Source of the DNA: Thermostichus vulcanus str. 'Rupite'
GTDB taxonomy: Bacteria; Cyanobacteriota; Cyanobacteriia; Thermostichales; Thermostichaceae
Assembly (NCBI RefSeq): GCF_022848905.1
Contig: NZ_JAFIRA010000018.1
Coordinates: 1-60,167, forward strand
DNA: 60,167 nucleotides
Direction of reading: 5' to 3'
The notes under the pieces were generated by a model. It ran no database searches and was not told where the DNA came from. It saw only the letters and a list, made by a program, of their open reading frames with translations. Shown in pieces: positions 1-60,167 of the stretch; within the stretch, counting starts at the first letter, position 1, and every line of letters starts with the position of its first letter. The translations under genes and the position numbers were made by a program.

Positions 1-126
1 CGGACTGATGCGGAGCAGTTCGTTTGCCAGTTCGGTTGTCGCACAAACCGTCTGGTTAAACATCTCTGCTTTGACCGCATTGAGGTCAAGAAACTTGAGC
101 TTGAGTGTGGTGGTGACCCGTTTCAT
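1..126 (-). CDS. tnpB: IS605-type TnpB (OrfB), N-terminal part only
   Basis: Reading leftward from an ATG at 126, 42 codons stay open to the window edge. The product starts MKRVTTTLKLKFLDLNAVKA, a beginning typical of the IS200/IS605 TnpB/OrfB group of cyanobacteria. TnpB proteins are RNA-guided nucleases of the Cas12-ancestor family and are accessory to transposition. The RuvC-like and zinc-ribbon parts would lie outside the window, so I cannot tell whether the gene is intact. It differs in sequence from the three decayed tnpB relics further right. A strong hairpin lies about 60 bases upstream of its start, where an element end is expected. No tnpA is visible on this side. Confidence 0.7.
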   Translation of the reverse strand, partial: MKRVTTTLKLKFLDLNAVKAEMFNQTVCATTELANELLRISP

Positions 127-184
127 GCAGACTATTGTATGTACTATTTCTGTTGCTGAATAAATTCAGCCTGTGCGCTTATAT

Positions 185-205
185 CCCCCGGTTGGAAACC
201 GGGGG
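185..205. repeat. perfect 9-bp hairpin, likely IS605-type element end
   Basis: CCCCCGGTT, a three-base GGA loop and AACCGGGGG form a perfect hairpin. It sits upstream of the tnpB start at 126. IS200/IS605 elements end in subterminal hairpins rather than inverted repeats, so this fits the left end of the element. There is no T-run after it, which argues against a terminator. Confidence 0.5.
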
Positions 206-298
206 CTTTACGCTGCTTTTCGTAAGGATCTAGCGCAGTGGAAGTTCCGGCTTCTCTGATCTAACGAAATCCTGAGCAATAGCATTCTCTGTAAGTTC

Positions 299-325
299 GC
301 CCTGGTCAAAAACTGGGGCTTTTTG
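299..325 (+). terminator. weak possible terminator
   Basis: GCCC and GGGC arms enclose an A-rich loop and are followed by five T on the plus strand. The stem is short and no plus-strand gene lies to the left, so this is a weak call. It may simply belong to the mobile-element junction. Confidence 0.2.
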
Positions 326-372
326 GTCGGATTGGTCAGATGTTGGTCATTGGCACTGGGTACAATGTCCGT

Positions 373-2493
373 TCAGAGGCTGGGCATTTCCCAGTGCAGC
401 TCAACGTGGGTGTAGCCTTCTGGGGTATGGGTACGGTGCCAGGATCCCTTGGGCAGATAGCGGGCGATGGTGTTCATGGCTTTGCTGCCATAACCGCCAC
501 TGGGGCTGGGGGCATATTCTGCACCATCGTTGACCACCGCCAAGCAGCAGTGATGATCGGTTTGGGTCAATGACACGCTCACAAACGAGGCATCCCCTTT
601 GGGCGGCTGCACATGGGCGATCACATTGCCGATGGCCTCCCGCAAAAACCGCAGGATATCTTCCCGCTGGTCAAACCACTCGCTGGTATTGGGTTCATTC
701 AGGGGCTGCAGTTGCCGTTCTACCGAGAGAGTCAGACCGCCGCTTTGCACCAGTTCATCCAAGTAAGTCTCGATGCCCCGATGCAACCCTTCCCGCAAAC
801 TGGGGGAAATGTGCAACTTGGTAGCTAAGGTTCGCACATCATTGAGCTGATCTCGAATGCCACGTCCGATCCCTTCCAGTTGTTCCAGCAGGTGATCGTA
901 AACGGCAGGACTGAGGACTTTTCCCTGCTGTTGTTGCCATTGCAAACTCTCCAAATCATCCATGACCACCTTCAGTTCTTGAAGCTCCCGATCGTGAATA
1001 TCGGTGGCGACTCGGTAGAGCAATTTGCGGGCTTGATCAATGGCGGCTTCTTGTTCGGCGCGGCGCAGGCGATCCAATTCCTGCTGTTGAGCCAGTAGCC
1101 GCTCCTGGTTCTGCAAAATGATCAAAGTCAACAACAAGCTCACCCCCGTCAACCCACTGGCCAGAGCCGGAAGAGCCAGCGGCCAAATCCAGCGCCACAG
1201 CAAAAACTGCGCTACAGCCCAACCTTCGTAAACCAATAGCCCCAGTACAGGCCACAGAAGAAATCGCTGTCGTTTCCAGTCTTGACGACCCAGCCGCAAA
1301 TGGGGGCGATAAAGCATCAGGAGCAAGCCCGTACCCCCTCCCATCAGCAGCACCACAAAGGCCGCCAAACCCGCAGGCACCGAGCGATACACTTCACCCG
1401 TGAGCAGGCTGGAGAGGATTTGCGCTTGCAGTTCTACTGCGGCAATCAGGGATCCATCCGCGGTTCGGACCGGAAAGGTTTCGGGATAGCCCCCCACAAA
1501 ACCCACCAACACCACCTTGTCACGCAGCTGGGCCGCAATTTCTGCATCGAGGGGAGGGATCCCCTCTTGGCTGAGGCAGGCTTGGCTGGGGTTGACAATT
1601 TGTGAGGCCGATCCGGATCCCGCTTGGAGGATCACCGGCGGACAAACCTGTTCGATGGGGATGATCGGGATGCTGTGGTTGGCTCCCAGCGGGTTGAATT
1701 GCACCGGACCCAACCCCCGCTCTCGAAACCAGCGGCTAGCCCCCTCGGGGTCATATTTGGCAAAAGCGAGGCTCTCGACCGAGGCAAACATCTGCTCTTC
1801 TTGGCTATCTCGGCGCAGATACACCCCCCGCAGCTGGGCTTTGCGTAGGATCCCGGCCCCATCCACCTGATATTGCACTACCCCCTGGACATGTTCCGGC
1901 GGCACGAGGTACTCCAGCCGCAACGAGGAGAAGGGCAAGAAATGGTTGTAGATGCTGATCTCGGCACGGCGAAAACTCTCACTGCTACGGGTGGCCAAGA
2001 CCAACCGATCCGGATAGCGCTGCACCACTTGCCGCAGCGGCGCATCCAAGTTTTCGTTACCCAGGTTTTGTGGCACCACAAAGCTACTGGGCAGGTTCAG
2101 AACCACCACTCTGGCCTCGGCTTCCTCCAGTAGGCGCAGGGTCAAGCCAGCATAGTTGGCCCGCTCCAAGAGAAAGTCGATGTTTTGGCTCCCATCCGTA
2201 CCTTCCCCTTGAATGCGGCCATCAATACCCACGATCACCACATCCGCAGAGGGCTCCTGTGGGCCTCGCCAACCGTACAACCACTGTTGGACATCACTCT
2301 CCATGCGCACCAACAACGGGTGCTGCGCCGAAAGATTAAGCAAGGTCGCCCAACCTAAGCCCCAAGCCAAAGCCCAACCCAGTCTCCGCTGGGTTTCTCT
2401 TGAGGAAAGGGGAGTCTCAGGAACAGGGTCTTGAGTAGCAAAGGAGTGACTCACAGGGTCTGGCATTGAGTCGGACAGGGTCTCTTTTGCCAT
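373..2493 (-). CDS. CHASE2-domain sensor histidine kinase
   Basis: 706 aa. Residues about 37-60 form an N-terminal membrane anchor. It is followed by a long extracytoplasmic CHASE2-type sensing domain (about 60-365), then three hydrophobic segments between about 370 and 462. After a helical linker comes a HisKA_3-like dimerisation and phosphotransfer region with the candidate phospho-acceptor His500 in the motif TDIHDRELQEL. The C-terminal ATPase domain (about 615-700) has an N-box (EAIGNVIAH), a G1-like VNDG and a glycine-rich GGYGSKAM. CHASE2 domains sense unknown external signals. No response regulator is adjacent, so the partner is unknown. It lies 67 bases downstream of pnp on the same strand. 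The domain assignment is by motif and architecture. Confidence 0.85.
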   Translation of the reverse strand: MAKETLSDSMPDPVSHSFATQDPVPETPLSSRETQRRLGWALAWGLGWATLLNLSAQHPLLVRMESDVQQWLYGWRGPQEPSADVVIVGIDGRIQGEGTDGSQNIDFLLERANYAGLTLRLLEEAEARVVVLNLPSSFVVPQNLGNENLDAPLRQVVQRYPDRLVLATRSSESFRRAEISIYNHFLPFSSLRLEYLVPPEHVQGVVQYQVDGAGILRKAQLRGVYLRRDSQEEQMFASVESLAFAKYDPEGASRWFRERGLGPVQFNPLGANHSIPIIPIEQVCPPVILQAGSGSASQIVNPSQACLSQEGIPPLDAEIAAQLRDKVVLVGFVGGYPETFPVRTADGSLIAAVELQAQILSSLLTGEVYRSVPAGLAAFVVLLMGGGTGLLLMLYRPHLRLGRQDWKRQRFLLWPVLGLLVYEGWAVAQFLLWRWIWPLALPALASGLTGVSLLLTLIILQNQERLLAQQQELDRLRRAEQEAAIDQARKLLYRVATDIHDRELQELKVVMDDLESLQWQQQQGKVLSPAVYDHLLEQLEGIGRGIRDQLNDVRTLATKLHISPSLREGLHRGIETYLDELVQSGGLTLSVERQLQPLNEPNTSEWFDQREDILRFLREAIGNVIAHVQPPKGDASFVSVSLTQTDHHCCLAVVNDGAEYAPSPSGGYGSKAMNTIARYLPKGSWHRTHTPEGYTHVELHWEMPSL

Positions 2494-2560
2494 CTTGGCC
2501 CCTCACGTCGGTGGCCGAGGGGATCCCTGACCTCCAACTTGGCGGGGCGGAAGCGCAGCC

Positions 2561-4699
2561 TTAATGGTGATTGTTGCGCACCTGAGCCGCTTCTTCAGGA
2601 CTGATACCGAGACGGGTGAGATTGATGCGGCCCTTGTGATCGATGCTGCGCACCTTCACCACCACCTCATCTTCCACAGCCAGCTCATCTTCCACCTTAC
2701 CCACCCGATAGTCTGCCAGTTGCGAGATGTGGATCATGCCTTCTTTACCGGGCAAAAACTCCACAAAGGCGCCGATGGGAATGATGCGGGTTACCTTACC
2801 CAAGTACACTTGCCCCTCCTGCACGCGTCGCACCAGGTTCTCGATCATCGCCCGGGCTGCTTCTGCTTGACCGCCCACTGCCGAAGAAACTGTGACCGTG
2901 CCATCATCACTGATGTCTACTTTCGCCCCTGTCGCTTCGGTGATGCTACGTACCATCTTGCCACCGGGGCCGATGATCTTGCCGATATCTTCGGGATCCA
3001 CCTTAAACGTGAGCAGACGAGGAGCAGTGCTGGCCAACTGGGGTCGGGGCGCAGAAATCGCCTCCATCATTTTGCTGAGGATAAACTCCCGTCCAGCTTT
3101 GGCCTGCTGAATTGCCTGCTCGACAATATCGACCGTAATGCCGGTAATTTTCATATCCATCTGCAGGGCAGTAATCCCCGCTTGGGTACCGGCCACCTTG
3201 AAGTCCATATCGCCGAGGAAGTCCTCAATGCCCTGAATATCAGTGAGGATGCGCACTTCATCCCCTTCTTTAATCAGGCCCATCGCCACACCACTGACCG
3301 GCGCTTTGATTGGTACCCCAGCATCCATCAGAGAAAGGGTAGAGCCACAGACGGATCCCATCGAGGTGGAGCCATTGGAGGAAAGCACCTCTGACACCAC
3401 CCGCACCACGTAGGCAAACTTGTCTTTATCAGGAATCACAGGTACCAAAGCCCGCTCTGCCAACGCACCATGGCCAATTTCGCGCCGACCCGGAGAGCGG
3501 GAAGGCCGTGTTTCCCCCACTGAGAAGGCTGGGAAGTTGTAGTGGTGCATGTACCGTTTTTCGTCGCTGGGGTGGAGATCGTCCAGCTCTTGGGCATCAC
3601 CAGGGGTACCGAGGGTGGTAATGGAGAGCACTTGCGTCAGACCCCGGTTAAACAGGGCACTACCATGCACTCTTGGAATCAACCCGACTCGGCAGGAAAT
3701 CGGGCGAATTTCATCCAGCTTGCGGCCATCCACCCGCACCCCCTCCTGGATGATCTGCTGCCGCATCAACTTTTTGGTCAGGGCTTTGAACTGGACATCC
3801 AGCTCCTTCGGATTTTCCAGAAGATAGAGCCGCAAGGGATCCGTTTCCGGTTGGGCTTGGATCTGGGCTTCCAGCTTGGCTTTAATCTCATCCAATCGTT
3901 GATCGCGGCTGGTTTTGTCCAGGAATTGCTTCAAAATCGACTGGATTGCCTCTTGAGCCTGCTCCTTAACAAAAGCCACCAGGGCTTCATTTTCTGGAGG
4001 AGGCGGCAATTCTACGGGTTCTATCTTCAGATCTTGGAAGACTTGGTTTTGCGCCTTCAGCAGTTCTTGAATCGCTTCAAACCCAAATTCAATCGCCTCG
4101 ATCACGTCTTTTTCCGGCAGTTGGTTGGCCCCGGCTTCCACCATGATCACGCCATCGGCACAGCCTGCCACCACCAAATCCAGATCCCCAGCTTCGATTT
4201 CGGCGTAGGTGGGGTTAATAATAAATTCATCTTTAAACAGCCCCACCCGCACAGCGGCAACAGGACCATTGAAGGGGATCCTTGCTCCCCGGATTGCCAG
4301 AGAAGCCCCCAAAATGCACAACACATCCGGTGGCACATTGTCATCCACCGATAGAGTAGTGGCCACCACCTGCACATCATCCCGCAGCCATTCCGGGAAC
4401 AAAGGACGAATGGGACGGTCTATTAGCCGAGAGATCAGAGTAGCCCGTTCCGGTGGGCGACCTTCCCGCCGCAAATACCCGCCCGGGATCCGCCCGGCGG
4501 CGTAGAGACGCTCTTCGTAGTCCACCAACAACGGCATGAAGTCGATGCCAGGTCGTCCTGGCTGCCGGGTAGCCGTGACCAAAATGGAAGTTTCGCCCGA
4601 GGTCAACCAAACCCCACACCCTGCTTGCGGGGCCAACAAACCGATATTGATGTCAATTTCCCGTCCATAAAAGGAAATCGACTGGGTGTATTCTGCCAT
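2561..4699 (-). CDS. pnp: polyribonucleotide nucleotidyltransferase (PNPase)
   Basis: 712 aa, the normal bacterial length. PNPase degrades RNA 3' to 5' by phosphorolysis and can add heteropolymeric tails, an important activity in cyanobacteria. Two RNase PH-like halves are visible, the second containing [20 protein letters not shown] and the [17 protein letters not shown] catalytic stretch. They are followed by a KH domain ([16 protein letters not shown], near residue 575) and an S1 domain ([20 protein letters not shown], near 640). The ATG at 4699 begins the conserved [15 protein letters not shown] start. It lies 50 bases downstream of moaD on the same strand and may be co-transcribed with it. 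Confidence 0.97.
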
Positions 4700-4749
4700 G
4701 TAACGTTTCGCCTTCTTTTTTTCTTGCCGCTATCGTAGCACTCTCCTCC

Positions 4750-5025
4750 TCAACCCCCACTGACTGGCGGGATCAACACCACTTCGTCTTCAGCAGATAG
4801 GGGGGTATCTGCAGGGACAAAATTTAAGTTGAGGCCAAACCGAGTTTGCGAACGCCAAGGGGCCAAGGTCGGGTAGCGCTGGATGAGCTGCTCACACACC
4901 TGCCCAATAGTGGTGCCAGGGATAACCTGTAGCCTCAGTTCGGCCTGACCGATCACCTCCTGATAGATGGCGAAGAGCTTCAGGGTGATGGGAAATTCTC
5001 GCTCCTCAGTAGTTTTTTCGTTCAT
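4750..5025 (-). CDS. moaD: MoaD/ThiS-family sulfur carrier protein
   Basis: 91 aa from the ATG at 5025. It is a beta-grasp protein ending in the diagnostic VSGG. The C-terminal Gly-Gly is adenylated and thiocarboxylated, and the small subunit then donates sulfur to MoaE in molybdopterin synthase. An upstream in-frame start at 5151 would add 42 residues unlike the family and would overlap the divergent transporter gene, so I chose the internal start, which gives the usual family length. No other molybdenum cofactor gene is nearby. The alternative is a ThiS-like carrier for another pathway, but the length and C-terminus favour MoaD. Confidence 0.85.
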   Translation of the reverse strand: MNEKTTEEREFPITLKLFAIYQEVIGQAELRLQVIPGTTIGQVCEQLIQRYPTLAPWRSQTRFGLNLNFVPADTPLSAEDEVVLIPPVSGG

Positions 5026-5174
5026 CGGCTCAGCAACGGGTCTCGGGATGGAGGCTCTACAGCCCATCCTAAGCTCAAGATGTACAATCGGGGTATTTCC
5101 CTCTGACAAGCTTGGGAGGCACTCAAAGAGAGAGCTTCCTCTATGCAACACCTACCCTGCTTGGGAGAGATTGT

Positions 5175-6212
5175 GTGAGAAGCTACGCCGTTGTTTTGGT
5201 TTTAGTCGCTGCAGCTTGTTTTGGAGCCGCTACACCTGTGAGTAAGTGGCTGCTTGAGGATTTATCTCCTTTTCAGTTGGCTGGGATTCTCTACTCAGGG
5301 GCGGCAATTGGGGTGCTTCCGAGCCTCTGGAAAGAGTCTTCCCATCGCCCTCTATCTCAGGTGGATCGACAAAATGGCTGGCGGCTGGCTGCCGCTATTC
5401 TCTGTGGGGGAATTTTAGGGCCTGTTTTTCTGCTTTTGGGCTTACAACTGGCCTCTGCTGCTTCAGTGGCTCTTTGGCTAACTTTAGAGATGGCAACAAC
5501 AGCGATTCTAGGTCATTTTCTATTTCGAGATCAGCTTGGAGGGTTCGGGTGGTTAGCAGCTGGGATGATGTTCTTCGCCTCAATTTTACTGTCTTGGGGA
5601 GAAGGTTTTGCTGGCATACAAGCTGGGCTATGGGTTGTCATGGCCTGCCTGTGTTGGGGGCTGGATAACCATTTAACGGCACTGATTGATGGGCTACGGC
5701 CTAGCCAGGTCACCTTTTGGAAAGGCGGGGTCGCCGGGTTCGTCAATCTGAGTATTGGGTGGGTTTTACAACCCTGGCAGGCAAGTGGATTAACGGTGAT
5801 ATCTGCCCTGGGAATCGGTATCTTCTCTTATGGCATTAGCCTTGTTTTATACATTACTGCTGCCCAAAACTTGGGAGCTACACGCAGCCAACTTCTCTTC
5901 TCTACTGCTCCTTATTTTGGAATTGGGCTTGCCACATTGTTTCTGGGAGAAAGTATTTCCCCTCAACAACTGATCTCGATGAGTCTATTCGCAATTTCCA
6001 CAGGGCTTTTGTTTCAGGATCGACACCAACACGAACATGAACATTCAGCAATCGAGCATGAACATTGGCATCGTCATAACGACGGACATCACGAGCATGT
6101 TCATCCTGAACTGCCTGCCTCCGTGCATCATAGACACTGGCATCAGCACAGATCTCTGACCCACAGTCATACTCACATTCCTGACTTACACCATCGTCAT
6201 AGCCATACCTAG
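5175..6212 (+). CDS. EamA/DMT-family transporter with histidine-rich C-terminal tail
   Basis: 345 aa from a GTG at 5175, preceded by GGGAGA at a suitable distance. A TTG at 5112 is open in frame but would add 21 atypical residues. About ten hydrophobic segments in two EamA repeats fill residues 1-280. The N-terminal YAVVLVLVAAACFGAATPVS is typical of drug/metabolite transporters of the inner membrane. The last 63 residues are remarkable: 24 are His, in HxH and HHxH runs mixed with Glu and Asp. Such tails bind zinc, nickel or cobalt in other transporters, so metal export or metal-gated transport is a reasonable inference. The substrate is unknown. It is divergent from moaD. Confidence 0.85.
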   Translation: MRSYAVVLVLVAAACFGAATPVSKWLLEDLSPFQLAGILYSGAAIGVLPSLWKESSHRPLSQVDRQNGWRLAAAILCGGILGPVFLLLGLQLASAASVALWLTLEMATTAILGHFLFRDQLGGFGWLAAGMMFFASILLSWGEGFAGIQAGLWVVMACLCWGLDNHLTALIDGLRPSQVTFWKGGVAGFVNLSIGWVLQPWQASGLTVISALGIGIFSYGISLVLYITAAQNLGATRSQLLFSTAPYFGIGLATLFLGESISPQQLISMSLFAISTGLLFQDRHQHEHEHSAIEHEHWHRHNDGHHEHVHPELPASVHHRHWHQHRSLTHSHTHIPDLHHRHSHT

Positions 6213-6306
6213 TCGTAACTCAGTTGTATAAGCAACACCTCGGTGCATCGCTAGTGGAAGGACTGTTAAGGTCAACACAAGCGTTCTCAGCAGCTTCTAG
6301 GGTGAT

Positions 6307-7170
6307 ATGGATGCTCTCACTCCTTCCCAAGTCGCGGCCTACCTGGATCGGATTGGTTATACTGGCTCCCCCCAGCCCACCCTGCAAACCCTGCAACAGA
6401 TCCATCTGGCCCACCTGCTGACGGTACCCTTCGAGAACCTAGACATTCATTGCGGTCGTCCAATTCGCCTCGAACGGGATCCCTTGTTTCAAAAAATCGT
6501 GCGGGAGCGGCGGGGCGGATTTTGTTTTGAGTTGAACAGCCTGCTGGCCGCTGCTTTAGCCGGCATGGGATATTCGGTGCAGCTTTTGTCGGGGCAGGTC
6601 AGTCGGGCGGATGGCAGTTTCGGCCCAGAATTTGATCATCTGGCAGTGCAAGTCACTCTGGATGGCCAAGCTTGGCTAGCCGATGTGGGCTACGGGGATT
6701 CCTTTCGGCAGCCTTTGCGACTAGGGGATCCCAAGATTCAAACCCAACAGCAGGGGCGCTACCGACTGGTTCCCTGGTCGGATCAGAAGGCTGCAGCCGC
6801 CGCGGATCCCTGGCCATCCACACCCTCTCCTCGCTACTGGCAGGTGCAACAGGAACAAGCAGATCAGACTTGGAAAACCCTGTTTCTGCTGGATCGGATC
6901 CCGCGCCAGTTGCAGGAGTTCGAGCCGATGTGCCACTTTCACCAAACTTCGCCGGAATCGATGTTTACCCGTTTGCGCCTCTGCACCCTAGCTACTCCCA
7001 CAGGACGAATCACCCTCACCGCACGTGCCAATGGCTCCGCCTCTTTTAAGTGGATCGAGACCACCGCCAAGGGACGGCAGGAACGCATCCTTAAGGATGA
7101 GCAGGAGTATCATCAGCTCCTATCTCAAGCCTTCGGGATCCAGCTTCCTCCAAAGCAGAAACCGGATTAA
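6307..7170 (+). CDS. nat: arylamine N-acetyltransferase family protein
   Basis: 287 aa, about the family length (270-290). The Cys-His-Asp catalytic triad is visible: Cys73 in RGGFCFE, His111 in FDHLAV and Asp126 in LADVGYGD. The N-terminal helical part contains the conserved VPFENLDIH. These cytosolic enzymes transfer acetyl or other acyl groups from CoA to aromatic amines and hydrazines. The physiological substrate in cyanobacteria is unknown. It follows the transporter by 94 bases on the same strand, but I see no functional link. Confidence 0.92.
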   Translation: MDALTPSQVAAYLDRIGYTGSPQPTLQTLQQIHLAHLLTVPFENLDIHCGRPIRLERDPLFQKIVRERRGGFCFELNSLLAAALAGMGYSVQLLSGQVSRADGSFGPEFDHLAVQVTLDGQAWLADVGYGDSFRQPLRLGDPKIQTQQQGRYRLVPWSDQKAAAAADPWPSTPSPRYWQVQQEQADQTWKTLFLLDRIPRQLQEFEPMCHFHQTSPESMFTRLRLCTLATPTGRITLTARANGSASFKWIETTAKGRQERILKDEQEYHQLLSQAFGIQLPPKQKPD

Positions 7171-7267
7171 CCTCACTCACATTTGGCCCAGTTAGAAGCA
7201 ACCCTAGGATGCCGAGACACGGCAATGTCACAATGAAGGATGATGTTTCGTTACCCCAGTTACGGTC

Positions 7268-8908
7268 ATGGATGCTGCTGCGGTCTCTTCTTTTGATGGC
7301 CAAGCCCTCGATCATGTGTTGATTTTCGACACCACCCTGCGGGATGGTGAGCAGTGCCCGGGTGCTACCCTGAACACCGAAGAAAAACTGGCGATTGCCC
7401 GGCAACTGGCCCGACTGGGAGTGGACATCATCGAAGCGGGCTTTGCCTACGCCAGTCCTGGAGACTTCGAAGCCGTACAGAAGGTGGCCGAACAGGTGGG
7501 ATCCGCCGATGGCCCCGTGATTTGCAGCTTGGCCCGCGCCCTCAAACCGGACATTGAAGCAGCTGCCGAGGCCCTCAAACCCGCTGCCAAACCCCGCATC
7601 CACACCTTTATCTCCACCTCCGACATTCACCTGCAATACCAGCTGCGCAAGAGCCGCGCCGAAGTGTTGCAGATTGCCGAAGAGATGGTGGCCTATGCCA
7701 AATCTTTTGTGGACGATGTGGAATTTTCCATGATGGATGCCACCCGCTCGGATCCCGAGTATCTCTACCAGGTGATCGAAGCGGCGATTCGGGCCGGAGC
7801 CAAAACGATCAATATCCCGGACACGGTTGGCTACGTCATGCCGGAGGAGTTTGGCCAATTGATCAAAGGGATCCGTGAAAACGTACCCAATATCAAGCAG
7901 GCGGTGCTTTCTGTTCATGGCCATGATGACTTGGGGGTTTCCGTCGCCAACTTCCTAGAGGCCATCAAGCAAGGAGTTCGCCAGGTAGAGGTAACGATCA
8001 ATGGCATTGGCGAGCGGGCTGGCAACACCGCTCTGGAAGAATTGGTGATGGCTTTGCATGTGCGCCGCAGCTACTTCAACCCCTATTTCGGCTTGCCGGT
8101 TGACTCCGAAAAACCCCTCACCCACATCAAAACTCAAGAGATTTACCGCACCTCTCGCTTGGTTTCTAACCTAACAGGGATGTTGGTGCAGCCCAACAAA
8201 GCCATCGTCGGTTCCAATGCCTTTGCCCACGAGTCCGGGATCCATCAGGATGGCATGCTCAAAAACCGGCAAACCTACGAAATTATGGATGCCCAAACCA
8301 TTGGCTTACAGTCCAGCACATTGGTCATGGGCAAGCACTCGGGCCGCAACGCCTTCCGCAATCGTCTACAAGAGTTGGGCTTTCACCTCTCGGAGCAAGA
8401 CCTGAACAAAGCCTTCATCCGCTTTAAGGAACTGGCGGATAAGAAAAAAGAAATCTCCGATCTGGACTTGGAGGCGATCGTGAACGATGAAACCCGCCCC
8501 GTGCCAGAACTCTACCGCCTTGATCATGTGCAGGTGGTATGCGGAGATAAGCAGGCACCGACGGCTACGGTGCGCCTGATTACCCCGGATGGGCAAGAAC
8601 TCATGGATGCAGCGGTGGGGACTGGCCCGGTGGATGCCGTGTACAAAGCCATCAACCGCATTGTCGATATACCCAATAAGTTGATCGAGTTCTCCGTTCA
8701 GTCGGTCACCGCCGGGATCGACGCGATTGGGGAAGTCACCATTCGCTTGCGCCACGAGGAACGGGTCTTTTCCGGCCATGCCGCCAATACCGACATTATT
8801 GTCGCCTCCGCCCAAGCTTACATGAATGCCCTCAATAAGCTCTACTTTGCCCTGCACGCAGCCCGCTCTACCCCTGAACAACGGGAGGCTGCCACCCAGA
8901 AAATCTGA
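7268..8908 (+). CDS. leuA: 2-isopropylmalate synthase
   Basis: 546 aa. It catalyses the first committed step of leucine synthesis, condensing acetyl-CoA with 2-oxoisovalerate. The N-terminal DRE-TIM barrel opens with [16 protein letters not shown] and has the metal-binding [11 protein letters not shown] near residue 220. A linker follows, then the C-terminal LeuA dimer/regulatory domain, which binds leucine for feedback inhibition (about 400-530). [14 protein letters not shown] is also conserved. The start at 7268 is the first ATG ahead of the barrel; a slightly later start is possible. An intrinsic terminator follows about 50 bases after the stop, which marks a single-gene transcript. Confidence 0.97.
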
Positions 8909-8954
8909 GGTTGAGGTCAGATCTGTTCTAGGTAAGGCTGCCCATCAACTTTGT

Positions 8955-8985
8955 GCCCAACTGCTGGAAAGGGTTTGGGCTTTTT
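8955..8985 (+). terminator. intrinsic terminator of leuA
   Basis: GCCCAA (8955-8960) pairs with TTGGGC (8975-8980), and TTTTT follows directly. It sits 46 bases after the leuA stop and before the convergent ABC gene. Confidence 0.75.
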
Positions 8986-9006
8986 GCTCATGCACTGGGG
9001 TGGATC

Positions 9007-10062
9007 TCACCTATCCTGAGGACTGTCAGTCGGCGTCAGGATCCCTCCCTGAAACACCCGTCCAATCACCTCTTCAATCGGCAGATCCGTCACCGTCAGA
9101 TCCAGCACCGGTAGCTCTGCCAAAAGCCGGGCTACCGTCTGGGTCAGGGTTTGCCGTTCCACCCAGAGACGCACTTCACACCCTTCCGTCAGCATCGGAT
9201 CCCGGGCAGCTTGGACTTCCCCATAGGTTTGCAGTTGGGCCAGTGGACAGGCTTGGGCCAGCTCCAGCTTGACTTCCCGATAGGGGGCAAACCGCTCCAG
9301 CAACTCCTCAAGGCCGCCATCGTAAATCAGTTGCCCTGTGTTGATCACCAACACCCGCTCACACAAGGCTGTGATATCTGCCATGTAGTGACTGGTTAAC
9401 AGGATGGTTGCCCCGTAGCGCCGGTTGTAGTCCCGTAAAAATTGCCGCACACTGGCCTGTGCATTGACATCCAACCCCAGCGTCGGCTCATCCAAAAATA
9501 AAATCTTCGGTCGGTGCAACAGAGCCGCCAGCAACTCTGCCTTCATCCGTTCTCCCAAGGAGAGCTTGCGCATCGGTTGCGTCAGTTTCCCCTCCAGACT
9601 TAGCAGCTGCGTCAGCTCCCCCACCCGCTCTTGAAAGTCCTTCTCCGGGATCTCATAAACCGCAGCATTGATCCGCAAGGAATCCATCGCCGGTAGATCC
9701 CAGAGCAACTGCTGTTTTTGCCCCATCACCAGGGTAATTTGCTGCAAGAAAGCGGGATCCCTTCGATAGGGCGTGTGACCCACCACCTGCAGGGTTCCCC
9801 CGGAAGGATGGATTAACCCCGTCAGCATTTTTAGGGTGGTTGTTTTGCCCGCGCCATTGGGCCCGAGAAACCCCACCACCTCCCCCGGCTGGATCTGAAA
9901 GCTCATCGATTGCACCGCCGGAATGTAGCGATAGGTGCGGCGAAAGAAATGTCGTAGAGTACCGATGATTCCGGGATCCTTGATGGCAACCGGGTAAACC
10001 TTGCTCAGCTCACGGGCAGTAATGATCGGCTCAGGCTGGAGGGGCAGTCCATGGGGCAACAT
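9007..10062 (-). CDS. ABC-2 type transporter ATP-binding protein
   Basis: 351 aa. Cytosolic ATPase subunit of an exporter. It has Walker A GPNGAGKTTT near residue 72, the signature LSLGERMKAEL near 165, Walker B ILFLDEPTLGLD near 182 and the switch His in LLTSHYMADI near 215. The C-terminal 100 residues form the accessory domain usual in NatA/DrrA-like subunits. The membrane partner (ABC2_membrane) is not in the window on either side, so the substrate cannot be inferred. It lies on the same strand as the apc genes, 135 bases after apcC, but is functionally unrelated. Confidence 0.92.
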   Translation of the reverse strand: MLPHGLPLQPEPIITARELSKVYPVAIKDPGIIGTLRHFFRRTYRYIPAVQSMSFQIQPGEVVGFLGPNGAGKTTTLKMLTGLIHPSGGTLQVVGHTPYRRDPAFLQQITLVMGQKQQLLWDLPAMDSLRINAAVYEIPEKDFQERVGELTQLLSLEGKLTQPMRKLSLGERMKAELLAALLHRPKILFLDEPTLGLDVNAQASVRQFLRDYNRRYGATILLTSHYMADITALCERVLVINTGQLIYDGGLEELLERFAPYREVKLELAQACPLAQLQTYGEVQAARDPMLTEGCEVRLWVERQTLTQTVARLLAELPVLDLTVTDLPIEEVIGRVFQGGILTPTDSPQDR

Positions 10063-10197
10063 GTCGGATCCTCACCCTCACGAAACAAGCAGACCCGCTA
10101 CCCCAACCCCAAGGCGAAAGACCCTGAAGCTGGACATACCGGATCTGGAGAGGGCTATTGCCAGTATCTGAGGAGAAAATGCGAACGGATAGGGGAA

Positions 10198-10401
10198 CTA
10201 CAGCAGTCCTACATCCATGCCAGGCTTACCTGTGGCCAATTCCACCTTAATGATGCGGCCACCGGACTTTTGGATGCGTTGCTGTTCCCGGAACCAGCTA
10301 TCGTAGGGCACCAACTTTGTGAAGAAGGTATTTTGCAGCTCCCGTTGGGTGCGAATCCGGGTTTGGCTGGGCACACAGGCCGTGATCTTAAACATGCGCA
10401 T
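10198..10401 (-). CDS. apcC: allophycocyanin small core linker Lc7.8
   Basis: 67 aa from the ATG at 10401, giving MRMFKITACVPSQTR, the family N-terminus. The reading frame is open further upstream, but those residues do not belong to the family. ApcC is a CpcD-like domain that caps the allophycocyanin trimers of the phycobilisome core and tunes their absorption. The length matches the family exactly. It is the third gene of apcA-apcB-apcC, separated from apcB by 167 bases containing a hairpin, as is common where the linker is made in smaller amounts than the subunits. Confidence 0.97.
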   Translation of the reverse strand: MRMFKITACVPSQTRIRTQRELQNTFFTKLVPYDSWFREQQRIQKSGGRIIKVELATGKPGMDVGLL

Positions 10402-10526
10402 GATATGGGATCCCTGATCTACAACGAAATGGGCTATCTCGACCAGCAAAACAGGCGACCCACCTCAGAAAGCTCGCGTACCCTGATTAGCACACCAGAT
10501 CCCTGCGGCAAATCGCCCGTCGTGCT

Positions 10527-10558
10527 CGTTGGACAATGGAACTCAAACCGATCCAACG
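10527..10558 (-). promoter_or_regulatory. stem-loop between apcB and apcC
   Basis: CGTTGGA and TCCAACG (7 bp) enclose an 18-base loop in the apcB-apcC spacer. There is no T-run, so it looks more like an mRNA processing or stability element than a full terminator. It could help keep apcC expression below apcA/apcB. Confidence 0.4.
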
Positions 10559-10568
10559 ACGCTAGCGT

Positions 10569-11054
10569 TTAGCTCAAGCCAGAGGAAATGTAGTCGAAGT
10601 ACACACCCATCTCTTTGCCAGCATCAGCACCGACTAGAGCAGCGGTCACTTCTTTCATGGCTTGGATGGCTTGGATGGTGGCACCCACGGGCACGCCCAA
10701 AGAGTTGTAGGTTTCCTTCAACCCATTCAGCACCCGCTCGTCCAGGATAGAGGTATCCCCGGCCAGCATGGCATAGGTGGCATAGCGCAGGTAGTAATCC
10801 ATATCGCGGATGCAAGCAGCATAGCGACGGGTGGTGTACATGTTGCCACCGGGACGGGTCAGATCGGAGTACAACAACGCCTTAGCAGCCGCATCCTTGA
10901 CGATGGTGGAGGCATTGGCGGCGATGGTAGCAGCCGCCCGCACCCGCAACTCGCCCGTGGCGAAGAAGGACTTCAACTTGTCAATGGCAGAGTTGTCGAG
11001 ATACTTGCCTTGGACGTCGTAGCTGTTGATCACAGCGGTAATCGCGTCTTGCAT
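10569..11054 (-). CDS. apcB: allophycocyanin beta subunit
   Basis: 161 aa, the exact family length. Light-harvesting subunit of the phycobilisome core on the thylakoid surface. It carries one phycocyanobilin on the Cys of [20 protein letters not shown] near residue 81. The conserved Asn of the GNMYTTRR region is normally N-methylated. It lies 63 bases downstream of apcA on the same strand. Confidence 0.99.
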
Positions 11055-11117
11055 GATGAGCTTCCTAAATCCAAATCAGTGAACATTCAACAGTTGTGCA
11101 GTCAGAACAATGAGGGA

Positions 11118-11603
11118 TTAGCCCATTGCTCCCACTACGAAGTCAAAGTAATAGCCAGCCTCGGCCGCATCTTCCGGAGACAACAGACCACTAGCCACCT
11201 GCTTCATTTGACGCACGCTCTCAGCCACCGCCGGGATCGGGGTGCCCAAAGAGTTGTACATTTCCCGCACACCCACCAAGCCAATCTCTTCGATCGGGGT
11301 GACATCACCAGCGATGATGCCGTAGGTAACCAGGCGCAGGTAGTAGTCCATATCCCGCAAGCAAGTCGCAGTCATCTCTTCGCCGTAAGCATTGCCACCA
11401 GGGGAGACAATATCAGGGCGCTTCTGGAAGAGTTGATCGGCAGCTTGCTTGACAATGCGCTCACGAGACTCGGTTAAGACTTGAGCGATGCGCAACCGCT
11501 TCTCACCGGAGGTGACAAAGGATTTGATCCGATCCAATTCCCCTGGGCTCAGGTAGCGGGCTTCCGCGTCCGCATTCACAATCGATTTCGTGACAACGCT
11601 CAT
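11118..11603 (-). CDS. apcA: allophycocyanin alpha subunit
   Basis: 161 aa, exact family length. It forms the (alpha-beta)3 trimer of the phycobilisome core with ApcB. The chromophore-binding Cys lies in [18 protein letters not shown] near residue 80. The start at 11603 gives [20 protein letters not shown], the family N-terminus, with TTGAGGAT upstream as ribosome binding site. It is the first gene of the cluster. The large core-membrane linker gene apcE, often just upstream in cyanobacteria, is absent here; a divergent hslO occupies that place. Confidence 0.99.
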
Positions 11604-11861
11604 GGATATCTATCCTCAAGTCGATTTTTTTAAAGAGTATGACGAACATACCCGGATGCTATTTTCGGGCATGGCTGCCATTCACCATCTCAGATCTTCA
11701 CACTTCTTAAGATGTCTCCCAGAAAAGGAGTACTCCTGCCCCCTCCTGACTGCGCTAACTCCGGTAGTGCTGCGGGAGAGTGGTTACAATTCAAAATAGA
11801 AGGGAAGTGAGTCGCCAGGGGATCCCAGGCACTTGGCTTCAAGACGCGCGTTGAGGTTGTG

Positions 11862-12821
11862 ATGACGGATGCCTCTGGATCAACTGGATCAAAGGGATCA
11901 AAAGTGGTTGCTGAGGGTCCGCCCCAATCTCTTCCGGATCATCTGATCCGAGCTACGGCGGCAGAAGGCAAAATTCGGGTGGTGGGGTTGGTTTCCACCC
12001 AAGCGGTCCAAGAGGCACGGGAGCGGCACAAGCTTTCTTATGTGGCGACGGTGGCCTTGGGTCGGGCCATGAGTGCAGGACTCTTGCTGGCGGCCAACCT
12101 GAAACGACGTCAGGCACGGATTAATCTGCAACTGAAGGGGGATGGCCCCCTCGGTAACATTTGGGTGGATGCCGGTTTGGATGGCACGGTGCGCGGTTAT
12201 GTGGGCAATCCGGCGATTGAGTTGCCCCTCACCTCAGAGAGCAAGTTGGATGTGGGCCAGGCGATCGGGCGCTACGGCTACTTGCATGTGTTGCGGGATC
12301 TGGGGTATGGCCAGCCCTACACCAGCGCAGTGGAGTTGGTGTCTGGAGAAGTGGGGGATGATATCACCTACTATCTCTCCTCGTCGGAGCAAACCCCTTC
12401 GGCGGTACTTTTGGGTGTGAATCTTGATTCTCATCGGGTGCGGGCTGCCGGGGGTGTTTTGCTGCAGGTAATGCCGGGAGCGCCCGCCAGTCTGATCCCG
12501 GAGATGGAAACCCGCTTGGCCAAAGTGGAGGAATTCAGCCCGATGCTGGCCTCGGGGGGCGGGTTGCGGGAGCTGCTGCAAATTTGCTTGGGGGATTTGG
12601 ATCTCAAAATTGTGCCGGAGATGCGCACCATCCGGTTTTACTGCAAGTGCAATTCTGACCGGGTGAAGGGGGCTTTGCGCATGTTGGGTCGGGACGAGCT
12701 GATGGATATGATCCACACCGATAAGGGGGCAGAGGCTGTCTGTCACTTCTGTAACGAGGTGTATCGTGTCTCAGAGGATGAGTTGCGTTCGATTGTGGCG
12801 GATATGTCGGCGACCGTATGA
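11862..12821 (+). CDS. hslO: Hsp33 redox-regulated holdase chaperone
   Basis: 319 aa from the ATG at 11862. A GTG directly before it (11859) is less well spaced from the GAGG at 11853. Hsp33 is a cytosolic chaperone activated by oxidative unfolding. The two cysteine pairs of the C-terminal zinc switch are present: FYCKCN near residue 265 and CHFC near 300. The N-terminal domain shows the conserved LGRAMSAGLLLAANLK and GDGPLGNIWVDA. It is divergent from apcA, which would place it under an independent promoter in the 258-base gap. Confidence 0.96.
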   Translation: MTDASGSTGSKGSKVVAEGPPQSLPDHLIRATAAEGKIRVVGLVSTQAVQEARERHKLSYVATVALGRAMSAGLLLAANLKRRQARINLQLKGDGPLGNIWVDAGLDGTVRGYVGNPAIELPLTSESKLDVGQAIGRYGYLHVLRDLGYGQPYTSAVELVSGEVGDDITYYLSSSEQTPSAVLLGVNLDSHRVRAAGGVLLQVMPGAPASLIPEMETRLAKVEEFSPMLASGGGLRELLQICLGDLDLKIVPEMRTIRFYCKCNSDRVKGALRMLGRDELMDMIHTDKGAEAVCHFCNEVYRVSEDELRSIVADMSATV

Positions 12822-12901
12822 TGGCACTTGTAATTTTGGTACTTGGGATGCGCTAATCCTATTGGCAGGGATCCCTTTTGTTGCCCTTCCTGTAGCCCCT
12901 G

Positions 12902-13912
12902 ATGCTGGCTGAGTTCACCCATCCTGAGCTATCCATCGTCATCCCCTGCAAAAATGAGGCGGATAACCTTGAGCATTTGTTTGAGCGCCTCACCCAAACC
13001 TTGGATCCCTTGCAACTCAGTTACGAATTGGTTTGTGTGAACGACGGCAGCCAGGATAGTACCCTGGAAAAACTGCTTGCCTTTCACCAACGGGATCCCC
13101 GCATTAAGGTGATTAACCTCTCCCGTTGTTTTGGCAAAGAGATCGCCCTCACTGCAGGGATTGATTACACCTCGGGGAGAGCCGTCATTCCCATTGATGC
13201 CGACCTTCAGGATCCGCCGGAACTGATCCCGGAGATGCTGGAGCTATGGCGGCAGGGCTACCAAGTGGTGTACGCGGTGCGCCGCAGCCGGCAGGGGGAA
13301 AGCTGGTTCAAACAATTGACCGCCAACGGGTTTTACCATGTCATCGATCAGCTCAGTCAGGTGCGGATCCCACGCAACACCGGGGATTTTCGCCTGTTGG
13401 ATCGACAGGTGGTGGAAGCAATCAAGCAACTGCGGGAGCGCACCCGCTTCATGAAAGGGATCTTTGCCTGGGTGGGCTATCGACAAACGGCTATTTTTTA
13501 TGATCGTGCCCCGCGTTTTCGGGGTAAAACCCAATGGAACTATTGGCGCCTGTGGAATTTGGCGGTGGAGGGGATCACCTCCTTCAGTTCTTGGCCACTG
13601 CGGGTCTGGAGCTACTTGGGTTTGGGAATTTCACTGCTGGCTTTGCTCTATGGCCTCTTTTTGGTGGTGCGCACGCTTTTATTGGGATCCGATGTACCTG
13701 GGTATGCCTCTTTGGCAGTGATCATGCTGTTTCTGGGCGGGATCCAGTTGATCAGCCTGGGAATTATCGGAGAATACCTAGGTCGCATTTTTGAAGAGGT
13801 GAAAGGCCGTCCTTTGTATTTGGTACAAGGGGCATTTGGGTTTGAGGCCAGTCCCCATTACAACCAGCTTGGAGCCAACTCCGGTTCTACCTCCGGTGCG
13901 ATCTCCAGGTAA
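12902..13912 (+). CDS. family 2 glycosyltransferase, GtrB/DPM1-like, with two C-terminal membrane segments
   Basis: 336 aa. The N-terminal GT-A domain has ELSIVIPCKNEADNLE, the VNDGSQD motif and the metal-binding IDADLQDPPEL. Two hydrophobic segments (about 240-262 and 272-295) follow, ending in the conserved GEYLGRIFEEVKGRPLY. This is the layout of polyprenyl-phosphate glycosyltransferases (GtrB, ArnC, dolichol-phosphate mannose synthase-like). They move a sugar from a nucleotide donor to undecaprenyl phosphate at the inner membrane for envelope glycans. The sugar cannot be told from sequence. It follows hslO by 80 bases. Confidence 0.92.
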   Translation: MLAEFTHPELSIVIPCKNEADNLEHLFERLTQTLDPLQLSYELVCVNDGSQDSTLEKLLAFHQRDPRIKVINLSRCFGKEIALTAGIDYTSGRAVIPIDADLQDPPELIPEMLELWRQGYQVVYAVRRSRQGESWFKQLTANGFYHVIDQLSQVRIPRNTGDFRLLDRQVVEAIKQLRERTRFMKGIFAWVGYRQTAIFYDRAPRFRGKTQWNYWRLWNLAVEGITSFSSWPLRVWSYLGLGISLLALLYGLFLVVRTLLLGSDVPGYASLAVIMLFLGGIQLISLGIIGEYLGRIFEEVKGRPLYLVQGAFGFEASPHYNQLGANSGSTSGAISR

Positions 13913-13941
13913 CTATTGAACTGCAGCTGAACTGCAGCCTT

Positions 13942-15210
13942 TCACTCCCAGTCCTCCTCCTCATCTCTTAACGTATTTCGTCTAGAAGCAGCATAGTCGC
14001 GGTACTGCTGCACAAAGAGATCTTTAATTTCCGATTCGGACAACGGGGTTCCTTTGATTTCAGCACGAGCAATCGCTTTCATCACCTCAATATAGGCAAG
14101 GCCCAGTGAGAGGGTGAGGGTGGCCGCCGTGGTGGATTGGAGGATCCCACCCATAGTTGTTCCAACGCCAGGGATAAACTTAAGCAGGTTAGAAACAATC
14201 GTGCGCCCTGTTACTGTCGTTATGGCAGTTCCAGCCAAAGCCCCGATCAGAGAGTAATAAAAGGAAGGAGAAGTTTTGTAGCCAAAGATAAAACTGATAT
14301 TGGCGATCATGCCGATTTGTGCGGTTACCAACAAAGGCGCATCTGCAAAAGGGATTGGCACTGCCCCGATAAAGGCGGCGCTGGCTACATAACCGGAAAC
14401 ATACTTGGAGGCAGCCTGGGCTTTCAAATCCACCCGTAGCATTTGTTGTTGAATGAAGGCCAGACGGGCGACTTCCGGTAACAGCTCTAAGGTACAGCCA
14501 ATCAGGTGCTCCAGGCCGTAGGCAGGAATCGTAATTTTCCGGGTAATTGCTTTGTCGCGGGCCAAGACTGGCACGATATAACGCACCGGCAGGTTTTGAT
14601 GTTGCAAGTACTTTAAGAATTCACTCTCTTCAGAGCCTTCTAGGTATTGGGTTAAAACGAGAATCACCGGTACATCTTTAAGCTCCAATGAGCGTAACCA
14701 ATCCCGTTCGGTTTCTTCCAAACGATTGGCTTCATGATGAATGCAATACCAAATAATATGAATGTGCTCTTCGGGATCCCGCAGGCGCAGTTCATCAATC
14801 AGTTGGGCAACTTCTAGACGAATACCCACATTTTGTTCCCCAGACAATTCCATGCCCGGTGTGTCATAAATGGTGATCGGGCAATCTTGTTTGCAATATT
14901 TGCGGATGTGGCGGGTTACAGGGCTGCCCACGCCGGTTCGAGCCAGTTCATCCTTAAAGACAGCGTTCACCAAGGTGCTTTTGCCCACCCCAGTTTTGCC
15001 GATCACCATCACATTGCAGTGACCCATTTCTGCTTCGGCTTCCAAGAGACTTTCGGTAAAGAGGTGGCTGGCCCAATCCCAAAATTGCTGAGGTTGCTCA
15101 GATTCAGCAGAGTGTCCTTTAACGCGGGCAACGGTGCGCTGGGTGAGATCGATCAATTTTTTTTGAATGCTTGGAATCAGGGATTGGCTCGAGCGGTCGT
15201 GTGAGGACAT
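13942..15210 (-). CDS. membrane-associated Era-like GTPase with DUF697-type C-terminus
   Basis: 422 aa. The P-loop is GKTGVGKST (71-79). The G3 motif is DTPG near residue 115. The usual NKxD base-recognition motif is replaced by LTQYL, a deviation also seen in other dynamin- and Era-like proteins of this kind. The C-terminal part (about 265-390) has glycine-rich hydrophobic helices (ASAAFIGAVPIPFADAPLLV) resembling the DUF697/YcjF group that associates with membranes. The cellular role is unknown. It is convergent with the glycosyltransferase, with about 29 bases between the stops. Confidence 0.85.
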   Translation of the reverse strand: MSSHDRSSQSLIPSIQKKLIDLTQRTVARVKGHSAESEQPQQFWDWASHLFTESLLEAEAEMGHCNVMVIGKTGVGKSTLVNAVFKDELARTGVGSPVTRHIRKYCKQDCPITIYDTPGMELSGEQNVGIRLEVAQLIDELRLRDPEEHIHIIWYCIHHEANRLEETERDWLRSLELKDVPVILVLTQYLEGSEESEFLKYLQHQNLPVRYIVPVLARDKAITRKITIPAYGLEHLIGCTLELLPEVARLAFIQQQMLRVDLKAQAASKYVSGYVASAAFIGAVPIPFADAPLLVTAQIGMIANISFIFGYKTSPSFYYSLIGALAGTAITTVTGRTIVSNLLKFIPGVGTTMGGILQSTTAATLTLSLGLAYIEVMKAIARAEIKGTPLSESEIKDLFVQQYRDYAASRRNTLRDEEEDWE

Positions 15211-15316
15211 AAACTCAAAGTCCCAGGCTGGGATCCAGGCAAGGATAACACCAGTATGAATCTCTGATTGAGGGGTTTAGAACCCGCAGACCCAACCTCA
15301 AGCTACCCTGTCTCGA

Positions 15317-17401
15317 TTAAGCCGCCAAGGCTTCTCTTCCCAACAGGGATCCCATTTCACCAGCCGCCAAGGGAGGATAAAACAGGGATCCCTGGCCCCT
15401 TTCACAGCCCATACGGTGCAGGTAGAGGGCTTGCTCGGAGGTTTCAATAGCGGGGGCCGTAACCGGCAAATTCAGGATCTCCGCCAAGCGCAGGGCTGCC
15501 AACAGGGCCTTGTCTGGCTCCCGTTGCTGAGGGCCAATCGCCTGTACCAGTGAAGCATCGAGACGGATCCCTTGCAAAGGCAGGTGACTGAGGCGTTGCA
15601 AACAGACATAGCCACTACCGAACCGCTCCAGCACCAGCGCCACACTCAACCGTTGCAATTGATGCAGCTGTTGTTCCACCAGAGAGCTGGCCTCCATCAA
15701 CAGGGTGCCTGTTAACCCCAGGTACAACAGGGATCCAGGCAGTTGGCACTCCTGTAACCGACGTTGCAGGCGTTGGGCCAAATCCGGCTGGGCAAATTGT
15801 TGGGGAAGCAAGTTGAGGTGTAAGGGCAACTCGGACATCCAAGAATACTGGGCTCGCCACTGCTGCCACTGCTGCAGGGCAGCCTGAATCAGCCAATCTC
15901 CCAGGGGCACCGCCAACCCAGCCTCTTCGGCTACCCCGAGAAACTCGCGCCCACTTAGCCAACCCCGTTCTGGATGTTCCCAGTAGAGCAAGGCTTCCAC
16001 TGCCTGCCAATCGCCTTTGGCCAGGTTTACCACCGGCTGATAACACACCCGCAATTGTCCCTGCTCTAGGGCGCGCCGCAGTTCCTCTTCCCATTGGGCT
16101 CTGGCCTTGGCATAGCGATGCAGCAGCGGATCGAAAACCTCATACCGACCTGGCCCCTGTTGTTTGGCCCGATACATGGCACTATCCGCCTGTTGCAGCA
16201 GCAGATCAGGATCCAATGCCTGGGATCCAGCCAAGGCAATGCCAATACTGGCGCTGATGGTTACATCGTGAGCCTGAATCTGGAACGGCACCTGCAGGGA
16301 TTGGTGAATCCGTTCGGCGACCCGGGTGGCATCGCTCACCTGTTGGATCCCTTCTAGCAAAATGGCAAATTCATCGCCGCCAAAACGAGCCAGGGTGTCG
16401 ATGGAGCGCACACAGGTTTCCAGCCGCCGGGCTGTACCCACCAGCAGTTCATCACCGGCATGATGACCAAGGCTGTCATTCACCGCCTTAAACCGGTTCA
16501 AATCGAGAAACAAGACGGCAAAGCGCTCTCCAGGGCTCCGCCGTGCCCGTTCCACCGCCCGTTGCAGCCGATCCATAAATAGGGCACGGTTGGGCAGTTC
16601 TGTCAGGGTATCGTGGAGAGCACTAAGCAACCTGTGGGGGGATGGTCGCACCGTCAGATCCCGCAGCACCAGGATCGTTCCCTTGGGCTGGCCAGATTCA
16701 TCCCGCAAAGGGGCAATGCCATTGGCCACCGGGACTTCTTCTCCATCCCGTGCCAGCAGCAACACCGCTTCACCGGAGCCGATCATCACCTGGCCCCGTA
16801 ACGCTTCCGCCCAGGGATCCGGTAGAGGTTGATGGGTACGGGCATCCACCATACGCACAATTTCCGAGGCAGGCTTACCCAGTGACTCCCCTCTGCGCCA
16901 GCCAATTAACGCTTCCGCCACTGGATTCATGAAAGTGACACGCCCCTGCAAATCGGTGGAGATCACCGCATCCCCCATACTGGTCAAGCTGGAGGCTAGG
17001 AACTGTTCCAGGCTTTTCAGTTTGTTCTCGGTTCGATGTTTGTACAAACAAAATTCGATCGCGGTTCGCAGCGCTTGCGCATCCCTAAGATCCGCCAGGA
17101 ACAACCCTGGCTCAATGCCTTGCAGCCGCAACTGAGCTTGAGAGGGTAGCTTGGTCAGCTCGGAGTCAACCCTGGAGTCAAAGTAGATCAGCGGCAACCC
17201 CTGCGGCAGGATCCCGGTCACCCATCCCAGATCCAACAGAGCCAAATCAAATGATCCAGCCGCCAGTTGCACAGGCAGGGCATCCGCTGACTGGCTTACC
17301 CGTACCTGAAACCCTTGCGAGCGCAGCGCCGGACACAACCAAGAGGCTGTTTCCTGAGAAGACACCAATAGCAGTTGCTCTACTGCCATGGGCATACCCA
17401 C
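15317..17401 (-). CDS. PAS-GGDEF-EAL cyclic-di-GMP signalling protein with degenerate EAL
   Basis: 694 aa. A degenerate receiver-like domain occupies residues 7-122, followed by a PAS domain (about 130-250), a GGDEF domain (about 260-415) and an EAL domain (about 430-690). GGDEF is intact (ARFGGDEFAILL, 341-345) and preceded by an RxxD product-inhibition site (RSID, 332-335), so diguanylate cyclase activity is expected. The EAL domain keeps EALLYW and the Asn of HLNLL. It has lost the usual Glu residues (LGLTGTLL in place of LELTE), the Asp pair (LERFGSGY for DDFGTGY) and the catalytic Lys (IRLDA for LKID). Phosphodiesterase activity is therefore unlikely. Start is GTG 17401; ATGs at 17395 and 17389 are alternatives. 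Confidence 0.93.
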   Translation of the reverse strand: MGMPMAVEQLLLVSSQETASWLCPALRSQGFQVRVSQSADALPVQLAAGSFDLALLDLGWVTGILPQGLPLIYFDSRVDSELTKLPSQAQLRLQGIEPGLFLADLRDAQALRTAIEFCLYKHRTENKLKSLEQFLASSLTSMGDAVISTDLQGRVTFMNPVAEALIGWRRGESLGKPASEIVRMVDARTHQPLPDPWAEALRGQVMIGSGEAVLLLARDGEEVPVANGIAPLRDESGQPKGTILVLRDLTVRPSPHRLLSALHDTLTELPNRALFMDRLQRAVERARRSPGERFAVLFLDLNRFKAVNDSLGHHAGDELLVGTARRLETCVRSIDTLARFGGDEFAILLEGIQQVSDATRVAERIHQSLQVPFQIQAHDVTISASIGIALAGSQALDPDLLLQQADSAMYRAKQQGPGRYEVFDPLLHRYAKARAQWEEELRRALEQGQLRVCYQPVVNLAKGDWQAVEALLYWEHPERGWLSGREFLGVAEEAGLAVPLGDWLIQAALQQWQQWRAQYSWMSELPLHLNLLPQQFAQPDLAQRLQRRLQECQLPGSLLYLGLTGTLLMEASSLVEQQLHQLQRLSVALVLERFGSGYVCLQRLSHLPLQGIRLDASLVQAIGPQQREPDKALLAALRLAEILNLPVTAPAIETSEQALYLHRMGCERGQGSLFYPPLAAGEMGSLLGREALAA

Positions 17402-17596
17402 TGCTTTATCCTACCTTCATGATATGAACCTGCCGAGCAAGGTTGCTAGCTCCCACCCGTTTAGAGTTGCAACCTAGAGTTGCGAACCGCTCAAAGCCAA
17501 GGTTACACGCTACCGCTAGAGTTGGGTCGTATTCTTTCCCGCATCTTGCCCTCTGTTTTCCCGTAGCCAGGAGTGCCAGGAACAGACTCACTCCGT

Positions 17597-17637
17597 GAAG
17601 TGCCCGACGCTGATGCTCTGCATACAGCGCGGGCTTC
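17597..17637. repeat. IS605-type right-end hairpin region
   Basis: GAAG-TGCCCG and CGGGCTTC arms enclose an imperfect palindrome directly after the stop of the decayed tnpB at 17639. About 35 bases closely resemble the segment near 29300-29335 that follows another tnpB relic. The two are therefore ends of the same element family. Confidence 0.55.
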
Positions 17638-17638
17638 T

Positions 17639-18148
17639 CTAATCATCCACAACAGCCTCGGAGAGGGTGGACTTGCGCCTTCCTCCCTTTGGTCTTACAT
17701 CGCGTCCTAGATCAGAAGCCCCACTTCCTGAGGCCAGAATCCGCAAGCCTTCATTGCTGATATTGATTGCTCCATTGATGTCCCTATCATGCTGTTGTGA
17801 GCCGCAACCCTACCCAGAGAACCAAGAAACTTGATTGCAGACTCAGAAATCACGAAATCACTTTGACGTTTTGAGGGAACTGAACCGACTGCCGATGGCG
17901 TAAGTCTGCCGTCGGCACATGATGCTTAGATTTGCAGTTGGGGTACTTCGCTCTCCCCTCAAAGAAGGGTTGGAACGCCCGCGACAGATTCAGTACCGAC
18001 GGCTGCAAGCACTGCGAATAGCATTCCTTCCGCCATTCATGCTCAACCTTCAGCGCTGGGATCTGTTTTTTCATGATGAAAAATGCTTGGCTAGCAGGAT
18101 GGACTGCTCATCGGCAGGATAGATGCCGACCTTGATTGCTTTCAACAC
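17639..18148 (-). pseudogene. tnpB: decayed IS605-type tnpB (relic 1)
   Basis: Three collinear TnpB pieces remain. From a GTG at 18148 comes LKAIKVGIYPADEQSILLAK, then a stop. Next is KKQIPALKVEHEWRKECYSQ and its continuation to PQNVKV (18074-17850). Then, after an in-frame TAG, comes the C-terminal part QQHDRDINGAINISNEGLRI ending at 17639. A full TnpB has about 380-400 residues and this span encodes at most 170, so large internal parts (including most of the RuvC-like core) are deleted. The gene cannot make a working nuclease. End hairpins at 17597-17637 and 18203-18216 bracket it. Confidence 0.85.
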
Positions 18149-18202
18149 GTTAAACCCGCTTGGTAGCCTCGTCACTTCAGTGCGAGGTGGAAAAGCGTTG
18201 GG

Positions 18203-18216
18203 GCGACTTTAGTCGC
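18203..18216. repeat. left-end hairpin of tnpB relic 1
   Basis: GCGACT-TT-AGTCGC is a perfect 6-bp hairpin 55 bases upstream of the relic's start codon, in the place expected for an IS605-type left end. Confidence 0.45.
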
Positions 18217-18394
18217 AGTCATCCGTGATGTGGGTCTTCAATCTATTCTTGAACCGTGGCAGCACGGACATTTTGAGGATGCTAGAGTGTTGTTATCATA
18301 CTCCTCATCAACTCGAATGACTTTTGGTTGTCAGCAAAATCTTCTCTTGCTCAAGCCAAAGGAACGGGCGGTCATTGAGTATCTGTGCCAAGGA

Positions 18395-19284
18395 TCCAAC
18401 AAGGTCTATAACGTTGAGTGTCTCCAATGCTCTTGGTATTGACCACGGCATCAATAACTGGCTGACCTGCGTTAGTAATGTGGGAACCAGCTTCATTATT
18501 GATGGACGACACTTGAATCATCGTGACACATTCCCCCACCTCGGAACAGGTGGGGGTCAAGGAGCGGCGGAGGCTAGTCGTCATAACCCTGGGTGCTTTA
18601 AAGCTCACTTGCCGAAAAGACAGTGAGGGCCGTTTCAGCAAAAGCTCTGGACGGTCGCCTAGAAGCTGGGCTTGTCTATGTGATCTCTGGACTCTGGATA
18701 GTTCGAGATTGGCATAGGACACTCCCACCTCGGCTACGCCAGATGGGAGAGCTTCATGTCTAAGAATCAGTGGTACAACAAACGAGTCGCTGCGTTGACA
18801 GAAGGTCAACCTCAAGGCTTTTGGTCAAAACAACTGGCGGCAATCCCTGAGAAACGTAACTGTCAAATGCGGGATGCTATCAACAAGGCAGCAGTTTGTC
18901 CAAATTCCCACCGCCCGGTTGAAGCAGAGAGCATCTCAGCTTTGCCAGCCGTATGGCATCCGATTTGTTGAAACAGAGGAAGCGAATACTTCAGCAGCAA
19001 GTTTTCTGGACAAGGACGCTCTTCCCCAATACGGTGAAAAACCCGAAGGCTGGAAAGCGTCAGGACGGCGTGTCAAACGAGGACTCTATCGAACCGCAGG
19101 AAATGGGTATCTGAATGCGGATGGCAATGGAGCTGCCAATATACTCCGGAAAGTAGCGGCAACATTGGGGCTTGACCTCAGTGGAGTCAGTAGAGGCGCA
19201 TCGTGCTCCGCATGACCCGGAGGGTCATTGACAACGCCGTTGCAAGTCCGATTCTGGGCTATTCAAGAATCCCCGTCACTTTAG
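18395..19284 (+). pseudogene. tnpB: decayed IS605-type tnpB (relic 2), interrupted by a small element
   Basis: The TnpB middle part is recognisable as ALGIDHGINNWLTCVSNVGT, running to GRHLK at 18517. It resumes after a 240-base insertion with SKNQWYNKRVAALTEG at 18759. Near 18890 the frame jumps to QQFVQIPTARLKQRA (deletion of roughly 40 codons). It then runs through WKASGRRVKRGLYRT and NADGNGAANILRKVAATLGL to VSRGA, where a 24-base repeat brings a stop. The family C-terminus SLTTPLQVRFWAIQESPSL ends at 19284. Nothing TnpB-like could be placed with confidence between 18217 and about 18390. The relic is divergent to relic 1 and inactive. Confidence 0.85.
18518..18757. mobile_element. 240-bp non-autonomous hairpin-ended element inside tnpB relic 2
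   Basis: Removing 18518-18757 joins ...CGACACTTGAA to GTCTAAGAATC and exactly restores TnpB codons (GRHL-K-SKNQW). The insert has a perfect 9-bp hairpin near its left end (18533-18541 with 18548-18556) and a longer imperfect hairpin near its right end (18722-18749). Both hairpins contain CCCACCTCGG. There is no target duplication and no open frame. Subterminal hairpins without inverted repeats or duplication are the hallmark of IS200/IS605 derivatives, so I read it as a palindrome-associated mini-element moved by a TnpA elsewhere. Confidence 0.75.
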
Positions 19285-19291
19285 TGTGGGG
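19271..19291. repeat. right-end hairpin of tnpB relic 2
   Basis: CCCC-GT-CACT and AGTG-TG-GGGG arms form a hairpin overlapping the relic's terminal stop codon, as expected for an IS605-type right end. Confidence 0.5.
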
Positions 19292-19612
19292 AGTGTCAAA
19301 ATCAAAGCCAGTACAGCCTCGGCAGGTGGTGGGGGTTGGTACAGTGGGTGGGATCCCTGGGCAAGCGACCTATACTCTCTATGACCCTAGCTCCAGTCGG
19401 GTACAGTTTCGCTGGGTGGATTATCCAAAGGGAGGAGTCCATACGGGACAGGGATTTGCCAGCTCCAGTTAGTACCATCAGAGGGCTATGGGAGAGGGGC
19501 AGCCGTGCTACGATGACGTGGCAATTTGGATCAGCTTGGCCATTCAGCATTCGGAATCTAGATTCAGATCTGAGCGGAATCTGAGCTGTCTTTATTACCT
19601 CATTGGCGTCCT
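19292..19612 (+). other. gene-free stretch ahead of glyA
   Basis: After the relic's end hairpin I see no convincing gene, RNA or riboswitch. A frame from 19203 to 19472 is open but starts within tnpB debris and its tail resembles nothing I know. The glyA promoter must lie in the right half, but no clear -35/-10 pair stands out. Confidence 0.5.
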
Positions 19613-20938
19613 ATGGTAGCTGCTCCTCAAAGTCTGCACACGCAACGAGATAGTCTGTCGATTCTGGCGGAAACGGATCCGCTGGTGTTTGGCCTGATTG
19701 GGCAAGAATTAAACCGGCAGCGGGATCACCTGGAGATGATCGCCAGTGAGAACTTTACCTCACCAGCGGTTTTGGCTGCCCAAGGCTCCGTCCTGACCAA
19801 CAAATATGCTGAGGGCTTACCAGGGAAGCGCTACTACGGCGGCTGCGAGTTTGTGGATCAACTGGAGCAACTGGCGATTGATCGGGCCAAGCAACTGTTC
19901 GGGGCTGCTCATGCCAATGTCCAGCCTCACTCGGGGGCCCAGGCCAATTTCGCCGTATTCCTGGCCCTATTGCAGCCGGGAGACACGATTTTGGGCATGG
20001 ATCTCTCCCATGGGGGTCACCTCACCCACGGATCTCCGGTGAATGTTTCCGGCAAGTGGTTCAATGTGGTGCATTACGGGGTGGATCCCGAAAGTGAGCG
20101 GATCGATTTTGAGCAGGTGCGTGCTCTGGCGCAACAACACCGCCCCAAGTTGATCATCTGCGGCTATTCTGCCTATCCCCGCATAATTGATTTTGCCGCC
20201 TTCCGGTCGATTGCCGATGAGGTGGGGGCCTATCTGTTGGCCGATATTGCCCATATTGCTGGCTTGGTAGCGACGGGACATCATCCCAACCCGATTCCCC
20301 TCTGCGATGTGGTGACCACAACAACCCACAAAACTCTGCGGGGGCCGCGCGGCGGTTTGATCCTGACCCGGGATCCGGAACTGGGCAAAAAATTTGATAA
20401 AGCTGTCTTTCCAGGCAGCCAAGGGGGACCGCTGGAGCATGTGATCGCGGCTAAAGCTGTAGCCTTTGGAGAGGCTTTACAACCCAGTTTTTCCAGCTAC
20501 TCTGCCCAGGTGATCGCCAATGCTCAGGCGCTGGCCCAATCCCTGCAAAGCCGCGGTATTCGCTTGGTCTCTGGGGGAACTGACAACCATTTAATATTGT
20601 TAGATCTGCGCTCGGTTTCGGCAGCGCTAGAGAAGAGTGGTGCGGTGGATCCCTTGATGACGGGTAAGCGGGCGGATCGGCTGATGGATGAGATTCACAT
20701 CACTGCCAACAAAAACACCATTCCGTTTGATCCGCAGTCTCCTTTTGTGGCCAGCGGTCTACGCTTGGGATCCCCTGCCTTGACCACCCGCGGTTTGGGG
20801 CCAGTAGAATTTGAGCAAATCGGGCAAATTATTGCTGATTGCCTGTTTCACCCTGAAGACGCTGACGTTTTGACAGCTTGTCGGCAGCAGGTGGCTCAGC
20901 TGTGTCGAAGGTTCCCTTTGTACCCACACTTGGAATAG
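19613..20938 (+). CDS. glyA: serine hydroxymethyltransferase
   Basis: 441 aa, with an N-terminal extension of some 15 residues over the shortest family members. This PLP enzyme interconverts serine and glycine with tetrahydrofolate, supplying one-carbon units and taking part in photorespiration. The PLP lysine is in [16 protein letters not shown] near residue 240. [13 protein letters not shown] and [15 protein letters not shown] are the conserved N-terminal motifs. The start at 19613 is the first ATG. The next gene begins only 15 bases after the stop, so glyA heads a transcription unit. Confidence 0.98.
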
Positions 20939-20953
20939 TTTCTACGGCTTGCC

Positions 20954-22042
20954 ATGCCCTATCTGGTCGCCTTTCTTGCTGCTGCCTGTGTTGTTTTGTG
21001 GGCGACTCCTGTGGTCAAAGCGGTTGGTATTCGCAGTGGCCAATTGGATTTACCGGATGAGCGCAAAATTCATCAGCAGCCGATGGTACGCCTGGGGGGT
21101 ATCTCGATTTTTTCTGGGAATCTCGTCGCTCTGCTGCTGTTGTGGGGGTCTGGGGCCTTTGGCGGTCTGCGCACTGAGCAGGAGTATGAGATTTGGGGGG
21201 TGACGATTGGTGGGGTTCTGTTTTTCTTGATTGGGCTGGCGGATGATCTGTTTCATCTCTCGCCCTTCTCTCGCCTGCTCATGCAATTTTCCGTGGCTAC
21301 TGCCGCTTGGGGAGTGGGCGTACGCATAGAATTTATCAGTCTGCCGGTCTTGGGCACTTGGTTTTTCCCCGCTTGGTTGAGCCTGCTGATTACCCTGCTC
21401 TGGCTGGTGGGGATGGCCAATGCCATCAATTTCATGGATGGGTTGGATGGGTTGGCGGCAGGGGTATCAGGGATTGCGGCGGTGGCGATGTTGATGGTGA
21501 CGTTGCTTCTGGATCGACCGGCAGCAGCCATGCTTGCAGCGGCTTTGGCGGGAGCTTGTTTGGGTTTCCTGCGCTACAACTTCAACCCGGCCCAAATTTT
21601 TATGGGGGATGGCGGAGCTTATTTTTTGGGCTTTACCTTGGCTGGGATTGGAGTGATTGGGGTGGCCAAGGTGGTGACGACATTGGCGGTGGCTTTCCCG
21701 TTTTGTATTTTGGCGGTGCCCATTCTGGATATGTCCACGGTGATTTTCAAGCGGCTATCCAGGGGGCAATCTCCTTTCCATCCCGATAAGGGACATCTGC
21801 ACCATCGCTTACTCAAGGCAGGGCTTTCGCAACGGCACTCGGTTTTGCTGATCTATGCCATGACGCTTTGGGTGGGATCCCTAGCCTTGGCTTTGGCGGG
21901 GTTACCGGCAGGAGGCACCTATTTGGGTGGAGCCTCTCTGGTGCTGGGGGGAGTGGCTTGGGGGGCCTGGCAACGGCATCTGCAAAGGAAGCGGCAAATC
22001 AGGGAGAAGGGATCCTTACCCCCTGGTGTGGATTCACAATAG
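20954..22042 (+). CDS. WecA/TagO-like undecaprenyl-phosphate sugar-1-phosphate transferase
   Basis: 362 aa with about ten membrane segments. Family motifs of the MraY/WecA superfamily are clear: ADDLFHLSPFSRLL (DDxxxL-like), NAINFMDGLDGLAAG, the metal-binding FMGDGGAYFLGF and the His-rich cytosolic loop PDKGHLHHRLLKAGLSQRHS. MraY itself is different in the last loop, so a GlcNAc- or similar-sugar-1-phosphate transferase starting envelope polysaccharide synthesis is the better call. It lies 15 bases behind glyA on the same strand. Confidence 0.9.
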   Translation: MPYLVAFLAAACVVLWATPVVKAVGIRSGQLDLPDERKIHQQPMVRLGGISIFSGNLVALLLLWGSGAFGGLRTEQEYEIWGVTIGGVLFFLIGLADDLFHLSPFSRLLMQFSVATAAWGVGVRIEFISLPVLGTWFFPAWLSLLITLLWLVGMANAINFMDGLDGLAAGVSGIAAVAMLMVTLLLDRPAAAMLAAALAGACLGFLRYNFNPAQIFMGDGGAYFLGFTLAGIGVIGVAKVVTTLAVAFPFCILAVPILDMSTVIFKRLSRGQSPFHPDKGHLHHRLLKAGLSQRHSVLLIYAMTLWVGSLALALAGLPAGGTYLGGASLVLGGVAWGAWQRHLQRKRQIREKGSLPPGVDSQ

Positions 22043-22147
22043 GATCCAAAGTCTCATGAACCTTGTCTTGTTCTCACCCCAAGATCTGCCTAGACTGAAG
22101 CTATTCAAACCGAGTCTTGGCTGCTGGATCTGGGCAGCCCTGGGCCT

Positions 22148-22714
22148 ATGCACCCGACACCTGAGTTGGCCAGTCTGCTGCGTCGCACAGCCGATCGCAT
22201 TCAGTCCCAGCGATGGGGCTTTTGGGATACGGAATATCGCTGGCAGGACAGCACCCGTTGTAATTGTGGACTGCTGGTGCGGGAAGCCTTGGGCTGGGAC
22301 GGGGATCAACTGAGTTTGCGCATTCATCGCGGTACTTGGCGGAGCATTGCCCAAACCGCTTATCGGACTGCTGCCCTCACCCTACGGGATCCCTTGCAGC
22401 AGGAGGTGCGCTGCTCAGTGACAGGCTTGAGGCTGGGGTATGTGTTTGAAAGAATGGCGGACTTGGGGTTTGATCGACCGGAAGATTTTGCAGCTTTGGA
22501 AGAGCTTAGCGACCCAGTTATCCTGGCCCGTCTGGCCCAGAAGGGGCTGGAGCAGATCCAGCGAAATAATGCGATGCACGTGGTGCTGTATATGCGGGAG
22601 CTGGCAGATTGGATCGATGAGCAACTGGAAGCCCAAGCTCAGCTGAGTCGGCTAACCCAGGCTCTGCACAAGGAAGAAACGATCTCAGCTCCGGTTCGAG
22701 TCCGTCTCAGTTGA
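22148..22714 (+). CDS. conserved-looking hypothetical protein
   Basis: 188 aa, soluble and predicted mostly helical. I do not recognise a family. The first part has RWGFWDTEYRWQDSTRCNCG with a CNC pair. The second half contains two helical runs (LEQIQRNNAMHVVLYMRELA and the acidic stretch following it). The codon usage and GC at third positions look like those of its neighbours. It sits 105 bases after the WecA-like gene and 55 before the phosphoribosyltransferase on the same strand, so it is probably part of the same transcription unit. An in-frame start slightly further downstream cannot be excluded. Confidence 0.65.
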   Translation: MHPTPELASLLRRTADRIQSQRWGFWDTEYRWQDSTRCNCGLLVREALGWDGDQLSLRIHRGTWRSIAQTAYRTAALTLRDPLQQEVRCSVTGLRLGYVFERMADLGFDRPEDFAALEELSDPVILARLAQKGLEQIQRNNAMHVVLYMRELADWIDEQLEAQAQLSRLTQALHKEETISAPVRVRLS

Positions 22715-22769
22715 CGCGGATCCGGTTTCTCCCGCAAGATCAGGCTCAGCTTGCTTGAGTTTGCTCCTT

Positions 22770-23519
22770 ATGCTCAGCCCTGCCTTTGGGGATCCCGTCC
22801 AGTCGCCTGAAAGTATTGTCAAAGCCTTGCAACGGGTGATTGCTGACTTTCATGGGCGACCCACCTACAGCGTCACCGGGAAGGGGGGGCGTTCTTTTCA
22901 GTTTTTTGCCACTTCGATTACCGACAATATTCCCCCCTTGCATCCTCACCTCTCGGCAGCTGTGTGTTTGCTCAGCCGCCTGCATTTAACCCAGGCGCAT
23001 CAAGCCACTTTGGGGGTAGGGGAAGAGGATCGGGGCGCAATGATCATTTCGGATATTCTTCTGAGCTACAACTTGCCGCGCACTTTGGCTCGTTGGACCC
23101 CTACAGGCGCACCGGGGGAAATTGGGATCCCATTGGCCAACGAATATATTCCGGAAGGATCGATTCAGGTGTACTTGAATGGAGTGACCGCAAGGGATCG
23201 GGTGGTGCTGGTGGATGATCTGATCAGTACTGGCGGGACGATGGTGGCTTTGATCGAGTCGGTGCGCAAGGCAGGGGCAGAGATTTTAGAAGTCTTTACC
23301 ATTGCCGAGAAAACAGAAAATCAGGGGCGACAGTATGTGTATGAGCAAACCGGGATCCAAGTGAAAACCTTGCTGGCTTCCGATATTGAACAAAAGCAAG
23401 AGGGAACCTTTTCGCGAGTCTTGCATTGCAACTTGGGAACCCTGAATGGGCAGCTCTTTGAGCAGATAGCAGCTCAGTTTCCACCAGATTTTTGCCGGCG
23501 GGGATCAGGGGAGGGATAA
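22770..23519 (+). CDS. type I phosphoribosyltransferase-like protein
   Basis: 249 aa from the ATG at 22770; a TTG at 22755 is an alternative start. The PRPP-binding motif is RVVLVDDLISTGGTMVALIE near residue 150. It is preceded by a substrate-hood region of about 130 residues with AMIISDILLSYNLPRTLARW. Such enzymes transfer phosphoribosyl from PRPP to a base (orotate, adenine or guanine types). The C-terminal part is longer than in the classic Apt and PyrE proteins, so the base is not certain. I leave the symbol open. Confidence 0.75.
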   Translation: MLSPAFGDPVQSPESIVKALQRVIADFHGRPTYSVTGKGGRSFQFFATSITDNIPPLHPHLSAAVCLLSRLHLTQAHQATLGVGEEDRGAMIISDILLSYNLPRTLARWTPTGAPGEIGIPLANEYIPEGSIQVYLNGVTARDRVVLVDDLISTGGTMVALIESVRKAGAEILEVFTIAEKTENQGRQYVYEQTGIQVKTLLASDIEQKQEGTFSRVLHCNLGTLNGQLFEQIAAQFPPDFCRRGSGEG

Positions 23520-23645
23520 AGGAGGAGCTGGGTACCAAATCCTGATTCATCCAGCTAGGTACAGGTACTTGAGGACAAGAGGACAATAGGTCCTTCCCGC
23601 TTGATGTCCTTCCCGTGCTGTCAGGTTGGGTTCATTATTCAGGAT

Positions 23646-24074
23646 TCAGGCTTGTAGAGCATTGCAGGGTCTGGCGCCATGGTAGAAGAGGGGACGGCGT
23701 GGAGAAGGCTCAGCATCAACAAAATAAGCATCAGCCGGAATAGCTTGACTCCAGTTGCGGAAGGGGTTCTGGGCTTTGGATTGGGTTGGAGCTGAGGGTT
23801 GAGAGCCGGTCATGTTCAAGAGGCGTTTGGGCATAACAGGAATTTCGGGGCCCAACCGTGACCAGACCTCACAGCGGTCGGAATGCGCTACCACAATACT
23901 GATGAGGGATCCATAGTCCATATCATAGCGACAGCTGTCGATGGCCTCCTTCAATCGACGAAAGGAGCGATTAAATCCATAAAAATGGTTCTGGAAGCGA
24001 ATGGACTCCAAAAAACCATCTGTCGAGACCGCTACATGGTCATGATCGGTGGAGGCGTAGTCGAGGATCACCAT
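23646..24074 (-). CDS. hypothetical protein
   Basis: 142 aa from an ATG at 24074. I do not recognise it. The N-terminal 85 residues look like a compact alpha/beta domain (MVILDYASTDHDHVAVSTDG; YGSLISIVVAHSDRCEVWSR), while the last 55 are Pro/Ser/Ala-rich and probably disordered. There is no signal peptide or membrane segment. No clear Shine-Dalgarno sequence precedes it. It lies between the phosphoribosyltransferase (convergent) and plmA (same strand, 145 bases). The folded first half and absence of an overlapping alternative make it likely to be real. Confidence 0.55.
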   Translation of the reverse strand: MVILDYASTDHDHVAVSTDGFLESIRFQNHFYGFNRSFRRLKEAIDSCRYDMDYGSLISIVVAHSDRCEVWSRLGPEIPVMPKRLLNMTGSQPSAPTQSKAQNPFRNWSQAIPADAYFVDAEPSPRRPLFYHGARPCNALQA

Positions 24075-24219
24075 ATACGAGCCAGTGAGTAAGTAGAGAG
24101 ACTGAGAGAGGGTGAATCAAAACGAGATGGCCAATGCCGTATTTCCACTTAAGCACGACAGGCTGAGTCGGTCATCCGCAAAACAGCGTGGAGGCAATAA
24201 TGTTTAATGAAATCTTCTG

Positions 24220-25227
24220 CTATTCCACCTCCTGAGCCGGGATCCGCCCCAACTCCCGCCGCAGTTCCTCTAGGGCCGCCTCGCCAATATGGGGATCGGC
24301 ACATACTAGGGTGGGCACACGGATCAGATCAGCTCGGGCTTGGCGTAATAGGGCCCGCAGAGTGGAGTAGCTGGCAACATCGCAAATCAGGGTATGAGCG
24401 CGGCGTAGGATAGAACCCACCCGCTCCGTATCAGAAATAACAGCTGTTAGCACCAGCAGCTCCTCCCCCCGTAGGCTATGCACAATCACCTCTGCGACCT
24501 CCAACAGGGCAGTGCTGATGCTGACCAAGCCCAGACAAGCCTGAGGGGGCAGTTGGCGAACCAAATCAATTTCCTTGGCGTAGTCAGACACATCTACAGG
24601 CAAAACACGGGCACCGCGCGGTTGGGCTATTGCTTCTACAGCGCTGAGGAAGTAGCGAATGGTCACTACTGTGCTGGAGTGGAGCTGTTCCAAAACTGTG
24701 GCCAAATCTTCCAAGGGCACCAACTGCACTCGGATGCCCAAAGCCTGCTGAATTTGCTGAGTCATCAGTTCGCCTGTGCCCAAATCTCGACCCGGTACAC
24801 ATACCAAGACCTGGGCACTACAGCGCAAGCGCCAATCGATTTCGGCCTGTAGCAGATCCCGCACCTGTTCTAAGGAGAACCCTTGCTGTTGGAGATGGTC
24901 AATGCCTTGACGGATTTCTTGCAGGGCTTGTTTGGATTTGTCTAGGTCTTGACTAAGGAGGCGAGAAGTATTGGCGACCTGATGGGCTGATCCACTGACA
25001 TAGATCCCGGAAGCAGCCCGGGTTTCTACTAAGCCCATTTCTTCCAGTTGGTGATAGACCTTGTTAATGGTGTTGCGGTGCAGGCCCGTTTGCATGGCCA
25101 ATTGACGGGTGCTGGGCAGGCGACAACCGGGGGGGAACTGCCCACAGGCGATGGCAAAACAAAGCAGGTTAAACAACTGTACAGAGCCAGGGATCTCGCT
25201 GTCCGGCTGAATGGAAATGCGCATCAT
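24220..25227 (-). CDS. plmA: PlmA-like GntR-family regulator
   Basis: 335 aa. The N-terminal winged helix-turn-helix (about 10-75) has FPPGCRLPSTRQLAMQTGLH and NTINKVYHQLEEMGLVETRA, typical of the YtrA/GntR group. The C-terminal part has AEIDWRLRCSAQVLVCVPGR, then VVTIRYFLSAVEAIAQPRGA, a layout I associate with PlmA, the cyanobacterial GntR regulator linked to plasmid maintenance and to the PII-PipX network. The C-terminal half resembles no ordinary GntR effector domain. ATG 25227 is followed directly by a second ATG at 25224, and either may be used. A tandem repeat 20 bases upstream may be its own operator. Confidence 0.8.
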   Translation of the reverse strand: MMRISIQPDSEIPGSVQLFNLLCFAIACGQFPPGCRLPSTRQLAMQTGLHRNTINKVYHQLEEMGLVETRAASGIYVSGSAHQVANTSRLLSQDLDKSKQALQEIRQGIDHLQQQGFSLEQVRDLLQAEIDWRLRCSAQVLVCVPGRDLGTGELMTQQIQQALGIRVQLVPLEDLATVLEQLHSSTVVTIRYFLSAVEAIAQPRGARVLPVDVSDYAKEIDLVRQLPPQACLGLVSISTALLEVAEVIVHSLRGEELLVLTAVISDTERVGSILRRAHTLICDVASYSTLRALLRQARADLIRVPTLVCADPHIGEAALEELRRELGRIPAQEVE

Positions 25228-25246
25228 TGCCCTGTCCTTGACCTAC

Positions 25247-25262
25247 AGACATTTAGACATTT
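25247..25262. promoter_or_regulatory. tandem AGACATTT repeat upstream of plmA
   Basis: Two head-to-tail copies of AGACATTT lie 20-35 bases upstream of the plmA start, inside a longer AT-rich stretch that contrasts with the surrounding GC-rich sequence. The position fits an operator for autoregulation. No experimental support is known to me. Confidence 0.35.
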
Positions 25263-25501
25263 TTAGGATTTTTTTGGGGTAATAATGACAAAAACACTGC
25301 CGTAGCAAACCCGCATTCACTTTAGGGGTGCGGAGCCTTAAAGGACTGTAATGACCTGATTGTAAAAGTTTAGCGGTAAGAGTATCTGAACAACTACTGG
25401 ACAAAATCCAGGGTGCTACCGTGGATCCCGGATGTTGCTGTGGACAACCCCAGCTTCCGACTGCCCAATGATGGCGATAAAACCTTGCATTCTCTCCGCC
25501 C

Positions 25502-26410
25502 ATGACCTCCTATCCTTTGGCGTGGAACCCCATTCAAACCCAAACTCTGTTGGGCCACAGCGGCGCCATTTCCGTGTTGACAGTGGCTGGGGAGCTATTA
25601 ATTAGCGGCAGTACGGATCGCACTGTGCGGATCTGGCATTGGGGATCCGGTGAATTGCGGCATTGTCTGCGGGGACATGGGGGGCCGATTCGCGGCTTGG
25701 GCCTGACCCGCTGGCAGGGACGGGAGCTATTGGTGAGTGGGTGTCGCTTTGGCGAGATCTGCTTCTGGGATCCCCATACGGGTGAAGGGGTAGGGCAACT
25801 GGAAACGGGGCTGGAGTCTATACAGGCGCTGGTGGTGAGCAGCGATGGATCCCGGTTGGTGGTGGCTGGGGGATCGGATGGGGTGCTTCAGGTGTGGGAT
25901 CTGCAGAGCCAACAACCCTATCTCCAGCTGCACGGACATGCGGATCGCATTCACTCCCTTTATCTCAGCCAGGGAGGGGCCTTTCTCGCCAGTGTCAGCG
26001 ACGACGAAACCGTCTGGGTCTGGGATCTGGTGGCTGGAGAAGGGATTCGGCGGATCCCGTCCATTGGCCCTCTGAATGCGGTCGCCCTTACTCCGGATGG
26101 CCGGCAACTGGCAGGGGGAGGGGTGGATTATGCCTTGAAACGCTGGGATCCCCTGACCGGAAAGCTGCTGGGCGTTCACCCCGAACACGACAACTGGATT
26201 AGGGCGGTCGCCATCGACCCCACCGGGCGGTGGTTAGCGACTGGAGGAGATGACTACAGCATTTGGCTACATTATCTGCCCCACTGTGCTCCTGTAAGGG
26301 TGTACCGGGATCCCGTTGCCTGCATTAGCGCCCTCACCTTTAGCTGCGATGGCCGTACCTTGATCAGTGGCAACCGATCCGGTGGCATCCGCCTCTGGTC
26401 AGTGAATTAG
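25502..26410 (+). CDS. seven-bladed WD40 repeat protein
   Basis: 302 aa, almost entirely WD40 repeats. Seven blade ends can be counted: TVRIW, EICFWD, VLQVWD, TVWVWD, ALKRWD, SIWLHY and GIRLWS. This gives one complete propeller with no extra domain, signal peptide or kinase part, unlike the large WD40 proteins of many cyanobacteria. Such proteins are scaffolds; the partner is unknown. The stop overlaps that of the convergent ndhF by four bases. Confidence 0.88.
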   Translation: MTSYPLAWNPIQTQTLLGHSGAISVLTVAGELLISGSTDRTVRIWHWGSGELRHCLRGHGGPIRGLGLTRWQGRELLVSGCRFGEICFWDPHTGEGVGQLETGLESIQALVVSSDGSRLVVAGGSDGVLQVWDLQSQQPYLQLHGHADRIHSLYLSQGGAFLASVSDDETVWVWDLVAGEGIRRIPSIGPLNAVALTPDGRQLAGGGVDYALKRWDPLTGKLLGVHPEHDNWIRAVAIDPTGRWLATGGDDYSIWLHYLPHCAPVRVYRDPVACISALTFSCDGRTLISGNRSGGIRLWSVN

Positions 26411-28560
26411 AATCCTACCCCCGACAGCACCACCATCACCACCACTGCCGCAAAGATGATCAAAGCGTAAAACTGCGCCTTACCACTTTCTAGGTATTTC
26501 ATTACCTCCCCGCTCACCATTGTCACCAAGCCCGTTAGGTTGACCATGCCATCAACAATCCGGCTATCCACCTCCAGTGCTTCGCGGGCAACAAAGCGGG
26601 TGCCCTGCACAAAGACGCGGTTGTAGAGGTCATCGATATACCACTTGTTCAAAGAGAAGTAGTAAAGGGGCTGCAAACTCTGGGGGAAGGTGCCGGGATC
26701 AATACGCTTGGAGAAATAAATCAAGCTGGCCAGGGTAATGCCAAGCAAGCCAATGCCAACGGAGCTCCCCGCCATGATCAAAAACTCTGACCAATTAAAA
26801 TGCCCCGCCAATACCTCTGCCCATTCTTCGGCCACAATTGGCAAAATCGAGCCAGCTTCCGCCAAATGTTCACTGGGCGGATGAATGAAGGCTTCAAAGT
26901 AATTGGCAAAAGGGGTACCCACCAAGCCAATCAGCACGGAAGGAACCGCTAGAGCTACGAGGGGAAACGTCATTGACCGAGGAGACTCATGCGGCTCAGA
27001 AGCGTGGGGGTGCTCATGGTGGAGGTCTTCCTCAGCTTCCGGATGGCTGCTGGGCTGGGGCTTTTCTTGAATGTTCATCGCACCGGGGCCAAAGGCCGGT
27101 TTACCCGCAAAAGCATAGGCAAAAGCAGGAACTGGACGACCCTCGCTGACGGCCACTTCCTTTTGCAAGGTGATGTTGGTGCCGCGAAACTCTCCTTCAA
27201 AGGTCAGAAAATACATGCGAAACATGTAGAAAGCGGTGATCCCAGCCGTTAGAAAGCCTACTCCCCACAGAGCAGGATTGTGCTCGAAAACGGATCCCAA
27301 GATTTCATCCTTCGACCAAAAGCCGGCAAAAGGCGGGATCCCGCAAATCGCTAGGGTACCAATCAAAAAGGTGAAGGCAGTAACCGGCATATACTTGCGC
27401 AGTCCCCCCATGAGGCGCATGTCCTGAGCCAAAGCTGGGTTGTGCCCCACCACCGCTTCCATCCCATGAATGACCGAACCTGAGCCCAAAAAGAGCATCG
27501 CCTTGAAATAAGCATGGGTCATGAGGTGGAACAGACCCGCCCCATACGCCCCGCATCCCATCGCCATGATCATGTAGCCCAACTGGGAAATGGTGGAGTA
27601 AGCCAAGCCTTTCTTGATGTCGTTTTGAGTAATGGCGATGCTGGCTCCCAAAAAGGCGGTTCCGGCCCCTGTCCAGGCAATGATGTCCATCACCAGCGGG
27701 ATCCCTGCAAACACCGGGAACATCCGCGCTACCAAAAACACACCCGCAGCCACCATGGTTGCAGCATGGATCAAAGCGGAGATCGGCGTCGGGCCCTCCA
27801 TGGCATCCGGCAGCCACACATGCAACGGGAACTGGGCCGACTTGGCCACAGGGCCTAGAAACACCAACACCGCAAACAGAGCGATCAGTCCAGTGCTGAC
27901 GGAGCCAGAGGCCAACATCTCCTGCAGGTTGCGGCCAATTTCGTTGAACTCGAAGGTGCCGGAGATCCAGTAGAGGCCCAGCATGCCGAGCAAGAAGCCA
28001 AAGTCACCCACACGGTTGACCACAAACGCTTTTTGAGCTGCTTCCGCTGCCGCCTGCCGCTCGTGCCAGAAGCCGATGAGCAGGTAAGAGCACATCCCCA
28101 CCAGCTCCCAAAAGATGTAAATCTGCACCAAATTGGGACTGACCACCAAGCCCAACATGGAGGAACTAAACAGGCTCAGGTAGGCATAGAAACGCACATA
28201 GCCCGCATCGTGAGCCATGTAGCCATCGGAGTAGATCTGCACCAAAAAGGCCACTGTGGTCACCACCACCAGCATCATCGCCGTCAGGTGATCCACCACA
28301 AAGCCCATTTCCACCGAGAAGGATCCCGCCTGCGCCCAGGTAATGGTTTTCAGAACGGTTTCGTGCCCCTGCACTTGGGTAACCAGAATAGCAAAGGCAT
28401 GAACCATCGCCGTCCCAATCAAAAACACGCTCAAGAAAGCCGCCAGGGAACGGTTGGCCCTTATCCAAGAGTTGAACATCAGGATGCCTAAGCCCAGCAG
28501 GAAGGCTGCCACTAGGGGGTAAACCGGGATCAACCAGGCGTATGCGTAGATAAGTTCCAT
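26407..28560 (-). CDS. ndhF: NADH dehydrogenase-like complex subunit NdhF1
   Basis: 717 aa with about 15-16 membrane segments. A proton-pumping antiporter-like subunit of the thylakoid NDH-1L complex, used for respiration and cyclic electron flow. The N-terminal part has LIYAYAWLIPVYPLVAAFLL. Core motifs are IFWELVGMCSYLLIGFW, LHVWLPDAMEGPTPISALIH with lysines in the half-channels, and STISQLGYMIMAMGCGAYGA. A hydrophilic His/Glu-rich insert (HPEAEEDLHHEHPHASEP near residue 510) separates the core from the C-terminal lateral helix. The length and C-terminal region fit the F1 type better than the CO2-uptake forms F3 and F4. It is convergent with the WD40 gene. Confidence 0.96.
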   Translation of the reverse strand: MELIYAYAWLIPVYPLVAAFLLGLGILMFNSWIRANRSLAAFLSVFLIGTAMVHAFAILVTQVQGHETVLKTITWAQAGSFSVEMGFVVDHLTAMMLVVVTTVAFLVQIYSDGYMAHDAGYVRFYAYLSLFSSSMLGLVVSPNLVQIYIFWELVGMCSYLLIGFWHERQAAAEAAQKAFVVNRVGDFGFLLGMLGLYWISGTFEFNEIGRNLQEMLASGSVSTGLIALFAVLVFLGPVAKSAQFPLHVWLPDAMEGPTPISALIHAATMVAAGVFLVARMFPVFAGIPLVMDIIAWTGAGTAFLGASIAITQNDIKKGLAYSTISQLGYMIMAMGCGAYGAGLFHLMTHAYFKAMLFLGSGSVIHGMEAVVGHNPALAQDMRLMGGLRKYMPVTAFTFLIGTLAICGIPPFAGFWSKDEILGSVFEHNPALWGVGFLTAGITAFYMFRMYFLTFEGEFRGTNITLQKEVAVSEGRPVPAFAYAFAGKPAFGPGAMNIQEKPQPSSHPEAEEDLHHEHPHASEPHESPRSMTFPLVALAVPSVLIGLVGTPFANYFEAFIHPPSEHLAEAGSILPIVAEEWAEVLAGHFNWSEFLIMAGSSVGIGLLGITLASLIYFSKRIDPGTFPQSLQPLYYFSLNKWYIDDLYNRVFVQGTRFVAREALEVDSRIVDGMVNLTGLVTMVSGEVMKYLESGKAQFYALIIFAAVVVMVVLSGVGF

Positions 28561-28881
28561 AGGAAATGCTTCTGAATGCGTCCTCTCGCAGTGAATGAAC
28601 CCGTTCTGCTAGCCCTGTGGCTGGGAAAGGTAAACGTATCCGGCGGGCTGGCGGTTGTTCGACTCCTTTTGTCATTGTAAACTTTTGCGACAGGATTGGA
28701 GCCGGTATTCCGAGCCTCAAATCCATCACAACAGAGATTTTTCCCTGAGATCAACCGGGATCCCCGCAGTGTAACCCGCAGAGATCCTAAAAATTCCCGT
28801 AAATCTAGGGTATGAGCGAGCCTGGATGACAGGGATCCCCTGCAAACGCTACAACAAAAGCTGTACCGCGGTCTGGAGAAG
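28561..28881. other. intergenic region between divergent ndhF and ssb
   Basis: 321 bases holding the promoters of both genes. I looked for a tRNA or small RNA and found none that folds properly. A minus-strand frame runs through it but resembles no protein. Several GGGATCCC-type octamers lie here. Confidence 0.5.
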
Positions 28882-29244
28882 ATGCCCATGAGCCTGAACC
28901 TGGTCACCCTTGTGGGTCGAGCCGGTATGGATCCTGAGGTGCGCTACTTCGAGTCGGGCAAGGTGGTGTGTACCTTCAGCCTGGCGGTGAACCGTATGCG
29001 CAAAAACGAGGACAAGCCCGATTGGTTCAACCTGGAACTGTGGGGGCGCACTGCGGAGGTGGCCGGGGAATACGTGCGCAAGGGTAGCCTGATCGGGGTG
29101 ACAGGGAGCCTCAAGTTTGACCGTTGGAAGGATAAATCCACCGGGGAAGACCGCCAAAAACCGATCATCGCCGTGGATCGGCTGGAATTGCTGGGATCCC
29201 GTCAAGACCGCGACTCCAACCTACCCTCGGAAGAACCTTTCTGA
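28882..29244 (+). CDS. ssb: single-stranded DNA-binding protein
   Basis: 120 aa, a single OB fold without the long glycine-rich linker of E. coli SSB, as usual in cyanobacteria. Typical motifs are MSLNLVTLVGRAGMDPEVRY, the aromatic PDWFNLELWGRTAEVAGEYV and LIGVTGSLKFDRWKD. The C-terminus ends SEEPF, a short version of the acidic tip with terminal Pro-Phe that recruits repair and replication proteins. The ATG at 28882 is followed by another at 28888. A decayed mobile element follows directly after the stop. Confidence 0.93.
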   Translation: MPMSLNLVTLVGRAGMDPEVRYFESGKVVCTFSLAVNRMRKNEDKPDWFNLELWGRTAEVAGEYVRKGSLIGVTGSLKFDRWKDKSTGEDRQKPIIAVDRLELLGSRQDRDSNLPSEEPF

Positions 29245-29289
29245 AATGGGGATCCCGTGAGGGATCCGAATCTGCCATTCTCATCGGTT

Positions 29290-29527
29290 GTGACATACTC
29301 CCGACGCTCATGCTTCGATAGAGCGCGAGCTTCTCTCCGAGCCGTAGCCCTTCGAGCTTTTTTGAGTGAGGCGTTGACCCTCTGGGTCATGCGGAGCACG
29401 TTGCCCAACCTCACTTTTTTGATCAATATCAATATCCTAGCAATATCCTAGAGTTTGTATCGCGTGGCATTTCTGCTTTGCATTCTGGGCAGGAGTGCCA
29501 GCGATCTGACAACTCTTTCGGGACACG
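29290..29527 (-). pseudogene. tnpB: decayed IS605-type tnpB 3' end (relic 3) with element right end
   Basis: Read leftward from 29527, the sequence encodes RVPKELSDRWHSCPEC and AEMPRDTNS, the zinc-ribbon end of a TnpB. A short ATATTG-rich repeat then shifts the frame, after which VRLGNVLRMTQRV and LKKARRATARREAR follow. The segment 29300-29335 closely resembles the end hairpin of relic 1. Only the last quarter of tnpB remains. A 24-base repeat (29375-29398) shared with relic 2 is embedded. The upstream boundary touches the end of menE. Confidence 0.75.
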
Positions 29528-29529
29528 GT

Positions 29530-30972
29530 TCAGTCGTATTTGTCGCCGCTCACTTTGGCGGATAACCGGGGTTCGGGAGTTTTGAAGTTGGCGGAAACAG
29601 GGATCCCTAAGGCTTGCATAGCCCACTGTTGCAGATGAGGGCGGTTCACTTTGCCCTGGGGTGTTCGTGGGATCCCATCGCAGCACAGCCATTGTTTTGG
29701 CCGTTTGTACCCGCTCAGTTGTGCGCTCAAATGTCGATTGAGTTGATGCTTGAGATCCCCGGGATCGCTTGGGATCCCGGGGGCTGGGACGATGATGGCG
29801 ACCACCTGCTGCCCCCATTCGGCATCTGGTAGCCCCAGCACACACACATCCTCCACCCATCCCGTAGCCCGGATCTCCCCTTCCACTTCCGCCGCCAGAA
29901 CCTTCTCGCCCCCCGTCAGGATCAAATCATCCGCCCGCCCCAGCCAATGGAGGGATCCCTGTTCATCGAAGTAGCCCCAGTCTCCTGGGATCCAGCCTTG
30001 CTCTCGGTTCCAAAGATGAGGGTAGTATCCCAGTGCCAGCGACTCCGCCCACAGGTGAATCGGGCCAACCGGATCCCTAGCGGTCCGCTGAATTTGCAAC
30101 TTGGCATGGGGTAAGGGGCGCCCCAGACTGTCATCACCACCCCAAAACGCCTCCGGGAAAGAGGTACACACCTGGGAAGCGGTTTCCGTCATGCCATAGG
30201 TGAGAGCGACCGGAATCTGCTGTTGGCGGGCTTGTTCTCTCAAGCTGGGCCAAGTGGGGCCACCCCCTACCAAAACGGCGCGAAACTGTCGCAGCACCTC
30301 CAATACAGCCGGATGAGCCTGGAGCAATAGCCGTTGTAACTGAGTCGGCACCAGAGATAAAAAACTTCCCGGCAAAGGCGTTTCCCATCGCTCTGCACCT
30401 GCCAGAGACTTCCAATTCCAAAGCACCCACTGCCCCCCGCTCAACCACGAGCGCACCGCCTGCATCAAACCGCTGACATGGTAAAGCGGCAAGACACAAT
30501 AGCTGTGGACAGGCCCGACGGCAAAATGCTGTTGATGAGCTTTGGCGGAGGCCGCGAGGGTAGCCCAGGAATGGATAGCCCACTTCAGATGTCCGCTGGA
30601 TCCACCGGTGGGGATGCAAATGGGTGGGAAATCTGGTGTAGATAAAGCCTTGAGAAGCTCCCGAAGGGGTTGATTGACCGAGGCGGATGGGTGAGGCTGC
30701 AACTGCCCCCGCCGCCAAGACCAACCGCATCCCATCTGCTGCAAGGCTTGACCCCATTCCCGCTCCCCCCAGGTGGGGTTTCCCAAAAAGAGCGGGATCC
30801 CTAAACGTTGACAGGTTAGGAGCGTGGCCCACACCCGAATGGGATCCGATTCCGCCAGCAACAAAGGGACTTTCCCATCCGCCAAGGGCCGCAACTGCGC
30901 CTCTAGCAGGAACAGGCGCTCGGTCAGGAAGCGGGATCCCCGCTCAAGAATCAGCACCGGGTTCTCCCTCAT
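29530..30972 (-). CDS. menE: O-succinylbenzoate-CoA ligase
   Basis: 480 aa acyl-CoA synthetase (ANL family). In cyanobacteria MenE activates o-succinylbenzoate for phylloquinone, the electron carrier of photosystem I. Motifs: phosphate loop PTGGSSGHLKWAIHS (a family variant), ALTYGMTETASQVC (A5), GDWGYFDEQG with the ribose-binding Asp, GRADDLILTGGEKV, and the catalytic lysine region RTPQGKVNR. The first 29 bases overlap the 93-aa gene upstream, so translation is probably coupled. The last residues (PRLSAKVSGDKYD) run straight into a decayed tnpB, so the C-terminus may be altered from the ancestral one. Confidence 0.9.
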   Translation of the reverse strand: MRENPVLILERGSRFLTERLFLLEAQLRPLADGKVPLLLAESDPIRVWATLLTCQRLGIPLFLGNPTWGEREWGQALQQMGCGWSWRRGQLQPHPSASVNQPLRELLKALSTPDFPPICIPTGGSSGHLKWAIHSWATLAASAKAHQQHFAVGPVHSYCVLPLYHVSGLMQAVRSWLSGGQWVLWNWKSLAGAERWETPLPGSFLSLVPTQLQRLLLQAHPAVLEVLRQFRAVLVGGGPTWPSLREQARQQQIPVALTYGMTETASQVCTSFPEAFWGGDDSLGRPLPHAKLQIQRTARDPVGPIHLWAESLALGYYPHLWNREQGWIPGDWGYFDEQGSLHWLGRADDLILTGGEKVLAAEVEGEIRATGWVEDVCVLGLPDAEWGQQVVAIIVPAPGIPSDPGDLKHQLNRHLSAQLSGYKRPKQWLCCDGIPRTPQGKVNRPHLQQWAMQALGIPVSANFKTPEPRLSAKVSGDKYD

Positions 30973-31225
30973 GCACCGGCAGCTCGATCATCAGATCCAC
31001 CCGTGTTGCCACAAGGGCGATGGCTTGTAAGACAGCCCCCATTTGTTCCTTCATACTGGCCGATTCCTGCTCCAAAACCTGCACCCGTTCCGCCAGCCCA
31101 CCAGCTAGATGGTCCTGGATCAACGCTGATAACGTCGCTTCGGGAGAGGAATCCCCGCGCTCCTGCTGCAATTGGAGCAACTGCTCGTAGACATCCTGAG
31201 GCAAGGCAAGGGGGATCATGTTCAT
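30944..31225 (-). CDS. small protein with ribbon-helix-like start and coiled coil
   Basis: 93 aa, starting MNMIPLALPQDVYEQLLQLQ; a second ATG at 31219 is possible. The first 45 residues resemble the helix-strand pattern of small CopG/Arc-like or antitoxin proteins (PLALPQDVYEQLLQLQ). The next 30 form a heptad-patterned helix (LAERVQVLEQESASMKEQM). It overlaps menE by 29 bases in another frame on the same strand. I know no name for it. The fact that it supplies the only upstream lead for menE suggests that it is translated. Confidence 0.6.
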   Translation of the reverse strand: MNMIPLALPQDVYEQLLQLQQERGDSSPEATLSALIQDHLAGGLAERVQVLEQESASMKEQMGAVLQAIALVATRVDLMIELPVHEGEPGADS

Positions 31226-31399
31226 CGGGTTTCGGCGGTACTCCAGCCTGGGTTACTTGCGAGGATCCCTTGCGTTCTAGAGAGAATCTTGGTGTGTAGG
31301 CGCTCTGACACTCTCAGTAATCCTAGCTTATCTACAGCCCTTTAATGCTCTGTGAAGGGGATGTCACACTGGAAAGACTAGAGCTAAGCAGGGATCCTT

Positions 31400-32488
31400 A
31401 TGCGAATCGGTGTGCCCAAGGAGATCAAAGAGCAAGAGTTCCGAGTTGGCTTAACTCCGGCTGCGGTGCGGGCACTGACGGAACAAGGGCATCAGGTCTG
31501 GGTCGAAACCCAAGCAGGCCAAGGGGCAGGCTTTGCCGACGAGGATTACCAAAAAGCTGGGGCCAAACTGGTAACCACCCCGCAGGAGATCTACCAGCAG
31601 GAGATGGTGGTGAAGGTGAAAGAGCCTTTGCCTGCCGAGTATCCTTTGCTGCATCCGGATTTAATCCTGTTTACCTATTTGCATTTGGCCGCTAGCCGGG
31701 AGCTCACTCTAGCCTTGCTCAAATCAGGAGCCACCTGCATTGCCTATGAAACGGTGGAATTAACAGATGGCTCCCTGCCCTTGTTGATGCCCATGAGCGT
31801 GATTGCCGGGCGGCTATCGGTGCAGTTTGGCGCCCATTACCTGACCCGACAACAGGGGGGACGGGGCGTGCTCCTGGGTGGGATCCCTGGGGTATCGCCG
31901 GGACGGGTGGTGATCTTGGGCGGCGGTACGGTGGGGACAGAAGCCGCCAAAATGGCCGTGGGTTTGGGGGCACGGGTGCAAATTCTGGATATCAATCTGC
32001 ATCGCCTGAACGAGTTGGAGCTGATTTTTGGATCCCGGGTTGAGCTGATCTACAGCACCACCCAGAGCGTGGAAGATTGCGTCAAAGATGCCGATTTGCT
32101 GGTGGGAGCGGTGTTGGTGCCGGGGAGCCGTGCCCCCGTTTTGGTGAAAGAAGACCTGGTGGCCCAAATGCGGCCTCGTTCGTTGATTGTGGATGTCGCG
32201 GTGGATCAGGGGGGCTGTATTGCCACAACCCGGGTGACCACCCACGCCCAGCCGGTTTACGAAGCTTTTGGAGTACTACACTATGGTGTGGCCAATATGC
32301 CGGGAGCCGTTCCCTGGACTTCAACCCAAGCCCTGGTCAATGCCACCCTGCCCTATACCCTCAAATTGGCCCGCTTCGGTTTACCAGCAGCTCTGGAACA
32401 GGATCCGGCATTGGCCAAAGGGCTGAATGTCAAAGCCGGAAAGCTGATTCATCCGGCGGTACAGGCCACCTTCCCCGATTTGAGCTGA
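31400..32488 (+). CDS. ald: alanine dehydrogenase
   Basis: 362 aa, normal length. It reversibly deaminates L-alanine to pyruvate with NAD. MRIGVPKEIKEQEFRVGLTP is the family start. The catalytic His sits in LFTYLHLAAS near residue 96. The NAD-binding Rossmann motif is VVILGGGTVGTEAAKMAVGL near 170, and VDVAVDQGGCIATTR follows near 270. AGGGATCC six to eight bases before the ATG serves as ribosome binding site. Divergent from the small gene and menE. Confidence 0.97.
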   Translation: MRIGVPKEIKEQEFRVGLTPAAVRALTEQGHQVWVETQAGQGAGFADEDYQKAGAKLVTTPQEIYQQEMVVKVKEPLPAEYPLLHPDLILFTYLHLAASRELTLALLKSGATCIAYETVELTDGSLPLLMPMSVIAGRLSVQFGAHYLTRQQGGRGVLLGGIPGVSPGRVVILGGGTVGTEAAKMAVGLGARVQILDINLHRLNELELIFGSRVELIYSTTQSVEDCVKDADLLVGAVLVPGSRAPVLVKEDLVAQMRPRSLIVDVAVDQGGCIATTRVTTHAQPVYEAFGVLHYGVANMPGAVPWTSTQALVNATLPYTLKLARFGLPAALEQDPALAKGLNVKAGKLIHPAVQATFPDLS

Positions 32489-32805
32489 GATCTGTGAAAT
32501 CTTGAGATCCTTGGGAGATCTTATAGGTTTAGGAAGTACTGTCCTATCGTCCTAGAGACGATCGCTTTGATACTGTGAGGGTTGGGCCAGGGCGAATGAG
32601 TTCGATGCAGACTGCCAGCTAACAACCCCAAATGCACACCGACCACGTATTAGTCTTAACAGAGTAGCCAAGGTTCAAGAAAAGAATCTGAGTTGTATGG
32701 AATGCGCCAACTAGAGGGTAATTGAGTGACGCTCAAACACCTAAACCCGCAAACGGGAACTCCGCCGCCGTTAAACTGGAAGCAGTTGTCTGTTGAGGGT
32801 TCCCG
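32489..32805 (+). other. gene-free stretch between ald and glgB
   Basis: 317 bases without a credible gene. CCCG-CAAA-CGGG (32746-32757) is a small hairpin 50 bases ahead of glgB. Just after ald, repeated AGATC/GATCT words could form a weak stem. No T-run makes a convincing terminator and no known small RNA was recognised. Confidence 0.45.
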
Positions 32806-35103
32806 ATGGCATTTCTCCTGTCTGCCGAACAAGTGGGTCAATTTGTCTCTAACCAATGGCAGGATCCCTATGCCGTCTTAGGGCCACACCAAATTGAAAA
32901 TGAAGAGACCAGTGAGTCCTTTTGGCTGGTGCGTGCTCTTATCCCCAATGCCAAGCAGGTTTGGCTGGTGGAACGTGCCACTGAGCAGGCCCATCCCATG
33001 CAGCCGCTGCACCCAGAAACCCTGTTTGAATTGCGCCTTAAACCTGGGATCCCCTTACCGGACTATTTTCTCAGGGCCCAACGGGTCTGGGATCCCGAGG
33101 GGTACCAGTTGGAAGAATGGGAGGATCCCTACCGGTTTCCCCTGGAGCAAGTGGATCATGTGGGGGAGGTGGATCGCTACCTGTTTGGCGAAGGGAACCA
33201 CCACCGCATCTACGACAAACTAGGCGCCCATGCCATTTCGGTAGCAGGAGTCGCGGGGGTTCACTTTGCTGTTTGGGCCCCTAATGCTCGCAATGTCAGT
33301 GTTATTGGCGATTTCAACCATTGGGATGGCCGCCAACACCAGATGAAAATGCTGGGGGAAAGCGGCATTTGGGCGGTCTTTATTCCCGGTGTGTCGGTGG
33401 GGGCGATTTACAAGTACGAAGTGAAAACCGCCTGGGGGGATATCTACGAAAAATCGGATCCCTATGGATTCCAACAGGAGGTACGACCCAAGACGGGTTC
33501 CATTGTTACCGATCTCAACACCTATACCTGGGGGGATCAAGCCTGGCTGGAAAAACGCGCTGCAACCGAGCCCCTCCGCTCCCCTGTCTCCGTCTATGAG
33601 GTTCATTTGGGATCCTGGATGCATGGCTCAACCGAGGATCCCCCTGCTTCCGGGCAAAGTGTACCCGTGGATCAAAAGCCGAATACTCGCTTCCTGACCT
33701 ATCGAGAATTGGCGGACAAGCTCATCCCTTACGTCAAAGAACTGGGCTTTACCCACATCGAGCTTTTGCCAGTGGCAGAGCACCCCTTCGATGGCTCCTG
33801 GGGGTATCAAGTGATCGGTCACTATGCTGCCACCTCCCGTTATGGCTCCCCGCAGGACTTTATGTATTTTGTTGATCAAGCTCACCAAGCCGGGATCGGG
33901 GTGATCATTGATTGGGTTCCTGGACATTTTCCCAAAGATGGGCATGGGCTGGCCTTTTTCGACGGCACTCATTTATATGAGTATGGCGATTCTCGCAAAG
34001 GGGAACACAAAGGTTGGGGCACGTTGGTGTTTAACTACGGCCGCAATGAAGTGCGCAACTATCTGGTGGCCAATGCCCTCTTTTGGTTCGAAAAATATCA
34101 CATCGACGGGATCCGAGTCGATGCAGTCGCTTCCATGCTTTATCTGGATTACGACCGTAAAGAGTGGATCCCCAATCCCTACGGTGGACGGGAACATATC
34201 GAAGCCATCGACTTTTTCCGCCAACTCAATACTCTGATTTTCCAATACAATCCTGGAGCGCTTTCTATTGCGGAAGAATCCACCGCTTGGCCGATGGTAA
34301 CCTGGCCAGCTCATGTGGGTGGCTTGGGCTTCAACTTAAAGTGGAATATGGGCTGGATGCATGACATGCTGGATTATTTCCACATGGATCCCTGGTTCCG
34401 TCAGTTTCATCCCAACTTGGTTACCTTTAGCCTCATGTACGCCTTTAGCGAGAACTACATGCTGGCTTTTTCTCACGATGAGGTGGTCCACGGCAAGAGC
34501 CACATGCTGGGCAAAATGCCTGGGGATCATTGGCACAAATTTGCCAGTTTGCGGGCTTTGTACGGCTACATGTTCACCCACCCTGGCAAGAAAACCCTAT
34601 TTATGAGCATGGAATTTGGCCAGTGGAACGAATGGAATGTTTGGGCCGATTTGGATTGGGAGCTATTGCAGTTTGAACCTCATGCCAAGTTGCGCAACTA
34701 CGTGGCCAGTTTGAATCACCTGTTGCGTTCTGAACCTGCCCTCTACACCCAAGACATCAAACCGGAGGGGTTCCGCTGGATTGACTGTAGTGATCATCGT
34801 GGCATTGTCTCCTTCATCCGTTACGGGGAGGATCCCAGGGAGTGGGTGGTGGTGGTGTGTAATTTCACGCCCGTGGTTTGGCCCAACTACCGCATTGGCG
34901 TGCCGAGCCGAGGCTTTTACCGGGAAGTCTTCAACAGCGATGCGGTTGAGTTTTGGGGTAGCGGCGTCGGCAATCTCGGAGGCAAATGGACCGATGACTG
35001 GGCTTATCACGGCCTGCCCTATTCTCTAGATCTTTGTCTGCCGCAACTTTCCACCTTGGTGCTGAAGTGGCGACCGCCGGATCCAGTTCAAGCTCAAGAG
35101 TAG
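32806..35103 (+). CDS. glgB: 1,4-alpha-glucan branching enzyme
   Basis: 765 aa, the long form with an extra N-terminal N1 domain (about 1-110). The CBM48 domain follows, around GVHFAVWAPNARNVSVIGDF. The GH13 barrel carries the nucleophile Asp in IDGIRVDAVASMLYLD, the acid/base Glu in SIAEESTAWP and the third Asp in FSHDEVVHGKSHML. A C-terminal beta domain closes the protein. It adds alpha-1,6 branches to glycogen in the cytosol. The start at 32806 gives MAFLLSAEQVGQFVSNQWQD, consistent with the family. It is convergent with yqeG, 11 bases apart. Confidence 0.98.
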   Translation: MAFLLSAEQVGQFVSNQWQDPYAVLGPHQIENEETSESFWLVRALIPNAKQVWLVERATEQAHPMQPLHPETLFELRLKPGIPLPDYFLRAQRVWDPEGYQLEEWEDPYRFPLEQVDHVGEVDRYLFGEGNHHRIYDKLGAHAISVAGVAGVHFAVWAPNARNVSVIGDFNHWDGRQHQMKMLGESGIWAVFIPGVSVGAIYKYEVKTAWGDIYEKSDPYGFQQEVRPKTGSIVTDLNTYTWGDQAWLEKRAATEPLRSPVSVYEVHLGSWMHGSTEDPPASGQSVPVDQKPNTRFLTYRELADKLIPYVKELGFTHIELLPVAEHPFDGSWGYQVIGHYAATSRYGSPQDFMYFVDQAHQAGIGVIIDWVPGHFPKDGHGLAFFDGTHLYEYGDSRKGEHKGWGTLVFNYGRNEVRNYLVANALFWFEKYHIDGIRVDAVASMLYLDYDRKEWIPNPYGGREHIEAIDFFRQLNTLIFQYNPGALSIAEESTAWPMVTWPAHVGGLGFNLKWNMGWMHDMLDYFHMDPWFRQFHPNLVTFSLMYAFSENYMLAFSHDEVVHGKSHMLGKMPGDHWHKFASLRALYGYMFTHPGKKTLFMSMEFGQWNEWNVWADLDWELLQFEPHAKLRNYVASLNHLLRSEPALYTQDIKPEGFRWIDCSDHRGIVSFIRYGEDPREWVVVVCNFTPVVWPNYRIGVPSRGFYREVFNSDAVEFWGSGVGNLGGKWTDDWAYHGLPYSLDLCLPQLSTLVLKWRPPDPVQAQE

Positions 35104-35114
35104 GTTTGAGTCTC

Positions 35115-35603
35115 TTACGAGCGGGGATCCAAAATGGCAGCGGGTTTCTCTTCCACCACTCCCGCCAAGAGGGAATTGACCAGTACCGTCACCAACCCCA
35201 GGCGATTCCCTGCCAAAATATCCGTCAACAAGCGATCCCCAACCATGGCCACCGCCTCCACTGGCAAGCCCATCTGGGTGACTGCCCGCCGCAAAGCCCG
35301 TCGTGACGGTTTCCCAGCTCGGTGAATGTGGGGCAGATCCAAGCTTTCGCCAATTTGTCGAATCCGATTGCGGTTGATGTTGTTGCTCACCAGCCAAATT
35401 TGAAAGTGTGGGCGCAACTGGTCGAGCCAAGCCACCACAGCCGCATCCACCTCCGTTTGTTGCAGAGGAACCAGTGTGCCGTCCACATCGAGGATGACAC
35501 CCTGCACTCCCCATGCCAACAACGTCTCCGCCTGTAGCCGCAAGACCGTGCCTGCCACCACCAAATCCGGCTGAAGGAGCTTAAACCAGGGTTTGTGTAC
35601 CAT
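35115..35603 (-). CDS. YqeG-family HAD IIIA phosphatase
   Basis: 162 aa. HAD motifs: I in ILDVDGTLVPL, II in WLVSNNI, III lysine in RAGKPSRRALR and IV in MVGDRLLTDILAGNRLG. Members of this group include the plant and yeast phosphatidylglycerophosphate phosphatase GEP4, so a role in phosphatidylglycerol synthesis is possible, which is essential for thylakoids. That link is from family knowledge, not from this sequence. It lies directly behind mltG on the same strand. Confidence 0.92.
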   Translation of the reverse strand: MVHKPWFKLLQPDLVVAGTVLRLQAETLLAWGVQGVILDVDGTLVPLQQTEVDAAVVAWLDQLRPHFQIWLVSNNINRNRIRQIGESLDLPHIHRAGKPSRRALRRAVTQMGLPVEAVAMVGDRLLTDILAGNRLGLVTVLVNSLLAGVVEEKPAAILDPRS

Positions 35604-35614
35604 CTCATGCTCGG

Positions 35615-36763
35615 TTAAGGACTTGTTGCCGTTCCCGGTGAGGCTTGCTCCGCTTGCCGCTCCCGGATGATTTGCAGTTGAGCCGCCTCATGCTCCGCTA
35701 GCGTTTTGCTGAAAACATGGGTGCCATCATAACGAGCGACAAAATAGAGGAAATCCGTCTGCTCAGGTTCCAAAACGGCTGCTAGGCTAGCCAACCCAGG
35801 ACTGGCAATCGGGCCAGGCGGCAACCCGGGGTTGAGATAGGTGTTGTAGGGAGAGGGGGTGCGCACTTCTGCCAAGGTGAGACGACGATCCGGTGTTTGA
35901 CGGATATTGAGAGCATATTCCACCGTTGGATCTGCCCCCAACGGGATCCCTTGTCTAAGCCGGTTCAAAAAGACCCCTGCAATCAAGGCTCGCTCTTCCG
36001 GCACCACGGCCTCCCGCTCCACAATGCTGGCTAAGGTCACCCACTCGTGCAAGGACAAGGGGGTGGAGTGTTGTTGAAACAAAGGCAAAGCCACTGAAAC
36101 AAATCGCTGCAACATGGCATTCACCACTGTCTGAGCTTTTTCATGCTCTGGCAGGGGTCCCTCCACTTGCTCCACTGGAAACAGGTAGGTATCTGGGAAC
36201 AAATACCCCTCTAGAGAATTTAAGTCTTGGGGCAGCCAATCCAGGGGTGGAATCACCTGAGCCATGGCAATGAAGGTATCAGCTGCAAACCAGTTCCGCT
36301 GAGCCAAAGCTGCTGCCATCTGATCGATCCGCCAGCCTTCTGGAATCGTCAGACGAGTCTGTAAAACGTTCCCTTGGCGCAACTGCTGAGCTACCGCCAT
36401 CATGTCTTGGTTGGGATCCAGCAAGTAGGTACCTGCCTGAAAGACCCAATCCCGTGCCAGGGTTCGGCTCCAGAGTGCCCAAGCTAGATCGGAGCGAATC
36501 ACACCCGCCTGGTAGAGCTTTTGGCCGATGGAGCGGCTACTGCTCCCCGGCTCAATTACCACCTGAATTGGTTCTGACCCACCCACGGGTTGTAGCCAAC
36601 GTTGCCACTGCCAATAGGCCAAACCAGCAGCCAGCGCCAGCAGCAGCACAATACTTTGAAGACAACGCCTAGCCCAGCGACGAGTGCTGAAGTGGGGAGA
36701 CACAGCCGAGGGTTTGGGCCTGTGAGTATCCTGTTGAGACGGAAGCTGCAGATCTTCTGCCAT
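35615..36763 (-). CDS. mltG: endolytic murein transglycosylase MltG
   Basis: 382 aa. A cytosolic Pro/Ser-rich start (1-28) is followed by one membrane segment (about 34-51). The periplasmic part comprises a LysM-like region (IQVVIEPGSSSRSIGQKLYQ) and the YceG catalytic domain. The catalytic Glu249 is in LASIVEREA, with NTYLNPGLPPGPI near the end. The enzyme cuts nascent glycan strands at the inner membrane and so sets their length. It lies 11 bases upstream of yqeG on the same strand. Confidence 0.95.
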   Translation of the reverse strand: MAEDLQLPSQQDTHRPKPSAVSPHFSTRRWARRCLQSIVLLLALAAGLAYWQWQRWLQPVGGSEPIQVVIEPGSSSRSIGQKLYQAGVIRSDLAWALWSRTLARDWVFQAGTYLLDPNQDMMAVAQQLRQGNVLQTRLTIPEGWRIDQMAAALAQRNWFAADTFIAMAQVIPPLDWLPQDLNSLEGYLFPDTYLFPVEQVEGPLPEHEKAQTVVNAMLQRFVSVALPLFQQHSTPLSLHEWVTLASIVEREAVVPEERALIAGVFLNRLRQGIPLGADPTVEYALNIRQTPDRRLTLAEVRTPSPYNTYLNPGLPPGPIASPGLASLAAVLEPEQTDFLYFVARYDGTHVFSKTLAEHEAAQLQIIRERQAEQASPGTATSP

Positions 36764-36889
36764 CAGTTACTCCTCCATCAATCATTTGAGCACACCCCTC
36801 TGTCAGGCTACTCTGCAATCCAGCAGAATGCTCGTCGGAGTACGGCGAACCCGGCCCAATTTTAGCCTCAGCCTCAGTCCGATTTGGGA

Positions 36890-37654
36890 TCAGCTCTCCT
36901 GAGCCACCGTGACGGGGATCCCCTTGTTCTCTCCAGAAGGCTGCCCGATCACTGTCCCGATCGGTTCTCCCTTTACCACGCGATAGATATTGCCAGGAGT
37001 GGTTAGGTCAAAGACAACAATAGGCAGTTGATTCTCTTTGCACAGGGCAATGGCAGTACTGTCCATCACCCGCAGATCATGGGTCAGCACATCCTGATAA
37101 CTAAGAGTCTCGTAGCGACGAGCCTGCGGATGGGTTTTGGGATCGGCATCGTAAACCCCATCCACCTTCGTAGCCTTAAAGATCACCTCTGCATCAATTT
37201 CAGCCGCCCGCAAAGCCGCAGTGGTATCGGTGGTGAAAAAGGGATTGCCAGAACCTGCCCCAAAAATCACCACCCGCCCCTTTTCCAAATGACGGATGGC
37301 GCGACGACGAATATAAGGTTCTGCCACCTCCTGCATGGCAATAGCGGTCTGAACGCGGGTGGGGATCCCGGCTCGCTCGATGGCATCCTGTAAGGTGAGG
37401 GCATTGATCACCGTGGCCAACATGCCTACATAGTCGGCAGAAGCCTGATCCATACCTTGCGCAGCAGCCTCTTTACGTCCCCGCCAGATGTTACCGCCCC
37501 CCACGACGATCGCCACCTGTACACTGGCTCGCACCACTGAGGCCACTTCACTGGCAATCGATTGCAAAATCTCGGGGTCAATTCCATAGGAACGTTCCCC
37601 CATCAGGGCTTCACCGCTCAGCTTCAGTAAAATCCGTCGATATTTCATGTTCAC
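36890..37654 (-). CDS. pyrH: UMP kinase
   Basis: 254 aa, amino acid kinase family, hexameric in bacteria. It phosphorylates UMP to UDP for pyrimidine nucleotide and sugar-nucleotide synthesis. Motifs: [14 protein letters not shown] at the N-terminus, [34 protein letters not shown] and [12 protein letters not shown]-terminal extension beyond VIG is about 14 residues long. The ribosome recycling factor gene, which often follows pyrH, is not here. Confidence 0.97.
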
Positions 37655-37740
37655 CCGCTCCAGCCAACCCCTGCATACAATAGCAGGTTTGTTGAGCTAG
37701 CCCTGTTCAGAGTAGGGTCTGACCCAAGAATCCCAGCAGA

Positions 37741-37887
37741 CTAAGGTTCTTCGGTGGCGCTGGCATCATTGTCTCGGGGGGCAGAACGGAAGCGGCGGCC
37801 ATTGCGAGCGCGACTCTTTTGAAATTGTCTAGCATATTCGCGGTTCCGCTCGGCTTTTTCTCGCTTCAGGTTGCGTTTTTTGGCCAT
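37741..37887 (-). CDS. 48-aa very basic small protein
   Basis: A short frame from ATG 37887 encodes MAKKRNLKREKAERNREYAR and continues QFQKSRARNGRRFRS, ending in an acidic tail (DNDASATEEP). About a third of the residues are Lys or Arg. AGGA lies about ten bases upstream of the start at a good distance. The first half should be one long charged helix. The composition suggests an RNA- or ribosome-associated protein, and I have the impression that similar small proteins occur in other cyanobacteria, but I cannot name a family. Confidence 0.7.
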   Translation of the reverse strand: MAKKRNLKREKAERNREYARQFQKSRARNGRRFRSAPRDNDASATEEP

Positions 37888-38003
37888 GCTGGTTTTCCTG
37901 ACCGGCTATCCGGTATGAAGGTAAAGGTGTGGGGCGCTAGGTACGAAAATCAAGCGTTTCCAATCCTAGCACGCTTTGGCTGCCCAGTTCTGAATCCCTG
38001 CAC

Positions 38004-38336
38004 TCAACCAGCTATCGGCAGGGATCCCCACAGCAGCGTTAGCCCAATCAGCACAAAACCCAGGCCAGCCATCGTTTTAATCCAGCGAGGCGGGAACAAC
38101 CGTGCAACCCAAGCCCCGGCCCATACCCCGATCAGGCTGGTGCTGATCAAGGCGGCGGCAGCTCCGCAAAAGATCACCCCAGGGTTTTGAGTGCGCGCAC
38201 TGAGTAAAAGGGTGGCCAGTTGGGTCTTATCCCCCATTTCTGCCAATAGAATCGAGCCAAAACTCACCAGAGCAACCCGCCAGGCTGTTTGGCTGAAGAA
38301 AGATGAAATCTGGCGATCGTCCTTATCGCTCAACAC
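38004..38336 (-). CDS. half-size GDT1/TMEM165-family transporter, second of pair
   Basis: 110 aa with three membrane helices. It carries one copy of the family motif, LLAEMGDKTQLATLLL. Full-length UPF0016/GDT1 proteins have two such halves and export or exchange Mn or Ca; the cyanobacterial Mnx protein is a manganese exporter of this family. Here each half is a separate gene, and the functional unit is probably a heterodimer. The partner gene ends 55 bases upstream. Start at 38336 gives a short charged lead (MLSDKDDRQISSF). Confidence 0.9.
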   Translation of the reverse strand: MLSDKDDRQISSFFSQTAWRVALVSFGSILLAEMGDKTQLATLLLSARTQNPGVIFCGAAAALISTSLIGVWAGAWVARLFPPRWIKTMAGLGFVLIGLTLLWGSLPIAG

Positions 38337-38391
38337 CTTCTTTATCTTCCCCCGCTTTGTCTGGTTCGTTTACGTGGGTTCCCCAAAACCA

Positions 38392-38931
38392 CTAGCTCTC
38401 GGGGAGGGTATCTCCCTGCCACTCCTGCCAGAGCACATAACTCCCAATCACCAGGAAGCCTGCACCGGCTAACCATTGTAGCCAGTCTGATGGAATGACC
38501 TGCCCCAAACCACCCCCCAACAGAACACTGAGCAAACTGGCCGTCACCAAAGCACTGGCGGAGCCGAAAAAGATTGCCCAGGGGGATCTGGATTGCGCAC
38601 TCATCAACAACGTTGCCAGTTGGGTCTTATCCCCCATTTCTGCCACGAACACCGTCAAAAAGGTCATGAACCAAAGTTGCGGTCTGGCTCCCTCTACAGA
38701 GCTATCGGCAGCTGCAACCTCAGTCGGTATGGATGCGCTCTCAAAAGCAATCTCAGGGGAAGGCACTGTACCCAAACCTACTGCCGCTAGCGCAGATGCG
38801 GATCCCGGATGCCAATCCCATTCCAGATACTGCTGCCCAAAGGCCAAAAAACCTAGGCAAATGACCAAAGAGACCAAAGTTAGTCCCAGTCCCAAAACCA
38901 GCTGACCTTCCCAAGAACGCGGCGACGTCAT
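38392..38931 (-). CDS. half-size GDT1/TMEM165-family transporter, first of pair
   Basis: 179 aa. An extra N-terminal membrane segment (about 10-32) and a Ser/Ala-rich linker of 60 residues precede the GDT1 half with FVAEMGDKTQLATLLMSA. The two motif copies in the neighbouring genes are nearly identical, as expected for the two pseudosymmetric halves. Split pairs of this kind are known in cyanobacteria as hemi-manganese exchangers; manganese homeostasis matters for the photosystem II cluster. Substrate is inferred from family. Confidence 0.9.
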   Translation of the reverse strand: MTSPRSWEGQLVLGLGLTLVSLVICLGFLAFGQQYLEWDWHPGSASALAAVGLGTVPSPEIAFESASIPTEVAAADSSVEGARPQLWFMTFLTVFVAEMGDKTQLATLLMSAQSRSPWAIFFGSASALVTASLLSVLLGGGLGQVIPSDWLQWLAGAGFLVIGSYVLWQEWQGDTLPES

Positions 38932-39033
38932 GTTGTTTGCCGTTTGTAACCACTGACATGCAGCTTAGCCTGTCTGTTGCTCCCCCTTCATATCCTCCAA
39001 GCCACGAGGAGGGCGCTAAAGTAGAGATGCTTA

Positions 39034-39106
39034 GGGGCGTTGGCCGAGCGGTTTAGGCAGCAAACTCATAATTTGCCTTACACAGGTTCGATCCCTGTAC
39101 GCCCCA
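39034..39106 (+). tRNA. tRNA with anticodon CAU (Met or lysidine-Ile)
   Basis: A complete cloverleaf of 73 nt. The acceptor GGGGCGT pairs with ACGCCCC, with discriminator A. The D arm is closed by GCC/GGC. The anticodon stem GCAAA/TTTGC encloses CTCATAA. The T arm is ACAGG/CCTGT with TTCGATC. No CCA is encoded. CAU tRNAs are initiator Met, elongator Met or Ile read after lysidine modification. The D-arm and anticodon region resemble chloroplast trnI-CAU, which favours Ile, but sequence alone does not settle this. The acceptor starts with a G-T pair-free perfect stem, unlike initiators. Confidence 0.95.
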
Positions 39107-39330
39107 TCCTGAAAATCGCTCTCCATCAGCCTCTCCGCCTGGATTTGCTCAGATGGACGCCTGAGCCATCTGCTCCCTCTAAACGGGATCCAGGCAAGGG
39201 TGAGGGTGAAACAGGCTCACTGTAAAGAATTTTGAGCTTTTCCTTTCGATTCGAAAGCATCTCCTGAGGCCAGGGTAAAGTGAGGGGGTTCGCCTTTGCG
39301 GAACGGAATTCCATCGTTAGGGAGTTGGCT

Positions 39331-39423
39331 ATGACGGACTCACAAGTCTTCACCATTCTGGCTGTTGCTTTGGTTCCTGCAGTGATGGCCCTGCTTTTGG
39401 GAGCCGGTTTGGCCCGCAGTTAA
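39331..39423 (+). CDS. psaM: photosystem I subunit XII (PsaM)
   Basis: 30 aa, MTDSQVFTILAVALVPAVMA followed by LLLGAGLARS: one membrane helix. PsaM is a 30-31 residue subunit near the trimer axis of photosystem I, with the pattern T-D-x-Q-V-F...A-L-x-P-A-V-x-A. GGGAG lies nine bases before the ATG. A strong intrinsic terminator follows at 39548, so it is a single-gene transcript behind the tRNA. The assignment rests on this pattern in a very short protein. Confidence 0.8.
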   Translation: MTDSQVFTILAVALVPAVMALLLGAGLARS

Positions 39424-39547
39424 GCAGGTCCTCGGGATTGATGGGTTGAGTGAAGCGGCTTCGATGTCCTCTTTCGATGCCTCAAGATTCTTGTCCCCAT
39501 CGCCCTCCAAGGCGGATTTCGTCTCGGGATTATTCCAAGTTCCTCTG

Positions 39548-39571
39548 GCCCACCCCGATGTGGGCTTTTTT
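39548..39571 (+). terminator. intrinsic terminator after psaM
   Basis: GCCCAC and GTGGGC form a perfect 6-bp stem with loop CCCGAT, followed by six T. Confidence 0.85.
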
Positions 39572-39674
39572 GTTGGAGGAAAGAAGGGTTCCCCAAAATT
39601 GTTTTGTGTCAGAGCCTGACACTTTTGGAAAAATCGGCTTCAATAGGCCCTAGCTGCGCTTTCTGGCAGCAGAG

Positions 39675-40322
39675 GTGACTTCTCATCCCCTTACCTCCTT
39701 CCCTTCACCTGTGACACCCAAGTCTTCTTCCCGGACTCCTGCTCGTCGCGTACCTGTACGTGTAGACTCGGTTGTCGGGCCTCACCTGGGTCTGAATGTT
39801 GCTTCTGTGCCCGTTAGATCTTCCTCTCAGGGTCGAGAGGCTCTTGTCCATGCCCGAAGAAGGGAACATCTGCGACCAGCGGGATCCCCTGCCTCCTATC
39901 AGGCTTCCACGGTTCGGGCGGTTCCTGTTCGCACCCGGCGCTCTCGTTCTTCTCAATCCCCCCAGGAACCGCAGGCATGGGAAGTCGCTTGCCGGATTGG
40001 GGTAAATGTACTCTTCGCTACTGCGGCCATCAGTGGCTTGTATCGACTCTTACCTGTGCAGCTGGCTCAATACCATCGTCTCCAGGTTCTAGAGCAGCAA
40101 ATTGAAGTCTTGGGAACGCGGGTTTCTCGGCTGCAGGATGGTGTGGATCGGGGGATGGATCCCTTGCAGCAGGAGGCTTTGATCAAGGAACGCCTTAATA
40201 AAGTGCCCGCCAACCAGATTCAGGTGCGCCTAGTGGATCCCAACTCCTTAGTGGCTAGTGAGGATGAAGAAGCCAGCCAAACCTGGATTGGCCAATCCAC
40301 AGAACCCTTGTCTAACCCTTAG
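39675..40322 (+). CDS. single-pass membrane protein with FtsB/DivIC-like topology
   Basis: 215 aa from a GTG at 39675; no ATG is near. The first 105 residues are basic, Ser/Pro/Arg-rich and probably disordered in the cytosol. One membrane segment (about 112-130, VNVLFATAAISGLYRLL) is followed by a short coiled coil (QLAQYHRLQVLEQQIEVLGT) and a conserved-looking tail. This in-out topology with a membrane-proximal coiled coil recalls the septum proteins FtsL, FtsB and DivIC, but I see no sequence motif that proves it. It lies between psaM and the convergent hemB. Confidence 0.65.
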   Translation: MTSHPLTSFPSPVTPKSSSRTPARRVPVRVDSVVGPHLGLNVASVPVRSSSQGREALVHARRREHLRPAGSPASYQASTVRAVPVRTRRSRSSQSPQEPQAWEVACRIGVNVLFATAAISGLYRLLPVQLAQYHRLQVLEQQIEVLGTRVSRLQDGVDRGMDPLQQEALIKERLNKVPANQIQVRLVDPNSLVASEDEEASQTWIGQSTEPLSNP

Positions 40323-40337
40323 GAATTTCTCCGCAGT

Positions 40338-41348
<1,011 letters not shown>

Positions 41349-41408
41349 CTATTCTGCCATGGGGTTTGTCGGTCTCTTCCCCAGCTCGCAACAGGATGCA
41401 ACATCGGG

Positions 41409-42314
41409 TTAAGCCAGAAAGTGCTGAGTTAGCCACTGCCCCAGCGTCTGCTTCACTGCCTCTGCTTGGCAATCGTGCAGAAGGTCATGGCGGGAATTGG
41501 GAAAATTTTGCACTTGCACATGGGGTACATGGTGAGCAAACTCCAAGGCCCCGGCGGGGTTCACCACACTATCTCCGGAAGTGTAGAGCAGCAATATTGG
41601 CATTGTCAGTTGATGGGCTTGGGCAATACACCGTTGCCCGCTGCGGATTAGTTCAGCAGTAAATCGGGCCCGCGTTACCCCACAAACATAGGGATCCGCT
41701 GCAAAGGCTGCCTGTTGTTCGGGCAGAGAGGTCACCCGCGCCGGTTCGTAGAGGCCTGTCAGCGCCAGTTGGGGAGCCATCCAATCCAGCAGTTGCAAGA
41801 GGTGCTGAGTGAAGGGGGTGAAGTAATGGTCGATGCGAAAGGCGGGAGAGAGAAGTATCAATCCTTGCACCTGTTCGGGATGGGCAAGGGCATATTCGGT
41901 TACCCAATTGGCCCCGGAACTGTAGCCACACCAAATTTGCGGGATCCCATCTTGGGGCCACACCTGCCGGGAAATCCATTCCAAATCCGCCTGATACTGG
42001 CTGAAGCGGTCGATCCAACAGCGGATCCCCCCGGAACGACCAAACCCACGCATATCGGGAGCCAAGACCTCCCACCCTTGAGCGGCCCAATCGGTGGCCC
42101 ATTCCACAAATCCACCCCCATGATCCCCTTTGCCGTGCAGGAGCAACAGTCGCCCACGGGCTGCTGGCTGAGGCCAGTGGTGCAGAAAAACCGGGATCCC
42201 GTCCGATAAAAGCAACTGACACGGTTGATCCGTCACTTTCGCAAAGGCTTGGGTTGGATCTTGAGTCGGCGCCAAGGGCAACACTCGGCTCACTTCCGGC
42301 ACGTCAAAAGGCAT
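41409..42314 (-). CDS. alpha/beta hydrolase, monoacylglycerol lipase-like
   Basis: 301 aa from the ATG at 42314 (MPFDVPEVSRVLPL). The frame is open to 42347 but the added residues are hydrophobic and unlike the family. Motifs: oxyanion-hole LLLHGKGDHGGGF, nucleophile elbow WCGYSSGANW, acid in LYTSGDSVVNP and His in NSRHDLLHD. This is the Hydrolase_4/lysophospholipase group, probably cytosolic. The substrate is unknown. No strong ribosome binding site is seen at either start. Confidence 0.85.
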   Translation of the reverse strand: MPFDVPEVSRVLPLAPTQDPTQAFAKVTDQPCQLLLSDGIPVFLHHWPQPAARGRLLLLHGKGDHGGGFVEWATDWAAQGWEVLAPDMRGFGRSGGIRCWIDRFSQYQADLEWISRQVWPQDGIPQIWCGYSSGANWVTEYALAHPEQVQGLILLSPAFRIDHYFTPFTQHLLQLLDWMAPQLALTGLYEPARVTSLPEQQAAFAADPYVCGVTRARFTAELIRSGQRCIAQAHQLTMPILLLYTSGDSVVNPAGALEFAHHVPHVQVQNFPNSRHDLLHDCQAEAVKQTLGQWLTQHFLA

Positions 42315-42717
42315 GATCAAATCCAAGACAAAAATCAAGACAACCAATCAAGACAACAAGGCGTCAGCACAACGCCACGCTCCCCATGCTCACACATGCG
42401 TTCCCACGGCGCAGCTTAGGTGACGTAATCTTCCTCTACCAGACTAAACATTTCTTAACAGCTTTCCCGAGGGTTTCTTCTCTTGACTGGGATTCCGCTT
42501 TGGGCTTGCTGCGCAGGGCTTGCGGGCTTTGTCCCTGATAGTCTGTGGGGTAAAGGGTTCTGAACTAGGGGATCCGGCGGCCCTGCGGGGTATGATGTTG
42601 TGAAGAAGTTTTGCGGAACCTCAGGTTTGACGGGATCCCGTTCCTGTGCTGTTCCGCCTCTGCTTTACCATTGCTTTATCACTTCATTCATTCAGTCAGA
42701 AACGGGTTACTGAGACT
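42315..42717 (+). other. upstream region of psbI
   Basis: 403 bases without a supported gene. TATGAT at about 42590 is a plausible -10 box for psbI, about 125 bases before its start, but I find no good -35. A minus-strand promoter for the hydrolase should lie near 42340-42420. No small RNA was recognised. Confidence 0.4.
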
Positions 42718-42834
42718 ATGCTGTTACTCAAAATCTCTGTTTACGCTGTCGTGATCTTTTTTGTTGGGCTTTTTGTGTTCGGTTTCTTGAGCAACGATCC
42801 GGCTCGTAACCCCAACCGTCGGGATATGGAGTGA
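42718..42834 (+). CDS. psbI: photosystem II reaction center protein PsbI
   Basis: 38 aa with one membrane helix: [20 protein letters not shown], then [18 protein letters not shown]. The helix followed by GFLS-DP-RNP-R-D is diagnostic for PsbI, a small subunit beside D1 and CP43 needed for stable photosystem II. The length agrees exactly. It stands alone here, in contrast to the larger psb operons. Confidence 0.95.
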
Positions 42835-42886
42835 GGGATCCCGTTGGCTACCCAACTCTGTTGTTGCCCCGCAACGCTTCTGCGAC

Positions 42887-43006
42887 CGCGTCAGCGGGAC
42901 GGAGTCCTTTTTTGCATTTGTTGCATACAGTTTATATACAGTCGCATTAACCATTTATTGATTTCATAGTTTTCCGGGGTGCCGTTCGCGTCAGTGGGAC
43001 GGAGTC
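42887..43006. repeat. 20-base direct repeat pair between psbI and rsmB
   Basis: CGCGTCAGCGGGACGGAGTC at 42887-42906 recurs at 42987-43006 with one mismatch. The 100-base spacing contains an AT-rich stretch unlike the surroundings. It looks like a short dispersed repeat or the traces of a small insertion. Confidence 0.6.
42897..42913 (+). terminator. possible short terminator after psbI
   Basis: GGAC-GGA-GTCC forms a small hairpin directly followed by six T. The stem of four pairs is short, but the position 60 bases after psbI is right. Confidence 0.4.
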
Positions 43007-43033
43007 TCTGTCCTGTGCACCCTTTTTCAAGCT

Positions 43034-44380
43034 TTAATCCTGGCGGCGTAGCCGTTGGCAAAAGAACCCATCCCGATCCTGTCGATGGGGCCAAATCTGT
43101 ACGGGATCCCCTTCTGCAGCCCAGTTGGGTTGGGTTTGCAGAAACGTCTCGATCACCCGCTCATTTTCGGCTGGGTGGAGTGTACAGGTGGCGTAGAGCA
43201 ACAGTCCTCCCGGTTTGACCCAGCGAGCGGCCACTGCCAACAATTGCGTTTGCAGCTGAGCCAGGGTTTCGATTTCGTCTGGAGTTTGTCGCCAGCGGGC
43301 ATCCGCATGTCGGTGTAGGGTGCCCAATCCTGAGCAAGGGGCATCCACCAAAACGCGGTCGGCGCTCTCCCAGTCCGGTAGGGGGGGAGGTGGGTGGGCA
43401 ACAGCGGCTAGCTCCACCACATCAATAACCTGAGAGCGAATGGCGGTCAGGCCCAAACGAGCCACATTTTCCTGAAGGCGCTGGAGGCGGTGAACATGGC
43501 GATCCAGGCCCCAAACCTCCCCTTGATCCTGCATTCGCTCGGCAATATGCGTGGTTTTGCCGCCAGGAGCAGCACAGCAATCGATCACCCGTTCTCCCGG
43601 CTGGGGATCCAACCAATGCACCACCTGCTGGGCACTGGCATCCTGCACGGTCCACCAGCCTTCTGCAAAACCCGGCAGCTTGGAGAGTTCTCCCGCATGT
43701 CCACTCAGGCGTAGAGCTTCCGGTAAATCCGGGAGCGGCTGATTCGGGATCCCAGCCTCGGACAAGGCCCTGCTAACCTCACTCACATTCGCCCGTAGAC
43801 GGTTGACCCGCAAGTCCAGGTGCGGCGGTTGATTAAACCATGCACACAATTGCTCCGTTTCCAGCGGTCCCAAACGCTCCCACCACAGGCTCACCAACCA
43901 ATCGGGAAAGCTGTGCAAAATCCCCAGGGCCTGGATCGGGTCTGTGGGCTGGGTATCTCGTAAAGGCTGGAGGGGATCCTTTGCTGGTCCTGTAAGCACC
44001 TGCCGTTGATAGGTTCGCAAAATGCCGTTCACCACCCCCGTCAGGGATCCCAGTCCCATCTGGCGGGCCAATTCCACACTGCTGTGAATAGCGGCACTGG
44101 GGGGGATCTGATCCAAAAAAGCCAGTTGGTACAGGCCGATGTGCACAATCAGCCGCAAATCAGGGGGTTGTTTGTGGGCAGGACGCTGGGAAAATCGCTC
44201 CAGCAACGCATCCAAGGTGCGGCGGCGACGGGTAATACCGTATACCAGTTCTGTAGCCAGATGTCGCTCCGCTGGGATGAGATCTGAACCTTGTAACAGA
44301 TGCCCCAGCACCCGATCCGCATAGGCATTTTGCCGCTCAATCTTCTGCAAAGCCAGCAGGGCCAACTGACGGGCATTCAT
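43034..44380 (-). CDS. rsmB: 16S rRNA m5C967 methyltransferase RsmB
   Basis: 448 aa from the ATG at 44380 (MNARQLALLALQKIERQNAY); a GTG three codons earlier is an alternative. The N-terminal NusB-like RNA-binding domain (about 1-140) is followed by the Rossmann methyltransferase domain. AdoMet motif: VIDCCAAPGGKTTHIAERMQ. Catalytic motifs: DAPCSGLGTLHRHADARW and LLYATCTLHPAENERVIE, containing the two cysteines of the RNA m5C enzymes. It acts on the 30S subunit RNA. Divergent from hisA. Confidence 0.95.
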   Translation of the reverse strand: MNARQLALLALQKIERQNAYADRVLGHLLQGSDLIPAERHLATELVYGITRRRRTLDALLERFSQRPAHKQPPDLRLIVHIGLYQLAFLDQIPPSAAIHSSVELARQMGLGSLTGVVNGILRTYQRQVLTGPAKDPLQPLRDTQPTDPIQALGILHSFPDWLVSLWWERLGPLETEQLCAWFNQPPHLDLRVNRLRANVSEVSRALSEAGIPNQPLPDLPEALRLSGHAGELSKLPGFAEGWWTVQDASAQQVVHWLDPQPGERVIDCCAAPGGKTTHIAERMQDQGEVWGLDRHVHRLQRLQENVARLGLTAIRSQVIDVVELAAVAHPPPPLPDWESADRVLVDAPCSGLGTLHRHADARWRQTPDEIETLAQLQTQLLAVAARWVKPGGLLLYATCTLHPAENERVIETFLQTQPNWAAEGDPVQIWPHRQDRDGFFCQRLRRQD

Positions 44381-44531
44381 GGGCAACACAGCTTTTCCCG
44401 ACTATATTCCACCTTCAAGTGAGGTTTGCAACTAGGGGGATCCTTAGTCGCCCGAAAGACCATATTCTATCCCCCTTTGAAAAGGGATCCCTCAAGCGAT
44501 ACTGGAAAAGCCAACCTAGAGGGATCCTGTT

Positions 44532-45326
44532 ATGCCAGAGGCTGCACCCAAACCTGTGTTCCTGGAGGTCATCCCGGCTATCGATTTGCTCGCAGGCCAA
44601 GCGGTACGGCTTTATCAGGGAGACTATGCCCAAGCGGAGCAGGTGGCTGCCGATCCGGTGGAACAAGCCAAAGCTTGGGCGGCACAAGGGGCAACCCGTC
44701 TGCATGTGGTGGACTTAGATGGCGCCAAACGTGGGGATCCCGTCAACCTGTCCATCATCAAGCGCATTGTTCACCAAGTCCCGATCCCAGTCCAAGTGGG
44801 AGGCGGGATCCGCTCGATCGAACGAGCCCAGCAGCTCATCGATTTGGGGGTGGATCGAGTGATCGTTGGCACTTTGGCCGCAGAAGAACCAACCCTTTTG
44901 GCCGCCATGACCAAGGCTCTGCCCGGTCGCATTTGGGTGGGGATTGATGCCCGCCAAGGCCAAGTGGCAACCCGTGGCTGGGTCAGGACAACCCCCTTGT
45001 TGGCCACCGATTTGGTCCGGCAAGTTGGCGAACAGGGAGCCGCTGGCATTATCTACACCGATATTCATCGGGACGGCACCCTAGCTGGCCCCAATGTGGA
45101 ACAGTTGCGAGCCATTCTCTCTATCTCTGCTTTGCCGGTGATTGCCTCCGGCGGGATCAGCTCCCTGACGGACTTGCTGGCTTTGCTCAGCTTACCGGGT
45201 TTGGCGGGGGCAATTCTGGGTAAAGCCCTTTATTCAGGAGCCATTCAACTCAAGGAAGCCCTGCGCGCTGTGGGACCAGGCCGTTGGCAGGATATTCCCC
45301 CTGAAAACGGATCCCAGTGGGCCTAG
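44532..45326 (+). CDS. hisA: phosphoribosylformimino-AICAR ribotide isomerase HisA
   Basis: 264 aa. Fourth enzyme of histidine synthesis, a TIM barrel isomerase. Catalytic Asp in VIPAIDLLAGQAVRLYQGDY, second Asp in YTDIHRDGTLAGPN; phosphate-binding VQVGGGIRS and PVIASGGISSLTDL mark the two half-barrels. The N-terminal ten residues before VIPAID are slightly longer than usual. It stands as a single gene, as typical for scattered his genes of cyanobacteria. Confidence 0.97.
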   Translation: MPEAAPKPVFLEVIPAIDLLAGQAVRLYQGDYAQAEQVAADPVEQAKAWAAQGATRLHVVDLDGAKRGDPVNLSIIKRIVHQVPIPVQVGGGIRSIERAQQLIDLGVDRVIVGTLAAEEPTLLAAMTKALPGRIWVGIDARQGQVATRGWVRTTPLLATDLVRQVGEQGAAGIIYTDIHRDGTLAGPNVEQLRAILSISALPVIASGGISSLTDLLALLSLPGLAGAILGKALYSGAIQLKEALRAVGPGRWQDIPPENGSQWA

Positions 45327-45460
45327 CGAGAGAGACTTGCAAAATTTGCCCCCCGGAATGTGTTCAATCGCTCAGCCGCCTTGAGCAAACCTTTGCCATA
45401 CTGATAAAACTTGCATGAAGCATTTATTAAAAAGAGTTACGAACCTTGTCTAGATCATCT

Positions 45461-46660
45461 ATGGCTTTGCCTACGCTTCGCCCTGCCGTACAGGCCCTGC
45501 AACCGGAATTGGTGACTTGGCGTCGCCACATTCATAAGTATCCGGAGTTGGGCTTTCGGGAAGAGCAAACTGCCGCCTATATTAGCCAGCGCCTGAAAAG
45601 TTGGGGGATCCCTCACCAAACGGGTATTGCCCACACCGGTATTTTGGCCACCATCACAGGGGAACAGCCGGGGCCAACCCTGGCGCTACGGGCGGATATG
45701 GATGCCCTCCCCATCCAAGAGGCTAACGAAGTGGAGTACCGTTCCTGTTTACCCAACACCATGCACGCCTGCGGACACGACGGCCACACTGCCATTGCCA
45801 TGGGCACCGCCAAGCTGCTGCAACAAAACCGTCAACGCCTCAAGGGCACGATCAAGGTGATCTTTCAACCCGCTGAAGAAGGCCCTGGCGGGGCTAAGCC
45901 GATGCTGGAAGCTGGGGTATTGAAAAACCCGGATGTGGAAGGGATCCTCGGCCTACACCTGTGGAACAATCGTCCTTTGGGCAGCATTGGCGTGAAAAGT
46001 GGCCCCTCAATGGCCTTTGCGGATCGCTTCCAAATAGAAATCCTTGGGCGGGGGGGACATGCCGCCCTTCCCCATCAGACGGTGGATGCCATTGTGGTCG
46101 GAGCCCAGATTGTTTCTGCTTTGCAGACGATTGTTTCTCGCAATGTGGATCCGATGTTGCCAGCGGTGGTGACAGTAGGCCGTTTCCGGGCAGGAGATGC
46201 CTTTAATGTCGTTGCCCCTAGTGCCGAAATCTGGGGTACGGTGCGCAGCTTTCACCCCGATGTGGCGGATTTGATTCCCCGGCGTATCGAAGAGATCGTG
46301 GCCGGTATCTGCAAAGCCTATGGGGCTACCTACGACTTTCAGTTTGAGCGCCGCTATCCTGCCGTTCTCAACGACCCGGCTATGGCGGAATTGGTGGAGA
46401 AATCAGCTCGTCAGGTCTTTGGGCCAGATGCCATGATCATCCCTGAAATGACCATGGGGGGAGAGGATGTCTCCTTCTTCATGAATGAGGTGCCGGGTTG
46501 CTACTTTTTTGTCGGCTCTGCCAATTCTGAGAAGGGCCTAGACTACCCCCATCATCATCCGCGCTTTGACTTCGATGAAGCCGCCCTCGGTATTGGAGTA
46601 GAGCTGTTCCTGCGCTGCATCGAGAACTACACAGGACAGACCTTGAATGAGATGAATTAG
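45461..46660 (+). CDS. M20-family amidohydrolase (hippurate/IAA-amino acid hydrolase-like)
   Basis: 399 aa from the ATG at 45461; a TTG at 45446 is also possible. Metal-binding motifs are complete: LRADMDALPIQE, TMHACGHDGHTAIAMG, FQPAEEGPGGAKPM and MTMGGEDVSFFM. A dimerisation lid is inserted near GRGGHAALPHQTVDAI. The group removes acyl groups from N-acyl amino acids (N-acetyl, hippurate, indoleacetyl). It is cytosolic with no signal peptide. The true substrate is unknown. Confidence 0.92.
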   Translation: MALPTLRPAVQALQPELVTWRRHIHKYPELGFREEQTAAYISQRLKSWGIPHQTGIAHTGILATITGEQPGPTLALRADMDALPIQEANEVEYRSCLPNTMHACGHDGHTAIAMGTAKLLQQNRQRLKGTIKVIFQPAEEGPGGAKPMLEAGVLKNPDVEGILGLHLWNNRPLGSIGVKSGPSMAFADRFQIEILGRGGHAALPHQTVDAIVVGAQIVSALQTIVSRNVDPMLPAVVTVGRFRAGDAFNVVAPSAEIWGTVRSFHPDVADLIPRRIEEIVAGICKAYGATYDFQFERRYPAVLNDPAMAELVEKSARQVFGPDAMIIPEMTMGGEDVSFFMNEVPGCYFFVGSANSEKGLDYPHHHPRFDFDEAALGIGVELFLRCIENYTGQTLNEMN

Positions 46661-46680
46661 GTGATTGCCCTGAATACCGG

Positions 46681-47286
46681 CTAGGGGCCGAGCAAATCGG
46701 CGGCTCCACTGCCAGGAATCAGTAAGCGCTCCACCGGTTCAGGAGTAGGGCGGGTGGGAGCCGGATCAACATCGCTGGGAATATACAACGCGGTCGGGTT
46801 GGGATCCCCGCCAAAGGCCAGCAAAATGGCCTCCAAAAGGGCTTGCCGCTGTTGCCGGGTCAGAGACTGCACCACCGCTTTATCTTGGGCATAGGGATTG
46901 ACGGTCAGCCGGTCAGCACCAGGGTAGCGCTGGGCAATGATCGGCTCGTTGGCATCAAAGTAATCGGCTATCGTCAGCTGCCAATCGAACCGATCCGTAG
47001 GGGAACGGCCCGCCACCTGCAGGTGATACACCATCATCCGCCGCACCAAGGTATCCTCTTCGGGTGGAGGGCCCGTGCCATCTGGAGAGGCTGGGGTATA
47101 AGTATTCTCCAGGGGAAAATCCGGCAAAAGGCTGTACACCTGCCGAGCTGCCTCTGGGATCAAGCGCAACTGGGCCTGTACCGGCCAAGCTCCCCAAGCC
47201 AAGCTAAGAAGGATCCCCAAGGTGATGCTCGCAAAGGGAAGTCGCCGCTGTTTCACTTGTTTCATCCGGAAGGATCTCTGAATCAT
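46681..47286 (-). CDS. secreted hypothetical protein
   Basis: 201 aa from 47286; an ATG at 47265 (MKQVKQRRLPFASI) gives a more usual signal peptide start. A basic n-region, the hydrophobic stretch ITLGILLSLAWGAW and PVQAQ form a Sec signal peptide, with cleavage after VQA. The mature part is about 160 residues, with a central domain (DWQLTIADYFDANEP, TRQQRQALLEAILLAFGG) and Pro-rich ends. No known domain is recognised. It lies 24 bases downstream of herA on the same strand. Confidence 0.65.
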   Translation of the reverse strand: MIQRSFRMKQVKQRRLPFASITLGILLSLAWGAWPVQAQLRLIPEAARQVYSLLPDFPLENTYTPASPDGTGPPPEEDTLVRRMMVYHLQVAGRSPTDRFDWQLTIADYFDANEPIIAQRYPGADRLTVNPYAQDKAVVQSLTRQQRQALLEAILLAFGGDPNPTALYIPSDVDPAPTRPTPEPVERLLIPGSGAADLLGP

Positions 47287-47310
47287 CTCTAAAGATCCTA
47301 CCTTCCCCCC

Positions 47311-49035
47311 CTAATCGATACTCAAGCCTTCCACCCTCTGAGCTTGAGCACGCGGCTTCAAAGGGGCTGATTGAGCCAGCCGCTCCCGTTCACGGTGGGC
47401 CTGAAAGTGGTTTTGCCAGAGGCCGAGAATATCCAAAGTTTCCCCACCATGCTGCGTGTAGCGTTGCCGCACTTTACACAAAACAGGAGTATTCACACAC
47501 ACACCAGAGACAATGACCTGACCTTTGCTCAAGGCCGGTAATTCTTGCATTAAATCTCGCCCGGCAGCCTCGACGCTGTGGCGCAGATTTTCCTGGTCGG
47601 CAGGGTTGACAATTCGCATCAAAAATTGGCTCATGCACTGGGACAGAATATCAGAATCGAGTTTGCCAGGACGCTGAGTGATTAACCCTACCCCCAAACC
47701 AAATTTGCGTCCTTCGCTTAGGATCGTCCGCAACACCTGTTTACATCGAGAGGGATCATGAGCAGGGGCAAAGCGATGGGCTTCTTCTAACAAGATAAAG
47801 ACAGGATAGGGTAAATAGTTTTCATCAGCAGGGTCGATCTTGCCTTTGTGGGTATTCATGCGGGCATGGTTGGCTTGACGCAAAATAGCGGCAGCGATCA
47901 CCTGTTGTTCTTCCTGGCTGATCTCGTTCATTTGCAAAATGGTGACTTGCCCTGGTTCAAACAAGTCCTTGGGAGCCAAATGCTCCAGATTACTAAAATA
48001 AGGGGAGCGATCAATTTGCTCCAATTTCCACTCCAAAGCTGCTGCTGAGGATCCCTGGGATCCATCTTCTGAGGAATCCGCTTCGTTCACGGCATCAATG
48101 AGATCCTGGACTGTCCAGCGCACTGGATTGAAATGGGTCGTGTTGCGAAAGGCTTTTTCCAAAAACGATTTCTGACGATCTGACATTTCCGGCAATAAAG
48201 TCAAAATATCGAAGAAATTGAGGGAGGAAATGCGAATTTTAATCTCTTGTGGCGAAAGCACTTTCACTTTGGGCCGATACCCGTCTTCCCCCAAAAAGCG
48301 AGGATGAGACTGCATCTCCGCCAGGGTGTTGTATTCCCCGTGAGGATCGAAAATCAAGACGGCTGCCCGGTTCTTAGGTAACAACAATTCCTCGATCAAC
48401 ACCCCCGCCGTGTAGGACTTGCCGGATCCCGTCCCGGCCAAAATGGCCAGATGGGTACTGACCATCTCCTTCACGTCCAGAACTACCGGCACAGCTCCCT
48501 CATCCCGCAACAGCAAACTGCCCAAATGGGCCCCCCCAATCGCCATCTCATCCCGCTTGTTCAAGACCGATTTCAGGAGCTGATCAGGAGCTAGAAAAAC
48601 CTTGGCACCCGGATCCGGGGCACGACGGGGATTGATAAAGCCCATGGCCCGATGGAAATAACCGATCACTTCAACGGTGACGGCATAGATTTCTGGGTTG
48701 GGGTGGGTAAAGCCCACTAAGGCCACAATCGCACTTGGGTCAATTTCGGTATCGGCAAAAATGCGGTCGGGAATATGATCCAACAGTTGTACTTGGCCAA
48801 TTTTTCCCAGGATTTGTAACAACCGCGATTGGGGATCCCGAACTTCATAATAGACAAACTCACCCACCTTCACCGCTTGGGTATTGGAGGTGATGAAGAC
48901 GTATTGATTGGAAGTTTCTCCTGGTCCTTTAACGGTGCCAATCACCTCTGGAGCGTTATTGACTACAGAAAGGGCAGTCTCTTGGTAATGCCCATTGCTG
49001 GACTGTTCAGGGATCCCTGTAGATTTTTTTGACAT
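47311..49035 (-). CDS. herA: HerA-like DNA translocase ATPase
   Basis: 574 aa. The N-terminal part (about 25-130) fits a HAS-barrel. Walker A is AGTGSGKS (200-207), followed by IFDPHGEYNTL. Walker B is VFILLEEAHRF (412-422), with the sensor-like GLITQRPGKLD. HerA hexamers pump DNA and load and activate NurA nuclease during end resection in archaea and some bacteria. The start codon overlaps the stop of the 197-aa gene by one base (TAATG). It is the last gene of the mre11-rad50-nurA-x-herA run. Helicase or translocase activity is inferred from the family. Confidence 0.9.
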   Translation of the reverse strand: MSKKSTGIPEQSSNGHYQETALSVVNNAPEVIGTVKGPGETSNQYVFITSNTQAVKVGEFVYYEVRDPQSRLLQILGKIGQVQLLDHIPDRIFADTEIDPSAIVALVGFTHPNPEIYAVTVEVIGYFHRAMGFINPRRAPDPGAKVFLAPDQLLKSVLNKRDEMAIGGAHLGSLLLRDEGAVPVVLDVKEMVSTHLAILAGTGSGKSYTAGVLIEELLLPKNRAAVLIFDPHGEYNTLAEMQSHPRFLGEDGYRPKVKVLSPQEIKIRISSLNFFDILTLLPEMSDRQKSFLEKAFRNTTHFNPVRWTVQDLIDAVNEADSSEDGSQGSSAAALEWKLEQIDRSPYFSNLEHLAPKDLFEPGQVTILQMNEISQEEQQVIAAAILRQANHARMNTHKGKIDPADENYLPYPVFILLEEAHRFAPAHDPSRCKQVLRTILSEGRKFGLGVGLITQRPGKLDSDILSQCMSQFLMRIVNPADQENLRHSVEAAGRDLMQELPALSKGQVIVSGVCVNTPVLCKVRQRYTQHGGETLDILGLWQNHFQAHRERERLAQSAPLKPRAQAQRVEGLSID

Positions 49036-49628
49036 TAGCGCATCGCTCCCATGGTCATTTTCCAGGACAGTTCTTTGCTGAGGATCTGTAGAGCCCGTTG
49101 TTGAGCGGGATCCCCAAACATAGGGGTAATATCATTCAACACTTGATAGATCAGATGATCGGCAAAGTTGCCACCACTACTTAACAGCAAACCGTAATAG
49201 GAAAATTGAGTTTGTCCTTGCGGATCCTGATGAAAGCGTAAGACTTCCTCTTGGCTCATGCGAAAAACAGGTGTATTGACAGGCACAACCACACGCGGGA
49301 TCCCTTGGTTTCCATAGCCATGCTGTCCATCCAATGCTCCGATTAAAACCACCGAAAGCAAGGTGCGCACCTCGTTTTGCAAATCAGGGGAGAAATAGGG
49401 GTTCGGCTCACTGGATAAACGTGGTCCTGAGTTAAGGAACATCGGGTTTACAAGCTGCGTGTTGTAGACCAAGCCTACAGCCCAGTGCCGTTGCTCACTT
49501 TCTAGCTTGACAAAACTCCCAAAGCCATAGTCATCAGGTGCTGGAGGATTTTTCACTTCCAAAACATCATCCACCTGTACCACATAGTCGCAGTGATTAT
49601 TAGAGCGAACCACTTTGCCCAATCTCAT
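49035..49628 (-). CDS. 197-aa protein between nurA and herA
   Basis: I do not recognise it by name. The N-terminal stretch (MRLGKVVRSNNHCDYVVQVD, then FGSFVKLESEQRHWAVGLVY) has the strand pattern of a HAS-barrel, the small domain found at the N-terminus of HerA. The rest is alpha/beta with a conserved-looking GIPRVVVPVNTPVFRMSQEE. Its ATG lies in ATGA overlapping the nurA stop by four bases, and its stop overlaps the herA start by one, so all three are translationally coupled. This makes a NurA-HerA bridging or clamp role attractive. That role is inference. Confidence 0.85.
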   Translation of the reverse strand: MRLGKVVRSNNHCDYVVQVDDVLEVKNPPAPDDYGFGSFVKLESEQRHWAVGLVYNTQLVNPMFLNSGPRLSSEPNPYFSPDLQNEVRTLLSVVLIGALDGQHGYGNQGIPRVVVPVNTPVFRMSQEEVLRFHQDPQGQTQFSYYGLLLSSGGNFADHLIYQVLNDITPMFGDPAQQRALQILSKELSWKMTMGAMR

Positions 49629-50818
49629 CGGATTCGCCTCCGTTGCAGTTTACTCACAGTTTTGCGAGACAGCCTCAGGTTGAGTTTCTCACGGGCTGCC
49701 CAATCTTGCATCAGACGCAAAAACAGGTTGCGATCTTCACTGCGAATCAGAGCTGTTTGGTCGGCGGTTTCGATAACATAAGGGTAACCTCGGCCAATCA
49801 CCACTTCACAGCGAACAATATCCACCAACCAGTCCAGCAAGCCCGCTTCATAAACCCAAACGGGAATCTCCAGGCGAGCCGGGAAGTTATCGCTAGTCCG
49901 TAGGTAAACAAACCCAATCTGTTCTCGCATTTCTTGGTAGCGATTGAGGATCCCCTCTTGCGGATTGAGGCTACCCCCACGGGCACAGATAAAAAAGGGC
50001 GTGCGATCCCCCCAATCCAGCCAGGGGCTAAGCAATTGAGCATCATGAAGTTGTGGGGCCTCGGGCAAATCAAAGCAGTGTTTCAGCAATGAAACCAGAT
50101 CTGAAGTATAGGTCGTGTCAATGTAACCCACCAAAGGGATCCGGTTTTGTTGGCTGGCACGCAGCACCGGTAAAAGGCACTGCACGTAAAAGTCTTGGGT
50201 TTCCGGCTCAAACACTTCCGCAAACGTGGCTACTAAGGCCCCATCCAAAAAGGCCACTTTCCGGGATCCCTGCTTGGATTGCTGAATATACTCATGTAAC
50301 CTTTCGGTTTCCATTTGAAAGCGACGTTGATTGACAACTCGTTCTTTTGGCTCCCCGCTGCTGGTTGCTCCCAAATCCGTTGGAGTCAGCACATCCACTT
50401 GAATATCTTTTTCATAACTGCCTGCAGCGCAGTGATAATTTTCGTACCAGCCAATCTGCACCAAAGCAATGGGAATAGAAAGATCCTTACTGGGGTAGAT
50501 CTGGGATCCATCTACTGCAAAGGTAGGAATATCTCGAATGACCGACTTAACCCATTCACAGCTTTCTTCGTAGTTGGCCCACTCGTGGGCAAAAGGCACC
50601 TTCCAACTTGGATACAGATCCCATTCAGCCGTAGGTAGAGCCCCTGGGAATGCCCATGTGGCTGTCTTTTCTGCGATCTCTAATCCCGACCATTTACACA
50701 ATTGCTCCATGGCCTGCTTGTACAATTCTCGTCGTTCCGACAGACCAGTATCAAACGCGGTAAAAGCTTCCCGCTTTTGATCCAGAACGGCGAGGATCCG
50801 ATCGGCTCTAAGCACCAT
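49625..50818 (-). CDS. nurA: NurA-like DNA end-resection nuclease
   Basis: 397 aa from the ATG at 50818, preceded by AAGGAGGG at nine bases. The frame is open to a TTG at 50851 but that start lacks a ribosome binding site. NurA motifs: Asp103 in TFAVDGSQIYPS, Asp192 in VAFLDGALVATF, then VGYIDTTYTSDLV and the late IGRGYPYVIETADQTALI. NurA is a 5'-3' nuclease of RNase H fold that acts inside the HerA complex. It overlaps the end of the Rad50-like gene by 11 bases and the following gene by four. Confidence 0.88.
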   Translation of the reverse strand: MVLRADRILAVLDQKREAFTAFDTGLSERRELYKQAMEQLCKWSGLEIAEKTATWAFPGALPTAEWDLYPSWKVPFAHEWANYEESCEWVKSVIRDIPTFAVDGSQIYPSKDLSIPIALVQIGWYENYHCAAGSYEKDIQVDVLTPTDLGATSSGEPKERVVNQRRFQMETERLHEYIQQSKQGSRKVAFLDGALVATFAEVFEPETQDFYVQCLLPVLRASQQNRIPLVGYIDTTYTSDLVSLLKHCFDLPEAPQLHDAQLLSPWLDWGDRTPFFICARGGSLNPQEGILNRYQEMREQIGFVYLRTSDNFPARLEIPVWVYEAGLLDWLVDIVRCEVVIGRGYPYVIETADQTALIRSEDRNLFLRLMQDWAAREKLNLRLSRKTVSKLQRRRIR

Positions 50819-53800
50819 GGGAGGGATCCCTCCTTCTTGCAATCGGGTCAAAGTTTCTTTCTACCCGGATGATATTCTCCGTCACCTGTTCAAAAGTATC
50901 GTCATGGCTAATAACAAATAATTGTTGGAAGGAACGCAAATTAGTAATCGCCTCTGCCAGTCGCTGTCGTCGCTGTGCATCCATATTCGTGGTGGGCTCA
51001 TCAAAGAAGGCAATATCCAGTTGTCCTAAGACCTTTAATAAAGCCAGTCGTACAGCCAAGGCTGCACACATTTGCTCTCCTCCAGAAAGGCTGGCAAAAC
51101 GTCGTTTGGTGCTGCTGCCCTCTTGCACTCGAATTTCGTAGTCTGGTTCCCAAGTTAGGCTGACATTGGGACGATTCAGAATTTCTCGAAACAGTTGATC
51201 GGCAGTATGGTTAACTTGTTGTAAGTAATGTTGAGTAATTTGTGGGCCAGCTTTTTTATAAACCTCTCGACTAAATTTGATAAACCGATGTAGCCGCTCC
51301 TTTTCAGCCCGTTCTGCGTCTACTTCCTTAAGACTATCTCTCACTTGCTCTAGCTGTCGGATCTTTTCCTGTATCTTGCTAAGTTGAGAGGTAAGACTTT
51401 CCAGATGGGCTTTGGCTTCTGCTTCTTTTACTCTTGCCGCTTGTAGTAGCGCTTTATGGCTTTCGTAGTCTTCTGGTTGAAATTGGGAAATTAGTGGATC
51501 CCGTTGCGCCTGAAGCTGGGCCATTTGAGTTTGGAGGGTGTGCCATTGTCTTTTCAGATTCTCAAGCGCTTTTTCTCGCTCGGGCAGCAGTCGAGCAATC
51601 GGTTCAGCTTGAAGATAGCTTTCGTGGCTGGAGCGATAGTGATCCCGCTGTTGTTGCAGGGATCCAATCTCCTGCTCTAGATGTTCACTTGCCAAAAGAG
51701 ATTTTTGCAGCTGTTCGAGTTCTAGCTGAATCTGTTGCCGTTGCTGTAGATAATCGGCTTGGCTGCGTAAATAGTCAGCCTCGGCCTTAAGTTCTAGCCG
51801 TAAACGTTCTGCTTGCCCACGGGGATCCCCTAAAGCTCTCAGGGATTCCCTAAGCTGTTCCAATTGAGTGCGGGTTTCTTCTGCCGTTCCCCACTCCTGT
51901 TCCCATTGATTGATCTGGGCTTGCTTTTGTTGACCTTGGCTCTGAATTTGGTTTAATTCTACTTGAGCTATCTGCAACTCCTGTTGTCGCTGAGCCAAAC
52001 TTTTCGCTGTCTCTAGCGAAGTAATGACCTTTTCATAACCACTGCGACAGGTTTTCTGCTCTTCTTTGAGAGAGAAGATTTTTTCTTCAATGTCCTCTAG
52101 AAGTTGCAGTTGTTGATCCAAGTCTTGAATATCTGCAAGAATAGGTTCCATCTGTTTGGTAATCTGTTGCCACCTTTGTTCAATTGGGGCTTTCCTTTCG
52201 AGTTCCTTTTTCAGTCGTTTGAGTTGTCCTCGAGGATCCCCTTGTTTTTGTAGCTTTTCGCCCAATTCCTGCTGTTGACGAATAAAGGTAGGCTCCGCCT
52301 CAAGACTCCAATGAATATCCTCGATTTGGCTTTGCAGTTCTGTCTGCGCTTGCAGGAGCTGTTGTCTGTGGGACTCCAACTCAGGAATTTGCCTTGTCAG
52401 ACCTAGCAGAGGTTGTATCGTCTTTAGTTCCTGCTGTAAATCTAAAAATTGCTGATGCAGTTGGGCTTCGGCTATCTGAGGGGTGAGATCTTGCAAAATA
52501 TGCTGGATGGATTGAAGGAGGTCTTGACTGAGGGCCGAAGACTGGCTAAGTATATCCGGGATCCGTTTCCAAAGTCCTTCCCATTCTGGGTTTTGTCTCC
52601 GCTGTAACTCCAGATCTTGAAGCAGTGATTGAATGGTTTGCTGCTGATGTTGGAAACGATTTTTTCCTTGCTCCAATAAGATCCGCAGTTCTTGGTGAAA
52701 TTGTTGAGCGGCTGCTATACGACTGAGTTGGATTTGAAGGCGTTCTTGTTGAGCTTCCAATTCAGGGATCCTGGCAACTTGCTGCAAATAACCTCGTCTT
52801 TGCCGAAGTGTATCCTCTAGCTGTTGGAGTTGTTGCTGAAGATGCACTTGCTCTGTTTCCTTTTGCTTTAGCTCCAGACGCATTGATTGGAAAGGTGTTA
52901 GTTTCTTTTCGATTTCCAGCAATTGTTTCTCCAGGGATTCTTGCTGTTCTATAAGAGGGTTTAGGCTGTGAATTTCTTCCTCAATGTGTTGAAAGGCAAG
53001 CAGCTGTTGTTTATATTCAGCTTCCTGAATTTGCAAGTGATGTAGTTCCTGAAGTCTTTTCTCCCGTTGGCTGCCCAAGCGATTCCGGGTTTGCTGATCA
53101 ACTTCTGCCTGAGCAATCTGAATTTCCAGATCCTGGTACCGAGTATAGGCAGGTTGATGCTGATGACAAATGGCTGATGCTTTTTCGGCCTCCTCTAACC
53201 GCCTCTGAAGAAGTTGGCACCGCTCCGATTGAGTTGCCCATTCTCCTCGCAGTCGTTCTAATTCCATTTGCCATTCCAACAGCCTATTCAGGTGTTGGGT
53301 TAAACGAACCTGCTCAGCCTCCAAATTCTGTTGAGTCTGTAGTTTGGGGCTTAGGTCTTTGAGTTCCTGTCTCCATTCCTGTAACTGCCTGAGTTTCTCT
53401 TCTAGTCTGGCTAGTTCTGTATCGATGGCCTGTTGCTGGGAGAGTAAGTGATCCCGCTGCTTGAGCCAAACAAACCGCTGCTGTTGCTGCTTTTCCAAAT
53501 CCCGCAATTGGGCTTCTGCTGCTAAAAACAGTTGGGATCCCTGAAGGCATTGATCCCGTTGCGCCTGGGCTTTCCGGGCTTCTTGAAGGAGAGTTTCAGC
53601 TTGTTTCTGACTCGCTTTTAGTAAGGCTTCCTGCTGTTCTCCTTCCCGCAGTTGTTGGTCTATGATTTGAATTTGACTGAGTAGGCTCTCTAATCTTTCG
53701 AGTTGGACTTGGGCTTGTTGAATAATCTGGGTTTGCTGCTGAAGCTCTTCTTGCCAATAGGACAAATCACGTGCTAACTTTATCTGTTCTTCTTGAAGGG

Positions 53801-54404
53801 GATCCCAATCCTGAATTTGCTGATTAAACAGCTCTATTTGGTGCTTAATGTCTTGAATCTGCGCTTCACTGTGTTTTTCCACTGCAAGCAAGTCTTTTGC
53901 CACTGTCTGATACTCTTCGACTTTCAAGATTCGGTCGAATACGTCTTTTCGATCTCGACCGGTTTTCAGAAAATCTGCCGTAAATGTTCCTTGTGGTACA
54001 CCAATCGTAGTTGCGAACAAACGAGCCAGATCAGTGCCTGGGGGCACTCCCAAGTGCTGCCGTAACCAAGGCAATACATCCACCTTGCGCTCATAATCCA
54101 GTCGTTGGTTCAGTTGAGGGTCAAACAGCCGATATCCCTGAGTGACACTGCGACGAACCATGTAGGTACGCTGATCCGCTTGGGAGACAAACTGCACCGT
54201 TACAACCGCATCACTAGCCCCAACTCGAATCATTTCTTCTTGACTGTAGGGGGAATAATCAAATAAAGCCCAAGCAATTGCCTCTAGAATACTGGTTTTC
54301 CCGGCCCCATTTTCTCCACAAATGGCATTGGTGCCTGGTTCAAATTCAAAGGCTGTATCCACATGAGACTTAAAGTTTTGCAATGCCAAAGAGAGGATGC
54401 GCAT
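50808..54404 (-). CDS. sbcC: Rad50/SbcC-like SMC ATPase
   Basis: 1198 aa from the ATG at 54404 (MRILSLALQNFKSHVDTAFE). An in-frame start nine codons earlier overlaps the upstream gene. Walker A is CGENGAGKTS (about 29-38), and the Q-loop region contains IGVPQGTFTADFL. Two long coiled coils of very Gln/Glu/Leu-rich sequence span about 170-1010. The signature is SLSGGEQ near 1105, with Walker B and D-loop in IAFFDEPTTNMD. No CxxC zinc-hook motif occurs anywhere in the protein. It forms the ATPase part of the Mre11-Rad50 complex that processes DNA ends. Confidence 0.92.
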   Translation of the reverse strand: MRILSLALQNFKSHVDTAFEFEPGTNAICGENGAGKTSILEAIAWALFDYSPYSQEEMIRVGASDAVVTVQFVSQADQRTYMVRRSVTQGYRLFDPQLNQRLDYERKVDVLPWLRQHLGVPPGTDLARLFATTIGVPQGTFTADFLKTGRDRKDVFDRILKVEEYQTVAKDLLAVEKHSEAQIQDIKHQIELFNQQIQDWDPLQEEQIKLARDLSYWQEELQQQTQIIQQAQVQLERLESLLSQIQIIDQQLREGEQQEALLKASQKQAETLLQEARKAQAQRDQCLQGSQLFLAAEAQLRDLEKQQQQRFVWLKQRDHLLSQQQAIDTELARLEEKLRQLQEWRQELKDLSPKLQTQQNLEAEQVRLTQHLNRLLEWQMELERLRGEWATQSERCQLLQRRLEEAEKASAICHQHQPAYTRYQDLEIQIAQAEVDQQTRNRLGSQREKRLQELHHLQIQEAEYKQQLLAFQHIEEEIHSLNPLIEQQESLEKQLLEIEKKLTPFQSMRLELKQKETEQVHLQQQLQQLEDTLRQRRGYLQQVARIPELEAQQERLQIQLSRIAAAQQFHQELRILLEQGKNRFQHQQQTIQSLLQDLELQRRQNPEWEGLWKRIPDILSQSSALSQDLLQSIQHILQDLTPQIAEAQLHQQFLDLQQELKTIQPLLGLTRQIPELESHRQQLLQAQTELQSQIEDIHWSLEAEPTFIRQQQELGEKLQKQGDPRGQLKRLKKELERKAPIEQRWQQITKQMEPILADIQDLDQQLQLLEDIEEKIFSLKEEQKTCRSGYEKVITSLETAKSLAQRQQELQIAQVELNQIQSQGQQKQAQINQWEQEWGTAEETRTQLEQLRESLRALGDPRGQAERLRLELKAEADYLRSQADYLQQRQQIQLELEQLQKSLLASEHLEQEIGSLQQQRDHYRSSHESYLQAEPIARLLPEREKALENLKRQWHTLQTQMAQLQAQRDPLISQFQPEDYESHKALLQAARVKEAEAKAHLESLTSQLSKIQEKIRQLEQVRDSLKEVDAERAEKERLHRFIKFSREVYKKAGPQITQHYLQQVNHTADQLFREILNRPNVSLTWEPDYEIRVQEGSSTKRRFASLSGGEQMCAALAVRLALLKVLGQLDIAFFDEPTTNMDAQRRQRLAEAITNLRSFQQLFVISHDDTFEQVTENIIRVERNFDPIARRRDPSHGA
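50820..50833 (-). promoter_or_regulatory. nurA: palindrome containing the nurA ribosome binding site
   Basis: GGAGGGATCCCTCC is a perfect 14-base palindrome lying one base before the nurA start codon and inside the last codons of the upstream gene's neighbourhood. In the mRNA, GGAGG can pair with CCTCC around a GATC loop and hide the Shine-Dalgarno sequence. Ribosomes finishing the upstream gene would open it, which would couple translation. Confidence 0.5.
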
Positions 54405-54405
54405 A

Positions 54406-55695
54406 TTAGTCTTCCTCCCCCAGAAAAGCACTGCTCAAATAGGCGTAAATCTCTGATTCCTCTTGACCATCCAACACCTTTTCTTTGAGATCTAGCAACA
54501 GGCGAGCCAGCTCAACACTGCGCTTACGATAGTGGGAATGGCCACTCAGCAGATCGGTATAGATCTTCTCCTCAATTTGAAGCCGTTGACCTTCTTCTTC
54601 CAAGGTTATGGCGGCGGATCCCAGTTCTACAGGGGTTGCCTCGAAGCGAAACAATAAAATCAAGGCTCCAGTTACCTGTTTCAGTTGTCTCTGCAGGGCA
54701 CGGACATCCAGGTCGTGTTGGGTAAAGCCCACCTGCCCCACCAGGCGAACTTCCACAATTGGCTCAGGCTCCTCTGCGGGCAAACGGGATCCTTCTGCCA
54801 AGGCCAGTAGGGCAGCAGTGACCTGTTCTGGGGTTTCTTTCCCCTTCACCTCCAGACGTAGCCTTTGACAGGGCCGCTGATAGTAGTCCCGCACCAATTC
54901 CGCTTGCGGTTCTCCAGATCCCCATGTGACTCGGTAGGCACCCCGCTCAAAGTCCCATTCGGCGGTGCTGTTGGCCTCTAGGGATCCCGGATTGAACACC
55001 CAGCCCCCCTCAGAGTAGCTTTTGTGAATGTGCCCCAAAGCCAGGTACCCTACCCCTGCTTCCCGCAGCGGCAACAACTCCTTATAGCGCAAAGCCCCCT
55101 GATACCGTGCGATTTGCCCTTCCAAGCCGTGATGAAACATGAGGATCACCTGTTCTGGGCCGGGGGGCAGCTGACGAATCGCCGCTGCCAACTGCTCGAT
55201 TGACTTGGGGGCTGCCGACCCATACCACTGGGATCCAATCACTCTCACCCCACAGGGCAAATCCAAATAAGATCCTCTACGGGCTTGCTCTGACCAAGGC
55301 TGCAAATGGATCCCCTCTTCCTCTTCACTGGGCTCTAGCAAAATCAGTTCCCCATGATCTGCTAAGTAGCGCAGCCAGCTGGTTTTCACGCCAAAAGGTC
55401 GATTGTCATGGTTGCCTTCGATGGCCAGCACTGGGATCCCTGCCTGTTTTAGGGCCCTTAGTACAATCTGAGCCTGATTAAGTACCCCTGGCTGAATTTG
55501 GCGATGCTCAAACAGATCTCCGGCGATGACCACAAAATCGACTGGATTCTGAATCGCATGGCGATGCACCACATCCCGAAAAGCCAAAAAGAAATCCTTA
55601 CTTCGTTCCGGGCTATCATAACGGTCATAACCCAGGTGAACATCAGCCAGATGCAGAAAGGTGCAGGTTGATCGGGCCATGACAACAAATCCCAT
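54406..55695 (-). CDS. sbcD: Mre11/SbcD-like nuclease
   Basis: 429 aa from ATG 55695 with AGGA upstream; ATG 55680 (MARSTCTFLH) is an alternative. All metallophosphoesterase motifs are present: LADVHLG (Asp18, His20), AGDLFEH (Asp60), EGNHDNRP (94-97), FHHGLEG (187-190) and GHIH (221-224). The remaining 200 residues form the cap and a Rad50-binding helix region near the C-terminus (SVELARLLLDLKEKV). It is a Mn-dependent exo/endonuclease for broken or hairpin DNA ends. It is the first gene of the run; its stop is one base before the Rad50-like start. Confidence 0.94.
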   Translation of the reverse strand: MGFVVMARSTCTFLHLADVHLGYDRYDSPERSKDFFLAFRDVVHRHAIQNPVDFVVIAGDLFEHRQIQPGVLNQAQIVLRALKQAGIPVLAIEGNHDNRPFGVKTSWLRYLADHGELILLEPSEEEEGIHLQPWSEQARRGSYLDLPCGVRVIGSQWYGSAAPKSIEQLAAAIRQLPPGPEQVILMFHHGLEGQIARYQGALRYKELLPLREAGVGYLALGHIHKSYSEGGWVFNPGSLEANSTAEWDFERGAYRVTWGSGEPQAELVRDYYQRPCQRLRLEVKGKETPEQVTAALLALAEGSRLPAEEPEPIVEVRLVGQVGFTQHDLDVRALQRQLKQVTGALILLFRFEATPVELGSAAITLEEEGQRLQIEEKIYTDLLSGHSHYRKRSVELARLLLDLKEKVLDGQEESEIYAYLSSAFLGEED

Positions 55696-55845
55696 CCGAT
55701 CCTGAGCAAATTGCCCACAGTTTAGCAGACGGGATCCCGCTGCCCACCCAGATATAGGGATCCTGTCCCCGAATCCAGGGCTTTGCTTGTTTCTTTCCCC
55801 CTACCGGTAGACACTGCTCATTGACTTCTAGGGAGGGTCTTCTGA

Positions 55846-56745
55846 CTACGTTAACCTGTTCGAATGAATTAAATCTGCGATGTTGTGCTGCATTTTTCTG
55901 CAAATCGCATCCAGTGGCAAATTATTGGGATCCCGGCCAAAGGGATTCTCGATTTCAATGCCAATCTCTTCGATGCCAAAGAGCATAAAACTCACCAACC
56001 CTGTAATCAGTCCCGTCATCCAGCCCAAATTCTGAACCATCTGAAACGGCAAGGACAAGGAATAGAGCAACAACAACTGCTTCAAATGGAGTGCATAAGC
56101 CAATGGCATCGGTGTCATCAAAATCCGTTCGCAAGCTCCCAAGGCATCTACCATGTTGTTGAGCCGTTCCACCATGATCGTTAGCTGATACACCTCGACC
56201 CGCCGGGTTTCATACTGTTGTTGCAAATAATCCCCAATCCAGAAGGCGATCTGCAAAGGGGGATGATTTAGGTCTTTGAGACGCTGCAGTTGTTGTGGGC
56301 TGACCAAAGATTGAATTTCTTCTGGCAGGAATTCTTGGCGCAGGTGCTGCTTCATGGCCACGGCAAAGGCGGGCAATAGATACAGGGTTCTGATCTTCTC
56401 TTCTCGATCACCGGGCTGCTGTTCCTCAATTGCCACCCAAATCAGCCGCGCTAAATTTCGCACATTATTCACCAGGGATCCCCAGGCTTTGCGACCCTCC
56501 CAAAACCGTTCGTAGGCGGTGTTGGTACGAAACACCAACATCAAACTCAAAACGACGTTCGGCACAAACACCACCACCGCCGGCAGCTCCAGCGGCAACC
56601 CCAACTCGTGAAGGATTGAGATCAACACCCCAAACAACCCACAAATGAGGGTGCGGGGCAGCACCGCCGGCACCACCGATCCTTTGAGTTGTAGAGCCAG
56701 TCGGAACCAACGCAACACTTCCCAAGACCTGGGTTGACTGACCAT
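55846..56745 (-). CDS. bestrophin-family channel (UPF0187)
   Basis: 299 aa with four main membrane helices. The family marks are VFRTNTAYERFWEGRKAWGS after the second helix and FGIEEIGIEIENPFGRDPNN near the C-terminus. Bacterial homologues form pentameric ion channels in the inner membrane; plant thylakoid bestrophins carry chloride and some algal ones bicarbonate. Ion preference cannot be read from the sequence. The gene starts at 56745, the first ATG before the family core. It lies about 150 bases downstream of, and on the same strand as, nothing related. Confidence 0.92.
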   Translation of the reverse strand: MVSQPRSWEVLRWFRLALQLKGSVVPAVLPRTLICGLFGVLISILHELGLPLELPAVVVFVPNVVLSLMLVFRTNTAYERFWEGRKAWGSLVNNVRNLARLIWVAIEEQQPGDREEKIRTLYLLPAFAVAMKQHLRQEFLPEEIQSLVSPQQLQRLKDLNHPPLQIAFWIGDYLQQQYETRRVEVYQLTIMVERLNNMVDALGACERILMTPMPLAYALHLKQLLLLYSLSLPFQMVQNLGWMTGLITGLVSFMLFGIEEIGIEIENPFGRDPNNLPLDAICRKMQHNIADLIHSNRLT

Positions 56746-57181
56746 AGCGCAGCATCCACAAGCTTGCCTCTCAATCCTACAGCCCTAATCCTCCCGCTCT
56801 GGAATACCCGGCCAGATCCCTTGGGCAGCACAACTCCGAGATCACGAACTTCTGAAAGGTTAGGACATGAAACAAAGACAGCTTCTTTCAGAGGTTTTTC
56901 AGATCACCATTCGGCAAACGTCAAGGGATCCCCACAAAAACTTCAGAAGCAACTTCCAGAAACTAAAGCACCCATGATACACTCACTTTCAAGCATGAGT
57001 TCTAACTCCATTCTGCGCGAGCTCAGGGTCTCTCTTGACTCGCCAGGGCAGGGATATCCATTGCCTTGAGGGGAGTCTTCTGCTTGCTCCATGAGTCTCT
57101 GTACTTGAGTTTGTTCCCTCTGCGGGTCTTTAGCTTGTTTACCGTTTACCCATTCACAAGTTGATCCCACGGTATCTCACC
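56746..57181. other. gene-free region before the IS630 fragment
   Basis: 436 bases without a supported gene. The CTGAAA/TTTCAG pair (56847-56885) and GAAGCAACTTC-like words give weak hairpins. The left part must hold the bestrophin promoter; the right part may be the left flank of the IS630-like fragment, but I found no matching terminal inverted repeat. Confidence 0.4.
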
Positions 57182-57652
57182 ATGGCTGGAGTTCTTAAGT
57201 TAGACATTCAAGAATCAGCTGAGGAGTTAAAATTACTACTGGGTAAGCAAGCTACCCCGACAGGCAAGGAGCGAGTTCAAGCCCTCTACCTGCTCAAGAT
57301 TGGGAAAGTCAAGACAATTACGGGTTTGGCTGAAATCTTGGGCCGCGACATCTCAACCATTTTTCGTTGGTTTCAACGCTACAAAACCACGGGGCTGGAA
57401 GGCATGTTGACGGTACCCCGCAATCAGGGACGCAAACCCCTGATCCCCACCCCGATCTTGGAGACCCTCAAGCAAGAGCTCCACCAACCCGGTCGCTTTC
57501 GCACCTACAGCGACATCCGCGAATGGCTGCGGGAAACCCATGGGGTGGATGCCTCCTATAAGGTGGTCCACGAAACCGTGCGCTATCGCCTCAAGGTACG
57601 TCTGCGGGGATGCCGGGGCAAACGGCGTTCGAGTGGGGTGCGAGCCTCCTAG
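57182..57652 (+). pseudogene. IS630-type transposase, N-terminal HTH fragment
   Basis: 156 aa from the ATG at 57182. The helix-turn-helix part (GKERVQALYLLKIGKVKTIT; FRWFQRYKTTGLEGMLTVPR) and the winged second domain (FRTYSDIREWLRETHGVDAS; KVVHETVRYRLKVRL) are those of IS630/Tc1-type transposases of cyanobacteria. The catalytic DDE domain is missing. The frame ends in an Arg-rich tail (GCRGKRRSSGVRAS) unlike the family, probably through a frameshift or deletion, and the next gene's end comes 13 bases later. It could still make a DNA-binding protein. No other part of the element is visible. Confidence 0.8.
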
Positions 57653-57664
57653 TCGATGGACTCC

Positions 57665-58501
57665 TTACGGCTGAGAAGCGGGAATCAAAAAACTGCTTTG
57701 CAATAGGGGAGATCCGGTCGGCGACTCACTCCCACCGGCAGGTTCGAGGGTGATGAACAGGCGGGTTGGTTGCTGGGAGCGTGTGGGCTGGCTGAGCCAT
57801 TGCAGGGATCCCTCTCCCGTAACGGTAAAGGTGCCGGCATTTTCTAGCATTTGCGCACCTCCCTCCAAATCCGACTGCAACCACAACTGATAGGTGCTTC
57901 CTTGGGGGGCAGGAGCCATTTCCGATGCCAACAGCAACACCTGTTTGGCACGGGGGGACCACAACGCTTGCACCAACGTCGGGTTGCCAAAGCTGGGATC
58001 CCGTAGGGTAGCCCGTTGAATATCCGGCTGTTGTTGCCACTCTTGGTAAAGCCGCTGAATCACCACCTGATCCGTGGGTATTAGGGATCCCCAGCGCCAG
58101 CGCAAGCGCCAGTATTCCACCGTCATTGCCGCCGCATAGAGTCCCAAAACCCCCAGACTGACCCACAGAATGCGTCGAGGCCAGACAGAAGCTGTCGTTT
58201 GAATTGAGGTGGGAGCCGGCAACCAGGCCCAGCGCCGCAACCGTTCTCTTGCTTGAAAGGCCGTCAGTTGGTACAGCCATACGGCCACCGAGCGATCCCG
58301 CTCGATATCGAACACATCAGCTTGCTTCCAGCAAAACTCGAATACTTGGCGCACCACTTCTTCCGCTTGGTGGGGTTGTTTGAGGGTGGCCAAAGCAATG
58401 TCAAGCAGCCGCTTTTGATAGCGATCCTTGAGGAGAAAGTGGCTGCGTCGATCCCGCAATTGGATCTGGCGCATCAGCTCAGAGTCGGTCAGCTCCGCCA
58501 T
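57665..58501 (-). CDS. sigma-region-2-like / RskA anti-sigma fusion membrane protein
   Basis: 278 aa. Residues 4-92 resemble ECF sigma factor region 2 (MRQIQLRDRRSHFLLKDRYQ; AEEVVRQVFEFCWKQADVFD; WLYQLTAFQARERLRRW). No region 4 follows. One membrane segment lies at about 110-128. The outer part (165-272) is an RskA-type anti-sigma domain (APAPQGSTYQLWLQ; AGTFTVTGEGSLQWL; LFITLEPAGGSESPTGSPLL). Normally these are two proteins: a cytosolic sigma factor and its membrane anti-sigma. Here the cytosolic anti-sigma part is replaced by a sigma-2 fold. It might bind core RNA polymerase or sequester a factor. Function unknown. Confidence 0.8.
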   Translation of the reverse strand: MAELTDSELMRQIQLRDRRSHFLLKDRYQKRLLDIALATLKQPHQAEEVVRQVFEFCWKQADVFDIERDRSVAVWLYQLTAFQARERLRRWAWLPAPTSIQTTASVWPRRILWVSLGVLGLYAAAMTVEYWRLRWRWGSLIPTDQVVIQRLYQEWQQQPDIQRATLRDPSFGNPTLVQALWSPRAKQVLLLASEMAPAPQGSTYQLWLQSDLEGGAQMLENAGTFTVTGEGSLQWLSQPTRSQQPTRLFITLEPAGGSESPTGSPLLQSSFLIPASQP

Positions 58502-58667
58502 AGGGCTCCATTGTGTCTAGGCAGCGTTACCTGCAGCCTAACCAATAGCGTTAAAAGCAGGGATCCCTTCAGACTATACACTACCCCTAGAGTCTATTTG
58601 GCACTGCCCTCCGATATCCTTTAGACCTTAATGCCCCTTAAATGCCCCTTACTATAGATCAAACCCT

Positions 58668-58916
58668 TTAGGCAGCGTCCTTTTCTGCCACTTTCTCAGC
58701 ATCTTCGCCACCATCACTAGACTCCTCATCGCTGCTGGGATTGTTCATCTCCTGTTTGAAGCCCCGCAGCGCTTTGCCCACAGCGCTGCCCAATTCTGGT
58801 AATTTCTTGGGGCCAAAGACGACCACCGCAATCACCCCAATCACCGCCAGTTCCGGCAGGCCCATGCCGAAAATCCCTACGGCCAGAACAGGTTCACTCG
58901 GTAGCAGAATAGTCAT
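58668..58916 (-). CDS. tatA: twin-arginine translocase subunit TatA/E
   Basis: 82 aa. A short N-terminal membrane helix (about 11-33, FGMGLPELAVIGVIAVVVFG) is followed by the hallmark FGPKKLPELGSAVGKALRGF amphipathic helix and an acidic, Ser-rich tail. TatA forms the variable pore that passes folded proteins across the thylakoid or inner membrane. Length and motif are typical; a MTILLPSEP lead makes the N-terminus about eight residues longer than the shortest members. No tatC is in the window. Confidence 0.93.
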   Translation of the reverse strand: MTILLPSEPVLAVGIFGMGLPELAVIGVIAVVVFGPKKLPELGSAVGKALRGFKQEMNNPSSDEESSDGGEDAEKVAEKDAA

Positions 58917-59131
58917 AGATCCCCAAAACCCGAAAAAAGTTAGCTGTTGCCAGCCCGTCTCACTCTAGCAAGATCTTCTCTCCTTCAGAAAGGGATCTCT
59001 AGATTCAGCCCTTCTCAGGAACTTCTCATATCCTACCCACAGCCCCTTCAGGATAGGGCAGGTAGGATGGTCGTGCCCCTGCCAATCGGGGATTTTCGCG
59101 GTTGCCCCCTTACCTTACCTGGGAAAGAGCC

Positions 59132-60167
59132 ATGACCGTTCCCTATGATGTCGTTGTAATTGGTGCCGGTTCAGCAGGTCTTGTGGTGGCCAGTGCGGCC
59201 TCACAACTGAAAGCGAAAGTTCTGCTGGTGGAAGGGAGTGAACGCATCGGTGGAGATTGCCTTTGGTACGGCTGTGTACCCAGCAAATCTTTAATCCACG
59301 TTGCCCATACGGTGCACCAAATTCGCCGGGCTGCTGCTTCTGGCTTAGTGGCTTCCCTCAGCGGCACAGGGATCCGGCTCGATGATCTGCAAGTAGATTA
59401 CCTTAAGGTGTACCAACATATCCGTTCCGCTCAAGAATTCATCGCCAACCATGCCGACTCGCCGGATCGCTTCCGCAAACTGGGGGTGGAGATCGTTTTT
59501 GCCAAGGGCCACTTTGTGGATGAACGCACCTTTGAAGTAGGGGGGCGACGGGTTCAGGCACGGGCTTTTGTGGTGGCTACCGGATCCCGTCCGTTGGTTC
59601 CTCCCCTACCAGGCTTGGCGGAGGTGGGCTGTCTGACCAATGAATCGGTGTTTGACCTGACGCGATTGCCCAAATCGCTGGCTGTGATTGGGGCGGGAGC
59701 CATTGGTTGTGAATTGGGACAAGCACTAGCCCGTCTGGGATCCGAAGTCACCTTGATTGCCAGCCGAGATCGGATCCTGCCCAAAGAGGATCCCGAGGCG
59801 GCCCAAGTGGTGCAGCAGCAGTTGGCTCAAGACGGGATCCGCATCCTGACCCAGACCCGCGCCCAAAAAGTTAGCCAAGAGAATGGCGAAAAGCTTCTCT
59901 ACGTCAGGGCAAGAAATGGTAGTGGCGACGAAGTCATCCGCGCGGAAGAGATTCTGGTGGCCGCGGGTCGGATCCCGAACCTGGAAGGGCTGGGTTTGGA
60001 GGCTGCCGGAGTGCAGTACGGCCCCCAAGGGATCCAGGTAAATGCCAAGCTGCAAACCAGCAACCCCCGTATCTATGGCTGTGGCGATGTGATTGGGGGG
60101 CCTCAATTTACTCATGTGGCCGGCTACGAAGCGGCAGTGGCCCTGGTGAATGCCCTGTTTTTACCTG
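59132..60167 (+). CDS. FAD-dependent pyridine nucleotide-disulfide oxidoreductase, 3' end outside window
   Basis: Starts at ATG 59132 (MTVPYDVVVIGAGSAGLVVA) and is open to the window edge, 345 codons. FAD-binding GxGxxG at residue 11. The redox pair is in GGDCLWYGCVPSKS, spacing CxxxxC as in mercuric reductase, lipoamide dehydrogenase and glutathione reductase. The second Rossmann motif SLAVIGAGAIGCELGQALAR binds NAD(P)H; IYGCGDVIGGPQFTHVAGYE is the second FAD motif. The dimerisation domain lies beyond the edge. The WY pair between the cysteines is unlike lipoamide dehydrogenase. It resembles the cyanobacterial proteins usually called mercuric reductase-like, but mercury activity cannot be claimed without the C-terminal cysteines. 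Confidence 0.9.
   Translation, partial: MTVPYDVVVIGAGSAGLVVASAASQLKAKVLLVEGSERIGGDCLWYGCVPSKSLIHVAHTVHQIRRAAASGLVASLSGTGIRLDDLQVDYLKVYQHIRSAQEFIANHADSPDRFRKLGVEIVFAKGHFVDERTFEVGGRRVQARAFVVATGSRPLVPPLPGLAEVGCLTNESVFDLTRLPKSLAVIGAGAIGCELGQALARLGSEVTLIASRDRILPKEDPEAAQVVQQQLAQDGIRILTQTRAQKVSQENGEKLLYVRARNGSGDEVIRAEEILVAAGRIPNLEGLGLEAAGVQYGPQGIQVNAKLQTSNPRIYGCGDVIGGPQFTHVAGYEAAVALVNALFLP

What the first reader, a model, noticed from the sequence alone, without database searches (positions are those of the whole stretch)
47311..55695. Archaeal-style Mre11-Rad50-NurA-HerA operon in a cyanobacterium
Five minus-strand genes are packed in the order mre11/sbcD, rad50/sbcC, nurA, a 197-aa gene, herA. Junctions are 1-base gap, 11-base overlap, 4-base overlap (ATGA) and 1-base overlap (TAATG). 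In archaea the same four proteins form the end-resection machine for homologous recombination. Bacteria usually use RecBCD/AddAB/RecFOR with SbcCD apart. Here the whole set is one translationally coupled unit. It could be the main end-processing system of a thermophilic phototroph, or a defence module.
Basis: partly seen in the sequence, partly recalled or inferred. Interest (0 to 1): 0.85.

Follow-up and report, generated by a model that had tools for sequence, protein, structure and literature searches.

The report
Five-gene DNA-end processing operon with HAS-barrel
A cyanobacterium carries, in one tight operon, an archaeal-type set of DNA-break-processing proteins plus a fifth, previously unnamed ring-domain protein; the same five genes in the same order sit on salt-loving archaeal plasmids, and many other cyanobacteria keep all five or none, which points to an overlooked DNA-end machine.

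Summary
In detail: mre11, rad50, nurA, a 197-aa gene and herA lie in that order with the stated junctions. Mre11, Rad50 and HerA are closest to archaeal forms. (1) The 197-aa protein is, by predicted fold, a stand-alone HAS barrel, the domain with which HerA grips NurA; no Pfam or NCBIfam model matches it. (2) The operon is not a quirk of one thermophile. Of 24 near-finished Cyanobacteriia genomes, 13 have all five proteins and 11 none, mostly as scattered genes; the full cluster was seen only in this family. Three non-Cyanobacteriia members of the phylum keep (nurA-)HAS-herA, and four haloarchaeal megaplasmids carry all five genes in identical order. (3) The cyanobacterial Rad50s lack the CXXC zinc hook (0 of 26); haloarchaeal plasmid Rad50s (3 of 3 checked) and bacterial-type SbcCs of the class (10 of 10) have it. 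Own genome: RecO present, no RecB/AddA-length gene found. Best reading: a DNA-end processing machine with an extra HAS subunit at the HerA-NurA junction. Defence is unlikely in cyanobacteria but open in haloarchaea, where two of four copies adjoin Shango-type defence genes. No function was tested.

The parts
54406..55695 (-). mre11: archaeal-type Mre11 nuclease, 429 aa (424 aa if the start is ATG 55680)
   Evidence: Pfam Metallophos 8e-14; NCBIfam Mre11_Pyroc 1e-32 against sbcd 9e-12; P. furiosus Mre11 1.8e-30 against E. coli SbcD 1e-4; DxH, GDxx, GNHD, GHxH motifs conserved
50808..54404 (-). rad50: archaeal-type Rad50 ATPase, 1198 aa, no CXXC zinc hook
   Evidence: NCBIfam Rad50 8.5e-67 against sbcc 2.5e-27; Walker A GENGAGKT, signature SGGE, Walker B FFDEP; no CXXC
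52425..52727 (-). centre of Rad50 (about residues 560-660), the place where a zinc hook would be expected; conserved helical segment
   Evidence: alignment of 25 Rad50 rows; AlphaFold2 model all helical, pLDDT about 74-80 at the centre
49625..50818 (-). nurA: NurA nuclease, 397 aa
   Evidence: PF09376 2.4e-51; D103, E170, D192 conserved in at least 97% of 26 rows
49035..49628 (-). HAS gene: 197-aa stand-alone HAS-barrel protein
   Evidence: AlphaFold2 pLDDT 82.7; Foldseek best hits are HerA chains, best E 2.7e-6; VIA-align Z 13.1 over 111 residues, rmsd 2.9, to a HerA N-terminus, then F1-ATPase barrels
47311..49035 (-). herA: HerA hexameric ATPase/translocase, 574 aa
   Evidence: DUF87 1.4e-54; NCBIfam helicase_HerA 2e-60 against antiphage HerA 2e-27; T. 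kodakarensis HerA 9e-45
48655..48939 (-). HerA's own N-terminal HAS barrel (residues 33-127)
   Evidence: Pfam HAS-barrel, E 0.015, below the curated cut-off but covering nearly the whole profile
48415..48435 (-). HerA Walker A GTGSGKS (residues 201-207)
   Evidence: conserved in at least 97% of 34 rows

Best explanation
The operon encodes a DNA-end processing machine of the archaeal Mre11-Rad50 / HerA-NurA kind with a fifth subunit, a free-standing HAS barrel. Proposed working: Mre11-Rad50 recognises and opens broken ends (inferred from the families); a HerA hexamer pulls duplex DNA through its ring to a NurA dimer seated on HerA's HAS-barrel ring, and NurA digests it (known for archaeal and Deinococcus HerA-NurA); the HAS protein, having the fold of the NurA-binding part of HerA but no ATPase domain, sits at the HerA-NurA junction as an adaptor, extra ring layer or gate (inferred). 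In this genome, where no RecB/AddA-length gene was found, it is a good candidate for the main route of double-strand-end resection before RecA loading (inferred).
For: Family identities. Overlapping or abutting genes. All-or-none occurrence: 13 of 24 near-finished genomes have 5 of 5 and 11 have 0 of 5; over 59 genomes every pairwise Fisher p is at most 3e-13, not corrected for shared ancestry. HAS-barrel fold. HAS lies between nurA and herA in this family, in G075 of another class and in the haloarchaeal plasmids, next to herA in G092 and G103 and directly before nurA in G027. NurA's acidic residues and HerA's Walker A/B and arginine-finger regions are conserved. RecB/AddA-length genes are rarer in genomes with the module (2 of 41) than without (7 of 18; p 0.002) and were not found here. 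HerA-NurA binding through the HAS ring: PMC9960219.
Against: No function was tested. The HAS assignment rests on structure only: no profile-profile signal to HerA's N-terminus. T. kodakarensis HerA-NurA degrades both strands and its authors doubt a resection role (PMC12977600); T. thermophilus nurA/herA deletions grow normally and are more UV-resistant (cited in PMC7776575). RecO is present, so another recombination route exists. The RecB/AddA comparison is not corrected for phylogeny, and the hit lists were truncated for other genomes. RecC, RecF and RecN were not searched.
Confidence: 0.62

Rival explanations
1. The five proteins form a nuclease machine aimed at foreign DNA (phage or plasmid defence), as several bacterial HerA systems do.
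For: In Natrinema zhouii the five genes directly follow SngA, SngB and SngC of a Shango system, and in DL31 a SngC-like helicase gene is upstream with GajB-like UvrD and methyltransferase genes downstream; all four haloarchaeal copies are on megaplasmids; T. kodakarensis HerA-NurA degrades both strands and an antiviral role is suggested (PMC12977600); HerA pairs with Sir2 or DUF4297 in defence (cited there).
Against: In cyanobacteria the module is uniform within all 15 families sampled more than once (0 of 20,000 shuffles as uniform); the HerA tree follows the sampled taxonomy; no recurrent defence gene was recognised among the neighbours compared, though these were judged by eye and not scanned against PADLOC; HerA is nearer the archaeal repair HerA models than the antiphage ones; no phage hit for the HAS protein.
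Confidence: 0.2
2. A plain archaeal-type Mre11-Rad50-HerA-NurA resection operon; the HAS protein is a dispensable accessory, for example an assembly factor or inhibitor.
For: The four core proteins are canonical apart from the Rad50 hook; published HerA-NurA complexes work without such a subunit (PMC9960219, PMC12977600).
Against: The HAS gene is present whenever the other four are in near-finished genomes and is kept beside nurA and/or herA in two domains of life.
Confidence: 0.15
3. The clustering is recent and without functional meaning: genes of unrelated pathways that came to lie together.
For: In most other cyanobacteria the genes are dispersed.
Against: Identical gene order on haloarchaeal plasmids and all-or-none occurrence even where dispersed.
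Confidence: 0.03

Closest known systems
Archaeal herA-mre11-rad50-nurA operon (Sulfolobus, Pyrococcus, Thermococcus)
   Same: Four homologous proteins in one cluster; HerA, Mre11 and Rad50 nearest to archaeal entries.
   Different: Fifth HAS-barrel gene; from memory, herA lies before mre11 in thermophilic archaea and there is no HAS gene; Rad50 here has no zinc hook.
Five-gene operon of haloarchaeal megaplasmids (Natrinema zhouii, Halobaculum marinum, DL31, Halorussus salilacus)
   Same: Same five genes in the same order; HerA 40-42% identical, HAS 27-30%.
   Different: On plasmids, beside a Shango locus or Shango-type helicase in two of four; Rad50 keeps a CPTC hook in the three checked.
Deinococcus radiodurans NurA-HerA
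   Same: Bacterial HerA-NurA pair with a HAS-ring interface (PMC9960219).
   Different: No Mre11-Rad50 in that organism according to PMC12977600; no D. radiodurans HerA among the PDB sequence hits of this HerA at E 0.001; the passages of PMC9960219 that I read describe no HAS gene.
Bacterial SbcCD
   Same: Mre11-Rad50 superfamily.
   Different: Profiles place these two proteins with archaeal Mre11/Rad50; hooked SbcC-type genes occur separately in the same class.
HerA defence systems (Sir2-HerA, HerA-DUF4297)
   Same: HerA ring with a partner nuclease or effector.
   Different: Partner here is NurA; lower similarity to the antiphage HerA models than to repair HerA; vertical inheritance.

Membership tests
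Archaeal-type Mre11-Rad50-HerA-NurA end-processing set | NurA nuclease with conserved acidic residues | tested here: met
   PF09376 2.4e-51; D103, E170, D192 conserved
Archaeal-type Mre11-Rad50-HerA-NurA end-processing set | HerA with Walker A/B core | tested here: met
Archaeal-type Mre11-Rad50-HerA-NurA end-processing set | HerA with its own N-terminal HAS barrel | tested here: inconclusive
   Pfam HAS-barrel E 0.015, below cut-off; HerA was not modelled
Archaeal-type Mre11-Rad50-HerA-NurA end-processing set | Mre11 phosphoesterase motifs | tested here: met
Archaeal-type Mre11-Rad50-HerA-NurA end-processing set | mre11, rad50, nurA and herA clustered | tested here: met
Archaeal-type Mre11-Rad50-HerA-NurA end-processing set | End resection activity | not testable with these tools
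   needs biochemistry
Rad50 | ABC head: Walker A, signature, Walker B | tested here: met
Rad50 | CXXC zinc hook at the coiled-coil apex | tested here: not met
   0 of 26 module Rad50 rows; the same test finds it in 10 of 10 bacterial-type SbcC and 3 of 3 haloarchaeal Rad50
HAS barrel (197-aa protein) | HAS-barrel fold shared with HerA and F1-ATPase N-termini | tested here: met
   (predicted structure)
HAS barrel (197-aa protein) | Sequence-profile match to HAS barrel | tested here: not met
   no Pfam match; hhalign to HerA N-termini not significant
SbcCD | Best match to SbcC/SbcD models | tested here: not met
   archaeal Mre11/Rad50 models score far higher, though below their equivalog cut-offs
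HerA anti-phage system | HerA beside Sir2, DUF4297 or other defence effector | tested here: not met
   partner is NurA; no Sir2 or DUF4297 among the five proteins
HerA anti-phage system | Protection from phage or plasmid | not testable with these tools
   needs experiment

The most novel reading that the evidence does not exclude
A distinct class of DNA-end machine: Mre11, Rad50, NurA, HerA and a free HAS barrel that joins or caps the HerA ring and changes how NurA is loaded; in cyanobacteria it runs with a Rad50 that dimerises without zinc.
Probability: 0.4. Interest if true: 0.85.

Novelty: new variant of a known kind. Interest (0 to 1): 0.72.

Why it matters
How most cyanobacteria process double-strand ends is poorly known: a 2016 survey of their repair genes (PMC5101192) describes recBCD mainly in marine picocyanobacteria, and its main text does not mention HerA, Mre11 or SbcC. 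A five-protein module kept all-or-none in about 70% of sampled Cyanobacteriia would be a strong candidate, and if the inferred identification of S. elongatus and Thermosynechococcus genomes is right it can be tested in tractable strains. The HAS subunit gives a new handle on how HerA recruits nucleases, in repair and in defence alike. A hookless Rad50 would show that the zinc hook, called highly conserved (PMC6969161), can be lost in a whole lineage, so something else must join the arms.

Tried and rejected
hhalign of the HAS protein with HerA N-termini: no significant match even with haloarchaeal and non-Cyanobacteriia rows added, and the scores are no better than to unrelated controls. PADLOC: Mre11, NurA and the HAS protein match nothing; Rad50 and HerA match many models as superfamily members. 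'Thermophile-specific' rejected: the module is spread over many families. 'Recent transfer from archaea into this genus' disfavoured: the HerA tree nests genus, family, order, class and phylum, although the haloarchaeal rows have long branches and the root is by midpoint. Phage origin: no HAS match in 50,697 phage records. Recurrent neighbours of the dispersed HAS gene (one protein family in 18 loci) look incidental.
Full report
OBSERVATION. Pfam and NCBIfam identify Mre11, Rad50, NurA and HerA; the 197-aa protein matches nothing. Mre11 is nearest to P. furiosus Mre11 (1.8e-30; E. coli SbcD 1e-4), Rad50 to archaeal Rad50 (2.4e-29; the Thermotoga entry 1e-13) and HerA to T. kodakarensis HerA (9e-45). 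In NCBIfam the archaeal models outscore SbcC, SbcD and antiphage HerA models by wide margins, although none reaches its equivalog cut-off.

DISTRIBUTION. Five searches over the same 59 genomes show window-type HerA, NurA and Rad50 in the same 41 genomes and absent from the same 18; Mre11 is missing from two of the 41 and HAS from two, all in fragmented assemblies (320-720 contigs). Of 24 genomes with 10 contigs or fewer, 13 have all five and 11 none. All 15 families sampled at least twice are uniform; 20,000 shuffles gave a mean of 8.9 mixed families and never 0. The complete cluster was found in same-genus genomes and one same-family genome; in G008 (same order) nurA-HAS-herA and mre11-rad50 form two separate groups; G027 has HAS-nurA; elsewhere HAS mostly stands alone (74 of 80 named loci). 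A different NurA paralogue, beside a 6-pyruvoyl-tetrahydropterin-synthase-like gene (my reading of the sequence), also occurs in genomes that lack HerA.

Beyond the class, HAS occurs in three genomes of another class of the phylum, once in the order nurA-HAS-herA and twice as HAS-herA. In 72,556 plasmids, HAS matches only four haloarchaeal megaplasmids, and the same four are the only ones with close HerA or NurA matches. All four have mre11-rad50-nurA-HAS-herA in that order, in Halorussus across the origin of the record, with nurA unannotated there. Window HerA is 40-42% identical to these. The HerA tree nests by taxonomy.

THE FIFTH PROTEIN. A 60-sequence alignment gave a model with pLDDT 82.7: a beta barrel in residues 1-123 and a helical tail. 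The 50 Foldseek hits shown are HerA chains or chains of the TdpAB complex; VIA-align puts HerA N-termini first (Z 13.1, 111 residues, 2.9 A, 17% identity) and F1-ATPase barrels next, which is what 'HerA-ATP synthase barrel' means. There is no ATPase domain. No sequence-level link to HerA was detected, so the assignment rests on structure. In published complexes this domain of HerA binds NurA (PMC9960219). Invariant from cyanobacteria to haloarchaea in the sampled rows: G4, S9, D14, P29, F36, G52, P81, L95, G97, P111, F132, H133, Y144.

RAD50. No CXXC occurs in the window Rad50 or in 25 further rows from the class, in either the 920-aa or the 1200-aa form; some rows may be the same genome in two collections. 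The same test finds CPLC in 10 of 10 bacterial-type SbcC ORFs of the class and CPTC in the three haloarchaeal plasmid Rad50s checked. Because the haloarchaeal relatives keep the hook, loss in the cyanobacterial line is the simplest reading. The centre holds a conserved helical segment, predicted all-helical with modest confidence (four sequences only).

WHAT ELSE THE GENOME HAS. RecO is present. Only one PDDEXK_1 match, in a 330-aa ORF, and two UvrD_C matches, in ORFs of 794 and 761 aa, were found, so no gene of RecB or AddA length. Across the sample, RecB/AddA-length genes were noted in 2 of 41 genomes with the module and 7 of 18 without (p 0.002, uncorrected for phylogeny; hit lists truncated, so counts are lower bounds).

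MECHANISM. Shown: gene order, families, conserved catalytic residues, the predicted fold of HAS, co-occurrence, hook absence. From the literature: HerA hexamer, NurA dimer on the HAS ring (2:6), interdependent activity (PMC9960219). Inferred: HAS acts at the HerA-NurA junction; the machine resects chromosomal double-strand ends. The main doubt is biological role: T. kodakarensis HerA-NurA degrades both strands (PMC12977600), and in Natrinema zhouii the five genes directly follow the three genes of a Shango system, in DL31 a SngC-like helicase gene. Uniform family-level inheritance in cyanobacteria favours housekeeping there.

PRIOR KNOWLEDGE. The archaeal operon is classic (PMC8708640, PMC2288612). 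[quoted passage not shown] radiodurans, although T. thermophilus work also exists (PMC5448004). In the papers searched I found no description of a stand-alone HAS-barrel partner, of the five-gene order, or of a hookless Rad50 lineage; the two 2004 papers most likely to discuss HAS barrels and bacterial clusters were not held.

IDENTITIES FROM MEMORY. 

Noticed in passing
G000 contig C5:34965-35792 (L001:1384-2577): A second, divergent NurA in the same genome, overlapping a PTPS-like gene; relatives occur in most Cyanobacteriia, including those without HerA, so it must act without this HerA.
   Followed up: partly
L219:4830-10880 and L216 (Natrinema zhouii plasmid), L217 (DL31): SngA, SngB and SngC (Shango) lie directly upstream of the five-gene operon in Natrinema; DL31 has a SngC-like helicase upstream and GajB-like UvrD and DNA methyltransferase genes downstream. 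A repair-type module beside a defence system.
   Followed up: partly
window 46681-47286: 201-aa secreted-looking protein 24 bases after herA, conserved in several same-genus loci but with no family match; its spacing to herA varies, so probably not part of the machine.
   Followed up: partly
G037:C1:627187-630997 and G018:C1:555647-559455: herA lies within about 2 kb of recO in this family.
   Followed up: no
HAS loci such as L038: In 18 loci the same-strand gene just upstream of HAS is one conserved protein family that looks like a phycobiliprotein (allophycocyanin) subunit by eye.
   Followed up: no
window 50808-54404: Rad50 of this lineage is about 1200 aa against about 920 aa in most other cyanobacteria; the extra length is in the coiled coil, and a motif 'GDPRGQ' occurs twice.
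   Followed up: partly
PF09376 control: The NurA model rings in the Haloferax volcanii control genome, while PMC7776575 says H. volcanii has no HerA or NurA.
   Followed up: no
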